Under the pieces are notes generated by a model. That model searched no databases. It saw nothing but the letters and a program-made list of their open reading frames with translations, and had not been told where the DNA came from. 64,000 nt of DNA, taken from NCBI RefSeq assembly GCF_000425645.1, contig NZ_KE384430.1:310001-374000 (forward strand), written 5' to 3'. Of the stretch, positions 1-64,000 are shown piece by piece (position 1 is the first letter of the stretch; each line of letters opens with the position of its first letter). This stretch comes from Gaetbulibacter saemankumensis DSM 17032 (GTDB lineage Bacteria > Bacteroidota > Bacteroidia > Flavobacteriales > Flavobacteriaceae). The position numbers and the translations under genes are program-made.

Positions 1-547
1 ATCTTTTGGGAGTATATATTGGCCGGCGTGACTCTACAATAAAGAGGCGATTATCTTCGGAATCGAAATCGATTTTATAAATAATTCCACGCGGGATTAA
101 CAAATAATCGCCGTATTTAAAATCAAGATTTCCCAAATGGGTTCTAAGCTTACCAGAACCTTTATGAATAAAAATTAGCTCATCGGCATCGGTATTCTTA
201 TAAAAATAATCCTGTGATTTTTGCATTGGTGCAGCCAAAATAATAGCACAATCAGAATTAACAAGAACTGTTTTTCTACTTTCTAAATAATCGGTCTCCG
301 GTGCCACCTGAAACCCTTTGAATCGATACGATTGAATATTATTAGCTTTACTTATTTTAGGCGCTACGCTATATTGTTTTTTAATTTCTTTTACTTGTGT
401 AGGACGCTGCTCGTGATAACTGTTTGTGGACATACCATCAAATCCAATAGTTCCAAATAACTGCTCGTAATACAAACTACCATCAGCTTTTTTAAACTGT
501 ATGTGACGTTTATGCGGAATGCTTCCTAATTTATGATAAAAAGGCAT
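1..547 (-). CDS. hmgA: homogentisate 1,2-dioxygenase, N-terminal part (cut by window edge)
   Basis: Homogentisate dioxygenase opens the aromatic ring of homogentisate to maleylacetoacetate in tyrosine and phenylalanine breakdown, using non-haem iron in the cytosol. The reading frame starts at an ATG at 545-547 and stays open to base 1, giving about 182 residues. It begins MPFYHKLGSIPHKRHIQF, the usual opening of bacterial HmgA, and continues through the N-terminal cupin-like region (for example DELIFIHKGSGKLRTHLG). The iron ligands lie in the C-terminal half and are outside the window, so activity cannot be judged. A near-consensus -7 element (TATCTTTA, minus strand, 617-624) lies upstream. 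The family call is fairly firm and rests on the opening motif. Confidence 0.88.
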   Translation of the reverse strand, partial: MPFYHKLGSIPHKRHIQFKKADGSLYYEQLFGTIGFDGMSTNSYHEQRPTQVKEIKKQYSVAPKISKANNIQSYRFKGFQVAPETDYLESRKTVLVNSDCAIILAAPMQKSQDYFYKNTDADELIFIHKGSGKLRTHLGNLDFKYGDYLLIPRGIIYKIDFDSEDNRLFIVESRRPIYTPKR

Positions 548-580
548 AACTTTAAATTTAAAATTTAATAAAATCTAATC

Positions 581-606
581 ATTTTTAAGGTGAACATCTT
601 AAAAAT
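581..606. promoter_or_regulatory. AT-rich inverted repeat upstream of hmgA
   Basis: ATTTTTAAG at 581-589 is matched by CTTAAAAAT at 598-606 around an 8-base spacer. It lies 34 bases upstream of the hmgA start and just downstream of a -7-like TATCTTTA (minus strand, 617-624), where a repressor would act. In AT-rich DNA a 9-bp arm may be chance, so an operator role is only a guess. The rest of the 548-767 gap shows nothing recognisable. Confidence 0.25.
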
Positions 607-767
607 GAACTACATATAAAGATACAATAAAGAAAACTTATTCAGGATTTCTCTTGATAAGAAAATGAAGTAATAGTAAAAGGTCCTGCCAAAAAAGTTT
701 CATATCTGAACAAATATCGCAAAAATTTCAATAATTAAAAAAGCTTTTAACAATTAGCATTAACCTG

Positions 768-2999
768 CTAAAACCAATAGCCTACATTAAAAAACCAGAT
801 ACTATCATGCAATTCAGGAGAATAGGTGTATTTAATTTCAATAGGCCCTAAAAATGTATCGAAACCATACCCCAAGGAATAACCACTATAATCGGGGGCA
901 GTGAACCACTCCCCTGAATCGAAAATATCATCTTCAATATTAGACCAATTACCTATTAACGAAATATAGTGTTTTTTTAAAAATTCATAATTCACAGTTA
1001 AAGACCCCTGAACATAACTATTTCCTGTAAGAGATATAAAATCATAGCCCAAAAATGGCACAAAATTATTTATAAGATTATTACCGTATCCACCTAGTGC
1101 AAAATCTAAAGTTTTGGTTGATTTATCACCAACTTTAAAACCTCCACTGGACTGGATAATGAAAGACATATTACGAAATGGCGTAAAAGCATACCCCATA
1201 TTAGCCTTTGCCAGAGTAAAGTTATTAAAACCAGCATTGAAATGTGATGCATAAAAATAATTATGCAAATCACCCTTAAAAAAGCCTCCTTTAGTTGGAA
1301 AATATTTATTATCGTAGGTATCTATTTTTAATTGTCCGAACAGACTTAAATAATTGGTGTTATCAAAAACCGTTTCGAAATCTTCTGAAGTATCAACAAA
1401 AGTTTCCGAGGTAACTTTTAATCGTTTGTGCTCAATACCTGCACTTATAGCAACGTCTTTTCTAAAAAGAGTCTGTAAGTAAAACTGATTTGTTAGGTCT
1501 CCCAATTCGACATCTAATTTATTGATTCCTCTTGTATTTAGCTCGTCTTCAGATAAAAGCATACTTGCATTAATATTTTTATCGAATTGCTGATACCTCG
1601 ATTTAACCCCAATACTCCAATAAAATCCTTTATCTATAAAATACTCGAAATTATAACGCACATTATCTCCTAAAATCAAATCTAATGATGCCACGTCATT
1701 ATTGAATAACAATCTCTTTTTTGTTAAATTTAATAGCACCGCCGACTTATATAGCTTATCATAATGCACGCCCAACTTTAAAAAAGTATTAGCCTTGGTC
1801 TCCTCCACTTTAGATAACAAATTATAGCCCTTTTGATCCTCTGATTCATGCAATTCGTACTGAAAAGCATCAAAATTATTTGTCGCAATCAGGTTGTTAA
1901 TTCCATCAACAAAACTTTTATAACTAATTCTTTCATTCGTTTTTAACTTTAACTTACCCAACACATAAGCTCTGGTGTAATTTTTTAAGCCTTTTACCTG
2001 AATCTCATTTATAGTAATAGAATCTTGCTTTTCTATTTTCAACTTTTCTCTAAAATGAACGCCATCAACTACTAAAAGATGCTTTAAATCTTGAATTTTA
2101 TTAATTGCCGATTGCTTCCCATTTTCTATAATCTGAGCTCCTGCATCAAATGATATCACGCCATATTCCTTTATATCTGGTTTTAAATAGATATCAGTCT
2201 TATCGGCCTTTAGCTTCATGTCGTTTATTGTTCGATAATTATTAATTTGAACCAAAACATCGATTGCCGATGATAATTCCTCGCGACTTGCAAGCCCATC
2301 CTGAACATCTACCCCAATTATAATGTCCATCCCCTTGGCTCTTAACTCGTCAATTGGGTAATTATTTACCACACCTCCATCAATTAACACCTGATCATTA
2401 ATATTAACTGGCTGAAATAAAGAAGGAAACGAACCACTCGCTAAAATGGACCTGGCCAAACTACCTTCTTTTAAAAACACAGGCTCCCCTGTTTCTACAT
2501 TAGTAGCAACACAAAAGAACGGAATGGATAACTGACTAAAATCACGAATACCACTGGTATGCAAAGTTAATTCTGAAAACAAATCATACATATTTTGCCC
2601 TCTGGATATAGCAGATGGCAACTTTATTTTGAAATTTTCAAACGGTAATGAAACAGCATATTTCTCGGAATTATTACGCTCAAAAAAAGCTTTTGAAGAT
2701 CTTGGTAAATCATCACTTATTAAGGTTTCGAAATCTATAGATCTAAAAATAGAATCTAATTGCTTCCCTGAATACCCTGAAGCATACAACCCACCAACAA
2801 TAGCCCCCATACTGGTTCCAGCAATATAATCTATATTTACCCCCAGACTATCAATTACCTCTAAAACACCAATATGAGCTAAACCTTTAGCCCCTCCACC
2901 ACTTAACACCAAGCCCACTTTTATATCTTCATGTGAAGTCTCTTGGGAGAACCCTTCCCAAACAGTAAACACCATTAAGATAAAGACTGCATACTTCAT
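768..2999 (-). CDS. patatin-like phospholipase with C-terminal outer-membrane barrel
   Basis: Predicted outer-membrane patatin-like lipid acyl hydrolase of the PlpD (type Vd autotransporter-like) architecture, 743 residues. A signal peptide ends at FSQ near residue 19. The patatin domain follows: oxyanion loop GGGAKG at 34-39, nucleophile elbow GTSMG with Ser63, and the DGG motif with Asp207 completing the Ser-Asp dyad. A POTRA-like segment begins near residue 325 (ITINEIQVKGLKNYTRAYVL). The rest is rich in alternating aromatic beta-strands like a 16-strand BamA/TpsB-type barrel and ends in an aromatic residue (GYWF). It lies 26 bp downstream of uvrC on the same strand and may be cotranscribed. 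All catalytic residues are present. Whether the passenger is surface-exposed or periplasmic cannot be read from the sequence. Confidence 0.88.
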   Translation of the reverse strand: MKYAVFILMVFTVWEGFSQETSHEDIKVGLVLSGGGAKGLAHIGVLEVIDSLGVNIDYIAGTSMGAIVGGLYASGYSGKQLDSIFRSIDFETLISDDLPRSSKAFFERNNSEKYAVSLPFENFKIKLPSAISRGQNMYDLFSELTLHTSGIRDFSQLSIPFFCVATNVETGEPVFLKEGSLARSILASGSFPSLFQPVNINDQVLIDGGVVNNYPIDELRAKGMDIIIGVDVQDGLASREELSSAIDVLVQINNYRTINDMKLKADKTDIYLKPDIKEYGVISFDAGAQIIENGKQSAINKIQDLKHLLVVDGVHFREKLKIEKQDSITINEIQVKGLKNYTRAYVLGKLKLKTNERISYKSFVDGINNLIATNNFDAFQYELHESEDQKGYNLLSKVEETKANTFLKLGVHYDKLYKSAVLLNLTKKRLLFNNDVASLDLILGDNVRYNFEYFIDKGFYWSIGVKSRYQQFDKNINASMLLSEDELNTRGINKLDVELGDLTNQFYLQTLFRKDVAISAGIEHKRLKVTSETFVDTSEDFETVFDNTNYLSLFGQLKIDTYDNKYFPTKGGFFKGDLHNYFYASHFNAGFNNFTLAKANMGYAFTPFRNMSFIIQSSGGFKVGDKSTKTLDFALGGYGNNLINNFVPFLGYDFISLTGNSYVQGSLTVNYEFLKKHYISLIGNWSNIEDDIFDSGEWFTAPDYSGYSLGYGFDTFLGPIEIKYTYSPELHDSIWFFNVGYWF

Positions 3000-3025
3000 A
3001 GGGTTATTTTGCTTTAGTAGGCGTT

Positions 3026-4819
3026 TTACTTTTCATGATAATAATTATAAATTTTTGAAGCTCTTGAAGCTCCTACAACATCTTCTAATTCATCTAATTT
3101 TGCATTTGCAACACGTTTAGCGGACTTAAACTTTTTTAATAATTCAACAATAGTTTTCTCGCCAATACCAGGAATCGTTTCTAATTCCGTATTTATAGCA
3201 TTTTTGCTACGTTTGTTTCTGTGATGCTCAATACCGAAACGATGCGCCTCATTTCTTAAAAACTGAATTACTTTTAAAGTTTCACTTTTCTTATCTAAAT
3301 ATAAGGGAATTGGATCATTCGGGTAAAATAATTCTTCCAAACGTTTTGCTATTCCGATAATTGCAATTTTTCCTCTTAGATTTAAGGCATCTAAACTTTT
3401 TAAAGCCGATGACAACTGTCCTTTACCGCCATCAATAATTATTAATTGTGGTAGAGGTTGATTTTCTTCTAACAAGCGCTTATACCTTCGGTATACCACC
3501 TCCTCCATGGAAGCAAAATCATCTGGTCCTTCAACAGTCTTTATATTAAAATGACGGTAATCCTTTTTACTAGGTTTTCCATTTTTAAAAACTACACAGG
3601 CTGCTACAGGATTGGTTCCTTGAATATTAGAATTATCAAAACATTCAATATGCCTCGGTTCTTCATGTAATCGCAAATCAACTTTCATTTGCGCCATAAT
3701 ACGATTGGCATGCCTATCCGGATCAGTAATTTTTATTTGCTTGAAACGCTCCATACGATAATATTTAGCATTTCTAACAGACAGATCTAAAATGTGTTTT
3801 TTATCGCCTAGCTGTGGCACAGTCACTTTTATATCTTCTCCTATATCTACTTTAAAAGGTACATAAATTTCTCTGGATTTTGAATGAAATCGTTGTCGAA
3901 TTTCCGTTATAGCCAACTCTAATAACTCTAAATCCGTTTCATCTAATTTTTTCTTTATTTCCAATGTATGCGACCTAATAATAGAGCCGTAAGATATTTG
4001 TAAAAAATTGATGTATCCATAACTTTCGTCACTTACAATTGAAAAAACATCAACATTACTTATCTTAGGATTAACAATTGTAGATTTAGCCTGATAATTC
4101 TCTAATATTTCTATCTTCTCCTTAACTTTTTGGGCCTCTTCAAAACGCATTTCGACCGCTAATTGCTTCATTTGGTTTCGAAACTGCGATAAAGAATCTT
4201 TAAAATTTCCTTTCAGAATTTCCTTTATATCCTGAATATTCGTTTGATATTCTTCCTCTGTTTCATATCCTTCACAGGGGCCTTTACAATTTCCTAAGTG
4301 ATACTCTAAACACACTTTATATTTTCCGGAATTAACTTTGTCTTCAGACAAATCATAATTACAGGTACGTAAGGAATATAAGCCTTTAATTAAATCAAGC
4401 AAAGTATGCACCGTCTTAACACTGGTGTACGGTCCAAAATAATCACTCCCATCCTTAATGACACGCCGGGTAGAAAACACACGTGGGAAACGTTCCTTTT
4501 TTATACATATCCAAGGATAAGATTTATCATCCTTAAGCAACACATTGTAGCGAGGCTGGTATTTTTTAATCAGATTATTTTCCAATAACAAAGCATCTGT
4601 TTCGCTATCTACAACAATATGCTTAATATCAGCTATTTTTTTTACCAAAACACGAGTTTTCCCTTGTTCGTGTGTTTTTGTAAAATACGAGGACACCCGC
4701 TTTTTTAAATTCTTTGCCTTTCCTACATAAATTATTGTGCCACTGGCATCATAATACTGATACACTCCAGGCTGATTTGGCAAGGTTTTCAACTGTATTT
4801 CTAGGGTAGGTTTATCCAT
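3026..4819 (-). CDS. uvrC: excinuclease ABC subunit C
   Basis: UvrC makes the 3' and 5' incisions around DNA lesions during nucleotide excision repair, after loading by UvrA and UvrB. The 597-residue product has the full architecture. The GIY-YIG nuclease is at residues 14-95 (GVYQYY at 18-23, IIYVGKAKNL at 29-38). A UVR motif that contacts UvrB lies near 215-245. The UvrC RNase H-like nuclease contains IECFDNSNIQG and the later LIIIDGGKGQL. A C-terminal helix-hairpin-helix contains ETIPGIGEKT. Length is normal for the family. The ATG start at 4819 gives the usual short leader before the GIY-YIG domain. It is divergent from the rimB-like gene, and the patatin gene follows closely. Confidence 0.97.
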   Translation of the reverse strand: MDKPTLEIQLKTLPNQPGVYQYYDASGTIIYVGKAKNLKKRVSSYFTKTHEQGKTRVLVKKIADIKHIVVDSETDALLLENNLIKKYQPRYNVLLKDDKSYPWICIKKERFPRVFSTRRVIKDGSDYFGPYTSVKTVHTLLDLIKGLYSLRTCNYDLSEDKVNSGKYKVCLEYHLGNCKGPCEGYETEEEYQTNIQDIKEILKGNFKDSLSQFRNQMKQLAVEMRFEEAQKVKEKIEILENYQAKSTIVNPKISNVDVFSIVSDESYGYINFLQISYGSIIRSHTLEIKKKLDETDLELLELAITEIRQRFHSKSREIYVPFKVDIGEDIKVTVPQLGDKKHILDLSVRNAKYYRMERFKQIKITDPDRHANRIMAQMKVDLRLHEEPRHIECFDNSNIQGTNPVAACVVFKNGKPSKKDYRHFNIKTVEGPDDFASMEEVVYRRYKRLLEENQPLPQLIIIDGGKGQLSSALKSLDALNLRGKIAIIGIAKRLEELFYPNDPIPLYLDKKSETLKVIQFLRNEAHRFGIEHHRNKRSKNAINTELETIPGIGEKTIVELLKKFKSAKRVANAKLDELEDVVGASRASKIYNYYHEK

Positions 4820-4946
4820 TATTTCAAAGGTAATTATTTTAAGGTTTTTAACTTTTATTACCTTTAATTAAATTATTTAATCTTTTATATTGTATTAGTT
4901 TTAGAATTAACTAATTTGCTACCTTGCGCCACTTTTATAAATTGTT

Positions 4947-5372
4947 ATGAGTAAAAAAATTCTTGGAAGAAAAGATCGCGTTGATTTTCCTAAGTTAGGA
5001 CTCTTCAACATCGATGTTAAAATTGACACAGGAGCTTACACCTCGGCTATTCATTGCTCTGAAATTATTGTAGAACAAGACAAATTGCGCTGTGTTTTCA
5101 ATAGTGATGTTCATAATAACTTTGGTAAAACCGAAATTGTGTTTAACGAATTCTCAAGAACCAATGTTCGTAGCAGTAACGGATTCAAAGAAAATCGCTA
5201 CAAAGTTAAATCTGAAGTCATTTTTTTTGGTAAAACTTATAAGATTAATCTAACTTTAAGCACACGAGACGACATGAAGTTTCCCGTGTTAATTGGAAGA
5301 CAGTTTCTAAAACGTAAATTTTTAGTCGATGTAGACATAGAAAATGCTTCCTATAATTACAAACCCATATGA
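4947..5372 (+). CDS. RimB-like retropepsin-type protease (ATP-dependent zinc protease family)
   Basis: A 141-residue member of the family once called ATP-dependent zinc proteases (COG4067), now seen as retropepsin-like aspartic proteases. The N-terminal DTGA at 27-30 is the aspartic-protease active-site triad with its flanking alanine, followed by YTSAIHC. A late hydrophobic-glycine segment (PVLIGRQFL) resembles the retropepsin psi-loop. The gene overlaps the rimK start by four bases (ATGA), so the two are translationally coupled. In Pseudomonas the homologue RimB acts with RimK on poly-glutamate tails of ribosomal protein S6. The pairing here supports the same role but does not prove it. The protein is single-domain and has no signal peptide. 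Confidence 0.85.
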
Positions 5373-6250
5373 ACATAGTCATTTTATCCAGAAACCCTAA
5401 TTTATACTCAACCGACAGACTTGTTGAAGAGGGTGAACGTCGAGGACATAAAATGGAAATTATCGATCCTTTAAAATGTGATATTATCATTGAAAAGGAA
5501 AAACCTACAATTTATTATAAAGACCGCTATTTAGACTATGTCGATGCCGTAATTCCAAGAATAGGGGCGTCGATTACATTTTATGGCTGTGCCGTTGTGC
5601 GCCAGTTTGAAATGATGAATGTTTTTACCATAGCAACTTCAGATGCCATTCAGCGTTCACGTGATAAACTTCGCAGTTTACAACGCTTAAGCAAGGCTGG
5701 TATTGGTATGCCTAAAACGGTTTTTACAAATTATTCTCGTGATGTTGAAGAGGTCATAGAGCATGTTGGTGGCGTACCAGTGATTATTAAATTACTGGAG
5801 GGGACTCAAGGACTTGGAGTTGTTTTAGCTGAAACAAAAAATGCTGCAGAATCGGTACTAGAAGCCTTTAATGGACTGGAAGCCCGAGTAATTGTTCAGG
5901 AATTTATTAAAGAAGCTAAAGGCGCCGATTTACGTGCTTTAATTGTTGATGGACAAGTTGTTGGTGCCATGAAGCGTCAAGGCAAAGAAGGTGAATTCCG
6001 TTCTAATTTACATCGTGGTGGCTCCGCCAACATAATAAAATTAAGCAAAGAGGAATTACAATTAGCTAACAATGCATCTAAAGTTTTAAAACTGCCTGTT
6101 TGTGGTGTTGATATGCTACAATCCGAACGCGGCCCATTACTATTAGAGGTAAACTCTACACCCGGACTTGAAGGCATTGAAGCTGCCACCGGGCGTAATA
6201 TTGCTAAAAGTATTATTACGTATATAGAAAGAAATCGCCATAGAAAATAA
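5369..6250 (+). CDS. rimK: RimK-type ATP-grasp ligase (ribosomal protein S6 glutamate ligase family)
   Basis: An ATP-grasp ligase that adds glutamate to the C-terminus of ribosomal protein S6 in gamma-proteobacteria. The 293-residue length is close to the E. coli protein. The pre-ATP-grasp region starts [20 protein letters not shown]. The ATP-grasp core includes [18 protein letters not shown] (ATP-binding lysine and glycine loop), [18 protein letters not shown], and the metal-binding [15 protein letters not shown] with the Glu and Asn that hold Mg2+. The start ATG overlaps the upstream protease stop, and the M14 gene begins directly after its own stop. This three-gene arrangement points to a shared post-translational modification pathway. 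The actual substrate in this organism is inferred, not shown. Confidence 0.92.
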
Positions 6251-7225
6251 ATGCCACTACCTCCAAATAACATATTACATATATTAGATACGAAGGTTTA
6301 CCCTAGCGAAAGTAAGGAAGTAAATTTTGATGTAGCCAACCTACATACCTCTTCTAATGTTAATGTCCCTGTTATTATAGAAAGAGCTAAAAAACCAGGC
6401 CCTATTGTATTGTTTACTGCCGGCATACACGGTGATGAAGTAAATGGGGTAGAAATTGTTAGACAGCTCATCTCTAAAGGAATTAATAAACCCAAAATAG
6501 GCACCATTATTTGCATGCCGGTTATTAATATTTTTGGCTTCATCAATTTAAAGCGAGAATTCCCCGATGGACGTGATTTAAATCGTGTCTTTCCGGGTAC
6601 TGCAGACGGTTCGCTAGCCAGTCGAGTGGCCTATAAACTCATTGCAGAAATTATTCCGCATGTCGATTACATTATCGATTTTCATACCGGTGGTGCCGGA
6701 CGTTTTAATGCGCCTCAAATTCGCATTTCTAAAGAGAATAAAGACCTTAATGAACTTGCCAAAGTTTTTGGCGCCCCGTTTGTTTTATATTCTAAAAACC
6801 TGAATAAATCCTTTAGAAATTCCTGCTACAAGATGGGGAAACCCATGCTTCTTTTTGAAGGTGGAAAATCCTATCATATCGATGAGTCTGTTACGGCATC
6901 AGGCGTAAATGGCTCAAAACGTCTCTTACAGCATTTAGGTATGCTTAACACGAAATTAAAAGCCAGAAAACCTAAAAATGATACCGTTTTTATAAATGAA
7001 AGCCGGTGGATTCGTGCTAATTATTCGGGTATGTTCCGTGCTTCCATTGCTATAGGTAGTCTTGTTAAAAAAGGAGATATTTTAGGCAATATCACGGATC
7101 CCTATGGAAAGTTTAATCATCCTGTAAAAGCTCCGCATTCTGGCTACATAATTAACGTGAACGAATCTCCCATTGTCTATCAGGGTGATGCTTTATTTCA
7201 TATTTCAAAAAAATTAAAACGATAA
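6251..7225 (+). CDS. succinylglutamate desuccinylase/aspartoacylase-family M14 deacylase
   Basis: A zinc-dependent AstE/AspA-type deacylase of 324 residues. Zinc ligands are visible as GIHGDE (His60, Glu63) and DFHTG (His145), and the general-base glutamate sits in LLFEGGKS (Glu203). The C-terminal part (about 245-324) is a beta-rich biotinyl-lipoyl-like domain (KGDILGNITDPYG, VKAPHSGYIINV) often seen in this branch. The ATG immediately follows the rimK stop at 6248-6250, so the genes are certainly in one transcript. Arginine-catabolism neighbours of a true astE are absent. Together with the RimB-like protease and RimK, removal or trimming of an acidic amino-acid modification is the more likely job, though this is inference. 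Confidence 0.85.
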   Translation: MPLPPNNILHILDTKVYPSESKEVNFDVANLHTSSNVNVPVIIERAKKPGPIVLFTAGIHGDEVNGVEIVRQLISKGINKPKIGTIICMPVINIFGFINLKREFPDGRDLNRVFPGTADGSLASRVAYKLIAEIIPHVDYIIDFHTGGAGRFNAPQIRISKENKDLNELAKVFGAPFVLYSKNLNKSFRNSCYKMGKPMLLFEGGKSYHIDESVTASGVNGSKRLLQHLGMLNTKLKARKPKNDTVFINESRWIRANYSGMFRASIAIGSLVKKGDILGNITDPYGKFNHPVKAPHSGYIINVNESPIVYQGDALFHISKKLKR

Positions 7226-7235
7226 ATTTCCATTT

Positions 7236-7799
7236 ATGCTAAAATCAGAATTACGAAAAAAATACAAACATCTTCGTAACCCTTTAAGTATAGAACAAAC
7301 TGATGAGCTTAGTATTGACATTGCTAATCAGCTATTAAAATTACCTATTTGGACCTACAATTTCTACCATATATTCTTAACCATTGAAGAGCAAAAAGAA
7401 ATAAATACCGATTACATTTTAAATATTCTTTCCGGCAAGGATAAAAACATTTTAATTTCGAAAAGTGATTTTAAAACTGGTGGGATGGACCATTTTTTAC
7501 TTACCGACAATACGGTAATCAAGAAAAATAGTTACAATATACCCGAACCTGTAGATGGTATTGAAATAGCAGACCATAAAATCGATGTCGTCTTCATTCC
7601 TTTGTTAGCTTTCGATGAAACAGGCCAACGTGTTGGCTACGGCAAAGGATTCTACGATCGTTTTCTTTCAAAATGTAAACCACACGTTCTTAAAATTGGA
7701 CTATCGTTTTTTGAAGCTGAAACCGTAATTTCGGATGCCTACGAAAACGACATACCGTTAGATTATTGCGTGACTCCGAAAAAGATTTACAAATTCTAA
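7236..7799 (+). CDS. 5-formyltetrahydrofolate cyclo-ligase
   Basis: This enzyme converts 5-formyl-tetrahydrofolate to 5,10-methenyl-THF using ATP, in the cytosolic one-carbon pool. The 187-residue product shows the N-terminal basic helix MLKSELRKKYKHLR, a central PEP segment (YNIPEPVDG), and the diagnostic C-terminal motif GYGKGFYDRFL preceded by FIPLLAFDETGQRVGYG. Length matches the family. It follows the M14 gene by 10 bp and is probably the last gene of that operon. Its stop codon overlaps, in antiparallel, the stop of the exported-protein gene on the minus strand, a tail-to-tail overlap of four bases with no room for a terminator. Confidence 0.93.
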   Translation: MLKSELRKKYKHLRNPLSIEQTDELSIDIANQLLKLPIWTYNFYHIFLTIEEQKEINTDYILNILSGKDKNILISKSDFKTGGMDHFLLTDNTVIKKNSYNIPEPVDGIEIADHKIDVVFIPLLAFDETGQRVGYGKGFYDRFLSKCKPHVLKIGLSFFEAETVISDAYENDIPLDYCVTPKKIYKF

Positions 7800-9682
7800 T
7801 GGGCACAACTCTCGCAATAGGTTTTTCTTAAATACTTATCATCTAACAACTGAAAAGTAATACCACCGTCTTCATTAGAGTTAAACAACTGGCAAAAACG
7901 CTGTTTGTTTATGTTAATAGCATTAAACATGATGGTTCTATAATCATCATCATTCGTTAACTCCTTGTTTATTAAGGTAAGGTTAAGATAATAGAACAAT
8001 AAATTTTCGTTTATATCGATACTTCTTGCCTTTTCTTCCAAAGATTCTGCGGCCATAGCCACGGTTCCATAATAACTAAAAAACTGAGCTAAACTTAAAT
8101 AATCAAAATCCGATAATTTAAATTTATGATAATTATTTCTCACAAATGCCACAGATTTATCCTTATCGGTATAATCTCTTGTCTTCATTAAATTTTCAGC
8201 TTTAATAATGTGATAATTTACAAGCATTCGTGAAATCAAATCCGAATCGATACCATAATTTCTTAATGCTTTTATCTCATTGACAAGCATATTCTCTGTA
8301 ACTTCAACAGCATTATAACGCCATAAATTTAATTTAATGGCAACGATATTATAATTAATAGCAGGGTTGTTGGGTGCAATTTTTTCGAGCTCTAATAATT
8401 CATGGTATACAATAACCGCTTGCCTGAAATCCAACATGAATTTATAAACAGAATTTTTATTTAACATATTGACGTACTTTCCTTGTTTTGGAAGTGACAT
8501 TTTTTGCGAATATTCAGGAAACCCTTCAGAAATATAAAACCTTTCAAAAATGGAGTTTTGAATATCATTAGCTTCCACCAGGTTTTCTTTTGCAACACTT
8601 GCATTAAACTTGGCTAATAACTCCTCTTCTGAATCAGTACTGTATTTGTCCTTTTTTTCTAACTCCAGCTCAATAACTGCTTTTCTATGGTTTTTAAAAA
8701 TAGGTTCCATCTCTCTGGATAAGGCACCGGCTATTTTGTCCTTTATTTCAACTTTACTTAAGGGTGCCAGAAACTCATACTTAGTTCCTTTTATATCATT
8801 AAAAAATTCCACCCAGTTTTCAGATGACGACACGGTAGTTTTAATAGTTGGTTTTTGAAATGCTTGAAGGGCAGCCACAATGCTTTTTGCTCTTAAATCC
8901 TGAAGTTCTAGATTTCGACTTTCAATACCCTCGATTGAAGAATAACCTTTAATATTTATAGTCTTTATATTGAAATCTGTTAAACGAAGTGAATCGTAAA
9001 TTGGTTTTATATCGGTCTGTGAATAATTCGATTTATTTTTTTTAAAGGGTATTTGAAACTTTAAACTTTTACTTCTGGTAATATAACTTTGTTCTCCTAA
9101 GGCTTTAATTTGCTTAGTGTTATAGTATATAGAATCCAGATAAACTCCCATATCTAGTAAATCCCAATCGTAAGCATCTAGATCATAGATCACATAATAC
9201 TGACAAAGATTTTTATCACTTAAAAAAAGAATATTAAATTCCAATTCTGAATTCAATAGCACATCTGGAATCGTCCCTACTTCTACAGTAAAAATATTAT
9301 TGCCAACATCAGTAAGACCCTTTTTTAAAGCCTTTGAATACACAGGTTTTAGAAGAGTACCTTTTATTTGTACGTTTTCAATTGATTTCAGATTACAATC
9401 GTAGCGATCTTTAGTCACCACATCGACTGCGATGCCATCGCCAGGTTTATCAAATAACAGGTTAAACCAGGATGTATCATTAATTTCGAAGTAGAGTTTA
9501 TTCTGAGTTCGCTTTATAGAAAACTTGACTTCCTTCGGCTTTTGTTTAAAAACCTTTAAGCATTCGCTGCACTTTTCAGCTCTATCTTTTCCAGGAATAT
9601 TAATATCGAAAGTGGAGTTTTGAGCATATCCAAATGACACGACGAGCAATATAAAGGCAAACAGGAGGGACTGACCTTTCAT
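7796..9682 (-). CDS. uncharacterised exported protein with OmpA-like segment and terminal CxxC motifs
   Basis: I do not recognise a characterised family. The 628-residue product starts with a clear signal peptide (MKGQSLLFAFILLVVSFGYAQ). CSEC occurs at residues 38-41, and a second CxxC lies at the very end (CESC at 623-626, final residues AH). Residues about 239-272 (KGYSSIEG, N-x-E-L, LRAKSIVAAL) resemble the peptidoglycan-binding pattern of OmpA C-terminal domains. The second half looks alpha-helical and repeat-like, possibly TPR-related (NPAINYNIVAIKLNLWRYNA). It stands alone between convergent and same-strand genes. A TATCTTTA box (minus strand, 9714-9721) could be its promoter. A periplasmic or outer-membrane-associated role is likely, but the function is unknown. 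Confidence 0.72.
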   Translation of the reverse strand: MKGQSLLFAFILLVVSFGYAQNSTFDINIPGKDRAEKCSECLKVFKQKPKEVKFSIKRTQNKLYFEINDTSWFNLLFDKPGDGIAVDVVTKDRYDCNLKSIENVQIKGTLLKPVYSKALKKGLTDVGNNIFTVEVGTIPDVLLNSELEFNILFLSDKNLCQYYVIYDLDAYDWDLLDMGVYLDSIYYNTKQIKALGEQSYITRSKSLKFQIPFKKNKSNYSQTDIKPIYDSLRLTDFNIKTINIKGYSSIEGIESRNLELQDLRAKSIVAALQAFQKPTIKTTVSSSENWVEFFNDIKGTKYEFLAPLSKVEIKDKIAGALSREMEPIFKNHRKAVIELELEKKDKYSTDSEEELLAKFNASVAKENLVEANDIQNSIFERFYISEGFPEYSQKMSLPKQGKYVNMLNKNSVYKFMLDFRQAVIVYHELLELEKIAPNNPAINYNIVAIKLNLWRYNAVEVTENMLVNEIKALRNYGIDSDLISRMLVNYHIIKAENLMKTRDYTDKDKSVAFVRNNYHKFKLSDFDYLSLAQFFSYYGTVAMAAESLEEKARSIDINENLLFYYLNLTLINKELTNDDDYRTIMFNAININKQRFCQLFNSNEDGGITFQLLDDKYLRKTYCESCAH

Positions 9683-9777
9683 TTAATTGAGAGAGATTAA
9701 ATTAATATTCTATAAAGATAAACAAATATTTTGCTCGAAAATACCTACCTAAACGTATTTTCCATATCATACAGTAT

Positions 9778-10404
9778 TTAAGCCTCTTTTTTTGAAAAAG
9801 CTTGCTTATTAAACACGATAAGCATAACAAAACCGGTACTTATAGCCACATCGGCAATATTAAATACTGGCTCAAAAAAATTAAATCTCTTTCCACCATA
9901 AAACGGCATCCATTCTGGCAAATCAATCTCAAATAGGGGGAAATAAAGCATATCTACCACTCTACCGTGTAAAAACGTATCATAACCACCTCCTTCTGGT
10001 AAAAATTGTGCCACTTGACTGAAACTATCATCGAACAGCACACCATAAAAAACCGAATCAATTATATTACCTAAGGCACCCGCAAAAATTAAGGCTACCG
10101 CAACTATTAAAGTTTTAGTCGCTTTTTTATTTGTAGAATCATACAGCCAATACCCAATCCCGAAAATAGCAACGACACGAAATAGCGTTAAAATTATTTT
10201 TGCCGACCTTTCTGAAATAAAAGATATAAAATCACTGATTTTTGTTCCCCAGGCCATGCCATCATTCTCAATAAAATATATTTGAAACCAACTAAATACC
10301 TCAACACTTTCCTGAAGTTTAAAATGTGTTTTTATGTAAATCTTACTAATCTGATCGAGCAGTAAAACCAAAACGATTAGAATTATCGATTTTTTTAAAG
10401 ACAT
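9778..10404 (-). CDS. lspA: lipoprotein signal peptidase (signal peptidase II)
   Basis: An inner-membrane aspartyl protease that removes signal peptides from lipidated prolipoproteins. Four membrane segments are apparent, beginning SLKKSIILIVLVLLLDQISK. The two catalytic aspartates are in GNIIDSVFYG and FNIADVAIST. The product from this start is 208 residues, longer than the E. coli enzyme because of a loop rich in Gly and Pro (FLPEGGGYDTFLHGRVVDML), typical of Bacteroidota LspA. The frame extends upstream to a TTG at 10444-10446, but that extension runs through the terminator hairpin of the dksA-like gene, so the ATG at 10402-10404 is chosen. The DUF4270 protein in this window is a likely class of substrate. 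Confidence 0.94.
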   Translation of the reverse strand: MSLKKSIILIVLVLLLDQISKIYIKTHFKLQESVEVFSWFQIYFIENDGMAWGTKISDFISFISERSAKIILTLFRVVAIFGIGYWLYDSTNKKATKTLIVAVALIFAGALGNIIDSVFYGVLFDDSFSQVAQFLPEGGGYDTFLHGRVVDMLYFPLFEIDLPEWMPFYGGKRFNFFEPVFNIADVAISTGFVMLIVFNKQAFSKKEA

Positions 10405-10410
10405 AGGGTT

Positions 10411-10441
10411 AAATAAAAAACGCCTCATAAAATATGAGACG
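10411..10441 (-). terminator. intrinsic terminator of the dksA-like gene
   Basis: Read on the minus strand, an 8-bp stem (CGTCTCAT with ATGAGGCG, one G-U pair) closes a 5-base loop at 10421-10441 and is followed by TTTTTTATTT. It begins 26 bases after the dksA-like stop. Its position also rules out the long start of lspA. Confidence 0.8.
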
Positions 10442-10467
10442 TTCAAATATACTATTTTATTAATTTA

Positions 10468-10848
10468 TTATTGCATGTTTTTCGCTTCAATGCTTAACGT
10501 AGCATGCGGCACTAACTTTAATCGCTCCTTATTAATAAGTTTACCTGTTACACGGCAAATACCATAGGTTTTATTTTCAATTCTAATAAGAGCATTTTTA
10601 AGATCGCGAATAAATTTCTCTTGCCTAATAGCTAATGCCGAATTAGACTCTTTGCTCATTACTTCACTACCTTCGTCGAATGCTTTAAACGTGGGCGAAG
10701 TATCATCTGTACCATTATTATGGTCGTTCATATATGCACTTTTTATTAGTTCTAAATCGTGCTGCGCCTTTTGAATTTTATCTTGAATTATCTCCCTGAA
10801 TTCAGCTAATTCCTTATCTGAATATCTTACGTTTAAATCTTCACTCAT
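10468..10848 (-). CDS. TraR/DksA-family regulator with degenerate zinc finger
   Basis: A DksA-type protein of 126 residues, a family that enters the RNA polymerase secondary channel and works with ppGpp to tune rRNA and amino-acid promoters. The N-terminal two-thirds is helical and coiled-coil-like, with acidic residues near the predicted tip (GTDDTSPTFKAFDEG). The C-terminal block YGICRVTGKLINKERLKLVP aligns with the DksA zinc finger, but only one of the four cysteine positions is kept (Cys98). The others read Thr101, Ser119 and Ala122. This loss is, to my knowledge, common in Bacteroidota members. The gene lies between ileS and lspA, an order common in flavobacteria, and has its own terminator. 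Confidence 0.85.
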   Translation of the reverse strand: MSEDLNVRYSDKELAEFREIIQDKIQKAQHDLELIKSAYMNDHNNGTDDTSPTFKAFDEGSEVMSKESNSALAIRQEKFIRDLKNALIRIENKTYGICRVTGKLINKERLKLVPHATLSIEAKNMQ

Positions 10849-10860
10849 AATTGTTTAGTG

Positions 10861-13800
10861 TTAGTGTTTTTGTATATACAATTTGGTATTTACATCATCA
10901 AAAGCAATTTCTATACCGTTTTCTACATTGTCAATAATTTCAAGCTCATTTGCCAATGTTTCCATTTTTATATAAGCCATGTTTGAATCGATCGCATTTA
11001 CAATTTGATCATCTTTTTGAAGTACAACATCTATTCTATCTGTCACCTCGAAACCTGAATCTTTACGTAAGTTTTGAATACGATTAATCAGTTCTCGAGC
11101 GATTCCTTCTCTGCGCAAATCGTCGGTAATTGTAACATCCAATGCTACGGTTAAACTACCTTCATTTGCCACTAGCCATCCTTCAATATCTTGCGAGGTA
11201 ATTTCTACATCACCTAAGGCTAAAGTTATATTTTTTTCGTTAACTACAATGTCTAAAGAGCCTTTTTGTTCAATTTTGTTAATATCTTCTGCAGAAAAGT
11301 TAATTACTGCATTAGCAATAGCTTTCATGTCTTTTCCAAATCGAGGACCTAAAGCTTTGAAATTAGGCTTAATACGTTTAACCAATATTTCTGAAGCCTC
11401 TTCTAACAACTCAATTTCCTTAACATTAACTTCATGTTTTATTAAATCTGAAACTGCTGAAATCTCCTCCTTTTGCTGCTTACTAGCAATTGGAATCATG
11501 ATTTTTTGAAGCGGCTGTCGCACTTTTATCTTCTCTTTAGCTCTTAACGACAACACTAATGAAGATATTGTTTGAGCACTTTCCATTTTACGCTCTAAAG
11601 CCTTATCTACATAATACTCATCGAAAGTTGGGAAATCCGCTAAATGCACACTCTCGAACGTTTCTTTCTGACTTGCTTTATTTAAATCTAAATACAGTCT
11701 ATCCATAAAGAATGGTGCAATTGGCGCTCCTAATTTGGCAATTGTTTCCATACAAGTATAAAGCGTTTGATAAGCTGATATTTTATCTTTTTGATAATCA
11801 CCTTTCCAGAATCGTCTTCTACATAAACGCACGTACCAGTTACTTAAATAATCCTGTGTGAAATCTGAAATAGCACGAGCTGCACGTGTAGGCTCATACT
11901 CTGCATAGAATACATCAACCTTTTTAATTAAGGTGTGTAATTCTGAAAGAATCCAACGGTCTATCTCAGGACGCTCTTCTAAAGGAATATTTTCTTCTCG
12001 ATATTTGAAGCCGTCTAAATTAGCATATAACTGGAAGAATGAATAGGTATTATATAAAGTTCCGAAGAATTTACGTTTCACTTCTTCGACCCCTTCTAAA
12101 TCAAATTTTAAGTTATCCCAAGGGTTGGCATTACTAATCATATACCAACGCGTAGCATCGGCACCGTAGCTACCTAAAGTCTCAAAAGGATCAACAGCAT
12201 TACCAAGACGCTTAGACATTTTTTGTCCGTTCTTGTCTAATACCAATCCGTTTGATACGACATTTTTATAGGCTACGGAATCGAAAACCATAGTTCCAAT
12301 AGCATGTAAAGTATAGAACCACCCTCGTGTTTGATCGACGCCTTCTGCTATAAAATCGGCCGGATACGATGTTCCGTTATCAATCAATTCTTTATTTTCA
12401 AACGGATAATGCCATTGTGCGTAAGGCATAGACCCTGAATCGAACCAAACATCTATTAAATCGCTCTCACGTTTCATAGGCTGTCCTGAAGCTGAAACCA
12501 AAACAATCTCATCAACTATATTTTTATGTAAATCGACAAGATCGTAATTTTCTTCAGAATTATCTCCAACCACAAAACCTTCAAAAATATCTTTAGCCAT
12601 AAGGCCAGCCTCAACAGCCTTAGACATTTCAGCTTTCAATTCTTCAACCGACCCGATACAGATTTCTTCCTTACCATCTTCAGTTCTCCAAATAGGTAAC
12701 GGAATTCCCCAGTAGCGTGAACGCGATAAATTCCAGTCGTTAGCATTCGCTAACCAGTTACCGAAACGTCCCGTACCAGTTGCTTTAGGCTTCCAATTAA
12801 TGGTTTCGTTCAATTCAAACATGCGTTCCTTAACATCGGTAACTTTAATAAACCAAGAATCTAACGGATAGTAAAGAATGGGTTTATCGGTTCTCCAACA
12901 GTTAGGATAGCTGTGTTTATATTTTTCAACCTTGAAGGCTTTATTTTCTGTTTTTAACTGAATGGCAATTTCTACATCTACCGATTTTTCAGGAGCTTCC
13001 CCATCGGCATAGTACTCATTTTTCACATACTTACCAGCGTATTCACCCATTTCAGGTCTAAACTTACCTTGTAAATCCACTAACGGTACTAAATTTCCAT
13101 TTTCATCTTTAACCAACATTGGTGGCACTTCTGGAGTTGCTTGTTTAGCAACCAAGGCATCATCTGCACCAAAAGTAGGTGCTGTATGTACAATACCTGT
13201 ACCATCTTCTGTGGTAACGAAATCTCCAGAAATTACTCTAAAAGCATTTTCAGGATTATCGTTTGGTAAAACAAATGGCAATAACTGTTCATAAGTAATG
13301 CCTACTAAATCTTTACCTACAAACTCTTTAACAATATAAAATGGTATTTTTTTATCGCCTTGCTTGTAAGCTGCTATTTCTTCTTGATTTTCAACCTGCT
13401 TAAATTTTCCTGAAAACTGGTAACTCACTAATTTCTTAGCTAACACCACTTTTATAGGCTCAAACGTATATTGGTTATACGTTTCAACCAATACATAATC
13501 AATTTTTGGCCCAACGGTTAACGCGGTATTACTTGGGAGCGTCCAAGGTGTTGTCGTCCAAGCCAAGAAATGAATATCACCTTCATTTTGTAAAAATTCC
13601 GGAAGCGAATCTCCTTTTGCTTTAAACTGAGCTACTATGGTGGTATCTGTAACATCCTGATACGTTCCTGGCTGATTCAACTCATGTGAACTTAAACCTG
13701 TACCTGCTTTTGGAGAGTATGGCTGAATGGTATAACCTTTGTACAAAAGTTCTTTGTTGTAAATCTGTTTTAACAACCACCATACAGATTCCATATATTT

Positions 13801-14265
13801 TGGTTTATAGGTAATATATGGATCGTCCATATCTACCCAATACCCCATTTTTTCTGTTAAATCATTCCAAATATCTGTATAGCGCATCACTGCCTTACGA
13901 CAGGCTGCGTTATATTCTTCAACTGAAATAGTTTTCCCTATATCTTCTTTGGTAATTCCTAACTCTTTTTCAACTCCTAACTCCACCGGAAGTCCGTGAG
14001 TATCCCAACCCGCCTTACGTTTTACCTGATAACCTTTCTGAGTTTTATAACGACAGAATATATCTTTTATAGCTCGTGCCATAACGTGGTGAATCCCAGG
14101 TAAACCATTTGCAGAAGGGGGTCCTTCAAAAAACACAAACGATTCGTTATTTTCTCTGGTTGAAACACTCTTTTCAAAAATATTGTTTTCTTGCCAGTAG
14201 TTTAGAATTTCTTCTGCTACTTTTGGCAAGTCAAGACCTTTATATTCAGGGAATTTAGCACTCAT
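10861..14265 (-). CDS. ileS: isoleucyl-tRNA synthetase
   Basis: A class I aminoacyl-tRNA synthetase that charges tRNA-Ile and edits misactivated valine. The HIGH-type motif appears as GIHH in PSANGLPGIHHVMARA. The large CP1 editing insert follows (including AWTTTPWTLPSNTAL), then the KMSKR loop in GQKMSKRLGNAVDP and the anticodon-binding domain. At 1134 residues it is the longer, eukaryote-like type of IleRS seen in many Bacteroidota, without the C-terminal zinc-binding cysteines of the E. coli type. Two ATGs are possible, 14278-14280 and 14263-14265. The second gives MSAKFPEYKGLDLP, which matches the usual flavobacterial N-terminus, so it is preferred. The dksA-like gene follows by 12 bp. 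Confidence 0.97.
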   Translation of the reverse strand: MSAKFPEYKGLDLPKVAEEILNYWQENNIFEKSVSTRENNESFVFFEGPPSANGLPGIHHVMARAIKDIFCRYKTQKGYQVKRKAGWDTHGLPVELGVEKELGITKEDIGKTISVEEYNAACRKAVMRYTDIWNDLTEKMGYWVDMDDPYITYKPKYMESVWWLLKQIYNKELLYKGYTIQPYSPKAGTGLSSHELNQPGTYQDVTDTTIVAQFKAKGDSLPEFLQNEGDIHFLAWTTTPWTLPSNTALTVGPKIDYVLVETYNQYTFEPIKVVLAKKLVSYQFSGKFKQVENQEEIAAYKQGDKKIPFYIVKEFVGKDLVGITYEQLLPFVLPNDNPENAFRVISGDFVTTEDGTGIVHTAPTFGADDALVAKQATPEVPPMLVKDENGNLVPLVDLQGKFRPEMGEYAGKYVKNEYYADGEAPEKSVDVEIAIQLKTENKAFKVEKYKHSYPNCWRTDKPILYYPLDSWFIKVTDVKERMFELNETINWKPKATGTGRFGNWLANANDWNLSRSRYWGIPLPIWRTEDGKEEICIGSVEELKAEMSKAVEAGLMAKDIFEGFVVGDNSEENYDLVDLHKNIVDEIVLVSASGQPMKRESDLIDVWFDSGSMPYAQWHYPFENKELIDNGTSYPADFIAEGVDQTRGWFYTLHAIGTMVFDSVAYKNVVSNGLVLDKNGQKMSKRLGNAVDPFETLGSYGADATRWYMISNANPWDNLKFDLEGVEEVKRKFFGTLYNTYSFFQLYANLDGFKYREENIPLEERPEIDRWILSELHTLIKKVDVFYAEYEPTRAARAISDFTQDYLSNWYVRLCRRRFWKGDYQKDKISAYQTLYTCMETIAKLGAPIAPFFMDRLYLDLNKASQKETFESVHLADFPTFDEYYVDKALERKMESAQTISSLVLSLRAKEKIKVRQPLQKIMIPIASKQQKEEISAVSDLIKHEVNVKEIELLEEASEILVKRIKPNFKALGPRFGKDMKAIANAVINFSAEDINKIEQKGSLDIVVNEKNITLALGDVEITSQDIEGWLVANEGSLTVALDVTITDDLRREGIARELINRIQNLRKDSGFEVTDRIDVVLQKDDQIVNAIDSNMAYIKMETLANELEIIDNVENGIEIAFDDVNTKLYIQKH

Positions 14266-14336
14266 TATATCAATTTTCATTTCGAGCAGCGAAATTAATG
14301 AATTTTGCTAAAATAGCGTGATTGAATACTGGTAAA

Positions 14337-15695
14337 TTAAACAATAAAACCTACCAAATCCTCAATTTTTGAAATCATCTGAATTTTGATAGCGGTATTT
14401 TTCAAGGAAATTTTATTATACTTAGACACAAAAATGGCCGAAAACCCTAGTTTTTCAGCTTCTAATATGCGTTGCTCCACCCGTTGTACCGGTCGAATTT
14501 CGCCAGATAATCCGACTTCGGCAGCAAAGCAAAAATCTTTCTGAAGCGCCACATCTTCATTAGACGATAAAATCGCAGCTACAACTGCTAAATCGATTGC
14601 AGGGTCGTCTACAGTAATCCCTCCTGTAATATTTAGAAACACATCTTTAGCGCCTAAACGGAAACCTGCTCGCTTTTCTAAAACTGCAAGTAACATATTA
14701 AGCCTTTTGGAATTAAATCCTGTGGCACTGCGCTGTGGCGTACCATAAACTGCCGTACTTACCAGCGCCTGAACTTCAATCATTAACGGACGCATTCCTT
14801 CTAAAGTAGCTGCTACCGCATTACCGGATAGCTCTTCATCTTTTTTAGAAATTAGGATTTCAGAAGGATTAGACACTTCTCTTAATCCAGTACCCTGCAT
14901 TTCATAAATCCCTAATTCGTTAGTAGACCCAAAACGATTTTTATGCGCTCTTAATATCCTAAACACATGGTTACGGTCACCTTCAAATTGCAAAACGGTA
15001 TCGACCATATGTTCCAATATTTTAGGTCCGGCAATATTACCATCTTTGGTGATATGACCTATTAAAATAACTGGAGTCGCTGTTTCTTTGGCAAATTTTA
15101 TTAACTCAGTCGTACACTCTTTTATTTGAGAAATACTTCCGGATGAAGACTCGATATAATCGCTATGTAAGGTCTGAATGGAATCTATTATTACTACATC
15201 GGGCTCCAAGGCTTCGATTTGTTTAAAAATGTTTTGAGTTTTAGTCTCTGTTAGAATATAGCAATTACTGTTGTCAGGATTAATACGTTCGGCACGCATT
15301 TTAATCTGTTTCTGACTTTCCTCTCCAGAAACATAAAGGGTTTTATATGGTAATTTTAAAGACACTTGGAGCAGCAAAGTACTTTTACCGATACCCGGTT
15401 CTCCTCCTAATAACGTTAAGGAACCTGGCACGACACCTCCTCCCAAAATACGATTTAATTCCCCATCAAATGTATCTAATCGCGCTTCTTTTGAGGAATC
15501 AATATCCTTTATTCTAAGTGGCACTGCTACCTTTTTCACAACTGAAGTTGGCGACTTCCAATCGCTTTTGACAGATGTTTGTATCAGCTCTTCAACTATG
15601 GTGTTCCACTCTTTACAAGCATTACATTGCCCCTGCCATTTTGCAAATTGTGTTCCACAATTCTGACAAAAAAAAGTCGTTTTTACTTTCGCCAT
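14337..15695 (-). CDS. radA: DNA repair protein RadA
   Basis: A RecA-like ATPase and DnaB-type helicase that promotes branch migration of recombination intermediates. The 452-residue product has the four-cysteine zinc finger at Cys10, Cys13, Cys24 and Cys27. The Walker A is GGEPGIGKST at 97-106, followed by the RadA-specific KNRFGSTNELG motif. The C-terminal domain is Lon-protease-like, with the DPAIDLAVVAAILSS region. Length is normal. Its ATG shares one base with the stop of the upstream esterase-like gene (TAATG), indicating translational coupling with the panC-panD-flippase-esterase group. Confidence 0.97.
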   Translation of the reverse strand: MAKVKTTFFCQNCGTQFAKWQGQCNACKEWNTIVEELIQTSVKSDWKSPTSVVKKVAVPLRIKDIDSSKEARLDTFDGELNRILGGGVVPGSLTLLGGEPGIGKSTLLLQVSLKLPYKTLYVSGEESQKQIKMRAERINPDNSNCYILTETKTQNIFKQIEALEPDVVIIDSIQTLHSDYIESSSGSISQIKECTTELIKFAKETATPVILIGHITKDGNIAGPKILEHMVDTVLQFEGDRNHVFRILRAHKNRFGSTNELGIYEMQGTGLREVSNPSEILISKKDEELSGNAVAATLEGMRPLMIEVQALVSTAVYGTPQRSATGFNSKRLNMLLAVLEKRAGFRLGAKDVFLNITGGITVDDPAIDLAVVAAILSSNEDVALQKDFCFAAEVGLSGEIRPVQRVEQRILEAEKLGFSAIFVSKYNKISLKNTAIKIQMISKIEDLVGFIV

Positions 15696-16846
15696 TAATA
15701 TCCAAAATCAATTTTTATTGCCTCTGCTCTTTCTAACATTAAATCTTTTGTAAGTCCAGCAACCTCTTCAAAAGTAAATGCGGTTTGATAGGTACGCATA
15801 GCCTTTTTAGACTCTCCTGTTTCCTCATAAAATCTAGCCAAATAATAATTCCCCAACATAGTACTTGGGTACTCCTCTCTCGCCAGCTTTCCTAAAGCTT
15901 CATAATATTCATAAGTTTCATTTTTTTCTATTGCCGCAGAAATAGCACGAAAATCATTAATTAAAACCTGCTTTTTTACACCAAATAATTCATATACTGT
16001 ATTATATTTCTTTTGAAGATAGTCTACTGGGGAACCATCTAGTTTTAGAATAGTCTCTTTATACTCATGCTTACTTATTGGGCGATACACTTCAAAAATC
16101 GACTCTAATGCTTTTGGTATTGCATGCATAGGGGCCGAATAATGTGAAGCCTCTTCGAAATTATTAAACTTGTACTTTAAATTATCATTACTCAACAGGG
16201 AAATATCTAAATTTAAAGCTGAAGCCATTTCCTGAACCGTAGCTGTATCACCATCAGAGCAAGCCAGATAATAAAATAATGTACTTTGAATTTTACCCAA
16301 TTGCGTAGGAAGATAATCTATCATATTGGGCGCTAAGTCCGGACTAATAGCAATATAACCACTAAATAGTGGATTGGATTTTAATAAATAATAATTTATA
16401 AAATTCGCTGTTTCTCCATGCCCAACCGCCAATCGGAAATTTGCTGTTCTGTAATTTCGTTCAATGTAAGGGACTAATTCTGTCCCGATAAATTCAAAAA
16501 AGCTAGCTCCAGTTTCGATAGGTAACGAGTTCTGTTGTGAATACATACAGTCGTCGTAACGAAAACCATTTTGATTAACTCCAACTATAATCGCCTCTGG
16601 CATATCTTCCCAATAAGAATAATAATCGACATTTCCTGCTACCACCTCAAACAAATAATCACCATCTAAAACCACAAACAAAGGATAGCTTTTGTCTTCA
16701 TTACTATTATAACTTCTTGGTAATTGAATTTTTAATTGTCTGCTTTCTCCTAATTTTGAAGACTCGATAGATTCGTACTTAACTTGTGCATTTAACAACA
16801 GACAAGACACACAAAAAAACAGAGTAGCAAGTTTGGTTTTCATCAT
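15695..16846 (-). CDS. exported alpha/beta-hydrolase fold protein, nucleophile replaced by glycine
   Basis: An esterase-D-like protein (PF00756 or COG2819 type) of 383 residues. A signal peptide ends near LLLNAQ (residue 21), so it is exported. The core begins LKIQLPRSYNSNEDKSYPLFVVLDGDYLF. At the nucleophile elbow, where the family has G-x-S-x-G, the sequence reads GHGET (142-146), with glycine 144 encoded by GGA in place of serine. A histidine in the right region (EEASHYSAPMHAIP) is kept. The C-terminal 70 residues resemble a TPR pair (GNYYLARFYEETGESKKAMRTYQTAF). The protein may be a non-catalytic binding scaffold, or it may use an unusual mechanism. It is coupled to radA downstream and follows the flippase-like gene by about 75 bp. 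Confidence 0.8.
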   Translation of the reverse strand: MMKTKLATLFFCVSCLLLNAQVKYESIESSKLGESRQLKIQLPRSYNSNEDKSYPLFVVLDGDYLFEVVAGNVDYYSYWEDMPEAIIVGVNQNGFRYDDCMYSQQNSLPIETGASFFEFIGTELVPYIERNYRTANFRLAVGHGETANFINYYLLKSNPLFSGYIAISPDLAPNMIDYLPTQLGKIQSTLFYYLACSDGDTATVQEMASALNLDISLLSNDNLKYKFNNFEEASHYSAPMHAIPKALESIFEVYRPISKHEYKETILKLDGSPVDYLQKKYNTVYELFGVKKQVLINDFRAISAAIEKNETYEYYEALGKLAREEYPSTMLGNYYLARFYEETGESKKAMRTYQTAFTFEEVAGLTKDLMLERAEAIKIDFGY

Positions 16847-16920
16847 AATTATCCGATTTGAGAATTATTATTGGCAAGGTATAAAATATGCCAGAACAAT
16901 TCAAACCTACAGAAATTGAT

Positions 16921-17880
16921 TTACCTGTTATTTTTACGATTATAAATAGGCAAATAAGCCAGTGAAATCCCTCCAAAAACAATAATCATAAGAGTCTGAG
17001 ACGACCACATAATCCAACCAAATGCAATACTTGGCTCCTGCGCAATACCAAAAATTGAAAATGCCGCATAAATAGCCACTGGGTATGATCCTATGCCGCC
17101 ATTGGTAGCAGCAATACTAAAACTTGCAGATATAAAACCGATTAAAATAGTTCCGATAGAAATATCTTTTAAATCATGTATGGCTTGAGAAGTGATATAA
17201 AACATTAAAATATACATACCCCATATAAATAAGGTATGAAAAATGAATGCCCATTTCTTTTTCATAGTAAATATGGAAAGTATACCTTCCAACAAACCAT
17301 TCATAAAAGTCTTTACTTTTAATGCGAATTTTGATGAACTTTGTTTAATATATCTGAATAATACAAAGACTGTAATTATTAGTATAACAAGCAAAATACC
17401 GATTTTAAACGGATGAAATCTTTCAACTAAAAATGCATAAATAAAATCATATTGCAGAAACAATGTAATCGCTATTATAAATAGCATAACAAGCAAATCG
17501 GCTATACGCTCGGCCACTATAGTACCAAAACCTTTTTCAAAAGGCACTTTTTCGTAATTAGCAAGAATAGATGCGCGTGCTACTTCGCCCGCCCTTGGGA
17601 TCGTATAATTAATTAAGTACGTAGCAAAAACCGCCATAAAGCTATTGGCATATTTAATTTTATACCCCATAGGTTCTAACTGAAACCTCCAACGATAAGC
17701 TCTTGACATATGACTAAGCAACCCTAAGAACATACCCGCTATAATCCAGCCATAATTGGACTTTTTTAGGTAAGTCATGATATCGCTTAGAGAAACTTTA
17801 GACAGTGAATACCAGACTAAAAAAACTCCCAATAATAATGGGAGTATAATTTTAAGCATTCTTTTTGTCTTTCGGTTCAC
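16921..17880 (-). CDS. lysylphosphatidylglycerol synthase-type flippase-domain membrane protein
   Basis: A polytopic inner-membrane protein of the UPF0104/LPG-synthase TM family (319 residues, about eight hydrophobic segments). Conserved signatures include SHMSRAYRWRFQLEPMGYK, INYTIPRAGEVARASIL and ATNGGIGSYPVAIYAAF. The catalytic domain of true MprF is absent, so this is the stand-alone membrane part, generally thought to move or bind lipids. The actual substrate is unknown. The start is a GTG at 17878-17880, chosen because it lies four bases after the panD stop. An internal ATG at 17857-17859 is an alternative. It is part of the panC-panD operon. Confidence 0.85.
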   Translation of the reverse strand: MNRKTKRMLKIILPLLLGVFLVWYSLSKVSLSDIMTYLKKSNYGWIIAGMFLGLLSHMSRAYRWRFQLEPMGYKIKYANSFMAVFATYLINYTIPRAGEVARASILANYEKVPFEKGFGTIVAERIADLLVMLFIIAITLFLQYDFIYAFLVERFHPFKIGILLVILIITVFVLFRYIKQSSSKFALKVKTFMNGLLEGILSIFTMKKKWAFIFHTLFIWGMYILMFYITSQAIHDLKDISIGTILIGFISASFSIAATNGGIGSYPVAIYAAFSIFGIAQEPSIAFGWIMWSSQTLMIIVFGGISLAYLPIYNRKNNR

Positions 17881-17884
17881 ACCT

Positions 17885-18235
17885 TTATTTTAAAAGGTTT
17901 GTAGCCTCATCAGGAAATACCAACGAAGGTTTAAAAACTTTTGCTTCCTCAATATCCATAAAGGCATAAGTAATTAAAATAAGTGTATCGCCCACCGATA
18001 CTTTTCTGGCAGCGGCGCCATTTAAAGTTATCTCACCTGTATTACGTGGTCCTGGAATACAATAGGTTTCTAATCGCTCACCATTATCATTATTTACAAT
18101 CTGAACCTTTTCTCCCTGTATTATATTGGCGGCTTCCATTAAATCTTCATCGATAGTGATACTACCAATATAATTGAGCTCAGCACCCGTACACTTAACT
18201 CTATGAATCTTAGATTTTACTACTTGAATTTGCAT
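17885..18235 (-). CDS. panD: aspartate 1-decarboxylase proenzyme
   Basis: PanD makes beta-alanine for pantothenate and coenzyme A synthesis. It is a pyruvoyl enzyme made by self-cleavage. The 116-residue proenzyme has the cleavage site Gly24-Ser25 in NYIGSITID, the expected position. The downstream substrate-pocket motif [13 protein letters not shown] with its Asn and Ala-Ala is intact. It lies 13 bp after panC, which uses its product, so the two form a functional pair. Confidence 0.96.
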
Positions 18236-18248
18236 GTGGCAAAGATAA

Positions 18249-19100
18249 TTAATTTAAAGCAATATTATCAATCAGTCGAACGTCATCCGCATACACTGCT
18301 ATAAATGCTCTGTAATTTGTATTGTTATTCTTGGTATCAATAGATTTTAGGGTAGACTCCTCTGCGATTATAAAATACTCTAAATCTAAAAACTCATTTT
18401 CATAAAATTGATTTTCAACCCATTGCACCACATCATTAACACTTTTTATGCCGAAATTTACTTTAGCACTTTTTAAGGTTTTATAAATAAATGGTGCGGC
18501 TTCTTTATAACCACCATGCAATCGAACATTCCTTGAACTCATAGCTAAACCTGATGGTTCTCTACAAATTTCGCAAGCAACAATTTCGACTGGGATATTA
18601 TGCTTTGCAACAAGCTTTTTAATAATTTGCAATTGCTGAAAATCCTTTTCTCCAAAATACGCCTTATCAGGTGTAGCAATTTCGAATAATCGCTTTACAA
18701 TAGTTCCAACCCCATCGAAATGACCGGCTCTAAATTTCCCTTCCATTTCAAATTCTAGCCCATCAAAATCGAAATGCTCTGACACTGCACCTTCTTCATA
18801 TACATCCTCCACCGTTGGTGCATAAACAAGAATATTTTCAGCATCCACCGCTTCTAAAAGTCGAATATCCTCTTCCATAGTTCTAGGGTATTTTTTCAAG
18901 TCATCCTGATTATTAAATTGGGTAGGATTTACAAAAATACTCACAACCACTTTGTTGTTATCTTTTAAAGCAGATTTAACCAGGGCCAAATGCCCTTCGT
19001 GAAGCGCCCCCATAGTCGGCACAAGACCTATTGTAAGGTCTTGCCCTTTAAAGCCAGAAATAGCCTGACCTAATTGTTCTTTTTTCGAGTAAACTTTCAC
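18249..19100 (-). CDS. panC: pantoate--beta-alanine ligase
   Basis: PanC joins pantoate and beta-alanine with ATP to form pantothenate. The 283-residue protein shows the HIGH-like nucleotide motif [17 protein letters not shown], the [20 protein letters not shown] segment, the conserved [11 protein letters not shown], and the KMSKS-like loop [10 protein letters not shown]. The start codon is a GTG at 19098-19100 with no nearby in-frame ATG. A consensus -7 box on the minus strand (TAATTTTG, 19125-19132) lies about 25 bases upstream, so this gene heads the operon panC-panD-flippase-esterase-radA. panB is not in the window. Confidence 0.96.
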
Positions 19101-19124
19101 AGTGTAATTTCAAATCAACTTGTG

Positions 19125-19132
19125 CAAAATTA
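19125..19132 (-). promoter_or_regulatory. -7 promoter element for panC operon
   Basis: TAATTTTG on the minus strand matches the Bacteroidota -7 consensus TAnnTTTG, 25 bases before the panC GTG. No clear -33 TTG is seen at 19-bp spacing. Confidence 0.5.
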
Positions 19133-19163
19133 AGATTTTACATCCAAACTGCATAAATTTTTG

Positions 19164-19171
19164 TACTTTTG
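19164..19171 (+). promoter_or_regulatory. -7 promoter element for the glycogen-synthase-like gene
   Basis: TACTTTTG fits TAnnTTTG on the plus strand and is back to back with the panC promoter. If it is used, the 5' leader is about 180 bases long and contains the hairpin at 19227-19258. Confidence 0.45.
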
Positions 19172-19226
19172 CATGGTTTTTATTTCATATTTTATAATGT
19201 GCTAACATAATGTAACACAATTACGG

Positions 19227-19258
19227 CATCCTTTTTGCAGGAAAGCGCGGTAAGGATG
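19227..19258 (+). other. hairpin in the long 5' leader
   Basis: CATCCTT at 19227-19233 pairs with AAGGATG at 19252-19258. The interior is more GC-rich than the surrounding DNA (GCAGGAAAGCGCGG). It sits between the putative -7 box and the ATG at 19357. The role is unknown. Confidence 0.35.
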
Positions 19259-19356
19259 TTGCATTCATTTTATTTGTAAAATACGGAAATAATTACAATA
19301 ATCATTCAAGAAATTGAATGTAAGTCATTACCTATTAAAGATATAAATAGAAACAC

Positions 19357-20163
19357 ATGAAAGATAAGAGGATATTATATGTATCATCTGAAGTAGTACC
19401 TTATTTACCCGAAACCGAGATTTCTTCAATGTCTTTTGAAGCACCAAGATTAGTAAATCAACAAGGTGGACAAATAAGAATATTCATGCCCCGATACGGC
19501 AATATTAATGAGCGAAGACATCAATTACATGAGGTTATCAGACTCTCAGGCATCAACTTAGTAATTAACGATTTGGATATGCCGCTCATTATAAAAGTGG
19601 CTTCTATTCCAAAGGAACGCATTCAAGTGTATTTTATTGACAACGATGAATACTTCAAAAGAAAAGCAACACTAACAGATGAAGATGGAAATTTATTTCC
19701 TGACAATGACGAACGTGCTATTTTCTTTGCCAAAGGTGTTATCGAAACTGTAAAAAAATTAAACTGGTCGCCAGATGTTATTCATGTGCACGGCTGGTTA
19801 GCTTCGTTATTACCAGTATACCTAAAAGAATACTATAAAGACGAACCATTATTTAACGAAAGTAAAATTGTAACTTCTGTTTATAATCAAAGTTTTAACA
19901 ATACCTTAAATGAAGATATGCTGAATAAGGTTAAATTTGATGAAATAAACGAAGAAAAAATACAAGTTCTAGAAGAGCCATCATATGTAAATCTTATGAA
20001 AGTGGCTATAGATTATTCTGATGCCTTAATTATTGGTTCTGAAGAAATTCCTGAAGAGCTTAAAAATTATGTTGAATCATCAGACAAACCTGTTCTAGAA
20101 TACAAAAGCAAAGAAGATTTTGGTCCTGCTTATACAAGTTTTGTTACAGAAAACGTTCTATAA
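19357..20163 (+). CDS. glycogen synthase-like protein, N-terminal GT5 half only
   Basis: The 268-residue product resembles the N-terminal Rossmann half of family 5 glycosyltransferases (glycogen or starch synthase). It opens KRILYVSSEVVPYLPE, followed by QQGGQIRIFMPRYGNINERR, an NDERAIFFAKGVIE segment and the typical PDVIHVHGWLASLLPVYLK. The C-terminal nucleotide-sugar-binding half of the GT-B fold is absent, and the K-x-G-G-L ADP-glucose motif after the first strand is replaced by a Glu/Ser-rich stretch. It therefore probably does not make glycogen alone. The frame is intact and well kept, so it looks like a real specialised protein rather than a broken gene. A DUF4270 lipoprotein gene follows 29 bp later, likely in the same transcript. 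Confidence 0.75.
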   Translation: MKDKRILYVSSEVVPYLPETEISSMSFEAPRLVNQQGGQIRIFMPRYGNINERRHQLHEVIRLSGINLVINDLDMPLIIKVASIPKERIQVYFIDNDEYFKRKATLTDEDGNLFPDNDERAIFFAKGVIETVKKLNWSPDVIHVHGWLASLLPVYLKEYYKDEPLFNESKIVTSVYNQSFNNTLNEDMLNKVKFDEINEEKIQVLEEPSYVNLMKVAIDYSDALIIGSEEIPEELKNYVESSDKPVLEYKSKEDFGPAYTSFVTENVL

Positions 20164-20192
20164 ACAAACACCCATATCTTCATTACATATAT

Positions 20193-21851
20193 ATGAAAAA
20201 GACAATTAAAGCCCTTAAATTTTCTGCAGCTCTTATATTAATCACATCGTCTTTTATTGCCTGTGATAAAGATTTCACTAATATTGATAGCGATGTTATT
20301 AGTGAAGACAATGTCAACTTTAAAAAAGGTCAGGAAAATTTAAATATTCTAGCGTATAGTAAAAAATTAAAGTCACTACAAATTAATGGGTTAAATTCAA
20401 ATGTACTAGGTGTGTTCCACGATCCTGCCTTTGGCACCACAACGTCTAGTATTGTAGCTCAAATTGTCCCTACAACCTACAATCCGGATTTTGGAGACAA
20501 CCCTGTTATTGACTCGGTGGTATTGAAAATACCTTACTACAACAGAGCTATTACTGACTCTACTTATACTATAAGTGATTCATTATACGGCAGCGGAGAG
20601 ATAAAATTATCAATATTCAAAAACGATTATTTTTTAAGAAGTTTTAATCCGGGAAATATTACACAATCTCAGCGCTACTTTTCAAAAGGAGATAAGGAAA
20701 TAAATGCGACTGATAATTTTGTGCTTAATGGGTCTTCTACTATAAATTTTGATGAACATAAGAGTGAAACTATTTTAGAAATTCCAAACTTTACTCCAAG
20801 TGCAAAACGTATTAAATTATACAAATTCGATGATGAAGGTGAAATCGCAGACACTGAATATCTGACTCCTGCTTTAAGAGAAAAATTGGATCCTACATTC
20901 TGGAAAACTACAATTTTAGACAAAGAGGGCAGTACAGAATTAAGCAGCGCCAACAGTTTTGCTAATTATTTTAGAGGCCTTTATTTTAAGGCCGAAGCGA
21001 TAAGTCCAGAAACTGGAAGCGCTATCTTAATTAATATGCAATCTTCAAATGCTAATATTGTAATTTATTATTCTAAAGATTCAACGGTAGAAGGAGAAAG
21101 AACACAATCTACATATACCTTCAATTTTAAAGGCAATATTTTAAATCCGATGATTAACGATTTTAGCATTCCATTAGAAGACGGTAACAGCACAGACGGT
21201 GATGAAAAAGTATTTATAAAAGGCTCGGAAGGATCTTTAGGTATTGTGGAATTATTCAAATCTGAAGCTGAATTAGAAACTTTCAAAAAAACCTATCGAA
21301 AAACAGATGAATCAGGTGAATACATAAAAGATAGAAATGGAGAATTTATCTTGAAACGTTTAATAAACGACGCTCAACTAATCATAACGGAAGATGAAAA
21401 TATAGAGGTAGGTGAAAATGAGGATTTCCACAAGTATGACAGGTTATACGTTTACGATGTAAAGAATAACATTCCCATTGTAGATTATTCAGTTGATCCG
21501 CTTGAAAACACTCAAGTACCATTCAACTCGAAAATACTTCACTTAGGACAACGAATTACAAACGAAGATTCGGGTACATCAAAATATAAAATACGATTAA
21601 CTGAACATTTAATAAATGTATTAAAAAGAGATTCAACTAATAATAAAATTGGATTATGCTTGTCTACAAATGTTAATTACATAACAAACTCAAGAATATT
21701 AAACGGCGAAGACGACATTAACGCCGTTCCTGCTTCTTCTCTGATTACACCAAGAGGAACTGTATTGTATGGAACTAACGTCTCGTCTACTGATGAAAAT
21801 AAAAAAATGAAACTCGAAGTTTATTTTACGGAGTCTAAATTAAACGAATAG
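20193..21851 (+). CDS. DUF4270 lipoprotein
   Basis: A 552-residue predicted lipoprotein of the DUF4270 family, found in Bacteroidota and of unknown function. The N-terminus has a lipoprotein signal (ALILITSSFIAC, lipidated Cys near residue 24) followed by DKDFTNID, and LspA in this window would process it. The body is beta-rich with repeated strand-turn patterns (VIDSVVLKIPYYN, and AEAISPETGSAILINM near the middle), fitting an outer-membrane-anchored protein. It lies 29 bp after the half glycogen synthase gene, a pairing I recall in other flavobacteria. A 12-bp perfect hairpin separates it from glmS. No enzymatic motif is visible. Confidence 0.85.
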   Translation: MKKTIKALKFSAALILITSSFIACDKDFTNIDSDVISEDNVNFKKGQENLNILAYSKKLKSLQINGLNSNVLGVFHDPAFGTTTSSIVAQIVPTTYNPDFGDNPVIDSVVLKIPYYNRAITDSTYTISDSLYGSGEIKLSIFKNDYFLRSFNPGNITQSQRYFSKGDKEINATDNFVLNGSSTINFDEHKSETILEIPNFTPSAKRIKLYKFDDEGEIADTEYLTPALREKLDPTFWKTTILDKEGSTELSSANSFANYFRGLYFKAEAISPETGSAILINMQSSNANIVIYYSKDSTVEGERTQSTYTFNFKGNILNPMINDFSIPLEDGNSTDGDEKVFIKGSEGSLGIVELFKSEAELETFKKTYRKTDESGEYIKDRNGEFILKRLINDAQLIITEDENIEVGENEDFHKYDRLYVYDVKNNIPIVDYSVDPLENTQVPFNSKILHLGQRITNEDSGTSKYKIRLTEHLINVLKRDSTNNKIGLCLSTNVNYITNSRILNGEDDINAVPASSLITPRGTVLYGTNVSSTDENKKMKLEVYFTESKLNE

Positions 21852-21910
21852 CCATTCCTATAACTATTTAGACTTAGTAAATTACAACGACACGTTCTAA
21901 AACTTACAAA

Positions 21911-21946
21911 GCATAACCTTTAATCGAACCAAACTAAAGGTTATGC
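21911..21946 (+). other. perfect 12-bp hairpin between the DUF4270 gene and glmS
   Basis: GCATAACCTTTA (21911-21922) pairs perfectly with TAAAGGTTATGC (21935-21946) around a 12-base loop. No T-run follows, so it is a weak terminator candidate. It could also be an mRNA leader structure or operator, ending 41 bases before the glmS start. Confidence 0.45.
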
Positions 21947-21987
21947 TCGTATTATTCATACTACACACTAACACAAAGAACAAATTT

Positions 21988-23835
21988 ATGTGCGGAATTG
22001 TTGGCTACATAGGACAAAGAGAAGCTTACCCTATTGTAATTGAGGGTTTAAAACGTCTGGAATATCGAGGTTATGATAGTGCCGGTATAGCTTTATACGA
22101 CGGTACAAACCTTAAAGTTTGTAAAACGAAAGGTAAGGTTTCTGATTTGGAAAAACGCTCGGAAGAAGAAATCACGACTATTGGCAATATAGGAATTGGT
22201 CATACAAGATGGGCAACTCATGGCGTCCCAAATGATGTAAATTCACATCCTCATGTCTCAAACTCAGGCAATCTTGTTATTATTCATAATGGAATTATAG
22301 AAAATTATGAATCACTAAAAAAAGAATTAATCACCCGAGGATACTCTTTTAAATCCGAGACAGACACCGAAGTTTTAATTAACCTTATCGAAGACGTTCA
22401 AAAGCAGGAAGGCGTTAAATTAGGCAAAGCCGTACAGATAGCTCTAAATCAAGTAATAGGAGCCTATGCTATTGCGGTATTCGATAAAAATAGACCTGAT
22501 GAAGTTGTAGTAGCGCGTTTAGGGAGTCCGTTAGCCATTGGAATTGGTGAAAATGAATTTTTTATTGCCAGTGATGCCTCACCGTTTTTAGAATATACTA
22601 AAAACGCTATTTATCTTGAAGATGAAGAATTAGCCATTATTCATTTAAATAAAGAAATAAAAATAAGAAAGATTCAAGATGATTCTTTGGTTGACCCTTA
22701 TATACAAGAGTTACAAATAAACCTGGAGCAAATTGAAAAAAATGGTTTCGACCATTTTATGCTAAAAGAAATTCATGAACAACCCAAAGCTATTACTGAC
22801 ACCTACAGAGGTCGTTTATTAAGAAACGAAGCCATTATAAAAATGGCAGGCGTAGAAGATAACATGAAGAAATTTCTGAACGCCAATCGTATTATTATTG
22901 TAGCTTGCGGAACCTCTTGGCATGCGGGGTTAGTAGCCGAATACATTTTCGAGGATTTGGCTCGTATACCTGTAGAAGTAGAATATGCTTCCGAATTTAG
23001 ATATAGAAATCCAATAATTACCGAGAAGGATGTTGTTATAGCCATATCACAATCAGGTGAAACAGCAGACACACTAGCTGCTATTAAATTAGCCAAATCT
23101 AAAGGCGCTTTTGTTTTTGGCGTGTGTAATGTAGTAGGATCATCTATTGCGCGTGAATCTGATGCAGGCGCATACACCCATGCTGGGCCCGAAATTGGTG
23201 TCGCTTCAACGAAAGCCTTTACCACGCAAATTACGGTTCTAACGTTAATAGCGTTAAGACTAGCTAGAGCAAAAGGTACCATTAGTAGTTCTGATTTCAG
23301 AACGCATATGTTAGAATTAGAGCTAATTCCTAAAAAAGTAGAACAAGCTTTAAAATCAGACAAACTCATAGCTGAAATTGCTGATATCTATAAAAATTCA
23401 CGCAACTGCTTGTATTTAGGACGTGGTTATAATTTTCCTGTCGCTTTGGAAGGCGCTTTGAAATTAAAAGAAATTTCATATATCCATGCTGAAGGTTATC
23501 CAGCCGCCGAAATGAAACATGGCCCTATTGCATTAATCGACGAAAATATGCCGATAGTGGTTATTGCCACTAAAAAAGGCCATTACGAAAAAGTAGTTAG
23601 CAACATTCAGGAAATAAAATCCAGAAAAGGAAAAATTATTGGTATTGTTACCGAGGGTGATGAACAAGTTAGAGCTTTAGCAGATCATGTTATTGAAGTT
23701 CCCGAAACTTTAGAATCATTATCTCCTTTAATAACGACTATACCATTACAACTATTATCTTATCATATAGCTGTTTTGTTAGGTAAAAATGTTGATCAAC
23801 CTCGTAACTTAGCAAAGTCCGTTACGGTAGAATAG
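21988..23835 (+). CDS. glmS: glutamine--fructose-6-phosphate aminotransferase (isomerizing)
   Basis: GlmS makes glucosamine-6-phosphate from fructose-6-phosphate and glutamine, the entry step to peptidoglycan and LPS amino sugars. The start must be the ATG at 21988-21990, because the glutaminase nucleophile is Cys2 (MCGIVGYIG), exposed after Met removal. The frame reaches an upstream ATG at 21943, but that would bury the cysteine and overlap the hairpin. The product is 615 residues. The glutaminase domain (HTRWATHG, HNGIIENY) is followed by two SIS domains (CGTSWHAGLVAEY, ISQSGETADTLAA, EGALKLKEISYIHAEGYPA) and the C-terminal NLAKSVTVE. No glmS ribozyme-like element is seen. A strong terminator follows. 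Confidence 0.98.
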   Translation: MCGIVGYIGQREAYPIVIEGLKRLEYRGYDSAGIALYDGTNLKVCKTKGKVSDLEKRSEEEITTIGNIGIGHTRWATHGVPNDVNSHPHVSNSGNLVIIHNGIIENYESLKKELITRGYSFKSETDTEVLINLIEDVQKQEGVKLGKAVQIALNQVIGAYAIAVFDKNRPDEVVVARLGSPLAIGIGENEFFIASDASPFLEYTKNAIYLEDEELAIIHLNKEIKIRKIQDDSLVDPYIQELQINLEQIEKNGFDHFMLKEIHEQPKAITDTYRGRLLRNEAIIKMAGVEDNMKKFLNANRIIIVACGTSWHAGLVAEYIFEDLARIPVEVEYASEFRYRNPIITEKDVVIAISQSGETADTLAAIKLAKSKGAFVFGVCNVVGSSIARESDAGAYTHAGPEIGVASTKAFTTQITVLTLIALRLARAKGTISSSDFRTHMLELELIPKKVEQALKSDKLIAEIADIYKNSRNCLYLGRGYNFPVALEGALKLKEISYIHAEGYPAAEMKHGPIALIDENMPIVVIATKKGHYEKVVSNIQEIKSRKGKIIGIVTEGDEQVRALADHVIEVPETLESLSPLITTIPLQLLSYHIAVLLGKNVDQPRNLAKSVTVE

Positions 23836-23851
23836 CAGAATTATAAATATT

Positions 23852-23888
23852 TAAAAAGCCTTTGACATTACAGTCAAAGGCTTTTTTT
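23852..23888 (+). terminator. intrinsic terminator after glmS
   Basis: AAAGCCTTTGAC pairs with GTCAAAGGCTTT around the 6-base loop ATTACA, followed by a T-run. It lies 17 bases after the glmS stop. Beyond it, the sequence up to the TonB receptor gene at 24130 holds no gene, only AT-rich DNA and a palindrome at 24050-24065. Confidence 0.9.
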
Positions 23889-24049
23889 TATTAGCCTAAG
23901 CCAAGTTACCCTAATTATTCGCTGAACTATTTTATAGGACACCATTTCCCATAATTATATTTTACTTGCATTTAATATTTAAATTTATTTAATATTTTGC
24001 ACATTAATTTAAGATATAGCAATAGTTGCCTTAAAATTTTATCAAATTT

Positions 24050-24065
24050 ATTATGCGTGCATAAT
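24050..24065. promoter_or_regulatory. palindromic putative operator upstream of the TonB-dependent receptor
   Basis: ATTATGC-GT-GCATAAT is a perfect 7-bp arm palindrome with a 2-base centre, 64 bases upstream of the receptor start. The spacer is too short for a good RNA hairpin loop, so a dimeric DNA-binding protein site is more plausible than a terminator, despite the T-run that follows. Confidence 0.4.
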
Positions 24066-24129
24066 TTTTTTTATATTTTTATAATCAACTAAATATCCAA
24101 GAACTATTTTCAACTAAACTAATTAATTC

Positions 24130-26931
24130 ATGAAAACATTTATTCTCCCTTTGTTTTTAGTATTTATCTCTCTATCCTACTCACAAACGAAACTATCCGG
24201 AATTGTAACCGACAATAATGGGCAACCTATTCCTGGCGCCAATATTTTAGTTGTAGGTACAACTACTGGGACAGTTACCGATTTTGATGGTAAATTTGTA
24301 TTGACCTACAATCAAAATCCTCCATTCTTGGTTCAAGCGAGCAGCATAGGATTTGAATCTGACAAACAAGAAGTTAGTACTAATAATCAAATTATAAATT
24401 TCATACTTACAGAAGGTACCTCCCTCGATGAAATTGTAATTTCGGCGTCGAGAACACCAGAAAAATTATTTGAGTCTCCAGTAACTATTGAGCGTTTTGG
24501 GTTAAAAGAAATTGCATCAACTGCTTCTGCCGATTTTTTTGGAGAATTAGAAAACTTAAAGGGTGTTGATGTTAACACCAATAGTTTAACTTTTAAATCT
24601 GTCAATACAAGAGGCTTCGCAACCTTCGCTAATAACCGCTTTATGCAATTAGTAGACGGTATGGATAATTCCTCACCAGCACTTAACTTTCCTCTAGGGA
24701 ACTTAGTTGGAATGAATGAAACAGATGTTTTAAGTATTGAGTTACTCCCTGGAGCTTCTTCAGCTCTTTATGGAGCCAATGCATTTAACGGAATTCTGTT
24801 TATGCGCAGTAAAAACCCATTTGACTTTCCAGGGATTAGTGCTTATATTAAAAAAGGGGCTACATCTCAAGAAGCCTCCGGCACCAATGATTATACCGAT
24901 TTAGGTATACGTGCTGCTTATAAATTTAGCGATAAATTTGCCGGAAAAGTAAATTTCGGATTTTTAAAAGGTACAGACTGGGCTGCTAACAATGATGCCG
25001 ACAAACTTAACCGCGGATACACAAGAGTTAATCCTGATTATGATGGAATCAATCTATATGGGGACGAATTAGCAGTCCCTATCAACTTTGATCAAGTGGC
25101 CATAGGCTTAGGTCTTTTACCTCCTGGTACCATTTTAATGGGATCGCAAGCCATTACTCGAACTGGATATGAGGAAGGAAGTTTAACCAATTATAATGCA
25201 GAAAGCGTTAAAGCCGACTGGGGACTTTACTATCGTCCGTGGGCGAATGATTTTGAAATTTCATACGTTGGAAAAGTAGGCGTTGGATCAACTATTTATC
25301 AAGGCACGAATCGCTATAATATCAATGGATTCTTCCAGGAACAGCATAAATTTGAAGTTAAAAATGATAATTTCTTCTTACGTGGTTATCTGGTTGGCGA
25401 TAAAGCAGGAGACTCTTATGATATGGTTTCTACAGGAACAAATATCAATAGAGCCTGGAAATCTGATGAAGATTGGTACACCCAATATACCCAAGCATAT
25501 ATTTCAACCTTTTTAACGGAACTAGGAAGTGGGGGGGCACCAAATCCGGTTCTCATTCATCAACAGGCTAGAGCATTTGCAGACATCGGACGTTTGGAAC
25601 CTGGAACACCGGAATTTCAAGCGGCGTTTAACAGAACAATTAATGATCCTAGTTTAGTAACGGGGTCTAAATTTCAGGACCAGTCCAAATATTATCATGC
25701 AGACGGAAATTATAATTTCGGTCACTTATTAGATTGGGCTGAAATTCAGGTTGGTGGATCCTACAGACAATATAGTTTAAACTCATCAGGTACCATATAC
25801 ACCGATTTTGACGGACCAATTAATTATGAAGAATTTGGAGTTTATACACAGATTCAAAAAAATATAGACTTAAGTGAAAACTTAGATTTAAAACTAACAG
25901 GTTCTGTAAGATATGACAAGTCTGAGTTCTTCGACGGATTTCTTTCTCCAAGACTTTCGGCCGGTTTTACATTAAATGAAAATCATAATTTTAGAGCGTC
26001 AGTACAAACAGGTTTTAGAAACCCTACCACACAGGATTTATTTATAGGCTTGGATGCCGGACTTGCTGTACTAGTAGGAGCTGCACCAACAAATCTGGAT
26101 CGATACTCTGAAATTTACAATATAAGTTCGGCGGGACAACAAATAGGTGTACCCGCACAACTTACTCAAACGGGGCGAGCAGCCTATGAAAACTCATACA
26201 AATTATCTTCCGTTCTTGCCTTATCGGCCACTGGAAACCCAGCCGTATTGGCTGATCCAAATGCTATTGCTAATCCAGAATTAGTAAAACCAGAACAGAT
26301 AACTTCCTATGAAATAGGATATCGTGGTAAGTTTGACGACTTTATTATAGACTTTAATGCCTATTACAATAACTACAAAGACTTTATTACGCAACCCACC
26401 GTAGTAGCTCCTTTATATGGTACCGTTGGTGACAATTCACTTTCTATTGCGGCTATAGCCAATGGCGATTATAGAATATATGGTGCTTATACGAATGCCG
26501 ATGTCGACATTAGTTCTTATGGAGCTTCTATCGGATTCATGAAAAAATTATTTGGTAATTTTGATTTACAAGCTAATTACACCTATGCTAAACAGGATTT
26601 TGACACAGCGGCCAATCCCGATTTCCCAACCAACTTTAATACTCCAGAACATAAAGTAAAAGCTACTTTTGGTAATACTGAAGTATTTAAAAACTTCGGA
26701 TTTAATGTGTCATGGCGTTGGAGTGACGATTACTATTGGGAAGCCACTTTTGGTAATGGTGATGTACCCGCATTCCATACGATAGACGCCCAGGTAAACT
26801 ACAAAGTGCCAGTAATCAAATCGGTATTTAAAGCGGGAGCTACCAATTTAACCGGACATGAATATTTCACAGCTTTTGGTACTGGATTTATAGGTTCCAT
26901 GTATTACCTGTCTTGGACAATTAACAACTAA
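24130..26931 (+). CDS. TonB-dependent receptor with carboxypeptidase-regulatory-like N-terminal domain
   Basis: An outer-membrane active transporter of 933 residues. The signal peptide (MKTFILPLFLVFISLSYSQ) is followed by a CarboxypepD_reg-like beta-sandwich (TKLSGIVTDNNGQPIPGANILV). The plug domain follows (EIVISASRTPEKLFESPVTI, RGFATFANNRFMQLVDGMD, IELLPGASSALYGANAFNG), then a long beta-barrel. No SusD partner gene is adjacent, so it is probably not a polysaccharide-utilisation SusC. Siderophore, cofactor or small-molecule uptake is possible, but the substrate cannot be read from sequence. A GGGGG run at 25531-25536 sits in frame without disruption. A palindromic site lies upstream and a terminator directly downstream, so it is monocistronic. 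Confidence 0.9.
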   Translation: MKTFILPLFLVFISLSYSQTKLSGIVTDNNGQPIPGANILVVGTTTGTVTDFDGKFVLTYNQNPPFLVQASSIGFESDKQEVSTNNQIINFILTEGTSLDEIVISASRTPEKLFESPVTIERFGLKEIASTASADFFGELENLKGVDVNTNSLTFKSVNTRGFATFANNRFMQLVDGMDNSSPALNFPLGNLVGMNETDVLSIELLPGASSALYGANAFNGILFMRSKNPFDFPGISAYIKKGATSQEASGTNDYTDLGIRAAYKFSDKFAGKVNFGFLKGTDWAANNDADKLNRGYTRVNPDYDGINLYGDELAVPINFDQVAIGLGLLPPGTILMGSQAITRTGYEEGSLTNYNAESVKADWGLYYRPWANDFEISYVGKVGVGSTIYQGTNRYNINGFFQEQHKFEVKNDNFFLRGYLVGDKAGDSYDMVSTGTNINRAWKSDEDWYTQYTQAYISTFLTELGSGGAPNPVLIHQQARAFADIGRLEPGTPEFQAAFNRTINDPSLVTGSKFQDQSKYYHADGNYNFGHLLDWAEIQVGGSYRQYSLNSSGTIYTDFDGPINYEEFGVYTQIQKNIDLSENLDLKLTGSVRYDKSEFFDGFLSPRLSAGFTLNENHNFRASVQTGFRNPTTQDLFIGLDAGLAVLVGAAPTNLDRYSEIYNISSAGQQIGVPAQLTQTGRAAYENSYKLSSVLALSATGNPAVLADPNAIANPELVKPEQITSYEIGYRGKFDDFIIDFNAYYNNYKDFITQPTVVAPLYGTVGDNSLSIAAIANGDYRIYGAYTNADVDISSYGASIGFMKKLFGNFDLQANYTYAKQDFDTAANPDFPTNFNTPEHKVKATFGNTEVFKNFGFNVSWRWSDDYYWEATFGNGDVPAFHTIDAQVNYKVPVIKSVFKAGATNLTGHEYFTAFGTGFIGSMYYLSWTINN

Positions 26932-26953
26932 TTCCTTACAATATAAACCATAA

Positions 26954-26987
26954 TAAAAAACACCTTAATAATTAAGGTGTTTTTTTA
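26954..26987 (+). terminator. intrinsic terminator after the TonB-dependent receptor
   Basis: AAAAAACACCTTA and TAAGGTGTTTTTT form a stem around a 5-base centre, 22 bases after the stop. The arms are symmetrical, so it could work in either direction. Confidence 0.88.
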
Positions 26988-27031
26988 TGGGCAAAAAAGA
27001 AAAAACCGCTTTTATTTTAAATTAAAACAAC

Positions 27032-27039
27032 TATCTTTG
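27032..27039 (+). promoter_or_regulatory. -7 promoter element for atpDC
   Basis: TATCTTTG is an exact match to TAnnTTTG, 60 bases before the atpD start. The upstream -33 region is AT-rich (CTTTTATTTT) without a clear TTG. An independent promoter fits the terminator just upstream. Confidence 0.6.
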
Positions 27040-27096
27040 CACGCGAAAACAAAAACCGTTTTCATACAATTAAAACGCATAATATTAAACATATAA

Positions 27097-28608
<1,512 letters not shown>

Positions 28609-28622
28609 TCTAATTAAGAAAT

Positions 28623-28916
28623 ATGTATTTAGAAATTGTATCACCTGAAGCCACATTATTTACTAGTGAAGTTGATTCTGTTGCTGTTCCTGGTGTAAAT
28701 GGAGAATTTCAAGTGTTAAATAATCACGCCCCTATAGTTTCAACTTTAAAATCAGGGTTCGTTAAAATTTACACACATACCCAAAGCCACTTAGTTCTTG
28801 ATGATTTGCATGGGAAAATTATTCCATCAAAAGATGACAATAAAATATTGCATTTAGAAATTCAATCAGGAACCTTAGAAATGAAGGATAATAAGGTAAT
28901 TGTTTTAGCAGACTAA
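28623..28916 (+). CDS. atpC: ATP synthase F1 subunit epsilon (short form)
   Basis: The epsilon subunit of the F1 central stalk, which couples gamma rotation to the c-ring. The 97-residue product contains only the N-terminal beta-sandwich (MYLEIVSPEATLFTSEVDSV, VPGVNGEFQVLNNHAPIVSTL). The C-terminal two-helix inhibitory domain of the roughly 135-residue E. coli protein is missing. Bacteroidota epsilon subunits are often this short. It lies 14 bp after atpD and is followed by a strong terminator, so the end is genuine and not a truncation. Confidence 0.95.
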   Translation: MYLEIVSPEATLFTSEVDSVAVPGVNGEFQVLNNHAPIVSTLKSGFVKIYTHTQSHLVLDDLHGKIIPSKDDNKILHLEIQSGTLEMKDNKVIVLAD

Positions 28917-28936
28917 AACTTACTGAATACAAAAAT

Positions 28937-28970
28937 AAAAAAGGCGAAACTTGCAAGTTTCGCCTTTTTT
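28937..28970. terminator. bidirectional intrinsic terminator between atpC and nadB
   Basis: A perfect 17-bp-arm palindrome: AAAAAAGGCGAAACTTG followed directly by its complement. It has T-runs on both strands and serves the convergent atpDC and nadAB units. Confidence 0.92.
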
Positions 28971-29004
28971 ATGCACTAAAACTTTAGCGCATATCAATTA
29001 GTAA

Positions 29005-30567
29005 TTACATCTTTTTTACGTTATCTAAATTGTAATAACCACCTTTATTTTCTGTTCTTTCTAATGACTGACCAATAATTAAGTGTGCCACATTTATCAT
29101 ATTTCGTAATTCACATAACGAGGTGGTAATTTTAGACGTTCTGTAAAGTTCTTCTACCTCATCATAAATCAAATCAAGATGTTTTACAGCACGATGTAAT
29201 CGTTCATTACTGCGTACAATACCAACATAATCACGCATTAAAGCCTGCAATTGCTGCGTATTATGTCTAATAACGACATTATCCTTTGTTAGTGTAGTTC
29301 CCTCATCATTCCAGTCTGGAATCTCCACATCAGACATTTCATAACCATGTTTGCAAAGGTACTTATAGATATTATGCGCATAAACTAAAGCCTCTAACAA
29401 CGAGTTAGACGCCAATCTATTCGCGCCATGTAAACCGGTCCGTGTGCACTCACCACAAGCAAATAAATTATCAATACTGGTTTGCCCTTTTTTATTCACC
29501 TCTATACCTCCACATAAATAATGTGAAGCAGGCACCACAGGAATCCAATCGCGTTCTACATTGATATGATGATCTAAACACTTCTTATAAATATTTGGGA
29601 AATGCTTTTTAAATTCATCCATATCTAAATGGGTACAATCTAAGTATACATGCGAATCACCTGATTCTTTTAATTCACTATCAATGCTCTGTGACACAAT
29701 ATCTCTGGAAGCTAATTCGGCACGCACATCGTAGTCTAACATAAAGCGAACCCCGTCCTTATTTCTAAGATACGCCCCAAAACCTCTTACTGCTTCAGAA
29801 ATTAAAAAAGAAGACTCTCCTTTTTCTTCATATAAAGCCGTAGGATGAAATTGCACGAACTCCATATCCCTAATTTTTGCCTTGGCACGATAGGCCATTG
29901 CAATACCATCACCTGTAGCAATTTTAGGATTGGTAGTATGTCCATATACACATCCAACACCTCCAGAAGCCAATAAAGTACTATTTGCCCTTATTGTGAA
30001 TATTTCACCTGACTTTTGATCTAGAACGTAGGCTCCGTAACATTGTAATTGTTCAGACTGAATATTTTTCACATGATGATTAGTGACTAAATCGATCGCA
30101 AAATGATGCGGTAAAATAGAAATATTTGGTAACTGATGTGCCCTAGCTAACAAAGCACGTTCTATTTCATAACCTGTAATGTCTTTATGGTGCACGACCC
30201 GATACTCTGAATGTCCACCTTCTTTTCCTAAATCAAAAACACCCTTGTCATCCAAATCAAAATTCGCGCCCCAATGTAGAAGCTCCTGAAGACGCTTTGG
30301 CCCCTCTTTAACGACCATCTCAACAACTTCCTCATTACACAAACCATCGCCCGCAATTAAAGTGTCTTTTATGTGCTTTTTAAAAGAATCGTTTTCCTTA
30401 TCTGAAACAACAGCAACTCCACCTTGGGCATATTTGGTATTAGATTCATCTTCATTAGCTTTTGTTACAACAACAACCTTTCTTTCAGGATATTTCTCGG
30501 CTATCTTAACGGAAAATGTTAAGCCCGCAATTCCTGAGCCAATTACCAAATAATCTGCAGTTATCAT
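29005..30567 (-). CDS. nadB: L-aspartate oxidase
   Basis: A FAD enzyme that oxidises L-aspartate to iminoaspartate in de novo NAD synthesis. The 520-residue protein begins with the dinucleotide-binding fold YLVIGSGIAGLTFSVKIAE. It carries the family signatures KYAQGGVAVV, HSEYRVVHHKDITGYEIE, MEFVQFHPTAL and CGGIEVNKKGQTSIDNLFACGECTRTGLHGANRLASNS. The C-terminal helical domain ends NKGGYYNLDNVKKM. It starts three bases after the nadA stop, and the two enzymes act in sequence, probably channelling unstable iminoaspartate. Confidence 0.97.
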   Translation of the reverse strand: MITADYLVIGSGIAGLTFSVKIAEKYPERKVVVVTKANEDESNTKYAQGGVAVVSDKENDSFKKHIKDTLIAGDGLCNEEVVEMVVKEGPKRLQELLHWGANFDLDDKGVFDLGKEGGHSEYRVVHHKDITGYEIERALLARAHQLPNISILPHHFAIDLVTNHHVKNIQSEQLQCYGAYVLDQKSGEIFTIRANSTLLASGGVGCVYGHTTNPKIATGDGIAMAYRAKAKIRDMEFVQFHPTALYEEKGESSFLISEAVRGFGAYLRNKDGVRFMLDYDVRAELASRDIVSQSIDSELKESGDSHVYLDCTHLDMDEFKKHFPNIYKKCLDHHINVERDWIPVVPASHYLCGGIEVNKKGQTSIDNLFACGECTRTGLHGANRLASNSLLEALVYAHNIYKYLCKHGYEMSDVEIPDWNDEGTTLTKDNVVIRHNTQQLQALMRDYVGIVRSNERLHRAVKHLDLIYDEVEELYRTSKITTSLCELRNMINVAHLIIGQSLERTENKGGYYNLDNVKKM

Positions 30568-30570
30568 GTT

Positions 30571-31497
30571 TTATTTCGACAATTCTAGCATACGCTCGAT
30601 AGGTAACAGCGCACGTTCTATAATATTTTCAGGTACATTAATTTGTGGCGATTCGTTTAACAAACAATCGTACAATTTCTGAAGCGTGTTCATTTTCATA
30701 AAATGACATTCGCTACAAGCACATGTATTATCTTCCTTTGCAGGTGCTGGAATCATTTCAGTATTTGGCATTTCCTGTTGCATTTTATGTAAAATTCCCG
30801 CCTCAGTTGCCACGATAAATTTCTCATCCTGATGTGCTTTTACATAATTAATCATCCCTGAAGTAGATCCGATATAAGTAGCTGTATTTAAAATATGTTC
30901 CTCAGACTCTGGATGTGCAATAATCTTATAATCCGGATGTTTTTTATGAAGTTCTATTAATTTATCCATAGAAAATGCTTCATGAACTATACAGCTACCA
31001 TCCCAAAGCAACATATCACGACCTGTTTCTTTCATAATATAAGCACCCAAATTTCTATCTGGAGCAAATATTATTGGCGTTTCCTTAGGAATAGATTCTA
31101 CAATTTTAAGGGCATTAGATGAAGTACAAACAATATCACTCAATGCCTTAATTTCAGCAGAACAGTTTACATAAGTAATTACAACATGATCCGGATGTGC
31201 TTTAGTAAATTTCTCGAAAGCATCCGGCGGACAAGAATCGGCCAAAGAACAACCTGCGTTTAAATCAGGAAGTACAACTGTTTTTGATGGATTTAAAATT
31301 TTAGCCGTTTCAGCCATAAAATGAACGCCTGCAAACACAATAACATCGGCATCGGTCTCCGCTGCCTTTTGCGATAAACCTAAACTATCTCCAACATAAT
31401 CTGCAATATCCTGAATTTCCCCTACCTGATAATAGTGCGCAAGAATTACAGCATTTTTCTCTTCTTTAAGACGTTTTATCTCCTTTACTAAATCCAT
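30571..31497 (-). CDS. nadA: quinolinate synthase
   Basis: A [4Fe-4S] enzyme that condenses iminoaspartate with dihydroxyacetone phosphate to quinolinate. At 308 residues it has the three-fold pseudo-symmetric layout. Motifs include [39 protein letters not shown], the cysteine in [35 protein letters not shown], and the C-terminal cluster region [14 protein letters not shown]. It is the first gene of the nadA-nadB operon. A small hairpin (AGCC/GGCT, 31535-31549) in the upstream leader is of doubtful meaning. The rest of the 224-bp gap to the next gene shows nothing recognisable. Confidence 0.97.
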
Positions 31498-31721
31498 TTC
31501 AATTTTAATCTACTTTAAAACAACTCTTTTGAAGCCTAAACTTGGCTCAACATATATTTTGCAAATATCTTAATTAAAATTATATGTATTTGAGTTTACT
31601 TTAAAAAATAAAAGAAATTTAAGGACATTTTATCTATTTATCAAATCTTTAAATTCTCAGTAATTAAACACGTAGTTAATTAACAAAATTGAAATGGATT
31701 TTATCCTATTTATAGTTTGTA

Positions 31722-33554
31722 TTAAGCTAGGACTTTAGAAGCCTCTAATTTAATAACGGCCGATTCAACTTCTAGCCTGAGAATTTCCAATATGTTTTCT
31801 GCTTTATGCAATTCGTTAGAAACCTCTACTTTAATAGAGTAAAAAGAGGTTTGCACTTTTTGGAATAACCCCTGATAATAGGCAACTCCCTGGCTTAGGT
31901 TTTTAATAAAATTGAATAAATATTTTTCATCCTTTTTTGTCATCGACTCTTTTACGTCGTTGATTTTATTAATTAAATAATCTATATAAATATGGAGTTC
32001 TTTAATAAAAAGGTTTGGTCTATATTTAGAATTTAACATATTATCACGTCCGTATATGTGATCTACCATATTTTTCAAACTCATCACTTTTGAATAATAT
32101 GCCATATTTGGTCCAGGACATATAGAAACCCCTGCTCCTTCTGTCCTTGTTTCCAAATTATAAGCTAACAGAGCTGAAGTCCCTAAACCTACACAAGTAC
32201 ATGACTTCTCAATAATTTTATTATACTGTTTCTTATACTCAAGTTCAGAAAGGTCTTGGCTATCTAACTCCTCTAGTTTTAAATGCTGGTACTCTCTTGA
32301 TGCAGTACAAATTCCTTTCTCCTTGAACTCTTTATTAAGCGCCACAAACTTCTTAGGACATGCACTACCAGGTCTTCCTTTAGAAATATTTAACTCCTTC
32401 TCTAAATCTTTTGTATTATTCTTCAGGTTATTAAATGGAATTCCTAGGGGAGAAATATCACTTAAATATAAATCGTCTTCATTGGCTTGAGCTAATTGAT
32501 TTAAAGTATCCCTATCTACTGTCGATGCTTCAGGAACTAATAAAAATGGTGTTCCCCATCCAATGGCGTCTAGCTCATATTCGTTTAATAAAAACTCGTG
32601 CTCTTCATTGGTTCCAACACCACCTTGAGCCGACACATTAAATTGTAATGCACTTGGGGGAATTTCGCGCCCTTGCTGCTCCAATTCCTTTACTATAACA
32701 GCTTCAATAGTCGTTCTTAATTCTTCCCGATTTTCTTTAAATTCAGCTAATACAGGCCCTAAAAGGTACCCATCGGTAGCAAAGGCATGACCTCCGCAAT
32801 TCAACCCAGATTCGATGCGATATTCAGAAACCCATAAGCCCTTTTTAGCTAGAAATTTACCTTGAATTAATGCGGAACGATAATCGCTCACCTTTAAAAT
32901 AATCTTCTTTTTAAACTCGCCTTGTGCATTAGGATAAAAATCGTCGAACTCACTCATGTAAGCATATAATCTCGGATTCATACCCGCCGATAGAACTACA
33001 GAAGCTTCTAAATCACTTTTAGCAAAACCACGTAAAGCTGCATGGGCATCGTTAAATTCCACAGGTAATTGTTCGTCTTTAACATAGTTATCCTTATCGA
33101 CTTTCGTCATGATATTAACATCTATACTTCCCTTTTTTAAATGCTGAGAAGCCCACTGTTTTATCTCAGAAACATGAAATCCCTTTTTCTGAACCAAACT
33201 TTTATATTCTGCCAATAAAGAAGAATTTGAAGGCAAAAGGTTTAGATAAGTTTTTAAAGCTTCACTCTTTTCGTTAGTAACATTTTTTAAAGCCTCAAAG
33301 TTTTTATCAACAAGTTCATTCACTAGATTTAAATAAGAAGTAATACGCTTCGCTCTAAAATCTTCAACTTTTTCTGTTATTTCTTTATACGGCAATTCAA
33401 ATTTTTCACTGTACATCTTTCTAATCTTCTCAATCAAAATATCATCAACTAAAGATATAACAGAGTCTATTCCCAAATGCGCAACTTTTATCGGACTATC
33501 GATAGTAAAACCTATGCCCATTACCGGAATATGAAATGAATGTATTTTATTCAT
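31722..33554 (-). CDS. uncharacterised 610-aa protein, possible nitronate-monooxygenase-like flavin TIM barrel with Cys-rich C-terminal region
   Basis: Not a family I can name with certainty. The start (IPVMGIGFTIDSPIKVAHLG, then GIDSVISLVDD) looks like the first strands of a TIM barrel. Later SAQGGVGTNEEHEFLL (308-323) and LDAIGWGTPFLLVPEA (328-343) resemble the phosphate-binding glycine loops of nitronate monooxygenase/enoyl-reductase-like flavoproteins. A helical insert lies between (about 40-180), and Cys253 sits in LNCGGHAFATDG. Beyond the barrel are five cysteines (399, 416, 452, 454, 479), including SCTCVGLG and GSACPKK, spaced as could hold an Fe-S cluster or metal. The C-terminal 110 residues are helical and coiled-coil-like. 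It stands alone, divergent from ppc. Flavin, cluster and substrate are all inference. Confidence 0.65.
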   Translation of the reverse strand: MNKIHSFHIPVMGIGFTIDSPIKVAHLGIDSVISLVDDILIEKIRKMYSEKFELPYKEITEKVEDFRAKRITSYLNLVNELVDKNFEALKNVTNEKSEALKTYLNLLPSNSSLLAEYKSLVQKKGFHVSEIKQWASQHLKKGSIDVNIMTKVDKDNYVKDEQLPVEFNDAHAALRGFAKSDLEASVVLSAGMNPRLYAYMSEFDDFYPNAQGEFKKKIILKVSDYRSALIQGKFLAKKGLWVSEYRIESGLNCGGHAFATDGYLLGPVLAEFKENREELRTTIEAVIVKELEQQGREIPPSALQFNVSAQGGVGTNEEHEFLLNEYELDAIGWGTPFLLVPEASTVDRDTLNQLAQANEDDLYLSDISPLGIPFNNLKNNTKDLEKELNISKGRPGSACPKKFVALNKEFKEKGICTASREYQHLKLEELDSQDLSELEYKKQYNKIIEKSCTCVGLGTSALLAYNLETRTEGAGVSICPGPNMAYYSKVMSLKNMVDHIYGRDNMLNSKYRPNLFIKELHIYIDYLINKINDVKESMTKKDEKYLFNFIKNLSQGVAYYQGLFQKVQTSFYSIKVEVSNELHKAENILEILRLEVESAVIKLEASKVLA

Positions 33555-33640
33555 CTAAGTTATTTTTTGGTTAAGTGAGCAAAATTATAACATATGCTAC
33601 GGACTAACTATGACATTTATCATACTCCCATAATACGACA

Positions 33641-33724
33641 TTATAATAGGCTTAAAGCCTCGTCGCTGTTTTTATAAGAAAAGGCAAGTAAGGCGATTAT
33701 AAAGATTTTGATTAAGCGCATCAT
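33641..33724 (-). CDS. possible 27-residue membrane microprotein
   Basis: A short frame starts ATG ATG at 33719-33724 and encodes MMRLIKIFIIALLAFSYK followed by a polar tail NSDEALSLL. It is one hydrophobic helix with positive residues in front, like a single-span or signal-like peptide. It lies in the 291-bp gap between the 610-aa gene and ppc, on the minus strand, 87 bases upstream of the former. It could be a small membrane protein, a leader peptide or chance. There is no other evidence for translation. Confidence 0.3.
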   Translation of the reverse strand: MMRLIKIFIIALLAFSYKNSDEALSLL

Positions 33725-33845
33725 TTTTTTAATTATTCACAATAAGAACTGAATTATTAAAAAAAATTAATAAAACTTCTTTGAGTCTGCACGCTTTAAT
33801 TATAGCTTCATTACTTTTATGGTTAAATAAAAAATAGAAAGATTT

Positions 33846-36434
33846 ATGTCAGTAGAGCCAAAATTAGCAAGATTCAAACAAAACGTATTATCGAAGTATC
33901 AAATATACAACAGTATATTTATGACCTTACCTTTCGATACTATTACAAAAACGGGAGTTTTGTTACCACTTTTTCATGAAACATGTAAAAAAGGATTTGC
34001 AAATGGCGATGATCCAACGACCATAGTAGATACATTTTTTAAAAAATACCAAGGCAGACGCTCAAAAGAAAGCCAAATAAACCTCTTGTTCAGATTCATT
34101 CAATATATCGAACGCCAGGTGGTGTTATTCGATGCTGTTGAAGATGCAGCTTTCCCCATTGTAAATAACATGGAAGGTATTGGAACCCTTAGAAACTTAA
34201 AAGAGTCTGCAAATTCTGAAAATCAACTTGAAGCATTAAAAGCCTATTTAGAAGAATTTAAGGTCCGTATAGTTTTAACGGCACATCCAACACAATTTTA
34301 CCCTGGAACAGTACTAGGCATTATAACCGATTTAACCGCTGCAATTAAAAGCAACAACCTTTCGGAAATTAATAACTTATTCGCTCAGTTAGGAAAAACA
34401 CCTTTCTTTAAGCATGAAAAACCTACACCGTACGATGAAGCCATTAGCTTAATTTGGTATTTAGAGAATGTATACTACCAAACCTTTGGTCAAATTTACA
34501 ATTACATTCAACAAAATATTTACGGCGACGGTAAAAAGCATAACGAAATTATCAATTTAGGATTCTGGCCCGGTGGAGATCGCGATGGCAACCCTTTTGT
34601 TAAACCTGATACGACCCTAAAAGTTGCTAAGAAACTAAAACAAGCGGTTCTTAAAAAGTATTATGCCGATTTAAAGCAATTGCGTAGAAAACTAACCTTT
34701 AGAGGGGTTGAAGAACGCGTGATTCGATTAGAAACCATCATGTATAATTATAGTATCGATCTTGAAACACCTGATGCTATAAGTTGCGAAGAATTAATAA
34801 AAGAACTTTTAAGCATTCGAAATGTGGTGGTTAATGAGCACCAATCACTATATGTAAATGAAATTCACAGCTTAATAAACAGAGTTCACTTATTCAGATA
34901 TCATTTCGCAACTCTTGATATTAGACAAGATAGTAGAATCCATCACTCGGTGTTTACAGGCGTTGTTGATCAGCTGATAGAAAAAGGAGACACGATATTC
35001 CCTGCCAATTATCACGAATTATCGGAAGCAGAACAAATTGATATTCTTTCAAAAGTTTCAAATGAAAATTTAGATTTTGATGCTTTCACAGATGAAATGG
35101 TTTACAACACCCTAAAAACGATTGAAGCCATAAAATACATTCAAAAATCGAACGGAGAAAAAGGTGCTAACCGTTACATTATAAGTAATAACCAAACTGC
35201 TTTAAACGTTATGCAACTTTATGCCATGCTTAAAATGGCAGCGTTTAAAGAGGAATTAACTGTTGACATTGTACCGCTTTTTGAAACTATTACCGATTTA
35301 GAAAATGCTCCAAAAGTTATGGAGCAATTATATACAAATCCTGCTTACGCCGCACATTTAAAAAGCCGTGGAAATAAACAAACCATCATGCTAGGATTCT
35401 CTGATGGGACCAAAGATGGTGGTTATTTAATGGCCAACTGGGGCATTTACAAAGCCAAAGAATTACTAACCGAAATGTCACGAAAATATGATGTAACGGC
35501 TATATTCTTTGATGGCCGTGGTGGACCACCAGCACGCGGAGGTGGAAAAACCCACCAGTTCTACGCATCTTTAGGCCCAACTATTGAGGACAAAGAAGTA
35601 CAACTTACTATTCAAGGGCAAACCATTAGCTCTAACTTCGGAACATTAGATTCTGCTCAATATAACATCGAACAACTTATTAGTTCTGGCATTAAGAACA
35701 GCATTGATGGCAGTAAAAATAAAATGTCTGAAGAAGATAAAGTCGTAATGAACGATTTGGCCGTTACCAGCTACGAAGTTTATAAGGACTTTAAAAATCA
35801 CCCAATGTTTATCCCGTATTTAGAGCGTATGAGTACGTTAAAATATTACGCAAAAACCAATATTGGTAGTAGACCTTCAAAACGCTCAAAGTCTGATGAA
35901 TTAATATTTTCAGATTTAAGAGCCATTCCATTTGTAGGGTCATGGAGTCAGTTAAAACAAAACGTTCCTGGCTTCTTTGGCGTTGGTACTGCCTTAAAAA
36001 ACTACGAAGATCGTGGTGAATTTCATAAAGTAGAACAGCTTTATAAAAATTCTAAATTCTTTAAGACCTTACTTGAAAACAGTATGATGTCTCTAACAAA
36101 ATCGTTCTTTGATTTAACCAAATACATGGCTAAAGATGAAGAATTTGGAGAATTCTGGAACATTATTTACACCGAATACGAGAAGACAAAATCTATTTTA
36201 TTAAAGCTTACTGGGTATGAAGAATTAATGGAAAACGAACCTTCTGGAAAAGCTTCAATTGAAGTACGAGAGTCTATTGTTTTACCATTACTTACTATTC
36301 AACAATATGCCTTAAAGAAAATTCAGGAACTTGATAAAGCAGGCGTAAAAGACGGTGAAGAGTTAGAAATATTTGCAAAAATAGTGACACGCTCTTTATT
36401 TGGAAACATTAATGCCAGTAGAAACTCTGCTTAA
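33846..36434 (+). CDS. ppc: phosphoenolpyruvate carboxylase
   Basis: Ppc fixes bicarbonate onto PEP to give oxaloacetate, the main anaplerotic step. The 862-residue protein has the catalytic histidine motif VLTAHPTQFYPGT, the WPGGDRDGNPFV motif, and the glycine-rich mobile loop FDGRGGPPARGGGKT, a Bacteroidota variant of FHGRGGTVGRGG. The active-site GSRPSKR segment follows near TNIGSRPSKRSKSD. The C-terminus ends FGNINASRNSA rather than the usual -NTG, which often occurs in this group and may alter effector binding. It is monocistronic with a terminator downstream. Functionally it would use bicarbonate supplied by the SulP and carbonic anhydrase genes at 47-53 kb. Confidence 0.97.
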   Translation: MSVEPKLARFKQNVLSKYQIYNSIFMTLPFDTITKTGVLLPLFHETCKKGFANGDDPTTIVDTFFKKYQGRRSKESQINLLFRFIQYIERQVVLFDAVEDAAFPIVNNMEGIGTLRNLKESANSENQLEALKAYLEEFKVRIVLTAHPTQFYPGTVLGIITDLTAAIKSNNLSEINNLFAQLGKTPFFKHEKPTPYDEAISLIWYLENVYYQTFGQIYNYIQQNIYGDGKKHNEIINLGFWPGGDRDGNPFVKPDTTLKVAKKLKQAVLKKYYADLKQLRRKLTFRGVEERVIRLETIMYNYSIDLETPDAISCEELIKELLSIRNVVVNEHQSLYVNEIHSLINRVHLFRYHFATLDIRQDSRIHHSVFTGVVDQLIEKGDTIFPANYHELSEAEQIDILSKVSNENLDFDAFTDEMVYNTLKTIEAIKYIQKSNGEKGANRYIISNNQTALNVMQLYAMLKMAAFKEELTVDIVPLFETITDLENAPKVMEQLYTNPAYAAHLKSRGNKQTIMLGFSDGTKDGGYLMANWGIYKAKELLTEMSRKYDVTAIFFDGRGGPPARGGGKTHQFYASLGPTIEDKEVQLTIQGQTISSNFGTLDSAQYNIEQLISSGIKNSIDGSKNKMSEEDKVVMNDLAVTSYEVYKDFKNHPMFIPYLERMSTLKYYAKTNIGSRPSKRSKSDELIFSDLRAIPFVGSWSQLKQNVPGFFGVGTALKNYEDRGEFHKVEQLYKNSKFFKTLLENSMMSLTKSFFDLTKYMAKDEEFGEFWNIIYTEYEKTKSILLKLTGYEELMENEPSGKASIEVRESIVLPLLTIQQYALKKIQELDKAGVKDGEELEIFAKIVTRSLFGNINASRNSA

Positions 36435-36462
36435 AAAAACTTTTTATTTATTACCATAAATT

Positions 36463-36494
36463 AAAGCCTTCAATTAAAATTGAAGGCTTTTTTA
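36463..36494 (+). terminator. intrinsic terminator after ppc
   Basis: AAAGCCTTCAAT pairs with ATTGAAGGCTTT around a 4-base loop and is followed by T residues, 28 bases past the stop. Confidence 0.9.
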
Positions 36495-36556
36495 TTTACA
36501 TACTTTTATAAACTTAATCATTATAACTGAAACTCAACATTTAGCTATACTAACTC

Positions 36557-36592
36557 AAAAAAAGATGCCTCATCTATAAAAGACAAGGCATC
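36557..36592 (-). terminator. intrinsic terminator after the distal amt
   Basis: On the minus strand GATGCCT and AGGCATC close a hairpin followed by seven T residues, about 27 bases after the amt stop. Confidence 0.8.
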
Positions 36593-36619
36593 AGCATAAT
36601 ATTTATTCTTTTCTAAATC

Positions 36620-37861
36620 TTAATGCTCATTCAATCTAAAATCAGGATACGCATCCATACCATGCTCATGTCCATCTAAACCTTCTAATTCTTCACGTTC
36701 CGAAACTCTAATACCCATTGTTTTCTTTAAAGTATATATAATTACGAATGCTGAAACTATGCATATAGCAGCATAAGAAGCAACACCTATTAACTGACTT
36801 ATAAACTGATCAACTCCAGCAAGATTTCCAAAGATTCCAACCGCTAAAGTTCCCCAAATACCGCACACTAAATGCACAGCTATAGCACCAACGGGATCGT
36901 CCAATTTCAATTTATTATCAACGAAACTAACCGCCAAAACAATTAAAGCACCTGCAACTGCACCGATTATAATAGCATCTGTTGGGCTCATTTGGTCAGC
37001 ACCCGCAGTAATACCGACTAAACCACCTAATATACCATTTAGAAACATTGTTAAGTCTAGATTCTTATACATAGCGGTAGACACTAGCATCGCTACAACT
37101 CCACCAGCGGCTGCAGCCAAACATGTGGTCACTAAAGTTAATGATGTTAAGGTCGGATCGGCAGACAACACAGAGCCTCCATTAAATCCAAACCATCCTA
37201 ACCATAAGATTAATACACCAGCTGTAGCCATAGGAATATTATGTCCTGGAATAGCCTGTGGTTTTCCATCTTTAAATTTACCTATTCTTGCTCCTAATAA
37301 ACAAACAGCAACTACAGCAGCCCATCCACCAACTGAATGCACTAGCGTTGAACCTGCAAAATCATAGAATGGAGTTTCTAACATATCTAAAAAGCCACCT
37401 CCCCATTTCCAAGAACCAGCAATAGGATACACAAACCCTACATATACAACGGTAAATATCATAAAAGGTAAAATCTTAATACGCTCGGCTACCGCACCTG
37501 AAACAATAGTCGCTGCTGTTGCGGCGAACATCCCCTGAAATAAGAAATCTGTCCAATAGGTATAACCTTCGTTATATGTTAAATCTAACACTCCATCAAC
37601 AGTAGGTGAATCTAACCCAAACCCGGCAAATCCAAATATTCCTGAAGAACCTTCTGCAAAACCAGGGTACATTAAATTAAACCCTACCAAACAGTACAAT
37701 AATAGACCTATGGTAATAATAAAAATGTTTTTAAATAATATATTGATTGTATTTTTTTGTCTTGTTAATCCAATTTCCAAAAATGCAAATCCTAAATGCA
37801 TGAAGAAAACTAGTGCTGTACAGATCATCATCCATACATTATTTGTTGTAAGTAATTCCAT
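36620..37861 (-). CDS. amt: ammonium transporter, 413-aa paralogue
   Basis: An inner-membrane Amt/Rh channel for ammonium uptake, with about 11 membrane segments. The pore twin histidines lie in STLVHSVGGWAAVV and IAVHLVCGIWGTLAV. Other Amt signatures are LIWAGWFGFNGGS-like LILWLGWFGFNGGSVLS and the aromatic gate region. The C-terminal tail, which docks on PII, reads LRVSEREELEGLDG-like with GIRVSEREELEGLDGHEHG. It lies 27 bp downstream of the PII gene, so the pair is the classic glnK-amt unit. It is clearly paralogous to the amt at 38376, but the sequences differ throughout. Confidence 0.96.
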   Translation of the reverse strand: MELLTTNNVWMMICTALVFFMHLGFAFLEIGLTRQKNTINILFKNIFIITIGLLLYCLVGFNLMYPGFAEGSSGIFGFAGFGLDSPTVDGVLDLTYNEGYTYWTDFLFQGMFAATAATIVSGAVAERIKILPFMIFTVVYVGFVYPIAGSWKWGGGFLDMLETPFYDFAGSTLVHSVGGWAAVVAVCLLGARIGKFKDGKPQAIPGHNIPMATAGVLILWLGWFGFNGGSVLSADPTLTSLTLVTTCLAAAAGGVVAMLVSTAMYKNLDLTMFLNGILGGLVGITAGADQMSPTDAIIIGAVAGALIVLAVSFVDNKLKLDDPVGAIAVHLVCGIWGTLAVGIFGNLAGVDQFISQLIGVASYAAICIVSAFVIIYTLKKTMGIRVSEREELEGLDGHEHGMDAYPDFRLNEH

Positions 37862-37888
37862 AATAATTATTTAATAATTAGTTGCTTG

Positions 37889-38227
37889 TTATTTTAAAGT
37901 ATCTCCTCCCTTTTCTCCTGTCCTTATTCTGTAACATTCATCTATAGTGGAAACAAATATCTTACCATCTCCTACTTCCCCTGTTGCAGCTGAATTTAAA
38001 ATTGCTTTAATAGTTACCTCTTCAAAATCATCATTCACGACAATAGATAAATATCGACGCTGAATATCACTAGTGCTATAAGAAATTCCTCTGTAAACAT
38101 GCCCTTCTTTCTCATTACCTAATCCAGTAACATCCCAGTAAGAAAAAAAGTTTACCCCTACTTCGTGTAAAGCGTCTTTAACCGCGCGAAATTTTGACTT
38201 TCTAATAATTGCTTCAATTCTTTTCAT
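37889..38227 (-). CDS. glnB: PII-family nitrogen regulatory protein
   Basis: A 112-residue PII signal protein that senses 2-oxoglutarate and adenylate charge and gates Amt channels. The T-loop contains GHVYRGISYSTSD, with Tyr50 at the place of the classic uridylylated Tyr51. The B-loop is TGEVGDGKIFV and the C-loop is CYRIRTGEKGGD. The T-loop base differs from proteobacterial GlnB/GlnK (STSDIQRRYLSIVV rather than a FLPK segment), as is usual in this phylum. It is sandwiched between two amt genes on one strand, and so is positioned to control both by direct plugging. Confidence 0.95.
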   Translation of the reverse strand: MKRIEAIIRKSKFRAVKDALHEVGVNFFSYWDVTGLGNEKEGHVYRGISYSTSDIQRRYLSIVVNDDFEEVTIKAILNSAATGEVGDGKIFVSTIDECYRIRTGEKGGDTLK

Positions 38228-38316
38228 TTTATATCTTATTAATATTGATTAGTTAGTTGAATATAAGAAAATAATTTTGTCTCCATTTTCATATAATTTC
38301 TCTAATACTTAAAAAT

Positions 38317-38345
38317 TCAAAAGATGCCTTATATAATAAGACATC
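38317..38345 (-). terminator. intrinsic terminator between the first amt and the PII gene
   Basis: On the minus strand GATGTCTTAT pairs with ATAAGGCATC (one G-U) around a 3-base loop, followed by TTTTG and more T residues. It would separate the amt at 38376-39659 from the glnB-amt unit, leaving room for a separate promoter. Confidence 0.7.
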
Positions 38346-38375
38346 CTTTAAATTTTTATTTAGAAATAATTATGC

Positions 38376-39659
38376 TTATTCCATTTCTCTTTGTCTCTTA
38401 CCTGCGTAAGCAATTGTTCCGTGCTCAGAAATATCAAGACCAGCAATCTCTTCAGCCTCTGTTACTCTTAAGCCACCACAACATTTCTTAATAATAGTAA
38501 GGAATATGTATGATAACACAATGGCCCAAACCGCATAAGCTACTACACCAATTGCCTGCGCAATTAATTGTGAAGCACCACCTCCATTAAATAATCCAAT
38601 ACCTGTATCACCATCTACACCCCAAAGACCTATCACTAAAGTTCCCCAAGCTCCGGCAACACCGTGTACTGAAATAGCTCCTACAGCATCATCAATTTTT
38701 AATGTTTTTTCAATGAACCCTATAGACAATACCACAAGAACACCACCTAATAATCCAGCTAACACAGCCCCACCTTCAGTCATGTTACCACAACCAGCAG
38801 TAATACTTACTAAACCGGCAAGTGCCCCGTTTAATGTCATTCCTAAATTTGGTTTACCATTTTTGATCCAAGTAAATAACAATCCACTTAAAGCTCCAGC
38901 AGCAGCAGCTAAGTTAGTTACTAAAACGACTTGAGATGCAGCAGTTGCATCGTCGCCACCCCATGCTAATTGAGAACCACCATTGAATCCGAACCATCCT
39001 AACCAAAGGATAAACACACCTAAAGTAGCATACATTTGGTTATGGCCGTGCATTTCAACTGGCTTACCGTTTAAGAATTTTCCAATTCTTGGTCCTACCA
39101 TCCAAGCAGCAACAAGTGCCGCCCATCCTCCTACAGAGTGTACAATAGAAGATCCGGCAAAATCGATAAATTCAGCAGGCATCCATTCAGCGTTTAACCA
39201 ACCACCATTCCATTCCCAACCACCAGCGATTGGATAAATAATAGCTGTTAAGATGATACTGAAGATCGCATACGTAGTATATTTTGTTCTACCAGCTATA
39301 GCTCCGGACACAATTGTTGCGGCAGTTGCAGCAAATACTGTTTGGAAAAATAAATCTGCAGCGCCTTGAGAGAAGATTAAACCTCCCCAGTGAAGAAATC
39401 CTCCTCCAGAAATATCCGCTCCATACATTAAAGAATACCCAATAAACCAGAAGGCTAAAGAACCTACGGCAATATCAAGAAAATTCTTCATTGCAATGTT
39501 TACTGCATTCTTAGAATCTGTCATACCTGACTCAACTAAGAAAAAACCTGCCTGCATAAAGAATACTAAGATACCTGAAATAAGCATCCATAACATCCCC
39601 ATATCACCTTCGATTGCAGCAGTGTCTTGAATTAAAAGTGGCACATTTAATAATGACAT
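38376..39659 (-). CDS. amt: ammonium transporter, 427-aa paralogue
   Basis: A second Amt-type ammonium channel. Its pore histidines lie in SSIVHSVGGWAALVAAW and ISVHGVAGAWGTLVIG, and the C-terminal PII-interaction tail in LRVTEAEEIAGLDISEHG. The N-terminus has an extra 20 or so residues before the first membrane segment (LLIQDTAAIEGDMGMLW), so the amino end is not an obvious signal peptide. A cysteine pair (KKCCGG) precedes the tail. It is bounded by a terminator downstream and a symmetric inverted repeat upstream, so it may be expressed on its own. Having two paralogues beside one PII suggests uptake at different ammonium levels, an inference only. Confidence 0.96.
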   Translation of the reverse strand: MSLLNVPLLIQDTAAIEGDMGMLWMLISGILVFFMQAGFFLVESGMTDSKNAVNIAMKNFLDIAVGSLAFWFIGYSLMYGADISGGGFLHWGGLIFSQGAADLFFQTVFAATAATIVSGAIAGRTKYTTYAIFSIILTAIIYPIAGGWEWNGGWLNAEWMPAEFIDFAGSSIVHSVGGWAALVAAWMVGPRIGKFLNGKPVEMHGHNQMYATLGVFILWLGWFGFNGGSQLAWGGDDATAASQVVLVTNLAAAAGALSGLLFTWIKNGKPNLGMTLNGALAGLVSITAGCGNMTEGGAVLAGLLGGVLVVLSIGFIEKTLKIDDAVGAISVHGVAGAWGTLVIGLWGVDGDTGIGLFNGGGASQLIAQAIGVVAYAVWAIVLSYIFLTIIKKCCGGLRVTEAEEIAGLDISEHGTIAYAGKRQREME

Positions 39660-39684
39660 AATAATATAGTTTTAAGGGTTAATT

Positions 39685-39732
39685 AAAGAGAATAAAGCCG
39701 TTGGTTAGTTTAATCCTTACTTTATTCTCTTT
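39685..39732 (-). other. perfect 13-bp inverted repeat between porin and amt
   Basis: AAAGAGAATAAAG (39685-39697) is exactly complementary to CTTTATTCTCTTT (39720-39732) around a 22-base loop. It lies 27 bases after the porin stop and 25 before the amt start. A run of T is short in the direction of transcription (TTTAATT), so it may be a partial terminator or a processing stem that sets porin versus amt expression. Confidence 0.5.
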
Positions 39733-39759
39733 AGAAAATTAAGTTTTAAAGTTTTATTC

Positions 39760-40761
39760 TTAGAAAGAATAGATAGCAGCAAGTGTAAAGGCTGCTAAAT
39801 TATCCGAAGCCATACCATCATTATCGATATATGGCATATCATTAGACCAAGAATCTAATCTTACCTCTGGCTTAATAATTAAGTTCTCAAGCGTATAACT
39901 TCCGGTTAAAGTAGCTGCAAATACACTTGGTAAATCATCAGCATCTTTATCATGGTATCCAAAATACTCTCCTCTTAGACCAAGGCTCCAAGAATCAGTA
40001 AAAGAGTATTGTGGGTATAAAGCAGCTCCATAAAATCCAGCACCGTCATTATCGTTATACGCACCATTGATTCCTAAGAAGAATGAATCTGCTAAATCAA
40101 AGCCACCTGTATAGTCTATCTCAAAACCTAGACCGTCATTCTCTCCACTATCATAATATAAGTTAAGAAATTGTCCATAGAAACCTACTTGAGCACCGAA
40201 TGCGTATTCACCCGTCATTGACACATTATTAGTATCCCATGGATTGGTTACAGCTAACATGATGCTCCAATCATCAGATAAAGCAAAGTCTGCTTTTAAT
40301 CCCATATGAGAGAAAGGCCCGTTTGAAAATAAATAAGAACAACTGTAGTTGAAATTAGCTGCCGGAGCGATAACTTCATAACCTAAAAAGGTATTCCATC
40401 TACCAAATGTTAAGGTAGTACTTTCAGATACGTTCCAGTAAACATATGCTTGATTCACAATCCCATCAATAATATCAGAATTAAATGTAGCACCTGCTCC
40501 TCTTGGTCCAGTTACAAGATCAAGTACAGCACCTACCTTATTACCTTCATAACTTGCTATAAGATTCCCCATACCTAATGCAAATCCTGATTGTTCCGCA
40601 AAAGCAGTACCGAAAGATACGCCTTCATTATCCGGAGCAGTTAGATAAGTTTGATAATAGGCATCTACACTACCTGATATTGATAACTTAGGTTTTTCAT
40701 CTTCCTGAGCAAATAATACCGATACCATAAGTAGCATTGAAAGGGTGATTAATTTTTTCAT
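39760..40761 (-). CDS. outer-membrane beta-barrel porin-like protein (OmpL-like/BBP2 type)
   Basis: A 333-residue exported protein with signal peptide MKKLITLSMLLMVSVLFAQ. It is full of alternating strand patterns with Gly and aromatic residues (AQVGFYGQFLNLYYDSG, FFLGINGAYNDNDGAGFYG) and ends in an aromatic (FTLAAIYSF), the outer-membrane insertion signal. It resembles the putative beta-barrel porin-2/OmpL-like family, seen in flavobacteria near ammonium transporter genes. It is first in the run porin, amt, glnB, amt, so passage of small nitrogen compounds is a reasonable guess. No specificity residue can be named. Confidence 0.8.
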   Translation of the reverse strand: MKKLITLSMLLMVSVLFAQEDEKPKLSISGSVDAYYQTYLTAPDNEGVSFGTAFAEQSGFALGMGNLIASYEGNKVGAVLDLVTGPRGAGATFNSDIIDGIVNQAYVYWNVSESTTLTFGRWNTFLGYEVIAPAANFNYSCSYLFSNGPFSHMGLKADFALSDDWSIMLAVTNPWDTNNVSMTGEYAFGAQVGFYGQFLNLYYDSGENDGLGFEIDYTGGFDLADSFFLGINGAYNDNDGAGFYGAALYPQYSFTDSWSLGLRGEYFGYHDKDADDLPSVFAATLTGSYTLENLIIKPEVRLDSWSNDMPYIDNDGMASDNLAAFTLAAIYSF

Positions 40762-40836
40762 AATGTTAATTTTTAAGTTAATTTATTGGTTAATTTTTCC
40801 TTAAGAATGGAGTAAATCTATATCAAAAAGATTTAA

Positions 40837-40856
40837 ACCCCATATTTTTAAGGGGT
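40837..40856. promoter_or_regulatory. inverted repeat 1, ACCCC-N10-GGGGT
   Basis: ACCCC at 40837-40841 and GGGGT at 40852-40856 in otherwise AT-only DNA. The centre is about 52 bp from the centre of the second copy, near five helical turns, as expected for two sites bound on one face. Confidence 0.45.
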
Positions 40857-40887
40857 CAATAACTCACTTTTATCAAAATTCTAATTT

Positions 40888-40910
40888 TAACCCCTTTTTT
40901 TTAGGGGTTA
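40888..40910. promoter_or_regulatory. inverted repeat 2, TAACCCC-N9-GGGGTTA
   Basis: Seven-base perfect arms at 40888-40894 and 40904-40910 around a T-rich spacer. It is the better of the two copies. It could also fold as an RNA stem, but no T-run follows the second arm on either strand. Confidence 0.45.
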
Positions 40911-41221
40911 CATTAAAATAATTTGATTTTTTGTGTTTTCAACAAACAAATTCTTTGAATAATCGTCAACATTTACCCTTTTTAAATAACATTATTTCTA
41001 TTTCTACTAAAATTCATTAGCATTAATTCACTAATCTTCATTTAACACTCATTTTTACGCATTGAATATTTATTAAAAATCCCCATATTTATTGACAGAT
41101 AATTATTTTTATATTAACTTATATCATAAAATCGGAATAATTATTTAGCGGTTATTTTTATTTAAAATCTATACATATATTCGCTAATTAAGTGACATTT
41201 TAAATCCAAATATTGTTGATT

Positions 41222-44200
41222 ATGCTGAAGAAACAAGGAATGTATTTACCTGAATATGAGCACGCAAACTGCGGAGCTGGTTTCATTTGTAATCTTAAAG
41301 GTGAGAAGACAAATCAAATCATTCACGATGCGTTAGAGATTCTTGTAAAGTTAGAACATCGAGGCGGTGTTAGTGCCGACGGAAAAACAGGAGATGGTGC
41401 CGGTTTACTAATAGATATTCCACACGATTATTTTAAACGCGTTTGTAGTTTTTCTATTCCAGAACCGAGAGACTATGCCGTTGGGATGATATTTTTACCA
41501 AAAAACAAAAATCAATATACATTTTGTAAAAACACCTTTGAAAGGGAAATAAAAGCACAAGGGCTTACTATTTTAGGGTGGAGAGAAGTTCCTGTTGATT
41601 CATCACAATTAGGGGAAATTGCTTTAGCTTCCGAACCTAAAATTGAACAAATTTTTATTGGAAAATCTGAAGATATTTCAGAAACAGATTTCAAGGCGAA
41701 ACTTTATGCCGCTCGTAAAATAACAGAACATGAAATTCGTACTTCTAAAATTTCTGAAAGTGACTATTTCTACGTTACAAGTTTATCAACCACAACATTA
41801 ATATATAAGGGTATTATTATGCCCGAGGACATTGGACCTTACTATACCGACTTACAACAAATCGATTTAGTAACACGTCTAGCATTGGTGCACCAACGTT
41901 TCTCAACCAACACCATGCCTACTTGGGAATTAGCTCAACCATTCCGTTTTATGTGTCAGAATGGCGAGATCAACACCTTGAGAGGTAATGTAAGTCGTAT
42001 GCGTGTACGTGAAGAAATCATGAAAAGTGATGTTTTCGGACCACAAATTGATAAACTATTCCCAATAATTCTTCCTGGCAAGTCGGACTCAGCATCTATG
42101 GACATGGTGGTTGAATTATTAACACACACTGGCCGTTCATTGCCTGAAATAATGATGATGATGATTCCTGAAGCCTGGGAAAAACACAAAACCATGTCTG
42201 AAGACAGAAAGGCTTTTTACGAGTATAACGCTTGTATTATGGAGCCTTGGGATGGACCTGCATCGGTTCCATTTACCGATGGTGATTACATTGGAGCTTT
42301 ATTGGACAGAAACGGACTAAGACCTTCTAGATATACCGTTACAAAAAGTGGTAAACTTATTATGTCTTCAGAAATTGGGGTTGTAGACATAGCTCCTGAA
42401 GATATTGAAAGCCATGGTAGACTGGAGCCGGGTAAAATGTTCTTGGTAGACATGAACGAAGGTCGCATTATAAAAGATGAAGAAATAAAAGATAAAATTG
42501 TTTCTGAACGCCCTTATAAAGCCTGGTTAGATAAAACAAGATTGCATCTTAAAGACGTACCTTACACTAACGAAACTTGTCCGATAGAAACAATCGACAT
42601 TAAAACAAGACAGCGCCTATTTAACTATACTTTCGAAGATATACAAGAGGTTATAACCCCCATGGCCGTAGCTGGTAAGGAAGCTTTAGGCTCCATGGGT
42701 ATCGATACTCCTTTAGCTGTTTTATCAGACAGACCTCAGCTAATTTCAAATTACTTCAAGCAATTATTTGCGCAGGTTACGAATCCTCCATTGGATGGAA
42801 TTCGTGAAGAAATAGTTACTGACATCAGCCTTAATTTAGGTAAAGACCGTAACATATTCAGTATCACCGAAAGACAATGTAGAAAATTACGTATTCAAAA
42901 CCCAGTAATTTCAAATGCGGATTTAGAAAAAATAAGAACCATTTCTATTGAAGGATTCAAAGCTGAAACTATCCAAATGTTATACCCTAAAAAACAGGGA
43001 TTAAATGGTATAGAGGAAGCTCTTGAAGACATTATTACACAAGTTGAAAAAGCATTAGATAGAAAAACAAACATTATCATTCTTTCTGATAGAGGCGTCA
43101 ACCAAGACTTCGCTCCTATACCTGCTTTATTAGCTTGTTCCTATGTTAACCACCAATTAAACCGCTTACGTAAACGTTCTTACTTCGATATCATAATCGA
43201 ATCTGCAGAGCCACGTGAACCACATCATTTTGCGACCTTATTCGGTTATGGCGCCAGTGCAATTAACCCTTATATGGTTAATGAAATTATACGTATGCAG
43301 GTAAAAGAAGGATTTATTGAAAATCTTAACGAAGACAAAGCTGTTGAAAACTTCAATAAAGCCATTGGCAAAGGAATACTAAAAATCATGAATAAAATTG
43401 GAATCTCAACGTTACATTCGTACCGAGGTTCTCAAATTTTTGAAATCGTTGGTTTCAACTCCCAATTTGTTGAAAAATACTTCCCATATACCGCTTCTAG
43501 AATCGAAGGTATTGGGTTATACGAGATAGAACGAGAAATTAACGAACGCTACAAGCAAGCGTATCCAGATAATAAAATTGATAAAAAATTAGGTTTAAAT
43601 ATAGGTGGCGACTACCGTTGGAGACGTAATGGAGAGCGTCATATGTTTAACCCAACTACCGTGGCTAAATTACAGCAAGCTGTACGTTTAAGCGACCAAA
43701 AAAGTTACGATGTTTATGCAAAAGCAATAAACGAACAGTCTGAAAACTTAATGACCATCCGTGGTTTATTTGAATTTGATAATTTAGACCCGATTCCAAT
43801 TGAAGAAGTAGAGCCTTGGACAGAAATCGTAAAACGCTTTAAAACGGGCGCTATGTCTTACGGATCGATTTCCAGAGAAGCTCACGAAAACTTAGCCATT
43901 GCGATGAACCGTATTGGAGGTAAATCGAATTCTGGTGAAGGTGGAGAGGACAGAAAACGATTCCATCCAGATGTAAATGGAGACAGTCGTAATTCCGCTA
44001 TCAAACAAGTGGCTTCTGGTCGTTTTGGTGTAACCTCACATTACTTAACCAACGCTAAAGAAATTCAAATTAAAATGGCACAAGGTGCGAAACCTGGTGA
44101 AGGTGGACAGTTACCTGGAGAAAAAGTATTACCATGGATTGCAGCCGCACGTAATTCAACACCTTTTGTTGGATTGATTTCGCCACCACCACATCACGAT

Positions 44201-45736
44201 ATTTACTCGATTGAAGATTTAGCGCAGCTAATTTACGATTTGAAAAATGCGAACCGAGAAGCTCGTATTAATGTAAAATTAGTATCAGAAGTTGGTGTTG
44301 GCACCATCGCTGCCGGTGTTGCTAAGGCTAAAGCCGATGTTGTTTTAATTTCTGGTTACGATGGGGGTACTGGAGCATCGCCTCTAACATCACTTAAACA
44401 TGCTGGTCTTCCTTGGGAGCTTGGTTTATCAGAAGCACAACAAACATTGGTACTAAATGACTTAAGAAGTCGTATTGTGGTAGAATGTGACGGACAATTA
44501 AAAACAGGACGTGATGTTGCTATCGCTGCTTTATTAGGTGCTGAGGAATTCGGGTTTGCAACCGCGCCTTTAGTTGCCTCAGGATGTATCATGATGCGTA
44601 AATGTCATCTAAATACTTGTCCAGTTGGTATTGCCACTCAAGACAAAGAGTTGCGTAAAAACTTTAAGGGTACCCCAGAGCACGTTATTAATTTCTTCTA
44701 CTATGTAGCGGAAGAATTAAGAAGCATTATGGCGCAATTAGGATTCAGAACTTTAGCTGAAATGGTTGGTCAAACGCATAAAATTAATGCGAATAAAGCC
44801 ATTAAACATTACAAAGCGCGTGGTTTAGATTTATCAGCTATCTTACATCGTCCAGCATCTTATAACAAAATGACGGTAAGAAATACCGAAAAACAAGATC
44901 ATAACTTAGATAGTGTTTTAGATTTTACCATCTTGAAAGACTCACACAGAGCTTTATATAGAAAAGAAAAAATGGATTTAGCTTACCCGATTCATAATAC
45001 AGATCGTACGGTAGGAGCCATAGTAAGTAATGAAATTTCTAAGATTTACGGCCACCTAGGTTTACCTGAAGACACCTTAAATATTAATTTCACAGGATCG
45101 GCAGGACAAAGTTTTGGAGCCTTCGGTGCACATGGATTAACATTCAAGTTAGAAGGCAATACCAACGATTATTTAGGTAAAGGACTATCTGGCGCTAAAC
45201 TTATCGTGAAAAAACCTGTAAAAGCCGATTTTATTGCTGAAAACAACATCATAGTTGGTAACGTTTGTTTATTCGGTGCCGTAGAAGGAGAAGCCTATAT
45301 AAACGGTATTGCCGGTGAACGTTTCGCAGTGCGTAATTCAGGAGCAACAGCCGTAGTAGAAGGCGTAGGAGACCACTGTTGTGAATATATGACGGGTGGA
45401 CGCATTGTGGTTCTTGGCAGAACAGGCAGAAACTTTGCCGCTGGTATGAGCGGTGGAATTGCTTATGTTTATGACCCAGAAAATAAATTTACTAATGGTT
45501 TATGCAACACTGAAACCATAGAGTTTGAAGACATGTCTACTCAAGATCAGGAAGAATTAAAATCTTACATCGAGAAACATATACTATACACAGATAGTTC
45601 TCGAGGAAAAGCACTACTTGAAGACTGGGAAAACAGCTTAAGTAATTTTGTAAAAGTGATGCCAACAGAATACAAGCGCGCTTTAAAAAGATTAGAGACT
45701 GAAGAACAAATGGTAGAAGAATTAGAAATAGCATAG
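41222..45736 (+). CDS. gltB: glutamate synthase, large (alpha) subunit
   Basis: The large subunit of GOGAT, which transfers the glutamine amide to 2-oxoglutarate. The frame opens at a TTG (41213), but the ATG at 41222 gives [21 protein letters not shown], a 1504-residue precursor. The glutaminase nucleophile is the Cys in ANCGAGF, exposed after propeptide removal. The glutaminase domain is about 17-400. The central and FMN-binding TIM barrel includes [25 protein letters not shown] and [14 protein letters not shown]. The 3Fe-4S ligands are in [15 protein letters not shown]. The GXGXG beta-helix domain occupies the C-terminal end. gltD begins 4 bp later. Confidence 0.97.
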
Positions 45737-45740
45737 TGTC

Positions 45741-47204
45741 ATGGGAAAAGTAACAGGATTTAAAGAATTTGAAAGACAAGATGAAACGTACACACCTGTA
45801 AAAGACCGTGTACAACATTATAAAGAGTTTACAGTTCCATTAAGTGAAGCTGAAATAACAAAACAAGGATCGCGTTGTATGGATTGTGGAATCCCTTTTT
45901 GCCATAGTGGTTGTCCACTAGGTAATTTAATTCCAGATTTCAACCATATGGTCCATCAAGGTGAGTGGCAAAAAGCCTCATGGTTATTACATTCCACGAA
46001 TAACTTCCCTGAATTTACAGGACGCTTATGCCCTGCTCCGTGTGAAAAATCATGTGTATTAGGTATTATTGAAGATCCCGTATCAATAGAAAATATTGAA
46101 AAAAACATTGTAGAGCGTGCTTTTCAAGAAGGATGGATTAAACCTCAACCTCCAAAAACACGCACCGGTAAGACAGTGGCAGTTGTAGGTTCTGGCCCTG
46201 CTGGTTTAGCAGCAGCTCAACAATTAAACCGTGCCGGACACACAGTAACCGTTTTCGAACGTGATGATGAAATCGGAGGTTTATTGCGTTACGGTATTCC
46301 AAATTTCAAACTGGAAAAAGAAATTATCGATCGTCGCTTAGCAATCTTGAAAGCCGAAGGTATCGTATTTAAGACCGACGTAAATGTTGGTGTTAATTAT
46401 GATGTCGAAGAATTAAAAACATTCGATTCTATTGTTCTATGTGGTGGTGCAACGGAAAGACGTAGTTTACCTACTCCTGGTATTGATGCTGATGGTGTTG
46501 TTCAGGCTATGGACTTCCTAACTCAGCAAACTAAGGTACTTTTTGGTAAGGAAGTAAAAGACCAAGTTATGGCTACTGGCAAAGATGTTATCGTTATTGG
46601 TGGTGGTGATACTGGTTCCGACTGTATAGGCACTTCTAATCGTCATGGTGCTAAATCGGTTACTAATTTCGAAATTATGCCAAAACCACCGGGACACCGT
46701 TCCCCACAAACACCATGGCCATTCTGGCCATTACAATTAAAAACATCGTCATCACATGAAGAAGGTGTTGAACGTAATTGGCTTATTAATACCAAAGAAT
46801 TTGTTACTGACGACAACAATAAATTAATTGCTTTGAAAACAGTAAATGTTGAATGGAAAATGGTTCCAGGTGAGCGTCCACAATTAATTGAAGTACCAGG
46901 AACGGAAAAAACATGGCCTTGTGATTTAGCTTTATTAGCACTTGGATTTACAGGACCTGAAAGTACTTTAGCCGATAAATTAGGTATTGAAAAAGATACC
47001 CGCTCTAATTACAAAGCAGAGTATGGAAAATATCAAACAAACACACCGAACATCTTTACGGCCGGAGATATGCGCCGTGGACAATCATTAATTGTTTGGG
47101 CTATTTCAGAAGGCAGAGAAGCTGCCAGACAGGTAGACATCTATTTAATGGGTAAATCAAACCTACCAACAAAAGACATGTCTGGAGACTTAGTTGCTAT
47201 GTAA
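45741..47204 (+). CDS. gltD: glutamate synthase, small (beta) subunit
   Basis: The NADPH-dependent FAD subunit that passes electrons to GltB. At 487 residues, the N-terminal region carries the cysteine clusters CMDCGIPFCHSGCPLGN and LCPAPCEKSCVLG for two [4Fe-4S] centres. The FAD fold follows (VAVVGSGPAGLAAAQQLNRAG, then VFERDDEIGGLLRYGIP), and the NADPH fold is VIVIGGGDTGSDCIG. FTAGDMRRGQSLIVWAISEG closes the FAD site. It is coupled to gltB by a 4-base gap and ended by a strong terminator. Together with Amt and PII this makes one nitrogen-assimilation neighbourhood. Glutamine synthetase is not in the window. Confidence 0.97.
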   Translation: MGKVTGFKEFERQDETYTPVKDRVQHYKEFTVPLSEAEITKQGSRCMDCGIPFCHSGCPLGNLIPDFNHMVHQGEWQKASWLLHSTNNFPEFTGRLCPAPCEKSCVLGIIEDPVSIENIEKNIVERAFQEGWIKPQPPKTRTGKTVAVVGSGPAGLAAAQQLNRAGHTVTVFERDDEIGGLLRYGIPNFKLEKEIIDRRLAILKAEGIVFKTDVNVGVNYDVEELKTFDSIVLCGGATERRSLPTPGIDADGVVQAMDFLTQQTKVLFGKEVKDQVMATGKDVIVIGGGDTGSDCIGTSNRHGAKSVTNFEIMPKPPGHRSPQTPWPFWPLQLKTSSSHEEGVERNWLINTKEFVTDDNNKLIALKTVNVEWKMVPGERPQLIEVPGTEKTWPCDLALLALGFTGPESTLADKLGIEKDTRSNYKAEYGKYQTNTPNIFTAGDMRRGQSLIVWAISEGREAARQVDIYLMGKSNLPTKDMSGDLVAM

Positions 47205-47225
47205 TTATAACCAATATAAATATGT

Positions 47226-47270
47226 ACACGTCGCTCTAATTTTTATTAATTATTGCGACGTGTTTTTTTT
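47226..47270 (+). terminator. intrinsic terminator after gltD
   Basis: ACACGTCGC pairs with GCGACGTGT around a 20-base loop, followed by T7. It starts 22 bases after the stop. Confidence 0.88.
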
Positions 47271-47349
47271 AATCTATTTTTTTTAGATTATATTTAGCAT
47301 CATTAATTATTATTTATTTAAATACGACGACACTTTAACAAACTAACAA

Positions 47350-47649
47350 ATGATTAAACAGTCAATCGCAATATTCTTTACAGCACTGTTTATGGCACAA
47401 ATCTCTGCGCCATCGGTTATTATTGCTCTTGATGACACATTTGACACTTCAGTATTCTATTCTTTTTCTGAAGAAGAAGAAAACGGAAAAAGTAAAAATC
47501 TTATATCGCCGTTTTCATTAATAAACCATGATTCCCTAACAAGCTTCTCTTTTCGTAAATATGAGGTTTTCAGATACATGTATGGGATATACCCAAAACC
47601 TCATCTTAATTTAATTTCACCTCCACCCGACCAAAACATATATTCTTAG
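47350..47649 (+). CDS. small exported protein of unknown function
   Basis: A 99-residue product with a signal-peptide-like start (MIKQSIAIFFTALFMAQ, ISAPSVIIA) and an acidic middle (SFSEEEENGKSKN). The C-terminal tail is rich in Tyr and Pro (YMYGIYPKPHLNLISPPPD). I recognise no family. It sits 77 bp upstream of the first SulP gene on the same strand, after a terminator. It is probably the first gene of that unit, so a link to anion transport is possible but unproven. Composition and signal peptide make it more than a chance frame. Confidence 0.6.
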   Translation: MIKQSIAIFFTALFMAQISAPSVIIALDDTFDTSVFYSFSEEEENGKSKNLISPFSLINHDSLTSFSFRKYEVFRYMYGIYPKPHLNLISPPPDQNIYS

Positions 47650-47690
47650 TTTCTAAACTTTTTAAGTCATTAATTTATTATTAATCAATA

Positions 47691-47711
47691 CATCTTGGTT
47701 TACCTAAGATG
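47691..47711 (+). other. hairpin just before the SulP start
   Basis: CATCTTGG pairs with CC-T-AAGATG around TTTA. One alternative start ATG (47709) lies inside the second arm. It may affect translation initiation of the SulP gene. Confidence 0.3.
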
Positions 47712-47726
47712 ACAAACTTATTATAT

Positions 47727-49316
47727 ATGTTTAATTATATTAAAAATGATATACCAGCCAGTATTGTAGTATTCTTTGTAGCCTTACCCTTATGTCTTGG
47801 TATCGCCTTAGCCAGTGGGGCACCTCTATTCTCAGGATTAATTGCGGGAATTGTCGGAGGCATTGTTGTTGGTAGCCTGAGTGGTTCCAACATAGGTGTA
47901 AGTGGGCCTGCGGCCGGACTTGCAGCCATTGTATTAACTGCCATCGGTACACTTGGCGGTTATCAAAACTTCTTAGTTGCCGTTGTATTAGGAGGGATTA
48001 TACAAATCGTTTTTGGGGTTCTTAAAGCTGGTGTTATAGGATATTACTTCCCTTCATCCGTTATTAAAGGCATGCTAACAGGCATTGGCATCATTATTAT
48101 TTTAAAACAAATACCACATTTTTTTGGCTACGATGCCGATCCTGAAGGCGATTTTGCCTTTTTACAATTGGATGGAGAAAATACTTTTTCTGAAATATTT
48201 AAAACCTTTAAATACATCGCTCCAGGTTCAACAATCGTTGGCATACTCGGTTTAGGAATTATTCTGCTTTGGGATAAAGTACTTTCAAAGAAAGGAAAAT
48301 TTTTTCAAATTATTCAAGGACCTCTTGTAGCTGTGGCATTAGGAATTATTTATTTTATTATAACCGAAAACCATGACGTACTAAGTATTTCGAGTAATCA
48401 TCTGGTAAGCGTTCCAATACCTGAAGATTTAACTTCTTTTTTCGGACAATTTAGCTTTCCAAATTTTGCTGTAATTACCAACCCTGACGTTTGGGTTGTT
48501 GGATTTACGGTTGCATTAGTGGCCAGTTTGGAAACTCTTCTTTGTGTGGAAGCAACCGATAAGATAGACCCACACAAAAATGTTACACCCACAAACAGAG
48601 AATTATTAGCTCAAGGAACAGGAAATATTATATCTGGTCTTATTGGTGGTTTACCAATAACACAAGTTATTGTAAGAAGTTCTGCGAATATTCAATCCGG
48701 AGGTAGAACTAAACTTTCTGCTATTATTCATGGATTCTTACTTCTTATTTCAGTAATTCTGATACCCCGCCTATTAAATATGATACCCCTTTCGGTCTTA
48801 GCAGCCGTACTTTTAATTGTAGGCTATAAATTAGCCAAACCAAAATTGTTCAAACAAATGTATGATTTAGGCTGGAAGCAATCAATACCTTTTACTGTTA
48901 CCGTATTAGGAATCGTGTTTATTGATCTACTATATGGTATTGGCCTTGGATTGCTAGTAGGTATTATTGTTATTTTACTGAAAAGTTACCAAAATTCACA
49001 CTTCCTTCATATTGAAGATAAAAGCAATGGCAAACATCAAATTAAAATGACACTTGCCGAAGAAGTGACCTTCTTTAATAAGGGTGCCATTTTAAAAGAA
49101 TTGGACAGTTTACCTAGAGATACTTATTTAGAAATAAATCTATTAAAAACAAGATATCTAGACAATGATATAATTGAAATACTCGAAGACTTTGGTTTAA
49201 AGGCTAAAGAACGAAATATAGATATCAAGCTAGTCTCCAAACGTGGTGTTGTAGAAAATCCTCCAAGTTTTATCGAATTCTTTAGAACAAGACCTAAATC
49301 AGCTATGGGATTATAA
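47727..49316 (+). CDS. SulP-family inorganic anion transporter (first copy)
   Basis: An inner-membrane SulP/SLC26-type anion transporter, 529 residues from the ATG at 47727 (MFNYIKNDIPAS). An upstream ATG at 47709 lies in a hairpin arm and gives a poor N-terminus. Motifs include the signature FFVALPLCLGIALASGAP, GSNIGVSGPAAGLAAIV in the substrate site, and LLAQGTGNIISGLIGGLPIT. A shortened C-terminal STAS-like domain (about 440-520, DTYLEINLLKTRYLDNDIIE) follows. Bicarbonate is a better guess than sulfate, because a Usp-like gene and a beta-carbonic anhydrase follow directly, a pairing known in marine flavobacteria. Transport specificity is not shown by sequence alone. Confidence 0.9.
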   Translation: MFNYIKNDIPASIVVFFVALPLCLGIALASGAPLFSGLIAGIVGGIVVGSLSGSNIGVSGPAAGLAAIVLTAIGTLGGYQNFLVAVVLGGIIQIVFGVLKAGVIGYYFPSSVIKGMLTGIGIIIILKQIPHFFGYDADPEGDFAFLQLDGENTFSEIFKTFKYIAPGSTIVGILGLGIILLWDKVLSKKGKFFQIIQGPLVAVALGIIYFIITENHDVLSISSNHLVSVPIPEDLTSFFGQFSFPNFAVITNPDVWVVGFTVALVASLETLLCVEATDKIDPHKNVTPTNRELLAQGTGNIISGLIGGLPITQVIVRSSANIQSGGRTKLSAIIHGFLLLISVILIPRLLNMIPLSVLAAVLLIVGYKLAKPKLFKQMYDLGWKQSIPFTVTVLGIVFIDLLYGIGLGLLVGIIVILLKSYQNSHFLHIEDKSNGKHQIKMTLAEEVTFFNKGAILKELDSLPRDTYLEINLLKTRYLDNDIIEILEDFGLKAKERNIDIKLVSKRGVVENPPSFIEFFRTRPKSAMGL

Positions 49317-49327
49317 AATGTTGCGCT

Positions 49328-50110
49328 ATGAAAAAAAATAAGATACTCGTTATTTCAGATTTAAAAAAATCTACCAAAACTACTTTAAAAAGCGCTATTA
49401 GCCTTTCGAAATTAATTGAGGCTGATATTGAATTTTTTCATGTAAAAAAACCAACAGAGGTCGTTGATAGTCATAACCAACTAACCGCAGTTAGAACCAT
49501 CAATGCAACCTATAGGGAAACAGAAAATAAAATTAAAACAATTACTAGTAACTATGCTGACAAATATGATGTAAACATTCATTATGACCTTATTATTGGC
49601 AATGTAAAACATGAATTAGAAGGTTATTTTAAGGCTTCAAAACCAGACATTATCGTTTTAGGCAAAAGACAATCATCTGCTATAAAATTAATTGGTGATG
49701 ATATTGTTTCCTTCATTCTGAAAACATATAATGGCACCGTATTGATTGCTGGAAAAGAACATACCTTAGAACCAAAGAACATATTATCTTTAGGCATTCT
49801 AAATCCAACACCAAACAGTTTCAAAAGCAAAATTTTATCCGAATTAATTAATAAAACTGAAACACCAATTAAAACCTTTAATATAAATAATAGCAAGAAT
49901 AATTCTATACAAAGCACTGCCAACACTGTAGATTTTGTTTTCGAAAATGGGACTAATGCCGTTAACTCTATTGCTAATTATATTAATAAAAATAAAATTA
50001 ACATGTTATATATAGATCGCAGCAAGACTAATTCTTTAACCAACAATTTTAAGCAATTTTTAAAAGCGATCGATATTTCAGTATTATTCACAAATAATAC
50101 ACAACTTTAA
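49328..50110 (+). CDS. universal stress protein-like, two-domain
   Basis: A 260-residue cytosolic protein built from a Usp domain (about 1-140: KILVISDLKKSTKTTLKSAISLSKL, then KPDIIVLGKRQSSAIKLIGDDI) and a second, more diverged Usp-like half (about 145-260) with INMLYIDRSKTNS. The ATP-binding G-2x-G-9x-G-S/T pattern is not evident, so it may not bind nucleotide. It lies 11 bp after the SulP gene and 23 bp before the carbonic anhydrase gene. A regulatory role on transport is the natural inference, with no direct evidence. Confidence 0.78.
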   Translation: MKKNKILVISDLKKSTKTTLKSAISLSKLIEADIEFFHVKKPTEVVDSHNQLTAVRTINATYRETENKIKTITSNYADKYDVNIHYDLIIGNVKHELEGYFKASKPDIIVLGKRQSSAIKLIGDDIVSFILKTYNGTVLIAGKEHTLEPKNILSLGILNPTPNSFKSKILSELINKTETPIKTFNINNSKNNSIQSTANTVDFVFENGTNAVNSIANYINKNKINMLYIDRSKTNSLTNNFKQFLKAIDISVLFTNNTQL

Positions 50111-50133
50111 AAAGATAATTAGTAAAAAACATT

Positions 50134-50763
50134 ATGAAAGCACATACAAAAGAAACACAAGCCACAATGACTCCAGAAAAGTCATTACAATTTCTAAAAG
50201 AAGGTAACCAACGATTTCAGCAAAACCTTAAAGCTAATCGTAATTTACTGGAACAAGTAAACGATACTAGTGAGGGACAATTTCCATTTGCAACTATTTT
50301 AAGTTGTATCGATTCCCGCGTTTCTGCCGAATTAGTCTTCGATCAAGGCTTGGGCGATATTTTTAGCGTTCGTATTGCTGGAAATTTTGTGAACCAAGAT
50401 ATTCTTGGTAGCATGGAGTTTGCATGTAAATTAGCAGGGACCAAACTCATTGTTGTTTTAGGTCACACGAGTTGTGGTGCTGTAAAAGGAGCTTGTGATG
50501 ACGCCAAATTAGGTAACTTAACAAGCATGCTGAGTAAAATTAAACCAGCTGTTAAAGCTGTACACGAACCCAGTGATGCCAGTTTAAGAAATTCGAAAAA
50601 CGTTGAGTTCGTTGACAATGTCGCACACATGAATGTAAAACTTACTATCGACAGAATTCATGCTGAAAGCCCTGTTCTTTCTGAAATGGAAAAAAATGGT
50701 GAAATTATGATTGTTGGAGCTATGTATGATATTAATACAGGAGCTGTTAAATTCTTTGAATAG
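50134..50763 (+). CDS. beta-class carbonic anhydrase
   Basis: Zinc enzyme interconverting CO2 and bicarbonate, 209 residues. The zinc site is complete: the Cys-x-Asp-x-Arg motif ILSCIDSRVSAELVFDQG and the His-x2-Cys motif VLGHTSCGAVKGACD, with the catalytic Asp-Arg dyad in DSR. No signal peptide is present, so it is cytosolic and would trap or supply bicarbonate next to the SulP transporters. It is part of the SulP-Usp-CA unit, and a terminator separates it from the second SulP gene. Confidence 0.95.
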   Translation: MKAHTKETQATMTPEKSLQFLKEGNQRFQQNLKANRNLLEQVNDTSEGQFPFATILSCIDSRVSAELVFDQGLGDIFSVRIAGNFVNQDILGSMEFACKLAGTKLIVVLGHTSCGAVKGACDDAKLGNLTSMLSKIKPAVKAVHEPSDASLRNSKNVEFVDNVAHMNVKLTIDRIHAESPVLSEMEKNGEIMIVGAMYDINTGAVKFFE

Positions 50764-50800
50764 GATTTTAATTACCACTATTAGAAACAATCAAATATAT

Positions 50801-50833
50801 AAACCATTACATTTTTTGTAATGGTTTTTTTTT
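50801..50833 (+). terminator. intrinsic terminator after the carbonic anhydrase gene
   Basis: AAACCATTAC pairs with GTAATGGTTT, followed by T residues, 37 bases after the stop. The second SulP gene starts 40 bases later and would need readthrough or its own promoter. Confidence 0.85.
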
Positions 50834-50872
50834 GCTATTTTTTATGTAATAAAAAACTTAAACATTCTCTGC

Positions 50873-52729
50873 ATGAAAAATATATTTTCTAATCTAAAAG
50901 GTGATGCCTTTGGTGGCATTACAGCAGGAATTGTTGCTCTTCCCTTAGCTCTGGCTTTTGGTGTTTCATCAGGGTTAGGGCCGAGTGCAGGTTTATATGG
51001 TGCCATTTTTATTAGTTTTTTTGCTGCACTTTTTGGTGGTACAGATACCCAAATTTCGGGTCCAACAGCACCTATGACAGCCGTAAGTATGGTAGTTATC
51101 GCTGGTATTATTGCTGTTAATGATGGCGATATATCAAAAGCACTACCAACCATCCTAGCTGTGTTCCTATTAGCGGGACTCATGCAAATCGGTTTAGGAC
51201 TATTAGGATTAGGGAAATACATAAAATACATTCCGTACCCCGTGGTGTCAGGATTCATGACAGCCATAGGAGTCATTATTCTAATTACGCAACTTTTACC
51301 ATCTATTGGGTATTACCCCAAGGAGGATTTAGAATTTGTTAATGAATTTAAACCCAAAGCCCAAGAATTAATTCTAGAAAATATTCTTAAAGAAGAGGCC
51401 GGAGAAGGCATACTGGTTTTAGAAAACTTTAAAGAAACAGTTAATCGTGCCAATAATATAACCGAAGACGACATATTTAAAGAATCTAAAACTCTTGCAA
51501 AAAATGATGCCTCAGGTGTTTTGGGAACCTTAAAAACATTACCAAGAGCTTTGCAATTTATTAATTGGCTCGAGTTTTTCTTAGCGCTTTCAACCATTAT
51601 TATTATTTATGGATTTAAACGAATCACAAAAAAAATACCTAGCACTTTAGTCGCTCTTGTTATTGTTTCAGGGGTAGCTGTTGTATTTAACTTAAATTAT
51701 CGTCCTATAGAACAAATTCCTTCGGGACTACCCTCTCTAAATTTAGAGATTTTTTCAAATTTTAATTTAGCCTATCTAACGCCATTTGTCTTTACTTCTC
51801 TTACGCTAGCTCTACTAGGTGCTATAGATTCTTTATTAACAAGTATTGTAGCCGATAATATGACCAAAACCAAACACCAACCTAATAAAGAATTAGTAGG
51901 CCAAGGTATTGGAAATAGTATAGCGGCTATTTTTGGAGGCATTCCTGGTGCTGGTGCCACCATTAGAACCGTTGTAAACATTAATTCTGGAGGAAAAACA
52001 AAACTTTCCGGAATGATAGCGGGCCTAATGCTTTTTGTTATACTATTAGGTCTAGGTCCCGTCGCATCTAGAATACCAGCAGCGGTGCTCTCGGGCATTC
52101 TAATTACTGTAGGCATAGGTGTTATGGACTATAAAGGACTTAAAGCCATACCAAGTTTACCAAAAGATCTTAAAATTGGCCCTATTAAATTTAGTTCTGA
52201 AGTTATGGTTATGCTAATTGTTCTCTTACTATCGTCCTTCTGGAATCTGGTTTACGCAGTTGGCATCGGTCTAGTTATTGCCTCTTTAATGTTCATGAAA
52301 AAAATAGGTGATTTAACTGCCGAACGTTCGGACGTAAAGCCCTTAAAAGAAGAACGATGGAATGACGAAATTAACTTTCCTGAAAAACTTAAAGAAGAGG
52401 TATTTATTAAGCATATAAAAGGACCATTATTTTTTGGATCGACTAGTGAATTTCAAAGTTTAGCAAATCAAATCCCTAAAACAGCTTCAAAAGTAATTAT
52501 TAGAATGGATCGCATGCAATATATAGACCAGTCTGGACTTTATGCTTTAGAGGACGTCCTGCAGGAACTGAATAAAAATAAAATATTAGCTTTATTTGTC
52601 GATTTACAGAATCAACCACAATATATGATGGAGCGTATTGATATTATCCCCGATCTAATTCCTAAAGAACATATATTTGAAACTTTCGATGACTGCATTC
52701 GCTGGATAAAAACAAATGCTAAAAACTAA
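50873..52729 (+). CDS. SulP-family inorganic anion transporter with STAS domain (second copy)
   Basis: A second SulP transporter, 618 residues, clearly diverged from the one at 47.7 kb. The membrane domain includes AGIVALPLALAFGVSSGLGP, GTDTQISGPTAPMTAVSM and GQGIGNSIAAIFGGIPGAGA. A hydrophilic insert of about 70 residues (near 150-220, LEFVNEFKPKAQELILEN onward) interrupts the membrane segments. A full STAS domain closes the protein (KVIIRMDRMQYIDQSGLYAL), related to anti-sigma antagonists. It ends 44 bp from fbp, with a shared bidirectional terminator between. A bicarbonate role is suggested only by the neighbours. Confidence 0.92.
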   Translation: MKNIFSNLKGDAFGGITAGIVALPLALAFGVSSGLGPSAGLYGAIFISFFAALFGGTDTQISGPTAPMTAVSMVVIAGIIAVNDGDISKALPTILAVFLLAGLMQIGLGLLGLGKYIKYIPYPVVSGFMTAIGVIILITQLLPSIGYYPKEDLEFVNEFKPKAQELILENILKEEAGEGILVLENFKETVNRANNITEDDIFKESKTLAKNDASGVLGTLKTLPRALQFINWLEFFLALSTIIIIYGFKRITKKIPSTLVALVIVSGVAVVFNLNYRPIEQIPSGLPSLNLEIFSNFNLAYLTPFVFTSLTLALLGAIDSLLTSIVADNMTKTKHQPNKELVGQGIGNSIAAIFGGIPGAGATIRTVVNINSGGKTKLSGMIAGLMLFVILLGLGPVASRIPAAVLSGILITVGIGVMDYKGLKAIPSLPKDLKIGPIKFSSEVMVMLIVLLLSSFWNLVYAVGIGLVIASLMFMKKIGDLTAERSDVKPLKEERWNDEINFPEKLKEEVFIKHIKGPLFFGSTSEFQSLANQIPKTASKVIIRMDRMQYIDQSGLYALEDVLQELNKNKILALFVDLQNQPQYMMERIDIIPDLIPKEHIFETFDDCIRWIKTNAKN

Positions 52730-52757
52730 AAAAGCGAACTTATAAGTTCGCTTTTTT
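52728..52757. terminator. bidirectional intrinsic terminator between the SulP gene and fbp
   Basis: AAAAAAGCGAACTT and AAGTTCGCTTTTTT form a near-perfect palindrome with a 2-base centre and T-runs on both strands. It overlaps the SulP stop codon. Confidence 0.88.
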
Positions 52758-52773
52758 AGTTTTTAAGTAAATA

Positions 52774-53781
52774 TTACTTTGCAGCACGCATAAATTCTTC
52801 GGCTTTTTCCACCATATTTTTACTTCCACAGATAAACGGCACGCGTTCATGTAATTCTGTTGGTTGTATATCCATAATTCTATTAAAACCATCACTAGCT
52901 TTACCATTAGCTTGCTCAGCTAAAAACGCCATAGGATTGCATTCATATAGCAAACGCAACTTCCCCTTCGGGTTTTTAGAACTTTGCGGATACATATAAA
53001 TTCCACCTTTAATCATATTTCTATGAAAATCTGAAACTAAAGACCCTATATAGCGTGATGTATAAGGCCTATCGCCTTCTTCCTCCTGGCAATACTTTAT
53101 GTAATTCTTTATACCTTGTGGAAAATGAATATAATTCCCTTCATTTACTGAATAGATATTCCCATTTACAGGAAACTGCATATCTGGATGTGATAAATAA
53201 AATGATCCGATTGCAGGATTTAAGGTAAACCCATTAACTCCTGCTCCAGTCGTATATACTAACATAGTAGAGGTTCCATATACAATATAACCCGCAGCCA
53301 CCTGCTGACTTCCTTTTTGTAAAAAATCCTCAACTTGCACTGGTGTCCCAACAGGTGTTACACGTCTATAAATTGAAAAAATGGTCCCTACCGACACATT
53401 TACATCTATATTAGAAGAACCATCAAGCGGATCGATTAATACCACATATTTATTTTGATGTTGCTCATCTTGACTATTAATTGTAATAAAATCATCTTCT
53501 TCTTCACTAGCAATACCACAAACAATATTTCTTTTTGTTAAGGTTTGAATAAATTTATCGTTGGCATAAACATCTAATTTTTGTTGATCTTCTCCCTGCA
53601 CATTAACATCTCCCACAGCTCCAATAATATCTACTAATCCTGCCTTATTCACTTCATGATTAACTACTTTTGCTGCGAGCCTAAGCGAATTCAATAAACT
53701 TGACAATTCTCCAGACGAATACTTAAATGCGGCCTGGTTTTCAATAATAAATTCCCCTAATGTTTGTTTTTTATGTGACAT
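52774..53781 (-). CDS. fbp: fructose-1,6-bisphosphatase, class I
   Basis: The gluconeogenic phosphatase that converts fructose-1,6-bisphosphate to fructose-6-phosphate with Mg2+. From the ATG at 53779-53781 ([12 protein letters not shown]) the product is 335 residues. The frame reaches further only through a TTG. Metal and substrate signatures are intact: [54 protein letters not shown] and [20 protein letters not shown]. It is monocistronic and divergent from the GNAT-lysC-olsF unit. It supplies fructose-6-phosphate used by GlmS. Confidence 0.97.
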
Positions 53782-53872
53782 ATTTAAATTAAGATTATAG
53801 GGCAAAATAAAGGTATTTTTTCACGAACTACAACGTTTTCGTTGCTCAATAATTAATTATTAAACTTTAAAC

Positions 53873-53880
53873 TATATTTG
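53873..53880 (+). promoter_or_regulatory. -7 promoter element for the GNAT-lysC-acyltransferase operon
   Basis: TATATTTG is an exact TAnnTTTG match, 17 bases before the GNAT ATG at 53898, which implies a very short leader. No good -33 TTG is seen at the usual spacing. Confidence 0.5.
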
Positions 53881-53897
53881 GGATAATTTTAAAGCAT

Positions 53898-54377
53898 ATG
53901 AATTTTAACATACGAAAATCTAAAAAATCAGATATGCCGGAGGTGCTCCAACTTATCAAAGAGTTAGCCATTTATGAAAAAGAGCCTGGTGCAGTTGAAA
54001 TTACAGTAAAAGATTTAGAAACCGATGGTTTTGGAAACACACCCCAATTCCAGTGTTTTGTAGGTGAAATAAATAATAAAATAGAAGGCATTGCACTTGT
54101 TTATAATCGCTATTCTACATGGAAAGGTCGCGCCTTGCATTTAGAAGATTTAATTGTGCGCGAAAACATGCGCGGCTCGGGATTAGGCACAGCGTTGTTA
54201 AATGAAGTTATTAAATACGGCCATAGCTTAGGTGTAAAACGTATTAACTGGGAAGTTTTAGATTGGAACGAACCGGCTATTAGCTTTTACGAAAACAAGG
54301 GTGCCAAGGTGATGCGCGATTGGGATGTGGTGCAATTAAGTGAAGAAGGCATAAAAAACTATATTTCAAAACTCTAA
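53898..54377 (+). CDS. GNAT-family N-acetyltransferase (SSAT-like)
   Basis: A 159-residue GCN5-related acetyltransferase resembling spermidine/spermine or thialysine acetyltransferases. It begins NIRKSKKSDMPEVLQLIKELAIYEK. It has the motif ALHLEDLIVRENMRGSGLG with the acetyl-CoA pyrophosphate loop, and the family-typical INWEVLDWNEPAISFYENKGAK. The substrate could be a polyamine or an amino-acid derivative, and the sequence does not settle it. It lies one base from the lysC ATG (stop 54377, start 54379), so the two genes are tightly coupled. Confidence 0.9.
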   Translation: MNFNIRKSKKSDMPEVLQLIKELAIYEKEPGAVEITVKDLETDGFGNTPQFQCFVGEINNKIEGIALVYNRYSTWKGRALHLEDLIVRENMRGSGLGTALLNEVIKYGHSLGVKRINWEVLDWNEPAISFYENKGAKVMRDWDVVQLSEEGIKNYISKL

Positions 54378-54378
54378 A

Positions 54379-55629
54379 ATGCAGATATTTAAATTTGGTG
54401 GTGCTTCAGTTAAGGATGCTAAGGGTGTCATTAATTTAGCTTCAGTATTAAAGAAAACAGGGTATAACAACACTGTTATAGTGGTTTCGGCCATGGGAAA
54501 AACAACCAATGCCCTGGAAGTAGTAATTAAAAATTACTTCGAAAATAAAACAGAACTACAAAGTGCCCTTCAAGAGGTTATTAAATATCACAATGAGATT
54601 CTGCTCGACCTCTTTGAAGATGAAACGCACTCCATCTATGAGAAGGTCAATTTACTGTTTATTGAGCTTAAACAATTTTTAAAAAGTAATAAATCACCCG
54701 ATTATAATTTTGTATACGACCAAATTATCGGTTATGGTGAATTAGTTTCAACCACTATAATTAGTGCTTATTTAAATAGCATTAACATCAAAAATAATTG
54801 GCTCGATGCAAGAGATATTATTAAAACTGACACTAATTACAGAAGCGCCCATGTAAATTGGGAAACTACACAAAAACTAATTTCAGCAAATTTAAAAACT
54901 AACTCACTTAATATTACTCAAGGATTTATAGGGAGTGACCCTAACAATTTCACAACCTCATTAGGGCGTGAAGGAAGTGACTATTCGGCCGCTATTCTAG
55001 CCTACGGCCTCAATGCCGATAGTGTAACTATTTGGAAAGATGTTCCCGGAGTACTTAATGCCGATCCGCGTTATTTCGACAACGCTAAACTCCTTAATAA
55101 AATAAGCTATCGAGAGGCTATTGAATTAGCATTTTACGGAGCTTCGGTGATTCACCCTAAAACATTGCAGCCATTACAACGTAAGGAAATCCCTTTACTT
55201 GTTAAGTCATTTTTAAATCCAGATGCTTCCGGAACAAGAATTGGCAAGAATGAAACGCTTAACCCGATGATGCCATGCTTTATTGTTAAAAAAAATCAGG
55301 TATTGATATCGCTATCATCTTTAGACTTCTCGTATATAGTAGAAGAAAACATTAGTGAAATATTTAATTTACTACATTTATACAAGATGAAAGTGGATCT
55401 CATTCAAAATTCAGCCATTAGCTTTTCTGTATGCGTTGATAATATTTATAATAATCTTGATGAATTATTACTTCATTTAAAAGCAAAATTTAAAGTAAAT
55501 TGCACCGAAAATGTATCACTGTACACAATTCGGCATTATACCCAAAATGTCATAGACAAAATTGAAGCAGATAAAACAGTGTTATTAAAACAATTAACTC
55601 AGGAAACTATACAAATAGTAAGTAAATAG
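54379..55629 (+). CDS. lysC: aspartate kinase (monofunctional)
   Basis: The first enzyme of the aspartate family pathway (lysine, threonine, methionine, diaminopimelate), 416 residues. The amino-acid-kinase domain opens QIFKFGGASVKDAKG (KFGGxSV motif), followed by LGREGSDYSAAILAYGL and DVPGVLNADPRYF. The C-terminal region, about residues 300-416, carries a diverged ACT pair (VLISLSSLDFSYIVEENISE, ISFSVCVDN) that would bind a feedback effector. No homoserine dehydrogenase domain is fused. Neighbours are a GNAT gene and the two-domain acyltransferase. Confidence 0.93.
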   Translation: MQIFKFGGASVKDAKGVINLASVLKKTGYNNTVIVVSAMGKTTNALEVVIKNYFENKTELQSALQEVIKYHNEILLDLFEDETHSIYEKVNLLFIELKQFLKSNKSPDYNFVYDQIIGYGELVSTTIISAYLNSINIKNNWLDARDIIKTDTNYRSAHVNWETTQKLISANLKTNSLNITQGFIGSDPNNFTTSLGREGSDYSAAILAYGLNADSVTIWKDVPGVLNADPRYFDNAKLLNKISYREAIELAFYGASVIHPKTLQPLQRKEIPLLVKSFLNPDASGTRIGKNETLNPMMPCFIVKKNQVLISLSSLDFSYIVEENISEIFNLLHLYKMKVDLIQNSAISFSVCVDNIYNNLDELLLHLKAKFKVNCTENVSLYTIRHYTQNVIDKIEADKTVLLKQLTQETIQIVSK

Positions 55630-55651
55630 TTTATTTACTACCTTTATATTC

Positions 55652-57481
55652 ATGACCAAACAACAAAATACCGGCTTAGTGACCGCCAAAGAGGTCGCCA
55701 GTGTAATTAACATAAGTAACTATGGTTTTATAGGAACATTTATTGGCTGGTTACTTATGAAAGTTTTGAAAATATCAACCTTAAACAAAATCTATAATCG
55801 CAATAAACACCTTAACGAACTCCCTTTTTTAAATGCTATTTTAGATGATTTTAAAATTAAGTTCGAAATCCCTGAGGAAGATTTAAAACGACTACCCAAA
55901 GACGGCGCCTACATTACGGTTTCCAACCACCCACTAGGTGGCATTGATGGCATCTTACTTTTAAAATTAATGATTGAACAACGCAAAGATTTTAAAATAA
56001 TAGCAAATTTTTTATTGCACAGAATTGAGCCATTGAAACCATTTATAATGCCCGTTAATCCTTTTGAAGACAGAAAAGATGTAAAATCTAGTCTTGCCGG
56101 GTTCAAAAATTCTATATTACACTTACGAGAAGGGCACCCTCTGGGCATCTTTCCTGCTGGTGAGGTTTCAACCTATAGAGATGGTAAACTGGTAGTCGAT
56201 AAACCCTGGGAAGAAGCCGCTATAAAACTTATAAAAAAAGCTGAAGTACCAGTAGTTCCTATCTACTTTCATGCTAAAAACAGCAAACTTTTTTATAAGC
56301 TTTCAAAAATTAGTGATACGCTACGTACGGCAAAACTACCTTCTGAACTATTAACACAAAAAAGACGTACCATAAAAGTACGCATAGGTAGACCCATTTC
56401 GGTTGCCGACCAAAAAGAACATGCTTCGTTAGAAGAATTCTCGGAATTCCTAAGACGAAAAACCTATATGCTCTCTAACGCATTTGAGGAAAAGCCTAAA
56501 ATTTTAAACAATATATCTACTTCATTAAAAACTCCGAAAGTTCCTAAACGTATTGTTACGCCTATAGCAAAGGATTTAATGGAAAAAGAAGTAAATGCCC
56601 TGAGAGATGAAGACGCAAGACTTCTAGTTAGTAAAAACTATGAAGTGTTCTTAGCTCCTGCAGATAAAATACCAAACATTTTACGTGAAATCGGACGCCT
56701 ACGAGAAATAACTTTTAGAGAAGTGGGTGAAGGCACTAATGAAGCCATAGACTTAGATACTTTCGACACGTACTACCATCATATGTTTTTATGGGACAAT
56801 GAAAGCAAACTAATTGCCGGCGCATATAGGATGGGATTAGGTTCTAAAATTTTTGAACGCTATGGTATAGACGGTTTCTATCTTCAAGACCTGTTTAGAT
56901 TTGAACCTGAATTATATAAAATGATGAGCCAGTCCATAGAAATGGGGCGTGCTTTCATTATAAAGGATTATCAGCAAAAACCCATGCCCTTATTTTTACT
57001 TTGGAAAGGCATTGTACATATTACATTACGTTACCCCGAACACAAGTTTTTAATTGGAGGGGTTAGTATTAGTAATCAATTTTCAAATTTTTCTAAATCG
57101 TTAATGATAGAATTTATGAAATCGCATTACTACGACCCATATATAGCCCAATATGTGCGTCCGAAAAAGGAATTCAAAGTAAAATTAAAAGATGCTGACA
57201 AAGATTTTGTTTTCGACGAAACTGAAGCCGATTTAAATAAATTCGATAAAATTATCGATGAAGTCGAACCAGGAGCATTACGCTTGCCAGTACTACTTAA
57301 AAAGTATATTAAGCAAAATGCTAAACTCGTGGCATTTAATGTGGATCCATTATTTAATAACGCGGTAGACGGGTTGATGTATATTAAAATAGCCGACTTA
57401 CCGGAAAGCACTGTGCGTCCCGTAATGGAAGAGTTTCAGCAAGAATTAGAAAAAAAATTTATGAATAACGGTGATAAATAA
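55652..57481 (+). CDS. olsF: OlsF-type bifunctional acyltransferase (lysophospholipid-acyltransferase plus GNAT-like OlsB domain)
   Basis: A fused protein of 609 residues. The N-terminal half (about 50-280) is PlsC/OlsA-like: VSNHPLGGIDGILLL with His93 and Asp99, FPAGEVSTYRDGKLV, and VVPIYFHAKNSK. The C-terminal half (about 310-600) is OlsB-like, an N-acyltransferase domain (REIGRLREITFREVGEG, DNESKLIAGAYRMGLG, EMGRAFI, PLFLLWKGI). In OlsF enzymes such as that of Flavobacterium johnsoniae, the OlsB-like part adds 3-hydroxy fatty acid to an amino acid and the OlsA-like part esterifies it, making ornithine or related lipids. The order here matches. Its amino-acid substrate (ornithine or glycine) is not determined. 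It is probably membrane-associated. Confidence 0.82.
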   Translation: MTKQQNTGLVTAKEVASVINISNYGFIGTFIGWLLMKVLKISTLNKIYNRNKHLNELPFLNAILDDFKIKFEIPEEDLKRLPKDGAYITVSNHPLGGIDGILLLKLMIEQRKDFKIIANFLLHRIEPLKPFIMPVNPFEDRKDVKSSLAGFKNSILHLREGHPLGIFPAGEVSTYRDGKLVVDKPWEEAAIKLIKKAEVPVVPIYFHAKNSKLFYKLSKISDTLRTAKLPSELLTQKRRTIKVRIGRPISVADQKEHASLEEFSEFLRRKTYMLSNAFEEKPKILNNISTSLKTPKVPKRIVTPIAKDLMEKEVNALRDEDARLLVSKNYEVFLAPADKIPNILREIGRLREITFREVGEGTNEAIDLDTFDTYYHHMFLWDNESKLIAGAYRMGLGSKIFERYGIDGFYLQDLFRFEPELYKMMSQSIEMGRAFIIKDYQQKPMPLFLLWKGIVHITLRYPEHKFLIGGVSISNQFSNFSKSLMIEFMKSHYYDPYIAQYVRPKKEFKVKLKDADKDFVFDETEADLNKFDKIIDEVEPGALRLPVLLKKYIKQNAKLVAFNVDPLFNNAVDGLMYIKIADLPESTVRPVMEEFQQELEKKFMNNGDK

Positions 57482-57487
57482 ATTCAT

Positions 57488-57524
57488 AAAAAAATCCCAA
57501 AAATACATTTTGGGATTTTTTTTA
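57488..57524. terminator. bidirectional intrinsic terminator
   Basis: AAATCCCAAAA pairs with TTTTGGGATTT. A-runs and T-runs flank it on both strands, serving the convergent acyltransferase and TM2 genes. Confidence 0.88.
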
Positions 57525-57532
57525 TATTTTAA

Positions 57533-57880
57533 TTAAAACCAAGGCTTCTTACCAACCTGATAGGTATTGTAAAATTCTTCATCAGATTTGGTTAAATATA
57601 TGATTCCTTCAATTAATCCAATTATACTTGCTATTCCACAAGTTAAAATTGAAGCAATTAAAAGTATAATACCTTCCTTGTTATAACCAAGCACGAATTT
57701 ATGAATTCCTAATCCTCCAAAAAGGATTCCTAAAACGCCTGCTAATACCTTTTTATTTTCCTGACTGCTAAAGGTCTCTTTAGCACTTTCTGAAAATTCT
57801 TTGGCGGTTTCTTTTGCCTCTTCAGCGAATTCTTTCGCTTTGTCTTTAAGGTCGTCGTTTAAATTTTTATCCTCGGACAT
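57533..57880 (-). CDS. TM2-domain membrane protein
   Basis: A 115-residue protein with a highly charged N-terminal helix (NDDLKDKAKEFAEEAKETAKEF, heptad-like) followed by a TM2 domain. The TM2 part has two membrane segments around GGLGIHKFVLGYNKEGIILL and ends GLIEGIIYLTKSDEEFYNTY. The function of bacterial TM2 proteins is unclear. The charged repeat looks like the LEA or apolipoprotein-like tails seen in stress proteins. The fold assignment is good, and the role is unknown. Confidence 0.85.
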   Translation of the reverse strand: MSEDKNLNDDLKDKAKEFAEEAKETAKEFSESAKETFSSQENKKVLAGVLGILFGGLGIHKFVLGYNKEGIILLIASILTCGIASIIGLIEGIIYLTKSDEEFYNTYQVGKKPWF

Positions 57881-57943
57881 ATTTTTAATTTTTGATTAAA
57901 GTTTAAAGTTAATAAAAAATTGAATTCGATATAATTTCTAATA

Positions 57944-58708
57944 CTATCTAAATAACATTATTACGCCTCCTATAGCTGTTACAATTAGAATAAAACGGCG
58001 GTAATTTAAATTTGAAATACGTTTTACAATTCGGGCTCCAAAGAAAAATCCAATACACACCGCAGGTATTAATACGGAGTTTAAAACTAAAGTTTCTAAG
58101 GTTACCGTTTTCCAAACAAAAAAATGAAATGGAAGCTTAAAGAGGTTGATTATAAAAAACAACCACGCCGCTGTACCAATAAATTCATTCTTGGGTAATC
58201 TTGTTGCAAGAAAATAAATATTCGCTATTGGCCCGGCTAAATTTCCTATCATAGTTGAAAACCCAGCAAGAAAGCCCATAATACCAGCAAACCATCTATT
58301 TTTAGGCACTATAAGTGATTGTCGTTTTTCGGTATAAAACATTATAAATACCGAACCAATTATAATTATAGCCATAATTTGCTTGAACAGCTGTTCAGAA
58401 ATATCATTACCTACATAAACACCAACGAGCACCCCAATTACCATGGCCGGCATGAGTTTTTTTATATAATCCCATTGTGCATGTTTATTATAATATATTA
58501 CGGCAATAATATCGGCACTTATAAGCATTGGCAATAAAACACCAGTCGATGCCTTTTCTCCAAAAACGAAAGCTAATATTAAAATTATTATAATCCCAAC
58601 ACCCTTTATTCCCGCTTTTGAAAGTCCTAAAACAAAGACCGCAAAGGCCACCGCCAACCAATGCCATCCCGACAGATTAAAAGATTGAAGAATATCGAAG
58701 TAATTCAA
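57944..58708 (-). CDS. sulfite exporter TauE/SafE-family permease
   Basis: A 254-residue membrane protein with about eight hydrophobic segments and two homologous halves. Family patterns include LGLSKAGIKGVG, GEKASTGVLLPMLISADI, GFLAGFSTMIGNLAGPIANIYFLATRLPKNEF and a final region rich in small residues. Start: the reading frame begins with TTG at 58706-58708, with no ATG before about residue 60, so a TTG start is likely. It may export sulfite, sulfoacetate or similar organosulfur anions. No sulfur-metabolism gene is adjacent. A VOC gene remnant lies just upstream. Confidence 0.85.
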   Translation of the reverse strand: MNYFDILQSFNLSGWHWLAVAFAVFVLGLSKAGIKGVGIIIILILAFVFGEKASTGVLLPMLISADIIAVIYYNKHAQWDYIKKLMPAMVIGVLVGVYVGNDISEQLFKQIMAIIIIGSVFIMFYTEKRQSLIVPKNRWFAGIMGFLAGFSTMIGNLAGPIANIYFLATRLPKNEFIGTAAWLFFIINLFKLPFHFFVWKTVTLETLVLNSVLIPAVCIGFFFGARIVKRISNLNYRRFILIVTAIGGVIMLFR

Positions 58709-58740
58709 TAATTAAAGTTTTGGAAGGTTATTTAACGAAA

Positions 58741-58815
58741 TTACGAAAAAGCCTTACCGATTAGCTCCCAAAGTTCAATTTTATTACCATCATTATCCAT
58801 AATCCAACCGAATTT
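58741..58815 (-). pseudogene. C-terminal remnant of a VOC (glyoxalase/bleomycin-resistance) protein
   Basis: On the minus strand a frame ending TAA at 58741-58743 encodes KFGWIMDNDGNKIELWELIG and then KAFS. This is a typical end of VOC-family proteins, in which the Glu in IELWE is a metal ligand. Upstream the frame soon hits TAATAA and no N-terminal part is found, so it is a decayed fragment. The call rests on about 24 residues. Confidence 0.6.
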
Positions 58816-58885
58816 TATTATTAATATTCTCAATATTGCTTATTACAGCAATCCCTTATTTTTCTAATTATAAAATACTGTAAAG

Positions 58886-58909
58886 CAAAAAAGATCGCTA
58901 AATGCGACC
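58886..58909 (-). terminator. intrinsic terminator for the 2-hydroxyacid dehydrogenase unit
   Basis: On the minus strand GGTCGC and GCGATC (one G-U) close a 5-base loop followed by TTTTTTG. It would stop transcripts from the mgtE and dehydrogenase genes before the TauE gene. Confidence 0.65.
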
Positions 58910-58951
58910 TTTATAATATTTAAAGTTGATATTAATGTAATTCAGTTATAA

Positions 58952-59161
58952 ATTCCTAAAATCACTGACAGGATGCTTTCTAAAGAACTGCGTGATTTAG
59001 AAATGAACCATTTAGTAAAACGAACCGTTCAAGACTCCGTACCAGTAGTTGTGGAATACTCGTTAACCCAAATATGGTAATTCCTTAGATCCCGTAATTA
59101 AAGAGCTATAAAATGGGGTGTTCAACATCGTAAACACCTTACCAGTGAGGAAGAAGTCTAA
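58952..59161 (+). pseudogene. decayed HxlR-family transcriptional regulator, C-terminal part
   Basis: In three shifting frames the plus strand encodes IPKITDRMLSKELRDLEMNH, then LVKRTVQDSVPVVVEYSLTQ and IW (58952-59080, ending TAA), GNSLDPVIKEL (59076-59108) and KWGVQHRKHLTSEEEV (59111-59161, ending TAA). Joined, this is the recognition helix, beta-wing and C-terminal helix of an HxlR winged-helix repressor. Two frameshifts and the missing N-terminal third mark it as dead. HxlR regulators usually sit beside oxidoreductase or VOC genes, and a VOC remnant lies nearby. Confidence 0.75.
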
Positions 59162-59168
59162 TTAATGT

Positions 59169-60104
59169 TTAACAAAATTTAGCCTTTATTTTATCTACAA
59201 TAGTTTGAGCCAATTTTTCTTTGCTTTCAGCGGTCCAACCACCAACGTGTGGACTTAAAATAACATTTTTAGCTTCAATTAAATATTGAAATGCCTCTGG
59301 CAATTCCGATGAAAATAAGTTTTCGAAAGAGGCCTTTTCGTATTCCAGAACATCTAAGCCAGCCCCCAAAATTGACCCCGATTTTAACGCTGAAACTAAA
59401 TCGGAAGTCACAACGCTTTTCCCCCGAGCTGTATTGATAAACCAAAACGGCCTTTTAAAGCCCGAAATAAACGTATTATTTATCATCCTCAATGTTAATG
59501 GTGTTTGTGGCGTGTGTAAACTTACTACCTCAACCTTTTCCTGAAATTCTTGTAGCGATACCTGTTTGGCATTTTTATCTCCCACGCCTTCTTTAATATC
59601 ATAGCATAAAACCTCAACATCGAAGCCTCGTAATTTTTTAGCAAAAGCCTTACCCATATTACCGTAACCAATAATACCCACGGTACGACCGTCGAGTTCT
59701 ATGCCCCGGTTATCTTCACGTAACCACAACCCCTGTCTTACTTCTAAATCAGCCTTATTAAGTTTATTAAAAAGCGATAATAACATTGCCAAGGTGTGCT
59801 CGCCTACCGCATTACGATTACCCTCGGGAGCAGCTATAAGCTCTATTCCTTTGGACTCAGCATACTCACAATCTATGTTCTCCAGACCAGCTCCTACACG
59901 ACCAATAAATTTAAGATGACTTGCGGCATCTAAAAATTGTTTGTCGATTGTGAAGCGGCTACGCAAAACAACACCATCATAGTGCGCCATTTTCGACTCG
60001 ATTTCGGCTTTTGAAGACGTATAATCTTCATGATTTATGAACCCTAAATCGTTTAGTTGATTTATTAATAATTCGTGATTGGTATCGAGATGAAGTATTT
60101 TCAT
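59169..60104 (-). CDS. 2-hydroxyacid dehydrogenase, phosphoglycerate-dehydrogenase-like
   Basis: A NAD-dependent D-2-hydroxyacid dehydrogenase of 311 residues. The substrate domain includes GRVGAGLENIDCEYAESKGI. The NAD fold carries GRTVGIIGYGNMGKAFAKKL, with Asp in CYDIKEG. The catalytic Arg is in FINTARGKSVV, and the acid-base pair Glu and His in GLDVLEYEKASF and ILSPHVGGWTAES. There is no ACT domain, so it is either a short SerA or an enzyme for another 2-oxoacid. Homologues in flavobacteria lie in this same neighbourhood. The HxlR remnant is just downstream on the opposite strand. Confidence 0.88.
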   Translation of the reverse strand: MKILHLDTNHELLINQLNDLGFINHEDYTSSKAEIESKMAHYDGVVLRSRFTIDKQFLDAASHLKFIGRVGAGLENIDCEYAESKGIELIAAPEGNRNAVGEHTLAMLLSLFNKLNKADLEVRQGLWLREDNRGIELDGRTVGIIGYGNMGKAFAKKLRGFDVEVLCYDIKEGVGDKNAKQVSLQEFQEKVEVVSLHTPQTPLTLRMINNTFISGFKRPFWFINTARGKSVVTSDLVSALKSGSILGAGLDVLEYEKASFENLFSSELPEAFQYLIEAKNVILSPHVGGWTAESKEKLAQTIVDKIKAKFC

Positions 60105-60138
60105 AAATTGAAATTAGAATGCAAAATTACAAAGTTTT

Positions 60139-60214
60139 GCGTTAGGGATTGAACGATTTGTTTGAGCTATTCGCAGAAAGCGAGTCGTGAAAGCCCGCCC
60201 CGCTAGGGTAACGC
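60139..60214. repeat. structured intergenic repeat, GCGTTA...TAACGC family
   Basis: GC-rich compared with its surroundings, in the gap between mgtE and the dehydrogenase. The outer helix is GCGTTA (60139-60144) with TAACGC (60209-60214). The inner pairs are ACGA (60153-60156) with TCGT (60185-60188), and TCGC (60171-60174) with GCGA (60180-60183). Conserved-looking blocks GTTAGGGATTGAACG and GAAAGCCCGCCCCG match a dispersed element I recall from flavobacterial genomes. Its function is unknown. Confidence 0.6.
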
Positions 60215-60221
60215 CCAAATA

Positions 60222-61595
60222 TTAAAATCCCAAAATGAATTTTGCTATTAAAAAGTAAATAAAAATACCAAAAACGTCGTTGCTTGTGGTAATAAATGGT
60301 CCGGTAGCTACCGCGGCATCAATCCCTCTTTTATCTAAAAAAATTGGAATAAAAGTACCTATAAGAGCCGCCATAATAATAACGGTTATAAGTGCTACGC
60401 AAATGGTTAAAGATTCTAAATAACTGGTCTGAAAAGCAAAATGACTTATTAACAATACAATGGAAGCAATGGCTAGCCCATTAACCAAACCTAAAGCAAA
60501 TTCTTTTAAAAGGCGACTAATAATACGACCATCAATAGTATCGTTTGCCAAACCTTGCACCACAATGGCTGAAGATTGAACCCCAACGTTTCCAGCAGTT
60601 GCCTGAATAAGCGGAATAAACATTAATAAGGCAGGAAAATTTATCATAGCATCGCTAAAACCATTAATGATACTTGCAGCTCCAATACCTCCGAACATAC
60701 CAATTAAAAGCCATGGTAAACGTGCTTTAGTAAGTTTCCAAATACTATCATCTGCCTCGACATCTTGCGAAATACCCGCGGCTAACTGATAATCCCTTTC
60801 GGCTTCTTCTTTCATAACATCGACAATATCATCGATGGTAATTCTACCGAGTAGCTTCTGTTCATCGTCTACTACAGGAATAGCTTCTAAATCATATTTC
60901 TGCATGACACGAGCTACATCCTCAGCTTCGTCATGAACATTAACCCAATCGACGCTCGAAATAAATATATCAGCAATTTTTTGCTCGTTTTTTGCCACGA
61001 TAAGATCTTTTAAAGACAATCGTCCAACCAACTTATCTTTTTTATCGACTACATACACTGAGTGAACACGCGTTACCTCTTTTGCTTGCCCGCGAATTCG
61101 ACGCAAACAACCCGCAACCGTCCAGGTATCATAAACTTTTACCAACTCCTTAGCCATAAGGCCTCCCGCAGAATTTTCGTCGTATTTAAGAAGTTCTGTA
61201 ATCTCAGCCTTGTGCTCTTCATCCTCAATTTGTGAGATAACCTCTTGACGACGGTCTTCAGGTAATTCTGAAATAATATCGGCAGCATCATCGGTATCCA
61301 GTTCACCAATTTCATCAGCGATTTCCTTTGTTGACAGATTTCTTAAGACTTTCTCCCGATTATCCTCATCGAGTTCCATCAGGATATCGGCCGTGGTTTC
61401 GGAATCTAAAAGTTTAATAACATAGACAGCCTCTTCAAGTTCGAGTTCGTCAAGAATTTCAGCTATATCGGCATAGTGAAATTCACTGAGAAACTTTTGA
61501 AGTTCCTTATCCCGATTTAGACGAATAAGACTCTCAACCTGATTTATTAAATCTTCGGTTAACTCAAATTGTATGTTATCTATTTCTTCAGACAA
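60222..61595 (-). CDS. mgtE: magnesium transporter MgtE
   Basis: An inner-membrane Mg2+ channel gated by cytosolic magnesium, 457 residues. The N-terminal superhelical MgtE_N domain has repeats such as YADIAEILDELELEEAVYV and DDAADIISELPEDRRQEV, rich in acidic residues. Two CBS domains (about 140-270, including SVYVVDKKDKLVGRLSLKDL and AIPVVDDEQKLLGRITIDD) precede five membrane segments with PLIQATAGNVGVQSSAIVVQ, the ion-pore motif. The start is a TTG at 61593-61595, three bases after the rsmA stop, and no ATG is near. Tight spacing supports that start and coupling with rsmA. Confidence 0.93.
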   Translation of the reverse strand: MSEEIDNIQFELTEDLINQVESLIRLNRDKELQKFLSEFHYADIAEILDELELEEAVYVIKLLDSETTADILMELDEDNREKVLRNLSTKEIADEIGELDTDDAADIISELPEDRRQEVISQIEDEEHKAEITELLKYDENSAGGLMAKELVKVYDTWTVAGCLRRIRGQAKEVTRVHSVYVVDKKDKLVGRLSLKDLIVAKNEQKIADIFISSVDWVNVHDEAEDVARVMQKYDLEAIPVVDDEQKLLGRITIDDIVDVMKEEAERDYQLAAGISQDVEADDSIWKLTKARLPWLLIGMFGGIGAASIINGFSDAMINFPALLMFIPLIQATAGNVGVQSSAIVVQGLANDTIDGRIISRLLKEFALGLVNGLAIASIVLLISHFAFQTSYLESLTICVALITVIIMAALIGTFIPIFLDKRGIDAAVATGPFITTSNDVFGIFIYFLIAKFILGF

Positions 61596-61598
61596 ATT

Positions 61599-62399
61599 TT
61601 AATTTTTTTGGTCTTTCTCTATTAATTGTGTAAGATGAATAAACTCCTGAACAGTTAATTGTTCCGGGCGTTTCCCAAATATACTATCTTCCCTTAAACT
61701 ATCACTTAAATTCAAGGTTTTTAAACTGTTACGAATGGTTTTTCTTCGCTGCTGAAATGCCATTTTTACTACTTTAAAAAATAAAGCTTCATCGCATGGC
61801 AAGCTGTAATCTGCTTTTCTAGTTAATCGTAATACACCCGAATCTACCTTTGGCGGGGGGTTAAATACATTTGGCGGTACGGTAAATAAATATTCGGCTT
61901 CGTAAAAGGCCTGTGTTAATACCGATAATATCCCATAAACTTTACTACCTTCTTTTGAACAAATACGCTGAGCCACTTCTTTTTGAAACATTCCTGAAAA
62001 TTCTGGAATTTGATCCCGCATATTCAAGGCTTTAAAAACAATTTGCGAAGAAATATTATATGGATAATTACCAATAATAGCTAAAGGCTCGTGGTGAAAC
62101 ACCTCATTTAAATCGTACTTTAGAAAGTCACGCTCGATAATTCGAGGTGCCAGATTTAAGTAATTTGCCTGAAGATACTCTACCGATTCGGTATCAATTT
62201 CTATAACATAGGTCGTTATATCCTTTTTAAGCAAATATTTAGTGAGCACTCCCATTCCAGGACCAATTTCTAGAACATTTTTGTACCCGTTTAAACTAAG
62301 GGTATCTGCAATGCGTTTTGCTACCGATTCGTCATTTAAAAAATGCTGCCCCAGATGCTTTTTCGCTTTTACCTGATGTTGATTTGAGTTATTTGCCAC
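61599..62399 (-). CDS. rsmA: 16S rRNA dimethyladenosine transferase
   Basis: RsmA (KsgA) dimethylates two adjacent adenines near the 3' end of 16S rRNA, a late step in 30S assembly. The 266-residue protein shows [14 protein letters not shown] at the start, the SAM-binding [16 protein letters not shown], the acidic YVIEIDTES, and the catalytic [14 protein letters not shown] (NxPY motif). A C-terminal helical domain contains [14 protein letters not shown]. The start is a GTG at 62397-62399. A group of TPR, GNAT, DUF4286 and mgtE genes surrounds it on the same strand. Confidence 0.96.
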
Positions 62400-62492
62400 G
62401 TTTAAGGATATTAGCTTAAAATGCCGTTAATTGCGAATATATAAAATATTACGGCCAATTGGCTTTAAGGGTTATTAATAAAATAGCCAGGA

Positions 62493-62825
62493 TTATTCTG
62501 GCTTATTAAAACTTACAGAATACTCATCGATAATTTGAAGCTCGGTTCTAAAAGAGAGTACTTTATCTGCAAATCGTTTTAAACCTTCATTTCTTAATCG
62601 ATCGGCATCTTCTTTATAATAGGCGTCTAAGGATTCGCGTGAATTGGTTTTGTATTGCACCGAATAGGTAACACCTCCCATTTCTTCTTCTACCAAAACT
62701 CTTGTAAGTGTAGCCTTTTCGAACTTTCCTGTTGATAATACTTGTGGGATATGTTCTTTAATCCACTCTAACCATTCTTCATGAATAGACTCATCTATGT
62801 TTAGAGTAACGTTATATATGTACAT
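62493..62825 (-). CDS. DUF4286 family protein
   Basis: A 110-residue protein of the DUF4286 family, ferredoxin-like in fold and common in Bacteroidota. Characteristic stretches are MYIYNVTLNIDESIHEEWLE, WIKEHIPQVLSTGKF and VTYSVQYKTNSRESLDAYYK. Its role is unknown, although its conserved position next to rsmA and a TPR gene hints at a housekeeping job. There is no signal peptide. It is preceded by the GNAT gene with a 2-bp gap, so it is in an operon. Confidence 0.85.
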   Translation of the reverse strand: MYIYNVTLNIDESIHEEWLEWIKEHIPQVLSTGKFEKATLTRVLVEEEMGGVTYSVQYKTNSRESLDAYYKEDADRLRNEGLKRFADKVLSFRTELQIIDEYSVSFNKPE

Positions 62826-62827
62826 AA

Positions 62828-63337
62828 TTATAATATTTTTGCAAATAACAAGAGTTCTTCGTCATCTTCAAAAGGTTTAACTCTTTTTTCATACTCCAAA
62901 CCCAGTTTTTCAAGCAATTTAATGGATTTTGCATTTATTGGGAGGGTAATAGCAACAAGTCTGTTTATATTAAATTCCTTCTTAGCTAACTCAATTACTG
63001 CTTGTGACGACTCATAACCAAAGCCTTTCCCCTCATATTCTGGCAACATAGCAAACCCAATATCGACATCTTCTAGCACTTCACGTTTTACTAAACCGCA
63101 AGTTCCAATAGCTATATTATCCGCCGACTTTAAAAGTAATTTATAAAAGCCAAAGCCTTTATCCTCATAACTTTTAATAGGCCCATCTAAAAGATATTGC
63201 TTAGCATCTTCTAAAGAATATACCTGTCGATCTCCAATATATTTTAACCAATTTGGTGTATTTACAAGTTTCAAAAAAAAAGCGGCATCGTCTGGAGTTA
63301 ACTTTTCTAAAATGAGTCGTTCGGTTTCTGCTACCAT
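62828..63337 (-). CDS. GNAT-family acetyltransferase (RimJ/RimL-like)
   Basis: A 169-residue GNAT protein of the Acetyltransf_3 (RimJ/RimL-like) type. It starts ETERLILEKLTPDDAAFFLKL, with LEDVDIGFAMLPEYEGKGFG as the acetyl-CoA loop and INRLVAITLPINAKSIKLLEKLG as the usual C-terminal block. The substrate is unknown; such proteins acetylate ribosomal protein N-termini or small amines. It starts 5 bp after the TPR gene stop and is 2 bp before the DUF4286 gene. Confidence 0.88.
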   Translation of the reverse strand: MVAETERLILEKLTPDDAAFFLKLVNTPNWLKYIGDRQVYSLEDAKQYLLDGPIKSYEDKGFGFYKLLLKSADNIAIGTCGLVKREVLEDVDIGFAMLPEYEGKGFGYESSQAVIELAKKEFNINRLVAITLPINAKSIKLLEKLGLEYEKRVKPFEDDEELLLFAKIL

Positions 63338-63342
63338 ATCTG

Positions 63343-64000
63343 CTAATTTATTGAATCACCACGCAGAGCCCGATAGCGTTTTCTGGCTTCAACAAAGAAA
63401 ATACTATCCGCATAACTAAATATAATTTGCTCGTATAAAGGTTTAGCCAAGTCCGGTTGATCTAATTCCCGCTCATAAATTTCAGCTAAAAAAAAGTAAG
63501 CATCATCAGCCAAAATGCCATCAGGATAGTTTTCTATAATGGCCTCATAATTTGTTACAGCTTTATTGAACTCCGATTTTTCTACAAACAATTTAGCCTG
63601 CTTAAATAAGGCCTGAGGTATTATTAGTTCGGTTTTATGATAGTCTATAATAGTATCGAGTAATCTTAAAGCCTCTTCCTTTTTATTCTGAAATTCTAAC
63701 AAATCGGCCTTCGCATAAAGTTTCAATGCCGTTTGAAGTGAATCGCCATATTTATTATCGGTAATCAGTAATTTTAAATCCAAAGCATCGTTAGCGATCA
63801 ACTGAGAAGTAGACGATTTTAATATTTTTAACTGAGATTCCGCCCATTTAAAATCCCCTTTATAATAACTTGCTCTTGCAACTTTAAACCGGGCCTCCTG
63901 AGAAATGGTACTGTTTTTCAGATTCCTTTGAATCTGTGTATAATAAATAAGTGCCTGACTAAACCGTTCCTGTAACACTAAAATATCTCCCAGTTCTAAT
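63343..64000 (-). CDS. tetratricopeptide-repeat protein, C-terminal part (cut by window edge)
   Basis: A TPR protein whose frame is open to base 64000, so its N-terminus is outside the window. The visible 219 residues contain several TPR-like helix pairs (SQALIYYTQIQRNLKNSTIS, EFNKAVTNYEAIIENYPDG, DDAYFFLAEIYERELDQPDLA). The last part is an outer-membrane-lipoprotein-style TPR with KPLYEQIIFSYADSIFFVEA. It is probably periplasmic and bound to partner proteins, but no signal peptide is visible here. A GTG inside the frame at 63976-63978 is not a likely start, since coding sequence continues upstream of it. Confidence 0.8.
   Translation of the reverse strand, partial: LELGDILVLQERFSQALIYYTQIQRNLKNSTISQEARFKVARASYYKGDFKWAESQLKILKSSTSQLIANDALDLKLLITDNKYGDSLQTALKLYAKADLLEFQNKKEEALRLLDTIIDYHKTELIIPQALFKQAKLFVEKSEFNKAVTNYEAIIENYPDGILADDAYFFLAEIYERELDQPDLAKPLYEQIIFSYADSIFFVEARKRYRALRGDSIN

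Follow-up and report, generated by a model that had tools for sequence, protein, structure and literature searches.

The window, a 64,000-nucleotide stretch of DNA, carries on its minus strand a coding sequence (31722–33554) whose open reading frame yields a protein of 610 amino acids, while the opposite strand contains 52 stops over the same interval. The gene is divergent from ppc (33846–36434, plus strand), so that its initial annotation as a single gene opposite ppc holds true at this locus, and nadA-nadB follow downstream on the same strand, with 224 bp between the gene and nadA (these gene names were assigned by eye). Past ppc, at positions 36620–38227 and beyond, lie two further genes recognised by eye, one for an ammonium transporter and one for a PII-type protein; of 118 loci, 31 to 39 have ammonium transporter, PII-type, porin-like and glutamate-synthase-like open reading frames close to the gene. 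The gene and its upstream region comprise the following features:

31722–33554, minus strand: coding sequence (with its stop codon) for the 610-aa FabX-like protein
33444–33554, minus strand: start of the predicted barrel, residues 1–37 (HIPVMGIG), from the secondary structure of the model
33129–33443, minus strand: mostly helical insert, residues 38–142, most of it opposite a gap in FabX (model; permissive local alignment)
33096–33128, minus strand: SIDVNIMTKVD, residues 143–153, in which N147 pairs with the FabX segment holding N99 (profile alignment, conservation; PMC8626469)
32769–32819, minus strand: RIESGLNCGGHAFATDG, residues 246–262, with E248, C253 and H256, equivalent of the GGH catalytic-histidine motif of FabX and nitronate monooxygenase (conservation, profile alignment)
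32529–32636, minus strand: QGGVGT...GWGTPFLLVPE, residues 307–342, predicted FMN-phosphate side of the barrel (profile alignments, conservation)
32025–32519, minus strand: cysteine-rich subdomain, residues 346–510 (C399, C416, C452, C454, C479), proposed [4Fe-4S] site (conservation, model, structural alignment)
31728–32012, minus strand: predicted C-terminal three-helix bundle, residues 515–609, past the FabX match (models, structural alignment)
33580–33587, minus strand: TAATTTTG, putative -7 box
33610–33623, unstranded: Crp/Fnr-like palindrome ATGATAAATGTCAT, 55 bp from its end to the start codon

The open reading frame is a real gene, as it belongs to a conserved family that we found in 27 of the 60 nearest genomes and in 142 of 395 genomes across Bacteroidota, about a third of those sampled (both counts include the window's own genome), nearly always as a single copy. 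Among named genome contigs, 460 stretches fitted a search pattern and 426 of them code for a relative; the best 80 of these 426 are from Bacteroidota by record title, except for one MAG labelled Chlorobiota (L040), and the nearest named relatives among them are Flavobacteriaceae, such as Mariniflexile (74%). Identity falls to 41% within an alignment of 57 diverse members. For the analysis of conservation, three short loci (L094, L154 and L167) were removed from 167 homologue loci and identical sequences were merged, leaving 154 distinct sequences. The five C-terminal cysteines, which lie exactly at the initially reported positions 399, 416, 452, 454 and 479, proved invariant in all 154, as did a sixth, Cys253, within LNCGGH, and no further column holds cysteine in more than 30% of the sequences. 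N147, K151, D153, E248, GGH (254–256), QGG (310–312), GW (332–333), SPLG (368–371) and CPGPN (479–483) are likewise invariant (154/154). The glycine motifs SAQGGVGT (308–315) and GWGTPFLLVPEA (332–343), from which a flavin-type barrel had been proposed, are both present, and LNCGGHAFATDG occupies residues 251–262.

No model for the family turned up in Pfam or NCBIfam as searched. The profile search suggested in the initial annotation gave no significant Pfam or NCBIfam match for the window protein or for the 57 members, and a PDB sequence search returned no significant relative. PF03060, the nitronate monooxygenase model, did not match the window protein at E ≤10 and is missing among the 25 of 55 families listed for the 57 members. 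Matches to CPW_WPC, NF001645, an HP0895-family antitoxin, myoglobin and apolipoprotein were rejected, being far below curated cut-offs or at E >0.01, and look like chance. A tblastn search of plasmids and phages found no homologue, and a literature search, conducted without most subscription journals, found no published description of the family.

We then compared the predicted structure with solved folds. The AlphaFold2 model, built with 57 aligned members, is a TIM barrel (mean pLDDT 92.5, pTM 0.92) in which pLDDT falls below 50 over at least three residues only at 255–257, within the GGH catalytic loop. Foldseek placed Helicobacter pylori FabX at ranks 1–3 (best E 4.2e-10), with PfaD nearly equal (E 2.5e-9). 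When the Foldseek matches were aligned with VIA-align 2, however, the five FabX entries reached Z 28.5–29.6, clearly above FabK, PfaD and nitronate monooxygenase, all at 24.1 or lower (FabK and PfaD about 20–24, nitronate monooxygenase-type structures 19.4–23.5). The best FabX alignment (Z 29.6, rmsd 3.1, 19–20% identity) covers 336 of 363 FabX residues and spans model residues 1 to 503. Since the cluster subdomain of FabX comprises residues 267–363 (PMC8626469), at least 75 aligned residues must lie within it. The structure that extends beyond FabX consists of the helical insert, which covers about residues 38–142 and is about 105 residues long instead of the 140 first noted, and the three-helix bundle at 515–609. 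When residues 346–610 were modelled on their own, the matches listed for this model were all helix bundles, with FabX not among them; it is thus the structural alignment of the full-length model that carries the correspondence of the cysteine subdomains. The Fe–S cluster suggested earlier is plausible, given that the closest solved structure is the [4Fe-4S] enzyme FabX and that the alignment extends into its cluster subdomain. In the proposed comparison with nitronate monooxygenase, FabK and PfaD, FabX stood above all three by VIA-align 2, and neither of the two outcomes that would have spoken against the initial reading, a model lacking the TIM barrel or cysteines that vary among homologues, occurred. 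The statement that no characterised enzyme has this layout finds no support, as FabX combines the barrel, the GGH motif and a C-terminal cysteine subdomain.

FabX (HP0773, PDB 7E1Q/9LT5) is an acyl-ACP dehydrogenase/isomerase with FMN and a [4Fe-4S] cluster, and its likeness to the family in barrel, FMN-type motifs, GGH histidine and cysteine subdomain would extend to a low-oxygen role. To compare the sequences, FabX orthologues were taken from the family of G402, one of which gives E 1e-74 against H. pylori FabX; the alignment of the orthologue shows its cysteine pairing with C300/C304/C308/C320. At the level of sequence, the relationship to FabX is weak. By hhalign, the target family matched nine FabX sequences at E 0.0013 (probability 18.5%), compared with E 0.096 for a FabK-like group and E 0.035 for another nitronate monooxygenase-type group; BLASTP of the target against FabX gave E 0.13. 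The aligned segments (target/FabX) are, in order, GSIDVNIM/GIIGVNVM, IESGLNCGGH/VLEGPKAGGH, QGGVGTNEEH/AGGIYTGEDI, GWGTPFL/QLGTRFV and SPLGIP/SPVGMP. Since they fall in order, LNCGGHAFATDG, initially described as isolated, corresponds to the GGH motif of the nitronate monooxygenase superfamily, which in FabX holds the catalytic histidine H182 (PMC8626469), and the invariant H256 (154/154) is aligned with this residue. The default alignment ends at residue 380, ahead of the C-terminal cysteines. A GSACP/PKSCP pairing was seen only under permissive local settings, in which C399 with FabX C300 is the only clear match and C454 with C320 is a hand reading, so that no reliable pairing of individual cysteine ligands was obtained; global hhalign, whether full-length or confined to the cysteine region, did not produce a usable alignment.

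The FMN-contacting residues agree only in part. N147 and E248, both invariant, align with the FabX contacts N99 (a side-chain contact according to PMC8626469) and E175, E248 being one residue farther from the histidine. At the contacts Q240 and T243, Gln240 is replaced by Gly332 and position 335 is Ser or Thr, and Met241 of FabX corresponds to W333. The residue preceding GGH is Cys253 in the target, whereas it is Ala or Ser in the FabX sequences compared. Furthermore, FabX has about 363 residues against 610, the target adding the insert and the C-terminal bundle, and in place of the C-x3-C-x3-C-x11-C motif of FabX, which is not present, the five cysteines are spaced C-x16-C-x35-C-x-C-x24-C. 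Because the defining cysteine motif of FabX fails, we do not file the family as FabX but regard it as a separate, unnamed family of Bacteroidota, for which a FabX-like mode of action is the most likely one, at about an even chance.

The region upstream of the gene, with its low-oxygen site and the related genomic context, was absent from the initial annotation and is added by the present analysis. The Bacteroidetes -7 box has the consensus TAnnTTTG, which TAATTTTG resembles; if the start site is guessed from it, the centre of the palindrome ATGATAAATGTCAT would lie about 42 bp upstream, the usual place of a Crp/Fnr activator. Among the upstream regions of the family, ATGA-N6-TCAT is the most enriched palindrome with 4-base half-sites, occurring in 69 of 155 against 2 in mononucleotide shuffles; the true figure is 68 of 154 distinct regions, because the window was counted twice. 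The corresponding count for control genes close to these loci is 27 of 1057, a rate lowered by the many control regions that sit inside operons. The site begins 61–90 bp ahead of the start codon in 51 of the 69. Many site-bearing loci come from close relatives, and we also counted the 57 diverse representatives, among which the site is rarer: 11 have ATGA-N6-TCAT and 18 have TGAY-N4-RTCA, the latter against 42 of 1057 controls (p 4e-12). None of the 155 upstream regions contains the classical TTGA-N6-TCAA box.

Within the 64 kb, 33610–33623 is the sole perfect ATGAYNNNNRTCAT, but its presence alone is not striking, since 0.27 such sites are expected and 25 of 100 shuffles contained at least one. 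The window's genome has 29 perfect sites, against 21 of the reversed pattern; 12 are inside open reading frames and 17 upstream of one. The site-bearing genes include hemN (O2-independent coproporphyrinogen oxidase) and the cbb3 oxidase gene ccoN (site 248 bp away), both textbook low-oxygen targets, as well as those for an adenosylcobalamin-dependent (class II) ribonucleotide reductase, pta, pyruvate phosphate dikinase and malate dehydrogenase; several others show no evident low-oxygen role. The TGAY-N4-RTCA palindrome upstream of the target is thus common to known low-oxygen genes of the genome; the palindrome-bearing genes form a candidate regulon, and its regulator would be of the Crp/Fnr type. 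At L265, L270, L273, L275, L279 and L281 of this genome, the palindrome precedes genes for CBS-domain proteins, an alginate-export-type porin and a DASS transporter, as well as for proteins that look YceI-like by eye.

We also examined the genomic neighbourhood, where gene identities come from testing a single member per gene cluster and extending the name to the others, NosF and NosY being recognised by eye. Among 118 loci with readable flanks, nadA is nearby in 51 and ppc in 49, which is the ordinary Flavobacteriaceae setting; in distant genomes the neighbours are mostly unrelated among the loci listed. In a minority of the 118, low-oxygen genes lie within 7 open reading frames: Rrf2 in 19, nrdD-like in 9, norD-like in 7 and nosY-like in 5. 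At L092 and L096, the target follows nosZ, an unnamed gene, nosL, nosD, nosF and nosY on the same strand, with a gap after nosY of 167 bp and 11 bp, respectively; at L054, 11 bp separate it from the preceding nor/nos gene. It follows norQ, norD, norC and norB at L058 and L079 (gaps of 291 and 431 bp), with an Rrf2 gene next to it on the other strand at L058, and sits between moaA and norQ at L083 and L086. Across the phylum, nosZ exceeds its cut-off in 68 of 142 target genomes versus 59 of 253 others (odds ratio 3.0, p 1e-6, a p value that ignores shared ancestry), and lies within 15 kb of the target in 19 of the 68 genomes holding both, of which family f38 accounts for 14 and three further families for five. 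The window's genome has nosZ 93 kb away from the target and gave no match for nrdD. A link to nrdD, suggested by its closeness to the target in certain Flavobacteriaceae, fails across the phylum, where the target occurs in 10 of 26 nrdD genomes (p 0.83, again ignoring shared ancestry).

FA_desaturase-family enzymes are O2-dependent, and two matches to this family are over the cut-off in the window's genome. Of the O2-independent enzymes of unsaturated fatty acid synthesis, the two looked for were FabA and FabX: the FabA model scored far below its cut-off (38.8 of 238 bits), and the FabX profile gave no match at E ≤1e-60. The target is found in none of five FabX-holding genomes, but mutual exclusion was rejected as not significant, because 0/5 has a chance probability of about 0.1.

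Since the gene encodes a protein of FabX fold and has an upstream site in common with genes for enzymes that make heme and deoxynucleotides independently of O2, the simplest reading is an O2-independent enzyme of unsaturated fatty acid synthesis that works like FabX, a function we consider evenly poised between right and wrong. A FabX homologue of Neisseria gonorrhoeae, NGO1024, is named UfaA. This protein, known here by description, has the same anaerobic setting and proposed role, in anaerobic unsaturated fatty acid synthesis, and shares about 36% identity with a Bacteroidales FabX (PMC11300592); another FabX homologue is described in Fusobacterium (PMC11091888). From the computed fold, invariant residues, genomic linkage and common upstream site, we infer the cofactors, substrate, direction, electron acceptor and regulator as follows. 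Like FabX and NGO1024, the protein would be a cytoplasmic enzyme dependent on FMN and [4Fe-4S], which at low oxygen would dehydrogenate a medium-chain acyl-ACP and isomerise it to the cis-3-enoyl form, yielding unsaturated fatty acids without an O2-dependent desaturase. The acyl-ACP would enter the barrel, where His256, perhaps with Cys253, would take the alpha proton; the hydride would pass to FMN and one electron would be parked on the Fe–S cluster, with four of Cys399/416/452/454/479 as its ligands. FabX requires O2 in vitro (PMC8626469), and here the electrons would leave to a non-O2 acceptor. A Crp/Fnr-type regulator would turn the gene on as oxygen falls.

It is somewhat doubtful, yet well worth entertaining, that facultatively anaerobic Bacteroidota thus possess an unrecognised O2-independent unsaturated-fatty-acid synthase, namely a new family, only distantly related to FabX, that has a cysteine in the active site, a five-cysteine cluster site and an anaerobic electron acceptor. 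If so, the family, HemN and the class II ribonucleotide reductase would complete a regulon whose enzymes stand in for biosynthetic steps that need O2, and the enzyme would explain the membrane fluidity of low-oxygen Bacteroidota, many of them nosZ carriers, when O2-dependent desaturases cannot work. It would also show that the FabX barrel can carry a second arrangement of cysteines, and would have a bearing on the electron acceptors of FabX-type enzymes without oxygen.

A possible but less probable reading is a FabX-fold FMN/Fe–S enzyme of the low-oxygen regulon that acts on another substrate, such as a different acyl-ACP or acyl-CoA, a quinone or cofactor precursor, or an oxidised metabolite. 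What was computed is the fold, the cofactor-type residues and the association, and the active site differs from that of FabX at C253, G332 and W333. In addition, no fab gene adjoins the target among the neighbours listed and read by eye, a FabH-like protein (by eye) lying 6–7 open reading frames away in four loci. However, the closest structure is that of an acyl-ACP enzyme, and neither FabA nor FabX, the two enzymes looked for, is over threshold in the genome.

The family is unlikely to be an enoyl-ACP reductase of the FabK/PfaD kind that works in the reducing direction at low oxygen, with Cys253 as the proton donor. Such enzymes share the barrel and the FMN-type motifs, PfaD has helical additions too and is nearly level with FabX by Foldseek, VIA-align 2 ranks FabK and PfaD next after FabX, and the invariant cysteine beside the catalytic histidine could give a proton. 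Nevertheless, FabX scored clearly higher by VIA-align 2, and NMO/FabK-family proteins already exist in the genome. FabK has an NAD(P)H-binding C-terminal region where FabX has its cluster domain; the FabK-like profile match is not significant, and the FabK-like set A3 does not have a conserved C-terminal cysteine cluster. Least probable of all is a nitronate monooxygenase or an enzyme that detoxifies nitrosative stress to guard denitrifying cells, since, despite the superfamily fold with its GGH and GG motifs and the nor/nos, Rrf2 and ScdA genes at some loci, 74 of 142 target genomes have no nosZ over the cut-off, nitronate monooxygenase uses O2 and so fits a low-oxygen gene poorly, and the lack of a PF03060 match at E ≤10 (a model that does not include the cysteine subdomain) together with the lower Z led us to reject a nitronate monooxygenase proper.

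Several individual sequences deserve mention. In L185 (region 456–2430), the minus-strand open reading frame 1456–2430 encodes a nitronate monooxygenase-family protein with ECGGH, in which a cysteine precedes GGH as in the target. The gene in L094, an Arenibacter record, yields a frame of only 339 aa and thus looks truncated or frame-shifted in the assembly. A second gene copy in L167 (G053:C1:4371173-4372904) is broken, lying in pieces with stops, whereas the copy at G053:C1:15225-16991 is intact, and G208 has two gene copies, both free of stops.
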